From positions 1-30,183 of IMG/VR virus record IMGVR_UViG_3300046009_014647: a DNA stretch of 30,183 bases; one strand, given 5' to 3'. The position numbers and the translations under genes were made by a program. This DNA is from a virus. Positions 1-30,183 of this stretch are shown here, one piece after another; within the stretch, counting starts at the first letter, position 1; every line of letters begins with the position of its first letter. The notes under the pieces were generated by a model that was not told the origin of the DNA, did no database searches, and saw only the letters and a program-made list of their open reading frames with translations.

Positions 1-3000
1 GAGCCGATGATCGGGGAATCAGTCAAGGTTATGACTGTGCTACCATCTCCGGGCAAGTCCACTGTATATAATGTAGGATCGATAAACTCCGTGCCTTGGA
101 ATATTTGGAGAGGAGCAAATACAGATTCCTGATCAATGGGCACATCTAAAATCAAAGGAGTTCCGTCATAGACAAATCGGAAAATTTGTCTGCTCCGATT
201 TTCTTGTGCTGCTGTCTGCCAGCCAATAAGGCCGGAAAATAGAGTTCTATCAATGTACTGGCGTGCTGTTCCAATACTGATGTTTTCAGTGGTGCTGACA
301 TTGTCTTGAACATATAAAAATGTGTCATTATAAAAATAATTGTCAAAGACTATATCGCCCACATTGTTGATGTTGAGATATTTTAGAGCAAATCCCAGAA
401 CTTGATCAGTTTGGCTGGTTCCTCCCAGCGCATAACCAAATAATTTGCTGCCTTCAAAAGTGGTCGAAGGATAGGTGTCGCGGTCACCAAGACTGCGTCC
501 TAGGCTGTCAAACACATCCCATAGAGGCGCTTGATTCACACTGGTTTTCTGTTGAGCCAGAATCCAGTCAGTACCATCGAATCTATAAGATTTACCTTGC
601 AGTGTGTTGCCGCTGAGTATGACCACATTTTGATCTACCAAGGCCTGCCCAAAGGGAATAGGTACCAAGTCGATCACGGGCTGTGTGGTAGTCAGGCCGT
701 CGGGGTCGATAAATCTCACTAGGTACACACGATTACGCACATCTGGATCTTCATCAGCGGCAAAGATCACAGTAGATCCATCAAGCAGAGCATATCCATC
801 AGTGGCATAAAAGGTGCTACCGTTGACATTGAGTAATGCATTGCTCTGGCTAAAATCTATGATATTGACTGGCTGTTTGCCTTGGGTACCGAAGTCCCAC
901 AATCGCATGTTGGCGCGGAATTCAATCACAGGCCTCTTGGCCCTTTGTGCATTGTCAAACACAGCGATCTGATTATTGTAATCAGCAGTAGCTTGGATCA
1001 CATCTCTGTGGAACCATCTATTGCTTCGCGTCCAAGCATTAAGATCTCGGCTGGCCCGATTTACTGTCAGATAGTCTGGAACTACTGGCGCATTCAGTGT
1101 AGAGTCGTAGTTCCCTACATCATACGGTAAGCTATCAAAAGGTACAGTGGCGCTGACTGTATAAGTCTCTGGTGTGACAAAATCTGTGACTGGCAGCAGT
1201 CTTATGCCATTGCCCAAGGTGGCTCCTTGCTGCGATTCGTTGGGCAACGGTGCACCTTCGGGGTATCCGGCACCTTGATTGGCAAGACTTTCCGCTACTG
1301 TGTCGTAGATGTATTGCTGGAAGGTAGTGTCGCTGTGTACAGACCCAGTTAATTTTTGTCCCAGGTAATAATGCCAAGGACCAAAATAAGCTTCTCCGTC
1401 GACGAATCCCGACCTGGCATCTATTCCGGGCCCGCTTCCTACTCCTTCGACATAATATTCGAGGTTGCTATAGTTCGTAGGATTAGTGGTACCACGGAAC
1501 TGGACTTTGAGTCCATTGGTAAAAATTACTCCATTTGGGCTAGTATAATTTTTTGCGCCAATGATGTCGTCAATATTGATTGGTGTGAAATCGGCTTGGT
1601 CGATCAGCTGTATCTTTCCAAACAACAAAGGATTAGTAGCATCCTGGTAGTACAAAGTATCCAGGCTAGCAGTCAACAGCGGAATCTGTTCAAAATAACC
1701 AATTGCGTTTTTAAACCATGCAGTATTGGAATACTGGGTACCAAATAAAATCCTAAATTTAGTCAGTTGGGAGACTGGCAGCACAGGAGTAAGTTGCAAT
1801 ATAGCATTGCCATCATTGTCATATTGATATTGGATCAACCAGACACTGTATCGATCTGCTACCGAGAGTACAGTAGTTTGGTCATAGGTCTGTGTGTCAA
1901 AACTACCAATCTGTCCATTGTTGCTGTTGGCAGTCACTACCAACGATAGGTCATTGGCCGGAGTAGTGCCTCCCAATTGATCACCGGATATCGTGAGAAT
2001 ATCTCCAACGTTATATCCGGACCCAGGCGAAGAGACCAAGACAGAAGCACCAATGTCTGCATATGAACCAGATCCCAATGGCAAGTCCACAGTTATCTGT
2101 GCTCCGACCCCGGAACCGCTGGTCGTGGTTGTTAAATTTTGGAATAAACCCAGTCCTTGCATGGCGCCGCCTGCCAGCCACGATGCTGTTATTCCAGTGG
2201 CCGCCACAGTGACTGAATCTATCGTACATGACAAAACTGTCCAGGTACCATTGTAGTCACTGGGGCTGACACCAGTGACCTGTATCTGGCATCCTGGCAC
2301 AAAAGGAGCACTGCCCGAAATAGCAGCAAAAAAGAAAGTAGCAGTATCATTGATGTTGTCAAATGTGGCACTGACCACTGATATCGACCCGGATCTAGTT
2401 CCTGTGGGCACGGTGAATGACATCTGTGATTCAGGATCAAACTGTGTAGTAAGCAGCCACCCACCTGATTCAGGATCTGGTTCTTGATTCAAGAATGCCA
2501 CTGTCAATCCATCGAGTCCAGTGACTCCGTCTATGCCCGATGGATTCTGTGCCAAGAAAGTGTTGACATAAACATTGTTGATCTGGTCAAAGTTGAGATT
2601 GGTCAGCAAATCTACTGTACCAGCGGGCTTGCCGGCTGCTTGGCCTGTGTAAGGCATGTTAGTGTAGAAACTCTGTGCGTCTTTCAACGGCACATCAAAG
2701 GTCACAGTGCCATTGTCTTCGCCGTTGTTGAGCACGCCCATGACTCCGCGGCTGCTGATATTGTTGGTGCCGGGCATGAGCCCTGATATACCAGGCGCTG
2801 CCTGTATATAGAACGGTGTGCCAGTTTGATTCACAGTGAATGTGTAATTTCCGCCGCGGACCAAAGTCAAAGTTGGATTGTTACCGGCCACATCACTGAA
2901 AGTATAGGAGGTCTGTCCGCGGGTGACTTCCCAGGCGTCAGTCAACGGCACTGTACCAGTGAAAACATCTACCGAGTCAGGGCCAGATGGTAACCAGTAA

Positions 3001-3398
3001 TATTGGCTGTAATTTACAAATTTGTCGAGATCACAGAACGGATCCCAGGTATAATATTGGCTTTCCCATAAACGATCCTGTCTCTGGGTGTTGGCTCCCA
3101 GCAAGTTCAGTGCATCGATCATGCCAGGATAGGTGATGGCATCCAAGGCCCGATTAGTCTCGGGTTCGAAGAAAGTCACAGCAGGTTCTAGTTGATAATC
3201 TTGACGGACTGCTGTGGGTTCAGTGACATAGTTATCTGCAGGATTAACCCCAGGACCTACACGCCGACCTACATATCCCTGTGTGCGTTTGAGATTAGGC
3301 TCGGCCGTGAGTTGATCCAAGGTGGCAGCCAAAAACTGACGATTAGTTTCGGTGCGGAAAATTTCAGGCAGTAAGTCAACAGTGCGGCGCTGGACCAT
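1..3398 (-). CDS. Large baseplate/virion structural protein in the gp7 position (partial, C-terminus beyond the left edge)
   Basis: An open frame of about 1132 codons starts at the ATG at 3398-3396 and has no stop before the window edge. The ATG overlaps the gp6 stop as TAATG, so the two are translationally coupled. The protein begins MVQRRTVDLLPEIFRTETNR and contains aromatic-rich stretches such as ESQYYTWDPFCDLDKF. It is probably a baseplate wedge protein, because in T4-like phages gene 7 follows gene 6; T4 gp7 is 1032 aa. Around residues 455-490 there is a motif GSGYNVGDILTISG followed by LGGTTPANDL, a short beta-rich pattern I have seen in structural and fibre proteins of marine T4-like phages. 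I recognise the position and style rather than a diagnostic domain, so gp7 is an inference. A different large structural protein is possible. Confidence 0.75.
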   Translation of the reverse strand, partial: MVQRRTVDLLPEIFRTETNRQFLAATLDQLTAEPNLKRTQGYVGRRVGPGVNPADNYVTEPTAVRQDYQLEPAVTFFEPETNRALDAITYPGMIDALNLLGANTQRQDRLWESQYYTWDPFCDLDKFVNYSQYYWLPSGPDSVDVFTGTVPLTDAWEVTRGQTSYTFSDVAGNNPTLTLVRGGNYTFTVNQTGTPFYIQAAPGISGLMPGTNNISSRGVMGVLNNGEDNGTVTFDVPLKDAQSFYTNMPYTGQAAGKPAGTVDLLTNLNFDQINNVYVNTFLAQNPSGIDGVTGLDGLTVAFLNQEPDPESGGWLLTTQFDPESQMSFTVPTGTRSGSISVVSATFDNINDTATFFFAAISGSAPFVPGCQIQVTGVSPSDYNGTWTVLSCTIDSVTVAATGITASWLAGGAMQGLGLFQNLTTTTSGSGVGAQITVDLPLGSGSYADIGASVLVSSPGSGYNVGDILTISGDQLGGTTPANDLSLVVTANSNNGQIGSFDTQTYDQTTVLSVADRYSVWLIQYQYDNDGNAILQLTPVLPVSQLTKFRILFGTQYSNTAWFKNAIGYFEQIPLLTASLDTLYYQDATNPLLFGKIQLIDQADFTPINIDDIIGAKNYTSPNGVIFTNGLKVQFRGTTNPTNYSNLEYYVEGVGSGPGIDARSGFVDGEAYFGPWHYYLGQKLTGSVHSDTTFQQYIYDTVAESLANQGAGYPEGAPLPNESQQGATLGNGIRLLPVTDFVTPETYTVSATVPFDSLPYDVGNYDSTLNAPVVPDYLTVNRASRDLNAWTRSNRWFHRDVIQATADYNNQIAVFDNAQRAKRPVIEFRANMRLWDFGTQGKQPVNIIDFSQSNALLNVNGSTFYATDGYALLDGSTVIFAADEDPDVRNRVYLVRFIDPDGLTTTQPVIDLVPIPFGQALVDQNVVILSGNTLQGKSYRFDGTDWILAQQKTSVNQAPLWDVFDSLGRSLGDRDTYPSTTFEGSKLFGYALGGTSQTDQVLGFALKYLNINNVGDIVFDNYFYNDTFLYVQDNVSTTENISIGTARQYIDRTLFSGLIGWQTAAQENRSRQIFRFVYDGTPLILDVPIDQESVFAPLQIFQGTEFIDPTLYTVDLPGDGSTVITLTDSPIIG

Positions 3399-6300
3399 TA
3401 GTATTCACCTGTTTGGCTCAAAGAGTTCTCAGTGGGATATAGTCCCGACACAGTAGACTGTGTCCTAAGTTCAGACTGCGTGAGTGCATCAATAACTTCT
3501 ACATCGGCCACGGTCACGGCATTGACGAATATTTCATTGGGAGCTGATCGTATTTCATAGAGATCACCAAATGTTTTGAGAGGATTCAGTGGCACCAAGA
3601 CCACAGAAGATATGATAGATCCGATACGCTCATGCAAGAAAGCCGATAGTTCGCTCATGAAGAATGTGTCACCAAAATCCCATTTATCAATGCTGAAGTA
3701 ATCATTCATGTTGGCCACAACCTGGCTTTTGATTTCGCTGATTGAAGCCGTGGTATTGGGCGCTCGTACCACTTTAATCACACCACGCAATTCAGGTGTG
3801 GCCTTGGCGCCAAACAAAGGTTTGAACAGCACTGAATTCAGGACCACATTGTCCGATATCATCTTGTAGTCATTGAGACCACTGTAGGCAGTGGTCAGTT
3901 GAGCAATGGTTGGAATAGCAGGTTCAGGTACCGAACCCGTGGTATCTTTGATGTAGTTTTGGTATTGGGTGTAATATTCTTGAGTGACCACATAAAGATC
4001 GATGATGTTGGTCGCTCCAGGGTCTATGACATTGGTCAATGGGCTGTTGTGCCTATATTGGAAATAAAGACTCTGACGACCTGTGCGGCTGATATAAATG
4101 GTCTGTTCAACCAAGGTGCGATTTACTATACCATTGACCGTGGTTACAACTAGTTTGTAGAAATAACCTTCGGTGGTGGTATAAAATAATTGTCCATCGA
4201 TGAACTGTGCTTTGACCAATTCTATTTCGTCCAGGGTGGCATAACTTGTATTGATCACACCGGCTGCCACTGGGAGATATCTTTCCAATCCATCTGCATC
4301 GGTCAATAATTCAAGGAAAACTTTTTTCTGGGAAGCATTGACCGTGGGTGCTACCAGTGTATCAAAGAAATCTGGATCATCGGCTACTCCATCTCCGTCA
4401 CTGTCACTGTAACTGACTACCACTTGATAATCATTGACATAGCCATCGCTCTCCACTGGTTGCGCGATGATATCCATGACTATATCGCCGGTCAATGGTT
4501 CGTTGCTGTCAGGGCGACTGTTGGTTTTAAGAGCCCGGATATAATCGGCAATGGTAAGTCCTGTGCGGCTATCATAGACTTCTTGGCTGCCGTCATAGAA
4601 AAATCTAGTCTGGATCACAGATGCCCAAAGATAATCTAATTGCCTGTTGGTCACGGTGTAATTTATACCGTCAGTGACAAACTGTATCAACCAAGAAGCA
4701 TCTAAGCCAGCACCCGTGGTGTTGCCCGCATAGGTCAGGCTGAAGGGAGCATTATTGTCTAGATTTGTGGAGGTAATCATGTACCAGGTTCCAGCAGTTC
4801 CTGTGACTGTGCCAAGATAATCATAGCCCAGTCCAAAATCTCTGTAGAGTTCAATCTGCTGGATAATGCTTTGCTCTAGAGCAGACGGTAAGTCAGTGAC
4901 AAACTTGGGAATGACTTGGCTGACTAAGGCTCCGGTGGGAACGAAGTTGTTGATCGTCACAGGACCTGTGCCATCTTCGAGATTGCCCAATCCGTTGTTA
5001 GTACCATCTAATATAACTGCTGTGACTGTGGCCCAGATTTCTAATTTTTCGTCTGCCCGAGTTGGCACCCCGGCTGCCAGCCTATTGTTGGCATCAAAAT
5101 AATATCCCGCCGGTGGAACAAACTTGATTAAAGCGGCCTGTGTAATGTACTTGTTTGAACCCGAGGTATAAGCACCGATGGGCTGAGGTTGTGCCGGCGA
5201 ATTGATGTAGAAATAACCTGTGGTCTCATTGACCAAACGAGTGCTCTGGAACCAGGCTTGCTGGAATACCGTGAATGGCACACGAGGAAAATTTGTAGGA
5301 TCATAGTAAAACTGTATGAAGCCGCGGCTGGGCAACAGAGGTTCTACTGAATTGTTGATCACATCCACGATCTCATTGCGATTGATCCAATCAAAATCAA
5401 AAGTTGGAAGTTGATTTTCTCTATAGATCAAACCGTCAGATGCGAATATGTTAGTAGATGAATACTTGCCAGTGACATCTGTTAGATCGATGTAGCGACT
5501 AGTACCCACCGCCGAGCGGGCCACTGCCTTGCTCTTGATGATCGAATTGTATCGGGTAAATGGGAAGTTGTTGTAATCTTCTCCGTTGACCATCCTGTTC
5601 TGCGTGTAGTAACGGGCCGGAGCTCGTTGCTTGATCTCTTCTATGGTCTCGCGTGCCTGGGCATTGCTCACCGGTTCAGTGATGCCACAGACCAAAGTCA
5701 AGGTCTCTAGCCGACCATAGCGGCTGACATAACTGATCTGGAGATCCACGGCCTGCATCTCTTCGGGATTGATGATATACTCTAAGCCGTTGCTGGCACG
5801 CACATAGGCACGGAATGTGCCCACTGGTATTTCAGCAAACACACCATCACCAAAGGTCAAAGTAATCTGATCATTGGCTCGGCTGGTGATGCTGTATAAT
5901 TGGCGCTGATCCGGAGGCAATTGTTCCACTGCTCCGGCATAGATACTTTCTACATAATCCCACTCATCGGCGATGCTGCCAAGATCATCTAACTTGAACA
6001 GCCAATGGTCTTGATCGTTACAGCCCTCGATATTGATATTGACCGTGCGGTTGGTCAGTGCTTCGGCCAAGTTAAAATCTTGATTCTGCAATGTACCCTG
6101 TTTGAACAGGAAGAAGAATCCTGTGTTGTCTGATCCAAATCCCAACTGATCATTACGATATAGGACATTGAAAGTGCCCGACGGACGCGGCGCCGGTTCA
6201 TAGACATAATCGCGGCCTTCGCTGGTGGAACTTACCGCTTCAAATGGCATGTTGATGCCATCTATAGTAGAAGTATAAGGAAGCACAGGCAAAAAGCCCG

Positions 6301-6877
6301 GTACTAGATTGATGGCGTATTCAGAAGTACGCACACCTAGGATGTTCTGTTCGTTGCCGGGACGACCAAATTTCTGGCTGTCAACCAGGGCAGCATTAAT
6401 GATCTGCGTGAATTGTTCTAACCAATCAACGTTTGTAGGATCATTCCAGTCCACTGTGATATTGGCTAGATTAATACCGTTGTAGTCTATGACATTTTCT
6501 GTGGTCGAAACAGAAAAAACTTTCAAGAATCCTTGTGCTGCCTCGTTACGCTTGGGGGTGTAAGAAACCAAGTTGGCCAGGCGCACCACTGAATCTCGCC
6601 GTTCGGCAGTGTCTAAGAAGTTTTCCCTTGCATTGAGATCGTTACGGAATGCCAGGGCTTGTCCCATAAACGCCATGACATCTAGCAAGGCGATAAACTC
6701 CGATGACTCTATGTAATCGTTGAATGTTTCAGGATAATAGACGCGGAGATAGTCTACAAAACTCTTGCGCAGAGTCTCAAAATCGTAGGATTGGAAGTCG
6801 GCTTCGCGGAAAGTCTGGTACAGTCTTTTCCAGTCTTCTACACCAAATATCGCGGTTTGTCTAGCAGTCTTGGCCAT
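3398..6877 (-). CDS. gp6: Baseplate wedge protein gp6
   Basis: This 1159-residue protein matches the baseplate wedge subunit gp6 (baseplate J-like family), which dimerises to join the six wedges into a ring around the hub. The N-terminus is typical: YPETFNDYIESSEFIALLDV, then FMGQALAFRNDLNARENFLD and RRDSVVRLANLVSYTPKR. It is much longer than T4 gp6 (660 aa), as expected for marine T4-like phages, and carries extra beta-rich segments. Near residues 826-840 an aspartate-rich run, DSDGDGVADDPD, resembles a calcium-binding loop. The gene follows gp25 after 48 nt that contain a likely late promoter (CATAAATA) and a GAGG ribosome-binding site. Its stop overlaps the next start by one base. The assignment is firm from the N-terminal motifs and the neighbours. 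Confidence 0.93.
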   Translation of the reverse strand: MAKTARQTAIFGVEDWKRLYQTFREADFQSYDFETLRKSFVDYLRVYYPETFNDYIESSEFIALLDVMAFMGQALAFRNDLNARENFLDTAERRDSVVRLANLVSYTPKRNEAAQGFLKVFSVSTTENVIDYNGINLANITVDWNDPTNVDWLEQFTQIINAALVDSQKFGRPGNEQNILGVRTSEYAINLVPGFLPVLPYTSTIDGINMPFEAVSSTSEGRDYVYEPAPRPSGTFNVLYRNDQLGFGSDNTGFFFLFKQGTLQNQDFNLAEALTNRTVNINIEGCNDQDHWLFKLDDLGSIADEWDYVESIYAGAVEQLPPDQRQLYSITSRANDQITLTFGDGVFAEIPVGTFRAYVRASNGLEYIINPEEMQAVDLQISYVSRYGRLETLTLVCGITEPVSNAQARETIEEIKQRAPARYYTQNRMVNGEDYNNFPFTRYNSIIKSKAVARSAVGTSRYIDLTDVTGKYSSTNIFASDGLIYRENQLPTFDFDWINRNEIVDVINNSVEPLLPSRGFIQFYYDPTNFPRVPFTVFQQAWFQSTRLVNETTGYFYINSPAQPQPIGAYTSGSNKYITQAALIKFVPPAGYYFDANNRLAAGVPTRADEKLEIWATVTAVILDGTNNGLGNLEDGTGPVTINNFVPTGALVSQVIPKFVTDLPSALEQSIIQQIELYRDFGLGYDYLGTVTGTAGTWYMITSTNLDNNAPFSLTYAGNTTGAGLDASWLIQFVTDGINYTVTNRQLDYLWASVIQTRFFYDGSQEVYDSRTGLTIADYIRALKTNSRPDSNEPLTGDIVMDIIAQPVESDGYVNDYQVVVSYSDSDGDGVADDPDFFDTLVAPTVNASQKKVFLELLTDADGLERYLPVAAGVINTSYATLDEIELVKAQFIDGQLFYTTTEGYFYKLVVTTVNGIVNRTLVEQTIYISRTGRQSLYFQYRHNSPLTNVIDPGATNIIDLYVVTQEYYTQYQNYIKDTTGSVPEPAIPTIAQLTTAYSGLNDYKMISDNVVLNSVLFKPLFGAKATPELRGVIKVVRAPNTTASISEIKSQVVANMNDYFSIDKWDFGDTFFMSELSAFLHERIGSIISSVVLVPLNPLKTFGDLYEIRSAPNEIFVNAVTVADVEVIDALTQSELRTQSTVSGLYPTENSLSQTGEY

Positions 6878-6896
6878 GGTTCCTCACTAAGTCTTG

Positions 6897-6904
6897 TATT
6901 TATG
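6897..6904 (-). promoter_or_regulatory. T4-type late promoter upstream of gp6
   Basis: On the minus strand the sequence reads CATAAATAC, one base from the T4 late consensus TATAAATA, 20 nt before the gp6 ATG. A GAGG ribosome-binding site follows. The same octamer stands 23 nt before the first gene of the operon (17201-17208). Phage gp55, encoded in this window, would recognise it. It probably gives gp6 and the downstream gene extra expression. Confidence 0.6.
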
Positions 6905-6925
6905 GCTGGCAAAAACTGGGTAGTT

Positions 6926-7300
6926 TTACACGAAGCTGGCCCGGCGGGTCTCTTGATCAAAAAAGATGGACAGGCGTTCGGCCGTGGTCGTGGCCACTAC
7001 TTGTATTTCTAGTTCGATCAAGATGCCATTGTCTTGTGGATAAGAGTTAGCGCTGGTCAGATATACCCTGGGATCCCCACCGGCCACTCGCTGGCATTCG
7101 GCTAGGATAGCACGCTCAGTTTCTGGAGTCTGATTTTCAAACACATAGCTCCACATGATGGTGCCATATCCAGGACGCCCAGGCAGGGTGCCTTGCTGTA
7201 TATTAAAAGCGTTGGCCAGATCGCGCTTGATCAGTTCAAAATCCACCAAGGTGAATTTTTTGTATTGATTGATAGTGTTGAATCCAATGAATGTGGGCAT
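6926..7300 (-). CDS. gp25: Baseplate wedge protein gp25
   Basis: A 124-residue protein of the GPW/gp25 family. It is the conserved inner-wedge protein that contacts gp6 and gp53 and helps start sheath assembly; T4 gp25 is 132 aa. The family core is visible: a helix FELIKRDLANAFNIQQG, a loop with RPGYGT near residues 42-47, and WSYVFENQTPETERAI. It ends with a strand region ILIELEIQVVATTTAERLSI. The gene lies 8 nt after gp5 and before gp6, the same gp5-gp25-gp6 neighbourhood known from marine T4-like phages. Start and length fit the family, so no alternative needs considering. Confidence 0.93.
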   Translation of the reverse strand: MPTFIGFNTINQYKKFTLVDFELIKRDLANAFNIQQGTLPGRPGYGTIMWSYVFENQTPETERAILAECQRVAGGDPRVYLTSANSYPQDNGILIELEIQVVATTTAERLSIFFDQETRRASFV

Positions 7301-7308
7301 GCTGATAT

Positions 7309-9819
7309 TTACCCGTTTTGCAAGGTGCTGAGCTGTGCTTCTAACCGCGCTAATTCAGCATATTGCACAGTGGTATCTTGCCTGCGACGGGTCCGCCCGG
7401 CAATGATCTGCTCGAGGTCAGATATTTCGTTGCGTAGCCTTGTTATGGTCTGTGCCCGGGGATCGGCTGCTTCGCTGACACGGGTAGAGATTTCACCGGT
7501 GGCTGGGTTAGTCAATGGTGCCAGCCCTCGAGATTCTCGTTCAATATCGATCTCTTCTTGCACCTGTTCATCATCTGCGGCATCGTACACCAGGTCAGAA
7601 GTTGGGGTCGATCCGTAAAGTCCTGAACTAAAATCAGGAGTGGGTATTTTGTCGTCGCCGATTACTTCGGCCAGGGCCTGATCTACTTCATCTCGTGCCA
7701 CTGTGTTCGAGAATCCACCTAACTGCAATCCTGTGACCACAGAGCTGGCTTTTTCATCCACGAAATTCACGGCATACTGGGCATTTTTAGCCACTGATCC
7801 GATGCTAGCTGCTACTTCTGGTGGTGCTATGCCCTGCACCCATGCTACGGTATTGTCAACACCAAATTTGCTGGCAGATTGCACTAGCCCGGCCAATTGC
7901 TGCGGTGCTTCTAGGCCAGTGACGATTCCGGCAGACTGCAGTCCTTGCAGGCTACTGCTGAGTATTTCGTTTTGGGTCAGGCTTTGGAGATTGACATCTC
8001 CCAGTAAGTTATTCAAACCAACCACATCACCTTTACCAGTCCATACCGACGGTGATGACAACACTGATTCCAGTTGCGCAGGATCTTGCAAGTAAGTCTG
8101 CACAGTACCGGGTTTGAGAAATCCCGACGATTCCAATTGTTCGGGCGATAATCCATATTTTCCTATGCCTTTGTCCAGGCTCACCACATCAGCTGCTTGG
8201 CCAACATCAGCCGCTGTCTGTGCCATGAGACCAGTGACTTGACCGGTGTCCAATGATCCCACTGAGATTTCTGCTGGTGTTTGTTCAAGATACGCAGCGG
8301 TGTCTATACCATTGGTCACAGGCAAGGTTTCAGTACTGGCCAGGGCATTGGCTGTCTTTTCCGAAAGATCTTGGGCGGGTGTAACGCCCAGACTCGTGGT
8401 GGCATTCACTCCTTGATTGTGATAAGGATAAGGCTCATGAGTGGGTGCGCGGGTGACTATGGTTTTCAGTGTTCCTGGTTGTGCTGTCCAGCCGCTACCT
8501 TGTACAAATTTGGTATCTACTAAATTTAGATCTTTGAGATTAGTAGGTGTATCTACTGGAGAACCGCCTCCGGAGTTAAGATTGATACAGCCTGCTTTGA
8601 GATTCAGGCTTGAACCGGCGTCCCAAGATCCTGCTGAACTATTTTTTAGATTGAGACTGCCATCGCTCTTGATGCCAATTAGATTCTTGCTGTACAAGGT
8701 CATTTTGCCTGTACCGATGATGTCAACGCTGGCTTCCGCTTCCAGTTTCATCACCGGAGTTTTCACATTGAAATTACCACCGGCGTACATGTTGATGTCT
8801 TTGTCCGCATGCAGATTGATAGTACCTTGTGTTCGTATGTTCACAGAGTTGGTAGAGAACACATCCACTGTGCCTTGCTTGCCAAACTCCAACCAGGTCT
8901 GACCGTTGGCATGTATGATGTAGAAACAGTCACCGTCATCGCTCATGGTGATCTGATGGCCTTTGGCTGTGCGGATCCTAACAAGATTATCTCGTCCTTC
9001 AAGATCGCCATCATCTAGCACTATGGTGTGACCGCCGCGTCGAGCGATCACTTGGACATCCTGCGGTTTCAACTGACCGCGTTCCAGCTGACCTTTGATG
9101 TCTCGCTCGTTGAGTCCACCTTGATAGATGGCCTGTCCCGGCGTAGAGATACCAAACACCGCTGACGGTGATTCTCTCTGGGCATTGGATGTGATAGGAC
9201 CTCGGGTGGTATCCTTGATCAAGCCCTGCTGCATCATGATACCAGCCAGGTAACTGTGTACAGGTTTGACCTTGTCAAAGAATCTAGGATCTTCGGCAAT
9301 CTCTTCGTTTTCGTTGTTGATCTCGGTCACGGGCAATTGGCTGGCACCGGCGAAATAACTGTCCTGTGGACCATTTTGTAGATCAAATCGGCGGCTGGCA
9401 CCAATGGCCGGCAGCATGTGATTGATGGCAGGATCGGGCACACAACCAAGATAATAACCTTGATTTGGATCACCGGTTACGAAGAAACAGATGACCTGTG
9501 TACCAAGATCGGGCGGTGTGAACCACATGCCATAACTCTGTTGATTGCCAGTGAAAGTTCCGGCGGTTTCGCCATTGGAACCTCCCCCGGGGGTGACGCC
9601 ATAGAACGGCGGGATATAATTGACGGTGCGCCACAGACTCTCATCTGACTCGTCCTCGCCTGCAAATTGTTCCACATATACCTGGAGGCGTCCAGATCGT
9701 GTAGGGTCAACATTGTTTTTGACTATGCCAATCACTGGGCCAGATTCTGTGGGTGTGCCACCTCGATCAAATTTGTACCCGGCTGACCGGCCTTTGGTGC
9801 GGTTTATATTCTCGGGCAT
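7309..9819 (-). CDS. gp5: Baseplate hub/spike protein gp5 (no lysozyme domain)
   Basis: An 836-residue spike protein. Residues about 28-128 form the gp5/VgrG OB-fold: GPVIGIVKNNVDPTRSGRLQ, then WFTPPDLGTQVICFFVTGDP and GYYLGCVPDP. Residues about 285-420 are a run of short strands typical of the trimeric beta-helix needle (for example DVFSTNSVNIRTQGTINLHA and DKDINMYAGGNFNV). The last 400 residues are low in aromatics, rich in Q, S, A and D, and end in a short heptad-like region (ITRLRNEISDLEQIIAGR). T4 gp5 has a lysozyme between the OB-fold and the needle; here the 150-residue linker shows no lysozyme motif, as in marine relatives. The start codon directly follows the preceding stop with no gap. 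The protein would form the membrane-piercing tip under the tail tube. Confidence 0.9.
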   Translation of the reverse strand: MPENINRTKGRSAGYKFDRGGTPTESGPVIGIVKNNVDPTRSGRLQVYVEQFAGEDESDESLWRTVNYIPPFYGVTPGGGSNGETAGTFTGNQQSYGMWFTPPDLGTQVICFFVTGDPNQGYYLGCVPDPAINHMLPAIGASRRFDLQNGPQDSYFAGASQLPVTEINNENEEIAEDPRFFDKVKPVHSYLAGIMMQQGLIKDTTRGPITSNAQRESPSAVFGISTPGQAIYQGGLNERDIKGQLERGQLKPQDVQVIARRGGHTIVLDDGDLEGRDNLVRIRTAKGHQITMSDDGDCFYIIHANGQTWLEFGKQGTVDVFSTNSVNIRTQGTINLHADKDINMYAGGNFNVKTPVMKLEAEASVDIIGTGKMTLYSKNLIGIKSDGSLNLKNSSAGSWDAGSSLNLKAGCINLNSGGGSPVDTPTNLKDLNLVDTKFVQGSGWTAQPGTLKTIVTRAPTHEPYPYHNQGVNATTSLGVTPAQDLSEKTANALASTETLPVTNGIDTAAYLEQTPAEISVGSLDTGQVTGLMAQTAADVGQAADVVSLDKGIGKYGLSPEQLESSGFLKPGTVQTYLQDPAQLESVLSSPSVWTGKGDVVGLNNLLGDVNLQSLTQNEILSSSLQGLQSAGIVTGLEAPQQLAGLVQSASKFGVDNTVAWVQGIAPPEVAASIGSVAKNAQYAVNFVDEKASSVVTGLQLGGFSNTVARDEVDQALAEVIGDDKIPTPDFSSGLYGSTPTSDLVYDAADDEQVQEEIDIERESRGLAPLTNPATGEISTRVSEAADPRAQTITRLRNEISDLEQIIAGRTRRRQDTTVQYAELARLEAQLSTLQNG

Positions 9820-11664
9820 TTAGGTTTCTCTCCGGGTGGTCTGTCTCGGTGCGCTGGTTGTGGGTGAATTGGCTGCTCGTTGTTTAATCGCTAGTCCCTG
9901 CGCAGCTTGGTTTCGTTCTTGTGCCGTTATCTTGCCTTGACTGAATAGACCTTGTATCTCTTCGTTGCTGGTGGCATTGACCACACCGCGATTGGTAAAC
10001 ACAGGCACCGACACCGGCTGCCCCACTGCCGTGCCCGACGCACCACCCTGGCTGGCCACAGCAGCAGCACTAGAGGCGGATCCTACTACCTGGCTGCCGG
10101 ATGTGGGAGGTTGATCGGGTGCGGCAGTAGTGAATCCTTCGGCTGCCAGAGAATCAGCGGTCAACGGTCCAGAGTTGATTCCTAGCTGCTCTCTGCGGGC
10201 ATTTCGCGCGGTAATTGCGGCCTGCTGCTGCCGATCAGACCAGGTCTTGGCCCCAAATCTAGCCTGATTAGATGCGGCCTGTAGACGTCGCGTCTCTGCG
10301 TCAGATTCATTGGGTCCACGAGTAAATGCGCTGGCAGGTCGATCCTCAAAGGCAGCCACAGATTCTCTTTCGGCGTCGGTTTTGTTTTTCTGGGGTATGG
10401 GATAGGTCTGTAGCACACCGACAAGATCTTGCTCAAACTTGCCTTGGTTGAAATGACTCACGCACTCTATGGCCTGATACACAAAACTCTGCTGAGGTTC
10501 GCCGGCGTTGGTGGCAGTGCGATTGACATTCTTGGTGGTAGGATCCATGATGCCAGTTTCGAGATCATAGTCCACAGGGTTGTTCCATCCCAAGCGGAAT
10601 AACACTTGCTGTGCTTCGGGGTTGATGGTGCCATCTGGCAGGAAGGCATCGTACAGGAGATTCTGACCCGCTATGCCGGCCCAGGTCTCACCTTGGAAGA
10701 TCCAAGCAGGATCACCAACTATTTTGAGTTTGACACGAGCCTGATCGCCGGGGCTGTAGAGATAGTCTGCGGCGTTGGCACTGGGTTCATTGACCTTGTC
10801 GTCGTCCTGCCCTTGGCTACTCTGCGGACTGTTGACCTGATAGTATCTTCTTTCTATTTCACGGATGTCAGCGGTGCGTGTGACTGGCTGTCGCGGTCCA
10901 TTGCTAACGATGTAATAGAGATAATTGAAATCTTGGCTGAAATCCAAGATCTGTGTGTTTTCACCGGTGAACCAGTAGTTGTAGATTTTTTGTGCGCCTC
11001 GGAAGTTTGGAGGTGAAAAATAGTCCGTCTTGACATCGCTCACAGCGAAAATGTTGATCTGATAAGTGATATCATAGGCATAGTCATTTCGCTTGGTATC
11101 AAACTTGTCCAACTGTGGAGTAGCCTGCAGGCCTATGCGATACCAGCCTATTGTCTCAGCTGGACTGCCATTGGGGCGCAATTCTCCAGTCTTGGGATCT
11201 CTTTGGAAAATCTGCTGATCGTAGATGTAAGTGCTGGTCCGCACCAGTTCATCCAAGACCTGTACGATGCTTTTGCCCGCTATGATTTTGTTGCTCTTGG
11301 CATTGTTGTCAACCTTCTGCGTAGCGGGATTCTTCTGCTGGTTGGCAGTTTGTGCCTGTGTCATGGGCACTTGTTTGAGATTGGTCTGCCCCGGTGGCAC
11401 TATCTTGGCATTCTGCAGCACATCATCCACTATGATGAATTTATAGTTGTCAGGATACAGCTGTGGTGTATCTGTGCCGGGCCCTGATATTTCGGCCTGG
11501 AATTTGTTAAGGGCATCCGCCAGACCAGTGGTCAAGGTTTTAGTCCTGACTGCATCGGCCTTTGAAGGAGCACCGGCTGATTTTCCAGCGGCCACAGGAG
11601 GTTGTGCACCGCGGTTGATCACAGATTCATTTGATTCGTAATAAGCGTCAAATGTGCTGGCCAT
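9820..11664 (-). CDS. Baseplate-associated structural protein, 614 aa, family not identified
   Basis: I do not recognise a named T4 homologue. The first 45 residues are low complexity. Residues about 65-440 look like a folded virion protein with many aromatics (LYPDNYKFIIVDDVLQNAKI, GWYRIGLQATPQLDKF, QKIYNYWFTGENTQILDF). Residues 450-614 are disordered and rich in A, S, T, Q and G. Its place between the 515-aa protein and gp5, with gaps of 2 and 0 nt, makes it almost certainly a late baseplate or hub component. The T4 hub protein gp27, partner of gp5, is not otherwise seen here, so this gene and the 515-aa gene are the positional candidates. That link is inference only. Confidence 0.75.
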   Translation of the reverse strand: MASTFDAYYESNESVINRGAQPPVAAGKSAGAPSKADAVRTKTLTTGLADALNKFQAEISGPGTDTPQLYPDNYKFIIVDDVLQNAKIVPPGQTNLKQVPMTQAQTANQQKNPATQKVDNNAKSNKIIAGKSIVQVLDELVRTSTYIYDQQIFQRDPKTGELRPNGSPAETIGWYRIGLQATPQLDKFDTKRNDYAYDITYQINIFAVSDVKTDYFSPPNFRGAQKIYNYWFTGENTQILDFSQDFNYLYYIVSNGPRQPVTRTADIREIERRYYQVNSPQSSQGQDDDKVNEPSANAADYLYSPGDQARVKLKIVGDPAWIFQGETWAGIAGQNLLYDAFLPDGTINPEAQQVLFRLGWNNPVDYDLETGIMDPTTKNVNRTATNAGEPQQSFVYQAIECVSHFNQGKFEQDLVGVLQTYPIPQKNKTDAERESVAAFEDRPASAFTRGPNESDAETRRLQAASNQARFGAKTWSDRQQQAAITARNARREQLGINSGPLTADSLAAEGFTTAAPDQPPTSGSQVVGSASSAAAVASQGGASGTAVGQPVSVPVFTNRGVVNATSNEEIQGLFSQGKITAQERNQAAQGLAIKQRAANSPTTSAPRQTTRRET

Positions 11665-11666
11665 GA

Positions 11667-13214
11667 TCAGGCTGCCGGTGTATCAGAAATCTGCCCCAGG
11701 CCCTGGGTGCGACCCGAAGCATTGGTCAGGTTACGCGATCCAGACGCAGGCTGTGCAGCAGTAGGTGTAACACGGCCTTCACCGTCATTGGCGGCGAACC
11801 TGGGTGTACCAGTCAAGAGATCTTTCAAGGTCTGGCTCTGCAGTTCTATATTGTAAGGCACAACTCCCCGGCTGGCCCCGATGTTGACATTGTTCTGCGG
11901 GCAAACGGCCGAGCATTCGTACTCCACTATCTTATTGGCGATGCGAAACTTGATGCCAGTGAACTGGAATGGTATGAATTTCTCCACCACAGCGTTTATA
12001 TCGCTGCCAGCAGCATCTTGACCAGTACGACCAACTGTGACCAAATTACCCTGATCATCATAACCATAGAAACGTATGACCATGAGGTAGTTCTGTGCCG
12101 CATAGTTCTTGTTGATGTCGCCGCCGCCAACCTTGATGTACTGCTGGGTGGCAGCAAAAAGATTGTTCAAAAATGTGATACCATTGGGTTCAATTACCTT
12201 GAATTTTAATTCAGTTACATTGTGGGCACCGCCGGTGCCTTTGCCTGACAGCAGGCTCTTGACCTGCAGATCATCGATGTAGTAGTCCAGGCTGAAAAAT
12301 TCGTTGCGGCCCAAGGTCTGCAGGCTCTGGCCAATGAGATCCCCGTCAGTGACAAAATCTCTCTCCTGTCGAGACAGCGCAGGCACCGCGGTCTTGGTAC
12401 CGGCTGGTCCTGCTCCTCCACTCATGAACAACAACTGGTAGCCGGCCACGGTTTTTTTCTTGCTGCGTATCAAGGCACCATACTGCGCTGGACTCATGAG
12501 ATACACTGAGATGTTATAGGAATAACTGGCATACTGATCCAAGACATTGCCTTGTGCTTCTATGCCTTTGCCAAACAAAGCATTTAACCTGGCCCGCACT
12601 GCCGTGGTACCAGGGTTGTCATCACCGGCAGCAGATGCTCCGCGATCCTGTGTGGGAGTTGGGGACGGAGACGGGGAACCTGCGCTAGGTCTGACTCCTC
12701 CGGGTAGTGCGGTTATAGGAGGAGTGCTCTGTGTGTTGGTAGTGGGGCGTATTGGAGCATTAGTGCCCGAATCAGCAACTCCGGGTCTTGGACGCTGGGC
12801 ATTTGAGGGCGGACGATCCTGTGCCGTGACAACTCGACCGTCTTCGGCCACCTGGGCCGGAGGAGGCGGATTAGTAGGGCTGGCACCATCATCTCTGGCT
12901 GTCTGTGCTTGTTTTACCTGCTGTCCGGCGCTGGCCTGTGCACCTTGTTGGTTTTGGGCCTGGGTTATCTGAGCATCAACAGAAGCGATTTCTGAACGCA
13001 GCTTGGATACTGCCTGGGCTTGCTGTTGTTCTTCTGCGCGGGCCTGGGCGATCTGTCCTTGGAGGGCTGTGCGCTGTGCCGGAGTGGTAGCGAATTGAAG
13101 ATTGTTTTCAGCCCGTTGTGCGGCACGGGCAGCACTTTGTCGAGCTGCCTCAGCATTGGCAAAGTTTTCTTCGAGTTCACCACGTCGGGATCTTAGTGCT
13201 GTGATATCGGCCAT
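11667..13214 (-). CDS. Baseplate-associated structural protein, 515 aa, with N-terminal coiled coil
   Basis: No named family is recognised. Three parts can be seen. Residues 1-105 are an Ala/Glu/Gln-rich coiled coil (SRRGELEENFANAEAARQSA onward). Residues about 108-200 are a proline-rich, probably flexible linker. Residues about 215-485 are a folded domain with many strands (YSYNISVYLMSPAQYGALIR, FFSLDYYIDDLQVKSLLSG, NYLMVIRFYGYDDQGNL, KIVEYECSAVC). Two cysteines in the EYECSAVC segment are conspicuous. It starts 2 nt after gp53 and ends 2 nt before the 614-aa gene, so it belongs to the baseplate operon. A hub role (gp27-like) or a tube-cap role is possible but unproven. Confidence 0.75.
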   Translation of the reverse strand: MADITALRSRRGELEENFANAEAARQSAARAAQRAENNLQFATTPAQRTALQGQIAQARAEEQQQAQAVSKLRSEIASVDAQITQAQNQQGAQASAGQQVKQAQTARDDGASPTNPPPPAQVAEDGRVVTAQDRPPSNAQRPRPGVADSGTNAPIRPTTNTQSTPPITALPGGVRPSAGSPSPSPTPTQDRGASAAGDDNPGTTAVRARLNALFGKGIEAQGNVLDQYASYSYNISVYLMSPAQYGALIRSKKKTVAGYQLLFMSGGAGPAGTKTAVPALSRQERDFVTDGDLIGQSLQTLGRNEFFSLDYYIDDLQVKSLLSGKGTGGAHNVTELKFKVIEPNGITFLNNLFAATQQYIKVGGGDINKNYAAQNYLMVIRFYGYDDQGNLVTVGRTGQDAAGSDINAVVEKFIPFQFTGIKFRIANKIVEYECSAVCPQNNVNIGASRGVVPYNIELQSQTLKDLLTGTPRFAANDGEGRVTPTAAQPASGSRNLTNASGRTQGLGQISDTPAA

Positions 13215-13216
13215 GA

Positions 13217-13516
13217 TTAGAATCCTAGCACGGCACGGAGGGTGGTTATCTTGGGCAGGTAGATCTCAGTGCCAGCGACAAAATCCCATGGTGGCGCCGT
13301 CAGTGTATTGGGATTGCGCTGATAAAACACCCACCATAGTTCCGGAAGATCATAGAGGTCATAGGCCAGCATATCAGGCCTATACTGGTACACTTCGGTG
13401 ATTTTCAAGATCTGATCATCGACTTCTTTGGGTATGGCTCGGTTGGTCATCACATCCAGATAAAACTGGGTGTATGTGGTATCAAAATACGGACTGGTTG
13501 AATTGTAAACAGCCAT
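13217..13516 (-). CDS. gp53: Baseplate wedge protein gp53
   Basis: A 99-residue protein of the gp53 wedge family. The diagnostic part is YDLPELWWVFYQRNPN followed by PPWDFVAGTEIYLPK, a LysM-like segment. T4 gp53 is about 196 aa, so this is a compact version limited to the core fold. In T4, gp53 binds gp25 and gp6 in the inner baseplate, and all three are in this operon. The start ATG overlaps the preceding stop as TAATG, indicating translational coupling to the 1220-aa gene upstream. Confidence 0.85.
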   Translation of the reverse strand: MAVYNSTSPYFDTTYTQFYLDVMTNRAIPKEVDDQILKITEVYQYRPDMLAYDLYDLPELWWVFYQRNPNTLTAPPWDFVAGTEIYLPKITTLRAVLGF

Positions 13517-16500
13517 TACCAGAATCCTCCTTTGAGCAGATCGCCGTTGGCATACTGTTTGAGACTGAACTGTTTGGATACCTGGCTGCGGCTCTGTATT
13601 GGGTGTAGGATGATGTTGATATCCATGGCCGTGGGCACATAAGTGGGCCTGTTAGTACCCAGGCTAGGCGGTGCCGGTGGCGAGGGTATGGCACCTTTCT
13701 TGATTCCTTGCGCACCCAACACGCTCTGTATGCGGCTCCAGGCTGACGAAAATGAGTTGGTGGGTAGGTCTTGCCGTGACCGTCGTTGTAACAAATTGGT
13801 TCCGTTGATGTTGGGACTTCCTGCTCGTATGTAGTCCACATTGTCGGGCAAGACATAGTTAAATTGGGCCACCACACAAGGTGCTAGATTGAACTGATAC
13901 TCACCAAAGCCCTGCAGGAATACCAAGGGCGGCGGTGCGCCCCGCTGTGTATCTAGCCCGTAAAACATCTTGGTGATAGATCGGAAGAAATGTATCACTG
14001 CCAAGAGATAGTTGGCCTCATTGCTGTCCTGTGCTGTGAATTTGGCATTGATCTGTATGTCTTCCACCTGGCTGCCCTGATAGAAATATCCGCGATAGTT
14101 GGAGTGCGTGAGATTGTAAGAATTATAATTGGCTTTGTACGCCGTGGTGACTTGGGGGGTATAGGGGAATACCACACCGTCTGTCACGGCCAAAGGTTGC
14201 AGGATTCCAGGTTGATCTGCACGATAGAGATACTGCGCACCCGGAGCCAATCTCAGTTTGACACGCCAGTCACCGTCGTTGGCCTGTTTGCGTTGTTGCT
14301 GTAATATAGCCTGCTGCCGTGCACGATCCAGGGTGGCCTGCTGTTGTGCTGCTTGGCGTTGTATGGGATTGTCCTGTTGCTGGATTTCTTCTTCTGTGAG
14401 TCCTACCCCGGCACCGTCTACCTCAAACGGATCTATTTCATTTTCAGTATCGTAATCTATGGGGTTGTCTTCGGCCTGTATCTCTTCTTCAGTGAGATCA
14501 CGATCTGCTATGGCATTGTAGGGATCAATCTCATCTTCGGTGTCGTAATCTATGGGATTGTCTTCGGCCTGTATCTCTTCTTCTGTGAGATCTCTGTCTG
14601 CTATGGCATTGTAGGGATCTATGTCTTCTTCCAGATCATAATCCACAGGGTTGTCTTCGGCTTGTATTTCTTCTTCAGTGAGATCGCGGCCCAGCACATC
14701 TTCGTAGGGATCAACTTCTACTTCGTTGGCTCTATCCAGTATGTCCGGATCCAATGGTTCATCCACATCACCGTAGCCGGGACCGGGATCCTGATCTAGA
14801 TCATCACCACCGTCGATGTCTGCAGCGGATAACACGAAATCATCCTGTGGTGTGATCTCGGGATCGGCTGCTTCTTCTTCCTCAGTGAGTTCGGTGTCGG
14901 CTTCGGTTTCGGCCACTCGTTCCTCAAGTTCTTCCAGTGTGAGATCCAGTTCTTCTGTTTCAGATTCAACCGGGGGCGGTGGAGGAGCGTCGATCACTGC
15001 ACGCACTGCTTCGGGATTTTCCTGGAAGAACGCTGCCTCGGCCGCGGCAGCTTCATCACTGACAAAGGTTTCCTGGAAGTTGGCACCGACTTCATTGACC
15101 TGTGTGGCTGTCTGTGCTTGGTATTCGGCGATCTCTTCGTCGGTGAGTGGTGCTGGACCAGTGTCAATTTCGGCTACTGATACTTCTTCAGCAGCAGGCT
15201 CTGTGACTTCAGGATCAGCAGCCGTTTGTTCTTCAGTGAGTTCAGTATCAGCTTGAGTTTCTATCTCAGCCAAGGGTACTGTTTCTGGTGCCTGCTGTTC
15301 TTCGAATGCTGATACTTCAGGATCAGCTGCCTGTTCTGCAGCGGTCAATGTAGTGGGATCTGGATCTACTCCTTGTGCTTCCTGGGTGGAGGCCAGTGCT
15401 TGTTCGTCGGTGGCCAGCTGTTCTTCCAAGGCGGCCACCTCTGATTCTTGTGCTGCCAAGGTCTCCAACTGTTCTGTGGTGGGTTCGCCGCCGGCTCGTA
15501 CTGTGTCAACGATTTCTTGCTGTGTGCTAGCTAACTCTGCTTCGGCCGTGGCCAACTGTTGTTCAGTCTGTTGTACATCTTTTTCAGCGGCCAAGATCTC
15601 TTGTTCACCTTGGGCAGTGTCAGCCACTGTCTGGCCCACGATTTCGCTGTTGGACACCGCAGTGGGTTCATCGTCGGGATATAGTTCGGCCAAGGATCCT
15701 ATGGGAGGTTGTGCTGCTGCGTTTTCGACTCGGTCTTGTTCTTCGGCCTGCTGTACCGCATCCAACAATCCCTTCTGCTCCAGTTCGGCTTCTAACCGTT
15801 GGTTGTTTTCTTCCAGTCTGGCAACGAACTCCGCACGCTCTTCAGGATTGGCCACGAATGTTGCCCGATCGCCTTCTTCAACTGCAAAAGTCTTTTGCAC
15901 TGCCTCCAGCTCGGCTTTGTTCTGGAAATATTCAGCCACCGTGGGATCTGGAGCGTTTGCTATGTCTGCTGGTAGATTGACCTGAGGATCAACTGTGGGA
16001 TTGACCTCAGCGGGTGCTGTGTCTATTTCTGCTGCAGGCACGAATCCGGGTGTTTGTTGTTCTGGAATAGGAGCAGTAAGAACCGTCTGACCAGTGCCGT
16101 CTAGATCGGCGATGGTGGCCTGACCTGACACCAACTGTCCATCCACAGTGACAGTCTGTGCCTGGAAGTATCCTGCGTCAAGATTCTGTTGCTGTACCAC
16201 TGTGCCATCTGGTGTGGTATCAGTCACAATGGTAAGGGCACCTTGTCCACTGCCCTCTGGACCCAGTGGTATCACCTGATTGGTAGTGGTGGCTCCGTCG
16301 GCGAAAGTTGTCTGGCTGAAACCATTCACAGTAGGTGAAGTTTGGCTGGTGGCTTGTCCTTCGGGACTGAAAGTGCGTGTGCCCGATGCATCTGAAATAC
16401 TGGTGCTGCCATCGGGTCGTATGCGTTCCACTGAACCATCACCGCGATCGATGACCACGGTGCCATCGTTGGTCACTGAATTGTTGGGATTGTCTTTGGC

Positions 16501-17178
16501 TGCCACATAGGCTGCCTGGCTTTCTTCCACGGTACGCGGTCCCACAGTGGTCTGTGGCACCTGTGGGTCAGTATCCGGAACCACAAAGTTGGGATCTGCT
16601 GCTGTGGGCACTTCTGGAGCGGCCTGTGGTGTGGATGCAGGATCCGCGGCCGGTGCAGTGAGACTGCCTGCTGTGAGACCTTTCACAGGTTCGCTTACTA
16701 TGGGTCCTGCTGGTTGACCAAGGCCCGGTATGGTGGTGTTCAAGGTACCGATAACCTGGCCGTCTGTGCCCTGCTGTTGCGGCACGCCCACGCCCACGGT
16801 GCCCGGAGCAGTGGTGGGAGGAGGTGCAGAAAGTTCTTCTCTCAGTGCTGCTTGGCTGGTGGGTGCATTGGTGTAGAGATCCTGCTGTTCTTGAGCATAA
16901 CGAGCGGCATAGGCATCTTTGTTTGTACCGGCAGCAGCATCAGCACCGGTGCGGATGTTGGTGAGTTCTTGGCGGAATTCTGGGCTGACATTGGTGCCTG
17001 TTTCAAAGTTGGCATCAGCATCGGCCAGTTTGTTCACGGCCTGTTCTTTGGCCCGTGCCGCGGCATATTGCTCATAAGAACCTGCCGCAGGCGTAGAGGC
17101 CTGGCCGTTGGTGGTCAGGGCATCGTATTCTGCTTGGCTTACTTCTCGTAATTCACCGTTGACATTGATCTGGGGCAT
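13516..17178 (-). CDS. 1220-aa baseplate protein with long acidic, repeat-bearing N-terminal extension
   Basis: The first gene of the late baseplate operon. Only about residues 970-1220 look like a folded phage domain (WRVKLRLAPGAQYLYRADQP, NYLLAVIHFFRSITKMFYG, GEYQFNLAPCVVAQFNYVLP, FSLKQYANGDLLKGGFW). I have seen this domain as a short baseplate protein in marine T4-like phages. A tube-cap role (gp48/gp54-like) fits the position but is not shown. The first 970 residues are highly acidic and low complexity: Ala/Thr/Glu/Gln-rich segments, Gly/Asp beta-type stretches near residues 230-390, and three full plus one partial copies of a 31-residue repeat at residues 823-939. No membrane segment or signal peptide is visible. 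A late promoter lies 23 nt upstream. Why a baseplate protein carries such an extension is unknown. Confidence 0.8.
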   Translation of the reverse strand: MPQINVNGELREVSQAEYDALTTNGQASTPAAGSYEQYAAARAKEQAVNKLADADANFETGTNVSPEFRQELTNIRTGADAAAGTNKDAYAARYAQEQQDLYTNAPTSQAALREELSAPPPTTAPGTVGVGVPQQQGTDGQVIGTLNTTIPGLGQPAGPIVSEPVKGLTAGSLTAPAADPASTPQAAPEVPTAADPNFVVPDTDPQVPQTTVGPRTVEESQAAYVAAKDNPNNSVTNDGTVVIDRGDGSVERIRPDGSTSISDASGTRTFSPEGQATSQTSPTVNGFSQTTFADGATTTNQVIPLGPEGSGQGALTIVTDTTPDGTVVQQQNLDAGYFQAQTVTVDGQLVSGQATIADLDGTGQTVLTAPIPEQQTPGFVPAAEIDTAPAEVNPTVDPQVNLPADIANAPDPTVAEYFQNKAELEAVQKTFAVEEGDRATFVANPEERAEFVARLEENNQRLEAELEQKGLLDAVQQAEEQDRVENAAAQPPIGSLAELYPDDEPTAVSNSEIVGQTVADTAQGEQEILAAEKDVQQTEQQLATAEAELASTQQEIVDTVRAGGEPTTEQLETLAAQESEVAALEEQLATDEQALASTQEAQGVDPDPTTLTAAEQAADPEVSAFEEQQAPETVPLAEIETQADTELTEEQTAADPEVTEPAAEEVSVAEIDTGPAPLTDEEIAEYQAQTATQVNEVGANFQETFVSDEAAAAEAAFFQENPEAVRAVIDAPPPPPVESETEELDLTLEELEERVAETEADTELTEEEEAADPEITPQDDFVLSAADIDGGDDLDQDPGPGYGDVDEPLDPDILDRANEVEVDPYEDVLGRDLTEEEIQAEDNPVDYDLEEDIDPYNAIADRDLTEEEIQAEDNPIDYDTEDEIDPYNAIADRDLTEEEIQAEDNPIDYDTENEIDPFEVDGAGVGLTEEEIQQQDNPIQRQAAQQQATLDRARQQAILQQQRKQANDGDWRVKLRLAPGAQYLYRADQPGILQPLAVTDGVVFPYTPQVTTAYKANYNSYNLTHSNYRGYFYQGSQVEDIQINAKFTAQDSNEANYLLAVIHFFRSITKMFYGLDTQRGAPPPLVFLQGFGEYQFNLAPCVVAQFNYVLPDNVDYIRAGSPNINGTNLLQRRSRQDLPTNSFSSAWSRIQSVLGAQGIKKGAIPSPPAPPSLGTNRPTYVPTAMDINIILHPIQSRSQVSKQFSLKQYANGDLLKGGFW
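14362..14712 (-). repeat. Tandem 31-residue (93-bp) repeat inside the 1220-aa protein
   Basis: Residues 823-853, 854-884 and 885-915 are three copies of one unit, and 916-939 are a degenerate fourth. The unit runs DPYNAIADRDLTEEEIQAED then NPIDYDTEDEI. Copies two and three differ by a single residue (D/N near the end), and their DNA is nearly identical, so the expansion is recent. The unit is strongly acidic, with LTEEEIQ as a likely short helix. Confidence 0.95.
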
Positions 17179-17200
17179 GGGGGGTCAGCATCCTATGTGA

Positions 17201-17208
17201 TATTTATG
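17201..17208 (-). promoter_or_regulatory. T4-type late promoter of the baseplate operon
   Basis: The minus strand reads CATAAATA, seven of eight bases of the T4 late consensus, 23 nt before the ATG of the 1220-aa gene. Nothing like a -35 element is apparent, as expected for gp55-dependent late promoters. The identical octamer precedes gp6. Confidence 0.6.
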
Positions 17209-17243
17209 GGTCGTAAAAACGGCTAACTTTATACCGATAGAGG

Positions 17244-17288
17244 TTGACAACCGTGGCGTTTGTGCTACAATAAATATATCCTAAGGAG
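17244..17288 (+). promoter_or_regulatory. Sigma70-type promoter and ribosome-binding site of the gp55 operon
   Basis: A perfect -35 TTGACA (17244-17249) and a -10 TACAAT (17266-17271, five of six bases) are separated by 16 bp. A strong AAGGAG ribosome-binding site (17283-17288) lies 8 nt before the gp55 start. This is a host-type early or middle promoter, divergent from the late promoter 40 bp away. It would let the late sigma factor be made before late transcription begins. Confidence 0.75.
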
Positions 17289-17296
17289 AAACACAG

Positions 17297-18178
17297 TTGT
17301 CACTCACTCCCACACCCAAGGTAAATTACCTTAACAATCGCGATTTACTCAAAGAAATACACCTCAGCAAAAACACATACTGCGCATTCCGTGATCGCGC
17401 AGCGGATCATCAGTATGACACAATCCTGAGCAGTGTGAGCAAGATCAACCAGCGCACCATCGCAGAAGCACGGCGTAACAGGGCCACGAGGTTGACTAAG
17501 GAAACCGGGCAAGAAGTCAATGAAAAGAAGATCCCCAACACTGATCTGGTGTTCCGTATCATGACTTGGGAACACATTCCCCGGGCACCAAAAAAACAAC
17601 CCAAGGCCGCGGCCAAGAAGAAAAAGATCGAAGACATCCTGGGATTCGAAGAACTGCCACCCGAAGATCCGCTGGCAGATCTCATCGACGAGCCTGTACT
17701 GGACACAGCACATGTGCGGGTAAATTTCCCACCGTTTTTCCACTATCGTGTCACAGATCACAAGGTGCCTTACATCGTGGGCAAGAGCCACTGGCAGGGC
17801 GATGTGGACACAGGAGAATACAACCGAGACCATGGCAAGATGACACGCAAACTGGCGCAGATGTTCATGAAACTGTGTGAACGCTATGCCACTAGATCAA
17901 ACTGGCGCGGCTATACTTACAACGAGGAAATGCGCGGACAGGCCTTGCTACAACTCAGCCAGATTGGACTACAATTCGACGAATCTAAAAGTCAAAATCC
18001 GTTTGCCTACTACACAGCAGCCATTACTAATTCGTTTACCAGAGTGCTCAATATCGAAAAAAAGATGCAAAACATCCGCGACGACATCCTAGAGATGAAC
18101 GGACTCAATCCATCGTGGACTAGACAATACTCAAATTCAGCACAACCATCCACGGTTGCAACGCCCTCAGAAGAATAG
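17297..18178 (+). CDS. gp55: Late-transcription sigma factor gp55 (TTG start)
   Basis: A 293-residue homologue of T4 gp55, the sigma-like factor that directs host RNA polymerase to TATAAATA late promoters. Residues 8-18 (KVNYLNNRDLL) match the gp55 N-terminal signature. Residues 183-258 match the core sigma-2-like helices: TRKLAQMFMKLCERYATRSN, YTYNEEMRGQALLQL, NPFAYYTAAITNSFTRVL. Between these lie about 160 residues absent from T4 gp55 (185 aa), including a Lys/Ala-rich segment near 98-111 (PKKQPKAAAKKKK). The TTG start is chosen because it follows AAGGAG by 8 nt and the signature begins a few residues later. It heads the plus-strand operon. The extra segment could contact a diverged host polymerase or co-activator, which is inference. 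Confidence 0.9.
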   Translation: MSLTPTPKVNYLNNRDLLKEIHLSKNTYCAFRDRAADHQYDTILSSVSKINQRTIAEARRNRATRLTKETGQEVNEKKIPNTDLVFRIMTWEHIPRAPKKQPKAAAKKKKIEDILGFEELPPEDPLADLIDEPVLDTAHVRVNFPPFFHYRVTDHKVPYIVGKSHWQGDVDTGEYNRDHGKMTRKLAQMFMKLCERYATRSNWRGYTYNEEMRGQALLQLSQIGLQFDESKSQNPFAYYTAAITNSFTRVLNIEKKMQNIRDDILEMNGLNPSWTRQYSNSAQPSTVATPSEE

Positions 18179-18190
18179 TATACTCGTTAA

Positions 18191-19207
18191 ATGACCAACT
18201 TGTTCCGCAAGACAGCGGTATTCACTGACATCCACTTTGGATTGAAATCCAACAGTGCCCTGCATAACCAGGATTGTGAACGATTTGTTGATTGGTTCAT
18301 CGCCACTGCCCGAGAGAAGGGCTGCGAAACCGGTATGTTCCTAGGAGACTGGAGCCATCACCGAGCCAGCATCAACATGCAGACTTTGCAATACAGTCTG
18401 CGTGCCTTGGAAAAGTTGAGTGCGGCATTTGATCGATTCTATTTCATCCCGGGCAATCACGATCTTTATTATAGAGATCGGCGTGATATCTTCTCAACAG
18501 AATGGGCTCGGCACATACCCAACATCATCATTGTCAACGACTGGTTCCAAGAAGGTGATGTAGTGATCGCTCCATGGCTGGTGGGCGATGACCATAAACG
18601 CATACAAAAGATGAGTGCGAAATACATGTTCGGACACTTTGAACTACCGCACTTCAAAATGAATGCCATGGTAGAGATGCCCGATCACGGCGAGATTTCG
18701 GTGGAACACTTTGGCCATTATGATCAAGTGTTTTCGGGTCATTTCCACTTACGGCAGAACAAACGCAATATCAACTACATCGGCAATGCGTTTCCACACA
18801 ATTTCGCCGATGCGGGCGATGCCAATCGAGGCTGTATGATCCTAGAGTGGGGCAAAGATCCGGAATATCTGGCATGGCCCGAACAGCCCTTGTACAATGT
18901 ATGGGATCTCAGCCATGTAATCGATCACGCCGACGAAATACTCAAACCTAACCAGCATGTGCGTGTACAGTTGGACATAGAGATATCATACGAAGAAGCG
19001 AACTACATCAAGGAAAACTTCATAGGCAAATATAGTCTGAGGGAGATGGCCTTGATCCCTAACAAAAGATCTGCCTTGGAAGAGGACATGGCCCCGGGCG
19101 ATGTAAAATTTGAGTCAGTGGATCAGATAGTCACAGATCAGATCACCAAGATCGAAAGCGAATTCTACGATCCCAAACTGCTATTGCAGATATATCAGGC
19201 CCTATGA
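18191..19207 (+). CDS. gp47: Recombination nuclease subunit gp47 (Mre11/SbcD-like)
   Basis: A 338-residue calcineurin-like phosphoesterase, the same size as T4 gp47 (339 aa). It pairs with gp46 to resect DNA ends for recombination-dependent replication and host DNA breakdown. Metal-binding motifs are present in order: D-x-H at residues 13-15 (VFTDIHFG), GDWSHH at 52-57, GNHD at 88-91, a histidine in FGHFEL near 143, and SGHFHLRQ near 180. The start lies 12 nt after gp55. The stop overlaps the next ATG as ATGA. In T4 relatives gp46 follows closely; here a radical-SAM gene intervenes. Confidence 0.95.
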   Translation: MTNLFRKTAVFTDIHFGLKSNSALHNQDCERFVDWFIATAREKGCETGMFLGDWSHHRASINMQTLQYSLRALEKLSAAFDRFYFIPGNHDLYYRDRRDIFSTEWARHIPNIIIVNDWFQEGDVVIAPWLVGDDHKRIQKMSAKYMFGHFELPHFKMNAMVEMPDHGEISVEHFGHYDQVFSGHFHLRQNKRNINYIGNAFPHNFADAGDANRGCMILEWGKDPEYLAWPEQPLYNVWDLSHVIDHADEILKPNQHVRVQLDIEISYEEANYIKENFIGKYSLREMALIPNKRSALEEDMAPGDVKFESVDQIVTDQITKIESEFYDPKLLLQIYQAL

Positions 19208-20787
19208 GTTTAGAAAATGTATTGTTATCTATGCAGGAAAAGTACGATTGTTCTGAGCCTTTGTACCTATCTAACTTTTTCAAACCCAATGGCAAAAAAT
19301 GGTTGTATGATAAATTAAAAAATTTATACCAACCAGTATATCAAAACCGTTATAGAATATTGTTGATTCAAGACTGTGCTGACATCTATGATTACAGTGA
19401 CTTGCCAGGATCGATGATCACAACTATTCAAAAATACGCCAGTCAAATTGATATTTCTAATTCCTTTATTTTGTTGCTAACGAACAATAGAGATATCGGA
19501 AAAGAATTGGAAACTGCAAGAGAGTTGTATTCAACTGACATCTGTTCGATACAATATCATCTGATTGATAGTTTACCGTTTTCTTTAAAATCCAATTCTA
19601 AAAAAGACACATTTTGCGTTTTGCCTTGGATGCATTTATATGTTGGAACAGATGGTAATGTGTTGCCCTGTTGTCAGGCTGATCATCAATTTCCCATGGG
19701 AAACATCAATTCTCAATCAATCATTGACATTGTTAAATCGCAGCCTTTTAATCAACTAAGGGCCAACATGATTGCAGGATCACGAAGTAAAGAATGTGCC
19801 CGATGTTACCAACACGAAGATTCTGGATTACCAAGTCCACGATTAAATCATAATTCAAGATGGTCCAATGTCGATGTTGATCATATAAATCCAAACGGCT
19901 TCATCGAAGAATTCAAACCTGTGTATCTTGATATACGTTTAAACAATATTTGCAATCTCAAATGTCGTATGTGCAGTGGATATTTCAGCAGTGCAATTGC
20001 TCGTGAAGAAGTAGAATTATTTGGTAATACCAATTCTGTTGATTCGACGCTAGGATCGCAAAAACGAAAATCTGGATTGGCAGAAATACTACAGTATCTT
20101 CCAACTGCAGAAAAAATTTATTTCGCAGGTGGTGAGCCACTGTTAGCATCTGAGCATTATGAAATATTGCACACTCTCATTTCTTGTGGCAATACTGATT
20201 TAGAAATAATCTACAACACTAATTTTACAACTTTACGATACCAACAACAATCTGTGTTAGATTTATGGAAACAATTTTCTAACATCGAAGTTGGTGCTAG
20301 TCTAGATGCCATGGGAGAAGTGGCCGAATATATCAGGCACGGTACCAATTGGAAAACGATCGAATCAAATTTACAATCAGTCAAAACAGAATGTCCACAT
20401 GTGAAGTTTACTGTTACCTCAACTGTTGGACTTCTAAATATTCCTAGTTTAATTGATTTACAAAAACTCTGGCATACAGATGGAACACTGGATCTTTCAA
20501 AATTTTCATTGTCGGTCATGCTGAGTCCAGATCATTTGACTGTGTGTGTGCTACCACTGGAACATAAAAAACGGTTAGATATAATTATAAATCGTCATAT
20601 CCATTGGTGCGAAGAACATTCTGCGTATTCTCTTGCAAAAAAATGGAAAGATGTGTTAACATACATGTGGTCTAGAGATGACAGTCACCAATTGTCTAAA
20701 TTTCGGAGATTAACACAATTTATGGATAACCACAGAAAACAATCATTATCCAACACTATTCCAGAATTACAAAACCTATTATTGTGA
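19204..20787 (+). CDS. Radical SAM protein with N-terminal twitch domain, inserted between gp47 and gp46
   Basis: A 527-residue radical S-adenosylmethionine enzyme. An auxiliary-cluster (twitch/SPASM-type) half domain comes first: FCVLPWMHLYVGTDGNVLPC, with C156/C157 and C198/C201 (CARC). The catalytic core follows: C250-x3-C254-x2-C257 (CNLKCRMC) for the 4Fe-4S cluster and GGEPLL near 309-314 for SAM binding. This order matches the family I know as twitch domain-containing radical SAM proteins, whose substrates are mostly unknown. Residues 1-135 match nothing I recognise. The gene overlaps gp47 by ATGA and gp46 by GTGA, so it is cleanly built into the operon, yet it is visibly more AT-rich than both, suggesting recent acquisition. 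Peptide or sugar modification are both possible. Confidence 0.9.
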   Translation: MSLENVLLSMQEKYDCSEPLYLSNFFKPNGKKWLYDKLKNLYQPVYQNRYRILLIQDCADIYDYSDLPGSMITTIQKYASQIDISNSFILLLTNNRDIGKELETARELYSTDICSIQYHLIDSLPFSLKSNSKKDTFCVLPWMHLYVGTDGNVLPCCQADHQFPMGNINSQSIIDIVKSQPFNQLRANMIAGSRSKECARCYQHEDSGLPSPRLNHNSRWSNVDVDHINPNGFIEEFKPVYLDIRLNNICNLKCRMCSGYFSSAIAREEVELFGNTNSVDSTLGSQKRKSGLAEILQYLPTAEKIYFAGGEPLLASEHYEILHTLISCGNTDLEIIYNTNFTTLRYQQQSVLDLWKQFSNIEVGASLDAMGEVAEYIRHGTNWKTIESNLQSVKTECPHVKFTVTSTVGLLNIPSLIDLQKLWHTDGTLDLSKFSLSVMLSPDHLTVCVLPLEHKKRLDIIINRHIHWCEEHSAYSLAKKWKDVLTYMWSRDDSHQLSKFRRLTQFMDNHRKQSLSNTIPELQNLLL

Positions 20788-22547
20788 TACAGATCAAAGA
20801 CCTAACTGTAAAAAACTTCATGAGCGTAGGCAATGCCACGCAAGCCATCAATTTTGATCGCAGAGATCTCACCTTGGTGTTGGGTGAAAATCTTGATCTT
20901 GGAGGCGACGGCAGCCGCAATGGCACAGGTAAAACTACCATAATCAATGCTTTGAGTTATGCCCTGTATGGACAAGCACTAACCAACATCCGCAAAGACA
21001 ATCTCGTGAACAAGACCAATGGCAAAAATATGTTGGTCAGTTTGGATTTTGCTATCAACGGACGCGACTACCGCATAGAACGAGGCAGGAAGCCTAATGT
21101 GCTTAAATTCTATGTCAACAACGAAGAGCAGGCTTCAGAAGATGACAGCCAAGGTGACAGCCGTGAAACACAAGATGCTATAGAATCAACTCTGGGCATG
21201 ACTCATGACATGTTCAAGCATGTGTTGGCCTTGAACACTTATACAGAACCGTTCCTAGCTATGAAAGCCAATGACCAGAGGTTGATGATCGAGCAATTGT
21301 TAGGAATCACGCTACTGAGCGAACGAGCAGAGCGCATCAAAGAATTGAATCGCGAGACCAAAGATGCCATCGCACAAGAAGAGATGCGTATCCGTGCAGT
21401 ACAAGAAGCCAATAAACGGATAGAAGAACAGATAGAAAGCCTGAAGAAACGACAGACACTTTGGTTGGCCAAACAACGAGAGGACTGCGACAAACTGCAA
21501 TCGGCCATTGATGCCCTGGAACACATCAATATCGATGCAGAAGTGCAAGCGCACCGAGATCTAGAGGAATATCATACCCGTAAAAAAGCCATAGATGACT
21601 GCAATCGATATATCCGACAGATCGATCAGGAGCAAAGCAAACTCGAGCGCGAACAGGACAAACTCCAGCGAGAGATCGCTGCATTAGACGAACATAAATG
21701 CTACGCCTGTGGCCAGGACATCCATGATGTCAAACAGGACGAAATACGAAAAAACAAACAGGCTTCCTTGCAAGAGATCGCACTCCAGTGTCTCTCCAAT
21801 GACACACAGCGAACCGAGCATGTGAATGAGCTAGACGATCTTGGTGAGTTGGGATCAGCACCTGTGGTATTCTACGACAGTCTAGAGCTGGCACTAAATC
21901 ACAAGAATAGCCTTGGAACTCTGCGCAAAGATCTTGTTAGTCGGCAGAATGACGCTGACCCTTATGCGGAACAAATCTCGGATATGCAAGGACAGGCCCT
22001 GCAAGCAGTGACCTATGATGCGCTGAACGAATTCACGAGATTGCAGGAACATCAAGACTTCCTGCTTAAATTGTTAACCAACAAAGACAGTTTCATACGC
22101 AAAAAGATCATTGAACAGAACTTGTCATATCTCAACAATCGGCTCACGCACTATCTCGATCGCATTGGACTGCCGCATCAGGTCATATTCCAAAATGATC
22201 TCACAGTGGAGATCACAGAACTAGGACGTGATCTAGACTTTGATAATCTCAGCCGCGGAGAACGAAATCGTTTGATCTTGAGCATGTCATGGGCATTCCG
22301 TGATGTATGGGAGAGTCTATATTCGCCGATCAATGTGTTGTTTATTGACGAATTAGTAGATTCAGGTATGGACACACAGGGCGTAGAAAACTCGTTGGCT
22401 CTGCTAAAGAAAATGAGCCGAGAGAGAAACAAGTCAATCTGGCTTGTGAGCCACAGAGACGAACTAGCAGGTCGTGTAGAAAACATACTGCGTGTGGTCA
22501 AAGAAAACGGGTTTACTTCTTACAACACTGATGTCGATGTCGCGTGA
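20784..22547 (+). CDS. gp46: Recombination nuclease subunit gp46 (Rad50/SbcC-like ATPase, GTG start)
   Basis: A 587-residue SMC/Rad50-type ATPase; T4 gp46 is 560 aa. The Walker A region ends in NGTGKTT (residues 46-52). A coiled coil (about 175-300) leads to the zinc hook CYAC (306-309), and a second coiled coil returns. The ABC signature LSRGERNR sits near 488-496, Walker B VLFIDELVDSGMD near 516-528, and the switch histidine in VSHRDE follows. With gp47 it forms the DNA-end-processing nuclease. The GTG start overlaps the radical-SAM stop. It is chosen because the family N-terminus (IKDLTVKNFMSVGN) begins right after it, and an internal ATG would cut off the first strand. Confidence 0.95.
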   Translation: MIQIKDLTVKNFMSVGNATQAINFDRRDLTLVLGENLDLGGDGSRNGTGKTTIINALSYALYGQALTNIRKDNLVNKTNGKNMLVSLDFAINGRDYRIERGRKPNVLKFYVNNEEQASEDDSQGDSRETQDAIESTLGMTHDMFKHVLALNTYTEPFLAMKANDQRLMIEQLLGITLLSERAERIKELNRETKDAIAQEEMRIRAVQEANKRIEEQIESLKKRQTLWLAKQREDCDKLQSAIDALEHINIDAEVQAHRDLEEYHTRKKAIDDCNRYIRQIDQEQSKLEREQDKLQREIAALDEHKCYACGQDIHDVKQDEIRKNKQASLQEIALQCLSNDTQRTEHVNELDDLGELGSAPVVFYDSLELALNHKNSLGTLRKDLVSRQNDADPYAEQISDMQGQALQAVTYDALNEFTRLQEHQDFLLKLLTNKDSFIRKKIIEQNLSYLNNRLTHYLDRIGLPHQVIFQNDLTVEITELGRDLDFDNLSRGERNRLILSMSWAFRDVWESLYSPINVLFIDELVDSGMDTQGVENSLALLKKMSRERNKSIWLVSHRDELAGRVENILRVVKENGFTSYNTDVDVA

Positions 22548-23403
22548 AATAAAAGTCCTGCATCTTGAACCCACGGACGTGTGCCAGGCAGCATGCCCAG
22601 CATGCGCACGAGAGACTGATTTTTCTTTTGATAAATCCTCGAGGCATCATCTCACCATAGAGCAGATACAGCATCATATCAACGATGCTGGTATAAAAAA
22701 TCTCGACAAGATGTTCATGTGTGGCAACTACGGAGATCCTGCTGCAGGTCGACACACTCTAGATATCTACCGTTATTTCCGCAGGGTTAATCCTGAAATT
22801 GAACTAGGCATGAACACCAACGGTGCCATACAAAACGCTGCCTGGTGGCAAACCTTGGGCGAGATATTCCATCGCCAGAGAGACTATGTGGTATTCAGCA
22901 TCGACGGGCTCGAAGATACCAACCATGTCTATCGTCGCAATGTTGATTGGAATAAACTGATAGAGAACGCCCGAACCTATATCAGTACAGGTGCCAGCGC
23001 ACATTGGGATATGCTGGTCTATCGTCACAACGAACATCAAGTCGACGAGTGTGAACAATTGGCACGATCGTTGGGATTTACTTGGTTTCGGGCCAAGGTC
23101 AGTCGTCGACAACTGATCAATGGCCTGGAATCTCCGGTGAGTTGGAGTTCTCCAGTGTTGAACACTCAGCAAATTGACTGCCATGTGTTAAAGGAGCAGA
23201 GTATCTACATAGATGCACAAGGGCGGCAGTCTCCGTGTTGTTGGTTAGGTAACCGTCAGAAAGATTTTATCTCGGACATTGAGCAAGTGATCCCGACCTG
23301 GGCAACAGATTCACCGAATCGCACATGCCTATCTGCGTGTGGCCGATCTGCTCAACAATCAAATTTTTCAGCCCAATGGAGAAGAGAAATACAGATATGT
23401 TGA
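22537..23403 (+). CDS. Radical SAM protein (tandem copy 1)
   Basis: A radical SAM enzyme of 288 residues from the ATG at 22537. C16-x3-C20-x2-C23 (CQAACPAC) is the 4Fe-4S motif, CGNYGDP follows in the position of the GGE motif, and SIDGLEDTN is a typical core strand. The C-terminus has QSPCCWLGNR and CLSACGRS, cysteines that could hold an auxiliary cluster as in SPASM proteins. An upstream ATG at 22492 would only add 15 residues read from inside gp46, so 22537 (or 22531) is preferred; both overlap the gp46 end. It shares the CGNxGDP and PCCW motifs with the next gene, so the two are paralogues. The substrate is unknown. Confidence 0.85.
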   Translation: MSREIKVLHLEPTDVCQAACPACARETDFSFDKSSRHHLTIEQIQHHINDAGIKNLDKMFMCGNYGDPAAGRHTLDIYRYFRRVNPEIELGMNTNGAIQNAAWWQTLGEIFHRQRDYVVFSIDGLEDTNHVYRRNVDWNKLIENARTYISTGASAHWDMLVYRHNEHQVDECEQLARSLGFTWFRAKVSRRQLINGLESPVSWSSPVLNTQQIDCHVLKEQSIYIDAQGRQSPCCWLGNRQKDFISDIEQVIPTWATDSPNRTCLSACGRSAQQSNFSAQWRREIQIC

Positions 23404-24425
23404 TGTGGGATCATTGGCACATAGAACCATCTAGTATCTGCACCCTTAAATGCCCCAGGTGCCCTAGATCTGAGGTGCCCGAAACTTTATTAAATCGGAG
23501 TCTAACTTTAGAGTTCTTCCAGAATCAGATCGGTGCTGATGTGGTTAGACAGATCCGCAAGATCACTTTTTGCGGTAATGATGGTGATCCCATTTACTGT
23601 CGAGAACTCATGGATATCTGTATGTGGCTCAAGACTGTGAATCCCAATATCCATCTAGTGATCATAACCAATGGGAGTTATAAAACGCCCGAATGGTGGA
23701 GGGCCTTGGGTCGGATATTGGATCATCGTGATGAAATCAACTGGAGTATTGACGGCTGGGATCAACACAGCAATGAACAGTATCGTGTAAATTCCGATTG
23801 GTCTAGCATCATGGATGGCATCAAAGCATTTTGCGAAGCCAACAGTTCAACCTATCGTGTGTGGGCTGCTATCGCTTTTCGATTCAATCAAGATCAGTTA
23901 AACAACATGCAGACCATGGCACAGGACACAGGCATGGATCTTTTCCAGATCACTAAAAGCACTAAATTTGGAAGCCATTATCCTGATACCTATGGTGTTT
24001 TTGATCCATTGTGTCCTGAGCGTGCTGATCTAGTGAGTTCTAGCCATAGATTTGAAAGGGTGCTGAAATTTATTACTAATCGAACTCGCCCAGGCGAGTT
24101 ATTGAAAGAGATTTTTTGGAGACGGGCACAGGACCTAGACAAAAACAAACAGCATTCGGGCATCTGCCTCATAGGCAACAAAGGCGTATTCCTCAACAGT
24201 CAAGGCGAGTTTTATCCCTGTTGTTGGACAGCCAATCGCTATCAGCACAACAAAGAATGGCACGATTTGGCACAGTCTCAATTCAACCTATGGCATAGGA
24301 ATTTCTCCGATATCAGCAAAGACGATTTTTGGCGAACCAAATTTTTAGATTTTGATAGCCATGAGTGCCGGACAAAATGCACACCCGACCGGCTAAAAGA
24401 TAAAGAACATGTAACAGAATGGTAA
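23397..24425 (+). CDS. Radical SAM protein (tandem copy 2)
   Basis: A second radical SAM enzyme, 342 residues from the ATG at 23397. C15-x3-C19-x2-C22 (CTLKCPRC), CGNDGDP, INWSIDGWDQHSNEQY, and a C-terminal YPCCWTANR plus CRTKC region parallel copy 1. A GGAGAAGAG ribosome-binding site ends 10 nt before the chosen start. An ATG at 23376 lies before this site, and 23403 gives a TGATG overlap with the previous stop, so either is possible; 23325 lies deep in copy 1 and is unlikely. GC content is closer to the phage core than that of the 527-aa gene. Radical SAM pairs often modify peptides or sugars, but no precursor peptide is visible nearby. Confidence 0.85.
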   Translation: MLMWDHWHIEPSSICTLKCPRCPRSEVPETLLNRSLTLEFFQNQIGADVVRQIRKITFCGNDGDPIYCRELMDICMWLKTVNPNIHLVIITNGSYKTPEWWRALGRILDHRDEINWSIDGWDQHSNEQYRVNSDWSSIMDGIKAFCEANSSTYRVWAAIAFRFNQDQLNNMQTMAQDTGMDLFQITKSTKFGSHYPDTYGVFDPLCPERADLVSSSHRFERVLKFITNRTRPGELLKEIFWRRAQDLDKNKQHSGICLIGNKGVFLNSQGEFYPCCWTANRYQHNKEWHDLAQSQFNLWHRNFSDISKDDFWRTKFLDFDSHECRTKCTPDRLKDKEHVTEW

Positions 24426-24437
24426 CTACTACAATAC

Positions 24438-24875
24438 ATGACATGGTTGTACGAATCACAGGAAATCACGGCGATCCCCGAAGAATATGCTGGTTTTGTT
24501 TATCTAATAACCAATAAACAGACCGGTAGGATGTACATTGGCAAGAAACTTAGCAAATTTAAAAAAACCACATACAAGACAGTAAAACTCAAAAACGGCA
24601 AGAAGAAACGCAAGAAAATACGCGGCACCATAGATTCAGATTGGCAGACATATTACGGCAGTTCTCCGGAGTTATCTCGAGATGTTGAACTGCTAGGCAC
24701 AGAAAATTTCACACGCGAAATATTATATTACTGCCGCAGCCGGGCTGAATGCAGTTATATAGAGGCTCGCGAACAATTCTCCCGCAGAGTACTTGAATCA
24801 GACGAATACTACAATGGTCACATACAGGTTCGTGTCCACGGTAGTCATATCAAAGGAAAAATAAAAGATGAGTAG
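24438..24875 (+). CDS. SegE-like GIY-YIG nuclease-fold protein
   Basis: A 145-residue protein resembling the SegE-type GIY-YIG domain found across T4-like phages. The two strands are FVY (20-22, for GIY) and YIG (33-35). A lysine-rich insert follows (41-62), then DWQTYYGSSPEL (69-79) and a helix with E109 and E112 that could supply the catalytic glutamate. Homing endonucleases of this fold usually carry an extra DNA-binding domain; none is present. A core phage nuclease or an immobilised Seg remnant are both possible. It overlaps the next gene by 8 nt, so it belongs to the operon and not to a free-standing mobile unit. Confidence 0.8.
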   Translation: MTWLYESQEITAIPEEYAGFVYLITNKQTGRMYIGKKLSKFKKTTYKTVKLKNGKKKRKKIRGTIDSDWQTYYGSSPELSRDVELLGTENFTREILYYCRSRAECSYIEAREQFSRRVLESDEYYNGHIQVRVHGSHIKGKIKDE

Positions 24876-25701
24876 TAAGGTAGTTTTTGTTGGATGCTCA
24901 TTTACTGCTGGAAACGGTTGGATGGACCTTCCGGCAAAGGAAAGTCTAGGAGTAGAATGCAAAGACTCACCACATCTTTGGGTGAATATTTGTCATAAAG
25001 AACTTTCTCGGTTAAAAGATCTAGAACTTGTAAATTTAGGACAACGAGGTGCCAGTAATACCGAAATATTCCAAAATGCCGTAAGGGCGATTTCTTCAAT
25101 GAGCAATATAGACATTATGTTCTGCCAATGGACATCTGCCCCTAGATACAATTTCAAGGTTGGTTTTGAGTTATGGGACACTTCTGAATCATTGAATAAT
25201 ACTGGTTCTAGAAGTCATGATATCAACCTCAACAAAGGCGATCATTGGCCAAGAGAATATGTTAAAGATTTGTTAGATCGATTGCAAGTAATGCACCATT
25301 TACACTGGGAGATACTTAAAATAGTTGATTATTCAGCTACGCTATCGAGATTATCTAAACAGATGGGAGTTGATATATTTTTTATCAATGGCCTTTGCCC
25401 TTGGGACAAAGACTATTTTACGAAGTTGGAAAATGTAGATCCAGAAAGTTATACTCCTTTTACTAAAAAAGAAATACTTAACATCGAGTCTCGAGATGAT
25501 AAAGACATTTTCAAATTATATAACTTGGCACATCAACACTATCAGGAAACCGGAGGTATCAATGAAATCGAATGGATTAATCTTTATCATTCCTTTTTAC
25601 AAAATACCACCGATGTCAACTTTGATTTAATTCACCCTGGCAAACAAAGCAATTTAAATTTTTATAACATAATTAAACAAAAAATCAATCTTGTCAATTA
25701 G
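24868..25701 (+). CDS. SGNH/GDSL-like hydrolase, AT-rich
   Basis: A 277-residue protein with SGNH-type blocks. VGCSFTAGNG (residues 8-17) carries the likely nucleophile S11, NLGQRGASN (56-64) supplies the block II glycine, and DLIHPGKQSN (253-262) holds a D-x-x-H dyad (D253, H256). The block III asparagine is not obvious; CQWTSAP stands near that position. Such enzymes remove acyl groups from sugars or lipids, so a role on host or virion glycans is possible but unproven. AAGGAA precedes the ATG by about 9 nt. The gene is markedly AT-rich, like the 527-aa radical-SAM gene and unlike gp46, hinting at a similar foreign origin. It is the last gene of the plus-strand operon. Confidence 0.75.
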   Translation: MSSKVVFVGCSFTAGNGWMDLPAKESLGVECKDSPHLWVNICHKELSRLKDLELVNLGQRGASNTEIFQNAVRAISSMSNIDIMFCQWTSAPRYNFKVGFELWDTSESLNNTGSRSHDINLNKGDHWPREYVKDLLDRLQVMHHLHWEILKIVDYSATLSRLSKQMGVDIFFINGLCPWDKDYFTKLENVDPESYTPFTKKEILNIESRDDKDIFKLYNLAHQHYQETGGINEIEWINLYHSFLQNTTDVNFDLIHPGKQSNLNFYNIIKQKINLVN

Positions 25702-26159
25702 GCAAACTAGGTAACAACGGCTAGCGCAGGCCAACATCGTGCGTCCTAGATCTGGAACTCGGTTCACAGAGAAGGAAGCCCCATCGTACCATGGGCACTC
25801 AACCACTACCCGCGAGGATGATGATCACTTGTAAGCCCTGTGATTTGGTTGTTGGAAAAGAATAAAGAGGCAAAAAGAGGGGAGAAAAACCCCAGGCACT
25901 CGATGTGTGATAGCGTACAGATCGTGTGTTGCCGTTGTAATAAGACAGGATGAGTAGGTACCGGACAACCGCCTACGCAGAACAAGTGAGTTCTATAGTC
26001 CTAACGCTGTGTGACTGCGCCACTCGGATGATGCAGATTTTCTTAGCCCGGCAACGGGCTAAGTGTGACCACTTGATCTGGATGATAACGAATCTTTCGC
26101 TTCGCTCAGAAAAGAAATAGTTGATGAGTGAAACGAAATCAACAGATCTCGCCGAGATC
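25702..26159. ncRNA. Gene-free, hairpin-rich 458-nt interval; candidate structured RNA
   Basis: No convincing coding frame is seen on either strand, between two convergent operons. Several stem-loops are visible: 25954-25976 (GTAGG and CGG arms, ACAA loop), 25979-25994 (AGAAC/GTTCT, 6-nt loop), 26042-26063 (9 bp, GCAA loop), 26095-26138 (13 paired positions with one mismatch and one wobble, 18-nt loop) and 26144-26160 (7 bp). The GNRA loop exists only on the plus strand, which favours a plus-strand RNA, possibly the 3' part of the plus operon transcript. No tRNA, tmRNA or complete group I/II intron could be assembled by eye. A simple termination zone between convergent operons is the main alternative. 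Near 25872-25893 a GGGG/CCCC hairpin is followed by T5 on the minus strand, a weak terminator shape. Confidence 0.35.
26042..26063 (+). other. Perfect 9-bp hairpin with GNRA (GCAA) tetraloop
   Basis: Arms CTTAGCCCG (26042-26050) and CGGGCTAAG (26055-26063) enclose GCAA. There is no T-run after it on the plus strand, so it is not a standard terminator. GNRA-capped long stems are typical of structured RNAs, where the loop docks into a receptor. Confidence 0.85.
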
Positions 26160-26160
26160 T
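26144..26160 (-). terminator. Possible terminator of the gp26-DUF6614 operon
   Basis: A 7-bp stem (AGATCTC/GAGATCT) with a 3-nt loop begins in the stop codon of the DUF6614-like gene on the minus strand. Only a broken T-rich stretch (GTTGATTTCGTTTC) follows. The 13-bp hairpin at 26095-26138 lies just beyond and may add to termination. Confidence 0.4.
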
Positions 26161-26495
26161 CAGAACTGGTCAGGCCAATCTCGGAACAAGGCGTGTTGTA
26201 TGTTGCCCGACACAAACTGATTGAAACTTCGATGTTTGCTTTCTAGTTCGCCTTGCAACGGAGCAACACGACGGAATGCATCGTCCATTTGCCCCATGTT
26301 TTTAAACTCCATTATGATCATCCATTCGGGCATGTCGGGTATGCTTCTAAATCCCATCTTGCACCGGGTGATCCTGTATGTTTCCATCTTGCCTTCGGCG
26401 ATGAGATGATCAAAGAAACTTTTCATTCCGTTGACCCAGTCAAGGTCTGTTATGTCACCTTCTTTGTCTGCCCATATGGTGTATAAATCGCTCAT
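26160..26495 (-). CDS. DUF6614-like small protein
   Basis: A 111-residue protein that resembles the DUF6614 family. Typical stretches are LYTIWADKEGDITDLDWVNG, ETYRITRCKMGF, PEWMIIMEFKNMGQMDDAFR and ALFRDWPD. Its pattern of strand-helix-strand units suggests a dimeric alpha/beta barrel. The family occurs in bacteria with no known function, so the gene is probably host-derived. The ATG overlaps the stop of the GNAT-like gene as ATGA, so it is the last gene of the minus-strand operon led by gp26. A hairpin starts at its stop codon. Confidence 0.75.
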   Translation of the reverse strand: MSDLYTIWADKEGDITDLDWVNGMKSFFDHLIAEGKMETYRITRCKMGFRSIPDMPEWMIIMEFKNMGQMDDAFRRVAPLQGELESKHRSFNQFVSGNIQHALFRDWPDQF

Positions 26496-26932
26496 GTCAT
26501 TGGTCCTAACAGTTCAAATCCTGCTATCTCTTTTTTGTACAGATGCGCCTGCTCGAGGTAGAGATAACGGAACCCTCGTGCTTTATAGATAGCACACTCT
26601 GTTTTCATGGTTTCTATGCCAAGGCGCAGTCGTGGATTGTGATAAGTCCAAGCAAACTGATCGCATATGGCGTTTTCATCATCGTATCTTCGTATCAGAC
26701 TGAATGCTACTATTTGGCCACGATCAAGGTAACCAATAACATCGGCCATGGGATCCAGCAATCTTGATTCAAACAAGGGCATGACCGATGCAAAGTGTTT
26801 GTAAATGCAGTAGGTCCTGTAAATCTCTTGGCACTGATTAATATCTTGTTGAGATTTGTCAAGATACTGCCACTTCACAGATTCGGTGTAATTGGTCAGT
26901 GAGAGATCCACTCGGGCAAAATGATAAGTCAC
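26492..26932 (-). CDS. GNAT-fold acyltransferase-like protein, resembling the arginyl-tRNA-protein transferase C-terminus (GTG start)
   Basis: A 146-residue protein. The second half, WTYHNPRLRLGIETMKTECA then YKARGFRYLYLEQ and YKKEIAGFELLGP, follows the pattern of the GNAT-type C-terminal domain of aminoacyl-tRNA-protein transferases: a long helix after S/L-L-G, a G-x-x-Y-x-Y-L strand and a terminal K-x-x-F. VIGYLDRGQIVAFSLIRRYD is the matching core hairpin. The N-terminal half of a true transferase, with its cysteines, is missing. The GTG at 26932 overlaps the previous stop as GTGA. A longer reading frame to 27148 exists but would overlap 220 nt of the upstream gene and reads as nonsense. 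The acceptor is unknown; any GNAT-type acyl or aminoacyl transfer is possible. Confidence 0.7.
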   Translation of the reverse strand: MTYHFARVDLSLTNYTESVKWQYLDKSQQDINQCQEIYRTYCIYKHFASVMPLFESRLLDPMADVIGYLDRGQIVAFSLIRRYDDENAICDQFAWTYHNPRLRLGIETMKTECAIYKARGFRYLYLEQAHLYKKEIAGFELLGPMT

Positions 26933-27426
26933 TGTCGCGGATCCTTTCGTCCTTGGAACAACTCCGAAAGGTAGTCTTCGGGCCAATCCTTGTAGTAGCC
27001 TTTCTCTGCTATCATGCGAGCATGTGCATTGAGTTTGGCTAGAGGCTGCACAAAAGCGATGGCCCAGGTGCCTTGGTTCATGGTCACACCCTGCACCACT
27101 TCGGGTGACTCGGGATGATCGGCCAAGGCCAGGAGATCTCTGGCACACAAGAATCCTTGATTCACAGCAATGATCTGCTGATTGAATTCGTCGGGTTCAA
27201 ACTCTGCGGGATCGTAGACCAAGGCCACGACATCTAGTTCGCCAATGTTGATATGCTGTAGATCTGTATAGGGATCGATCTGTCCTGGTCTGATCTCAAA
27301 TTTGCCTTCTATTCTAGCACGGCGTGCGTAAGGGCATGGAGCCCAGCCCGACAGTGCAGGATGTGGTCGTTCCACAAATCCTGTGACCCAGGCCAAGATG
27401 TCCAATTGTGCTTGTTCAAAATTCAT
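26929..27426 (-). CDS. Unrecognised 165-aa protein with CPYARR motif
   Basis: I do not recognise the family. From the ATG at 27426 the protein begins MNFEQAQLDILAWVTGFVER and has GWAPCPYARRARIEG near residues 27-41, distantly like the LCPFA signature of DUF1415 proteins. Later segments (IGELDVVALVYDPAEF, QGFLCARDLLALADHP, GTWAIAFVQPLAKLNAHARM) look like a compact alpha/beta protein. An earlier ATG 27 codons upstream lies inside the chaperone frameshift frame and is disfavoured, because 27426 follows that frame's TAG by one base. It is coupled to the GNAT-like gene by GTGA. It may work with the next two genes as an accessory enzyme set, but no reaction can be named. Confidence 0.75.
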   Translation of the reverse strand: MNFEQAQLDILAWVTGFVERPHPALSGWAPCPYARRARIEGKFEIRPGQIDPYTDLQHINIGELDVVALVYDPAEFEPDEFNQQIIAVNQGFLCARDLLALADHPESPEVVQGVTMNQGTWAIAFVQPLAKLNAHARMIAEKGYYKDWPEDYLSELFQGRKDPRQ

Positions 27427-27427
27427 G

Positions 27428-27658
27428 CTAGAAAAAAGGCAGTCCGCTCTTCTTAGTTGTTTCAAGATTTTCTTTGATGATCTCGGAAACGATCTCTCGT
27501 TCGCCATGACTGAGATTCATGGCTTCGGTGTAGGTCAATCCTCCGCGCATGTACCAAACAAATTTCAATGCTTCTCGGCGTATTTCTTTGGACTCCTGAT
27601 CCATGCCATCGACTAGTGCGACGATCTTTTGTTCGTCAGAGATCAGGAGCCGGATACG
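27428..27658 (-). CDS. Tail-assembly-chaperone C-terminal domain, expressed by -1 frameshift from gp26
   Basis: Seventy-six codons are open in the -1 frame relative to gp26, from the slippery site to a TAG at 27430-27428. They read FRIRLLISDEQ-type linker, then DQESKEIRREALKFVWYMRG, LTYTEAMNLSHGERE, and end TTKKSGLPFF. The helix-rich sequence and the terminal GLPFF resemble the T part of phage GT-type tail chaperones. The frame joins gp26 exactly at TTTTTTC, giving a 352-residue fusion. An internal ATG at 27604 has no visible ribosome-binding site, so independent translation is less likely though not excluded. The fusion would bind tail tube or tape measure subunits during assembly. Confidence 0.75.
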   Translation of the reverse strand, partial: RIRLLISDEQKIVALVDGMDQESKEIRREALKFVWYMRGGLTYTEAMNLSHGEREIVSEIIKENLETTKKSGLPFF

Positions 27659-28485
27659 AAAAAACGAGCATTATCCAAGGTAAATGCCTGCTCGTATTCA
27701 TGCTGGCAGGACTGACACCGCATCTTAAGCGGGCGTATCTCACTGACTTCTCTCATCTGGATCACTCGATCTTTGATCTGTGTGAACACAGCGCGATCGC
27801 ACTTCTGCATGAACTCCAGGATCTGATCTGTTTCTTGTACCACGGCAGTGGGTGTGCGGATCTCTCTGATGCTTTGGCTCAGCACAGTGACCGTGGCCTC
27901 CATCATGGATCGCATCATGCGATTGATCTGCTGGACCTTGTTTTCGTCAGGCGTGTTGGCGTCACTGAGTATCTGCACTGTCTTCTGTTGCTCAAACTGC
28001 AACACGCTGTTGGCCGTGATTTCACGATAGTTCAAGGGGCGGAAATAAATGGTGAGATCGCCCACCACCAAGGGTTTGGCATAGTCATCGGACCGTATCT
28101 TGTCGATCACTGTGCGCAGATCTAGGCCATACTGGCTTTCCGATTGGCAGGCTGGACAAGTGGTATCGATGTCCATGCTGTTGCCATAGCTGGCGATACG
28201 GATACTCACCAGGATGGTGTCTAGATCACAGGCTGGTATGCTCCAGGCATCTCGGATGTTGGGTATGCAGCTCTGTATCACTGATGTCACGGCTTCACCG
28301 TTGAACAGCGCATCTGGTGTACGATAAGTGATCTCATCCATGGCTGTCATGGGATACACCGGCAGTTCACTGTTGGCGCCAAGATCCAGGCTGCCTGCGG
28401 GCCATCCTTTGCCTTGGCTGGGCAGTCGGATGTAGATGGCGGGCTGCCGGAAGAACTGGCTAAGTGGGTTGGAATTTGGGTTCAT
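27643..28485 (-). CDS. gp26: gp26-family T4 baseplate protein / tape-measure chaperone (zero-frame product)
   Basis: A 280-residue protein of the T4 baseplate (gp26-like) family. Recognisable parts are YIRLPSQGKGWPAG (18-31), PVYPMTAMDEITYRTPDALF (42-61) and IPNIRDAWSIPACDLDTILV (74-93). Two CxxC pairs (C110/C113 and C257/C260) probably form a zinc ribbon. In T4, gp26 is listed as a hub component; small proteins of this kind next to the tape measure gene act as its chaperones in other tailed phages. The stop TGA at 27645-27643 comes four codons after a slippery TTTTTTC, so this is the shorter of two predicted products. The gene diverges from the tape measure gene, with 59 nt holding both late promoters. 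Confidence 0.88.
   Translation of the reverse strand: MNPNSNPLSQFFRQPAIYIRLPSQGKGWPAGSLDLGANSELPVYPMTAMDEITYRTPDALFNGEAVTSVIQSCIPNIRDAWSIPACDLDTILVSIRIASYGNSMDIDTTCPACQSESQYGLDLRTVIDKIRSDDYAKPLVVGDLTIYFRPLNYREITANSVLQFEQQKTVQILSDANTPDENKVQQINRMMRSMMEATVTVLSQSIREIRTPTAVVQETDQILEFMQKCDRAVFTQIKDRVIQMREVSEIRPLKMRCQSCQHEYEQAFTLDNARFFVSGS
27658..27664 (-). promoter_or_regulatory. Predicted programmed -1 ribosomal frameshift site (T TTT TTC)
   Basis: In the gp26 frame the codons are CGT TTT TTC, so the heptamer is X XXY YYZ with X=Y=T and Z=C. After slippage the -1 frame stays open for 76 codons, and the zero frame stops four codons later. About 20 nt downstream, GACGA and TCGTC can form a 5-bp stem with an 8-nt loop as a weak stimulator. 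Confidence 0.75.
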
Positions 28486-28494
28486 TTTTGCACC

Positions 28495-28502
28495 GATAAA
28501 TA
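28495..28502 (+). promoter_or_regulatory. Possible late promoter of the tape measure gene
   Basis: GATAAATA matches seven of eight bases of TATAAATA and lies 43 nt before the ATG. The rest of the 59-nt divergent gap is AT-rich and has no clear -35 element. Confidence 0.45.
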
Positions 28503-28509
28503 GATAACT

Positions 28510-28517
28510 TACTTATA
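28510..28517 (-). promoter_or_regulatory. Possible late promoter of the gp26 operon
   Basis: The minus strand reads TATAAGTA, seven of eight bases of the late consensus, 25 nt before the gp26 ATG. The spacing matches the two CATAAATA promoters at 6897 and 17201 (20-23 nt). Confidence 0.45.
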
Positions 28518-28544
28518 GGCCAGGATTTTCACCGATCAAAAAGC

Positions 28545-30183
28545 ATGGACGAGCGCGAACTAGAACAACTATTTGACAAATTCCGCAATGGCGTGGATCT
28601 CACAGATCAAGAGATGCGCAAACTGGGTCGCGGCACCAGCGAGTTTGGTAAAACTCTCAAGAGTGTAGGTCTGGATCTCACCAAGACCATGGGCGGATTC
28701 GCCAAGGGCCTGGCCGAGGGTGCCACTGACTTCAAGCAGCTGAATCCAGTGATCGATGGTGTTGTGGGCGGACTGGGCGAAATGGCCAAGGCCATACCCT
28801 ATGCTGGCAATCTCGCGGCCGGTGCCCTCAAACTGGTGGCCGAAGGCAGCAAATTCATGATAGGCCAACTGCAGGAGGCCACCACTGCCTTCCAGGAGAT
28901 CAGCAAGATTGGTGGTCTCACTGCACAGGGCATGTCGGGACTGCGCGAACAGTTCCTGCGATCAGGCCAGACCCTGCAGGGATTCCAGAAAACAGTGAGC
29001 GCCAATGCCCAGGCCTTGGCTCGATTCAGCGGCACGGTGGGATCTGGTGCCGAAGACTTTAGCAAGATCGTGGGCGGCATCATTGACAGCGATCTCGGTG
29101 ACCAACTGAGAAGGATTGGTTTCACGGCCGATGAGATCGGCGAGACCACGGCAGGTTACATCGCCCAACAGACTCGGCTGGGCCTGGCACAGAACAAAAC
29201 ACAGGCACAACTCATAGCAGGCAGCAAACAGTACGCAGATGAGTTGGATGTATTGGCCCGACTCACAGGACAGAGCCGCGAAGCACTGCAGAAACAGCAG
29301 GATGCTGCACTGAGTGAAGGACGCTTCCGGGCCACCTTGGATACCCTGGACGAAAAAACTGCCAAGTCGTTGCTGGACTTCCAGAGCCGATTGGCTGGCG
29401 CAGGGTTTGGAGAGATGGCCCAGGGTGTGAGAGATATCACTTCGGGATTCACCCAAAGCGAAGCTGCCATAAAACTCTTCCAGAGCACCGGTGGCGAAGC
29501 AGCCAATATCATTGAGCGATTGAAAAACAACCAGATAGATCAGGATGAAGCCGCCCGATTGCTGCAAAGGTCCATCAAAGACAACATAGCGACCAATCGA
29601 GAATTTACAAGAGCCGTAGGCGACGGTGTGGCACCGTTTATCAAATACAGCGAGGCCAGCGACTTTGCCTCGGCCACCATAGAGAACGGCGCCATCAAAG
29701 CCAAGAAAGCTCAGGCAGAAGCCCAGGCTGGTACCGATGGCCTGACCAATGACACAGTGAGTGCCCAGAAGGCTTTGGAACAGATGGGTCGCAATCTCAA
29801 CAACATGGCCTTCCAGGCTCTTCCCCATGCAGCCACAGCAGTGAATGCCTTTGCCGGAGTGCTCAACAAAGCCACAGCAGAAATCAGCAAGGAACTAGGT
29901 ATCAAGCCACCTGCAGGAGCCGGGGGTGCGGCCGCTCCTGGTGCGGCCAAAGGAGGCGCTGGCGGTGCTGGCGGCGGCGGCGGCGGCGGAGGCAAACCCC
30001 ACACCAGTTCACTAGGCGGCAGAGTCGCATCCGCGGGTGCCGGTGCAGCCGCAGGTGCTGTGTTAGGATCAGTTGTTCCGGGGATAGGCACAGCATTTGG
30101 CGCCCTTGTAGGTGGTGGCTTAGGATATTTTGGTTATGAAATGGCTGCCGGTGGTCCCAAGCCCGATGATGTATTGGACTCTC
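28545..30183 (+). CDS. Probable tail tape measure protein (partial, C-terminus beyond the right edge)
   Basis: An open frame of 546 codons starts at the ATG at 28545 and runs off the window. It begins MDERELEQLFDKFRNGVDLT. Residues about 30-130 alternate amphipathic helices with Gly/Ala stretches, as in tape measure proteins. A long helical region follows (residues about 130-440, for example FLRSGQTLQGFQKTV and LTGQSREALQKQQD). Near residues 460-490 is a Gly/Ala/Pro-rich linker with a run of eight glycines. Near 495-530 is a glycine-zipper, membrane-compatible segment (AGAGAAAGAVLGSVVPGIGT), typical of the part that may insert in the host membrane. Size, composition and position beside the gp26/GT-type chaperone pair support tape measure (T4 gp29-like). 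A direct gp29 match is not visible, so another large helical virion protein remains possible. Confidence 0.7.
   Translation, partial: MDERELEQLFDKFRNGVDLTDQEMRKLGRGTSEFGKTLKSVGLDLTKTMGGFAKGLAEGATDFKQLNPVIDGVVGGLGEMAKAIPYAGNLAAGALKLVAEGSKFMIGQLQEATTAFQEISKIGGLTAQGMSGLREQFLRSGQTLQGFQKTVSANAQALARFSGTVGSGAEDFSKIVGGIIDSDLGDQLRRIGFTADEIGETTAGYIAQQTRLGLAQNKTQAQLIAGSKQYADELDVLARLTGQSREALQKQQDAALSEGRFRATLDTLDEKTAKSLLDFQSRLAGAGFGEMAQGVRDITSGFTQSEAAIKLFQSTGGEAANIIERLKNNQIDQDEAARLLQRSIKDNIATNREFTRAVGDGVAPFIKYSEASDFASATIENGAIKAKKAQAEAQAGTDGLTNDTVSAQKALEQMGRNLNNMAFQALPHAATAVNAFAGVLNKATAEISKELGIKPPAGAGGAAAPGAAKGGAGGAGGGGGGGGKPHTSSLGGRVASAGAGAAAGAVLGSVVPGIGTAFGALVGGGLGYFGYEMAAGGPKPDDVLDS

Follow-up and report, generated by a model that had tools for sequence, protein, structure and literature searches.

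A conserved T TTT TTC heptamer and open −1 frame predict a frameshifted long form of the gp26-family tail assembly chaperone in a large T4-related myophage

The window analysed here is a 30,183-nucleotide stretch of viral DNA (IMG/VR record IMGVR_UViG_3300046009_014647, positions 1 to 30,183). The open reading frame list places a gene for a 280-residue protein at 27643..28485 on the minus strand. The product scores 62.3 bits against PF12322 (Pfam cut-off 24.5) and 68.5 bits against phrog_150, labelled ‘baseplate hub’ (E 1.2e-18), in agreement with membership of the gp26 family. It contains two CxxC pairs, at residues 110/113 and 257/260, with C110, C257 and C260 invariant, and by analogy with lambda G it is very likely the short tail assembly chaperone (TAC-N). 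The protein ends in ...DNARFFVSGS*, encoded by the terminal codons GAT AAT GCT CGT TTT TTC GTA TCC GGC TCC TGA. The T run within these codons forms the heptamer T TTT TTC (27658..27664, minus strand) in the X XXY YYZ phase of a −1 slippery site, 19 nt before the zero-frame stop (TGA, 27643..27645) and separated from it by four codons (V S G S), exactly as the first-pass annotation of this DNA had described.

The −1 frame is open from 27670, the preceding −1 stop ending just upstream, and continues for 76 codons after FF to a TAG at 27430-27428 (extension at 27428..27657, minus strand). The extension is identified by its open frame and its conservation, and in all likelihood forms the C-terminal part of a long chaperone form (TAC-NC), giving a predicted frameshift product, gp26-NC, of 352 residues. 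Its C-terminus reads TTKKSGLPFF*, and the ATG of the downstream gene follows one base on, at 27426; that gene (26929..27426, minus strand, about 165 residues, phrog_28122) is the same neighbour in relatives. The coordinates, phase, length and terminal peptide given previously for the stop-free frame are all correct. The first ATG, GTG or TTG of the −1 frame is an ATG at 27602..27604, 41 nt beyond the end of gp26; inspection of the window showed no Shine-Dalgarno sequence ahead of it, in line with the earlier proposal that the extension lacks a ribosome-binding site of its own. This ATG is not conserved within the clade of relatives closest to the window (the window clade). A DUF6614 protein (PF20319, 72.8 bits) is encoded at 26160-26495 on the minus strand, just downstream of the locus.

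The first-pass annotation had proposed aligning gp26 homologues to see whether the heptamer and the downstream −1 frame are conserved. Both are kept in 213 of 213 counted gp26 loci (141 non-redundant), the heptamer in phase as TTTTTT(C/T). Besides the window itself, they consist of 53 contigs of its own clade, 63 of the jumbo type and 80 of the cyanophage type, together with 16 isolate records. When IMG/VR was queried with gp26 alone, 55 loci were returned, 53 of them reaching the 3′ end, and more distant gp26 alignments used as IMG/VR queries gave the jumbo-type and cyanophage-type loci. Isolates were found by tblastn with the fused protein, where most matches rest on the gp26 part; since the IMG/VR queries held gp26 only, the sample was not selected for the slippery site. 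T TTT TTC is in phase in all 53 window-clade contigs, with the stop 10 or 19 nt further on, and in every contig of sufficient length the extension spans 78 codons including FF. The jumbo-type loci carry TTTTTTC in 53 cases and TTTTTTT in 10, and the cyanophage-type loci carry TTTTTTC in 80 of 80. The heptamer is also present in all 16 isolate records, at 24-32% protein identity: 121Q, GAP32, RaK2, CBB, BF, XbC2, XaC1, XacN1 (TTTTTTT), Munch, Kaldavass, Hallingskeid, PA5oct, Atu_ph07, Phosso, Vibrio 2.275.O and SCTP-2. Outside the 213, P-SSM2, S-PM2, HTVC008M, Cr30, phiM12, KVP40 and Aeh1 likewise have both the heptamer and the −1 frame. As runs of T are error-prone, a sequencing or assembly fault could in principle have split what is truly one in-frame gene; the frame offset, however, is identical in 213 of 213 loci across many assemblies, and it recurs in finished isolates including P-SSM2, KVP40, RaK2 and 121Q, so that we give this explanation practically no credence.

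At the site, the 29 non-redundant loci of the window clade agree in codon choice. Although the amino acid preceding FF can be N, R, S, D or T, its codon has T as the last base without exception, against 28% elsewhere; FF itself is invariably written TTT TTC, against 60% TTT for the first F and 40% TTC for the second elsewhere. Measurements in E. coli place U_UUU_UUY among the efficient motifs, and U_UUU_UUC is reported to shift measurably without a stimulator (PMC4066793).

Past the gp26 stop, all 136 complete non-redundant loci are free of stop codons in the −1 frame, while the other two frames of the same loci contain means of 5.5 and 6.2 stops. Substitutions fall on positions 1, 2 and 3 of the −1-frame codons in proportions of 30/18/52%; judged from this pattern, the −1 frame therefore evolves as protein, and the earlier description of the extension as strongly protein-like is borne out by the open frames and the third-position bias. 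Conservation of the −1 reading begins before the gp26 stop. In the overlap of the 44 loci whose heptamer and stop are 12 nt apart, mean pairwise identity is 68% in the −1 reading versus 37% in the zero frame, and the −1 residues are mostly R followed by an invariant L-L. With the −1 reading conserved and the zero-frame tail variable, this comparison indicates that the −1 frame is translated upstream of the gp26 stop, and start codons after the stop can therefore not account for it.

This bears on the possibility that the extension is a separate gene, expressed by termination-reinitiation or by independent initiation near the gp26 stop. Many relatives do have a −1-frame ATG at or just after the stop (53 of 65 non-redundant cyanophage loci), KVP40 and 121Q have TAATG there, and annotators call separate genes. 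Such an ATG lies within 9 nt of the stop in only 5 of 29 window-clade and 3 of 33 jumbo-type loci, however, and a conserved internal start was looked for in the window clade and not found. Initiation at the window's own ATG would remove the first helices of the predicted C-terminal domain, and neither the pre-stop conservation of the −1 reading nor the invariant heptamer would have a role under reinitiation. We consider a separately initiated gene very unlikely as the general explanation; where an ATG sits at the stop, above all in cyanophages, reinitiation and frameshifting could coexist.

RNA folding and pair counts predict a 12-bp stem in the window, its 5′ arm (GGCTCCTGATCT, 27640..27651, minus strand) containing the gp26 stop and beginning 6 nt after the heptamer, and its 3′ arm (GGATCAGGAGTC) lying at 27591..27602. 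Stimulatory structures usually begin 5-8 nt downstream, according to PMC4066793. Over bases 5-75, window-clade sequences fold more stably than dinucleotide shuffles (mean z −2.07), and the cyanophages show a mean folding z of −2.64. The latter have an 11-bp hairpin starting 5 nt past the heptamer, and its covariation is pronounced, with 29 doubly changed cells versus 10.4 in shuffles (0 of 500 as high), above slid controls too. Over all 27 window-clade loci, stem covariation is weak (12 versus 8.0 cells, 20/500); a nine-member subset gives a stronger signal, although folding was part of the reason for choosing its members, and only some members of the clade show the stem of the window clearly. 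Of 65 non-redundant cyanophage loci, 55 have a Shine-Dalgarno-like GGAG/GAGG before the heptamer, at a fixed distance of 14 nt, whereas GGAG, GAGG or AGGA occurs within 30 nt upstream in none of 29 window-clade loci. The stimulators of different lineages may thus differ, with the Shine-Dalgarno-like sequence present in cyanophages and absent in the window clade.

Bacteria and phage genes provide known cases of RNA polymerase slippage at homopolymer runs, and the run of 6-8 T found here could let the polymerase produce the long form, by omitting one base from the mRNA or adding two. The run is usually just six T, though, and C follows it in 202 of 213 loci, so there is no drift towards the longer runs that would favour polymerase slippage. 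The strict codon phase, the hairpin spacing and the Shine-Dalgarno-like sequence of the cyanophages fit a ribosomal mechanism instead, and we regard a transcriptional origin of the long form as highly improbable. Programmed −1 frameshifting is the best reading, because the heptamer is universal, the −1 protein is conserved including its pre-stop part and the hairpin stands at the usual spacing. On these signals the gp26-family gene almost certainly makes a second, longer protein by −1 slippage near its end, as the first-pass annotation had claimed.

T4, RB49 and RB43 have two paralogs of the same N-terminal family (PF12322/phrog_150) as the window gene, a short gp26 (TAC-N) and a long gp51 (TAC-NC) that consists of a gp26-like part and an in-frame C-terminal domain; T4+RB49 gp26 and gp51 align by hhalign at 98.3% (E 2e-14). 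The long form is in these phages a second gene without a slippery site, whereas the window has one gene and a predicted frameshift. T4 gp26 retains FF, written TTC TTT, and the slippery site is therefore gone. A single gp26 gene with a −1 extension is found in cyanophages, the Pelagibacter phage HTVC008M, Cr30, phiM12, KVP40 and Aeh1. In the gp26/‘short gp51’ loci of Kyanoviridae (P-SSM2, S-PM2, HTVC008M) and in KVP40 and Aeh1, T TTT TTC/TTT lies 7-10 nt before the stop and the extension has about 55-65 codons and belongs to a subfamily other than the window's. Unlike the window, the cyanophages combine the upstream Shine-Dalgarno-like motif with a compact hairpin, and frequently have an ATG at the stop too.

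The cyanophage extension aligns with the gp51 C-terminus (hhalign 93.7%, E 2e-7), and phrog_150 covers both halves in gp51 and in the cyanophage fusion. The jumbo fusion aligns with the cyanophage fusion at 98.1%, with the extension included in the alignment, and the jumbo-type extension reaches 6.3% against the gp51 C-terminus. For the window clade, phrog_150 matches no further than the junction, and the extension alone gives a non-significant hhalign probability of 0.9% against the gp51 C-terminus; searches with the window's extension alone returned nothing from Pfam and only a weak phrog_549 match (E 0.027) from PHROGs. Relationship of the window-clade extension to the gp51 C-terminus is accordingly indirect, suggested by way of the jumbo and cyanophage members and by position. 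Family membership and the gp26/gp51 paralogs of T4, RB49 and RB43 nevertheless support the earlier proposal that gp26 and its frameshifted form are the T4-like equivalent of the lambda arrangement.

We lean towards T TTT TTC frameshifting being ancestral and near-universal in T4-related myophages, with the two-gene state of T4, RB49 and RB43 derived by duplication within Straboviridae. The groups covered by this reading would be the jumbo phages of RaK2, PA5oct and Atu_ph07 type, Kyanoviridae and part of Straboviridae, in which KVP40 and Aeh1 would still frameshift. Were means other than frameshifting regarded as the norm in T4-like phages, this reading, if true, would overturn that norm. Recoding and duplication offer a natural comparison of two ways to supply two chaperone forms.

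The arrangement proposed for the window is that of lambda gpG/gpGT, in which one gene yields a short product and a −1-frameshifted long product; the script used here recovers the lambda site GGGAAAG, 25 nt before the G stop. Profile comparison of lambda G and T with the gp26 locus found no similarity, and the likeness of the extension to lambda T that the first-pass annotation had suggested seeking by profile search was not found. The idea of a lambda GT-like chaperone fusion thus stands as regards the short/long frameshift arrangement and the gp26/gp51 family, and is not supported as regards profile similarity to G or T. We are confident, by analogy, that this locus operates in the manner of lambda G/GT. 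By family it is a T4 gp26/gp51 locus, and no homology to lambda was detected. The layouts also differ: lambda T has 144 residues, and in lambda the tape measure gene follows immediately after G/T on the same strand, whereas the tape measure candidate of the window is divergent. Chaperone frameshifting in Vandenendeviridae/Andersonviridae (phage Adele), as described in PMC12846349, involves other phage families and a different motif, GTTTTT.

AlphaFold2 predicts a mixed fold for gp26 (pLDDT 87) and a four-helix domain for FF plus the extension (pLDDT 91). Nearly the whole chain of the HK97 tail assembly chaperone gp13 (2ob9) aligns with the gp26 model (102 of 107 residues) at a Z of 5.4, a value that chance matches can also reach; gp26 is some 2.6 times as long and carries the two CxxC pairs, and the likeness of the model to 2ob9 is suggestive only. 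A Foldseek search of the gp26 model against the PDB gave nothing significant, and PDB sequence searches with both profiles gave just weak, mostly helical noise. PDB matches of the extension model to bHLH and histone structures, at Z 6 or less, look like generic helix matches.

These observations are consistent with the following model. Most ribosomes would terminate at the TGA at 27645 and release gp26, the short chaperone. A minority would pause at the hairpin that starts 6 nt after the heptamer, whereupon the two tRNA-Phe on TTT TTC could slip back one base and re-pair on TTT TTT. The shifted ribosomes would read 76 further codons and so add the four-helix C-terminal domain, producing gp26-NC. 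By analogy with lambda gpG/gpGT, the N-terminal part would bind the tape measure protein, the C-terminal domain would recruit tube subunits, and neither chaperone form would stay in the virion; T4, RB49 and RB43 would obtain the same two products from their paralogs. The heptamer, its conservation, the other sequence signals and the protein-level selection on the −1 frame are direct observations, from which we infer the slippage itself, its efficiency and the chaperone function.

The assignment of gp26 and its extension as a chaperone pair follows from PF12322/phrog_150 membership, from the occurrence of one-gene and two-paralog states, and from published work on T4-like phages as far as citing papers relate it. 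It might also be that the frameshift is real but its product is part of the hub structure, or assists assembly in some way other than as a chaperone of the tape measure; some genetics cited in PMC3004832 placed T4 gp26 in the hub. The gene next door at 28545..30182 (plus strand, 546+ residues, running off the window) has a weak phrog_14121 match (‘virion structural protein’). Its full-length relatives have 720-856 residues and its RaK2 counterpart is annotated ‘similar to tail tape measure’, making a tape measure or virion protein probable; in Atu_ph07, the predicted tape measure lies elsewhere than beside gp26. Against a role other than chaperone, T4 gp26 and gp51 are listed as hub assembly chaperones in PMC3004832 and were identified as tail assembly chaperones by Vladimirov, Gautam & Davidson (Virology 2022), as related in PMC10274946 and PMC12846349. 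A different function for the frameshift product therefore seems unlikely, and there is a high probability that a large T4-related myophage encodes its tail assembly chaperones here, as a short gp26 and a frameshifted long form.

As those two citing papers present it, poly-T −1 signals are known in T4-like TAC-N genes, and some T4-like phages do without frameshifting by having one short gene and one long, fused gene. On their account the principle is already published, and the window is a further example in a large-phage clade. An earlier publication states that G-T frameshifting is widely conserved in long-tailed phages ‘except T4’ (Atkins et al. 2016, PMC5009743). To the picture drawn in the citing papers, our analysis adds the universality of the heptamer in RaK2-, PA5oct- and Atu_ph07-type phages and the window clade, the overlap evidence against reinitiation, the covarying cyanophage hairpin and a correction of annotation.

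The extension is missed in the annotations of RaK2 and PA5oct, reduced to a 40-codon fragment in Atu_ph07, called hypothetical in 121Q, GAP32, CBB and BF, and called ‘gp51’ in P-SSM2, much as the first-pass annotation had anticipated in supposing that it is normally overlooked or listed as a stand-alone ORF. From sequence comparison, phrog_18291 (‘unknown function’) and phrog_634 (‘baseplate hub assembly catalyst’) most probably represent C-terminal parts of frameshifted proteins, not proteins that stand alone. In a large group of phages, the ‘hypothetical’ ORF that follows gp26 (phrog_18291, or phrog_634 ‘gp51’) would be reannotated as part of a frameshift product. A 2010 comparison gave cyanophage gp51 as about 20% of the length of T4 gp51 and reported Aeh1 to be without gp51 (PMC3037559). 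In Aeh1 (NC_005260, about 118867-119747, minus strand), TTTTTTC lies 10 nt before the gp26 stop and is followed by a gp51-like −1 extension; a frameshifted extension would account for both the short cyanophage gp51 and its reported absence in Aeh1.

Elsewhere in the window, three radical SAM genes lie on the plus strand at 19204-20787 (with SPASM), 22492-23403 and 23325-24425, alternating with genes for a calcineurin-like phosphoesterase (18191-19207) and for an AAA/SMC ATPase (20784-22547); the latter two have the look of T4 gp47/gp46. The gene at 24438-24875 (plus strand) encodes a GIY-YIG endonuclease domain of SegE type (PF19835, 113 bits). Among PHROGs it matches phrog_447 best (E 9e-37), a family labelled ‘NAD synthetase’, probably wrongly.
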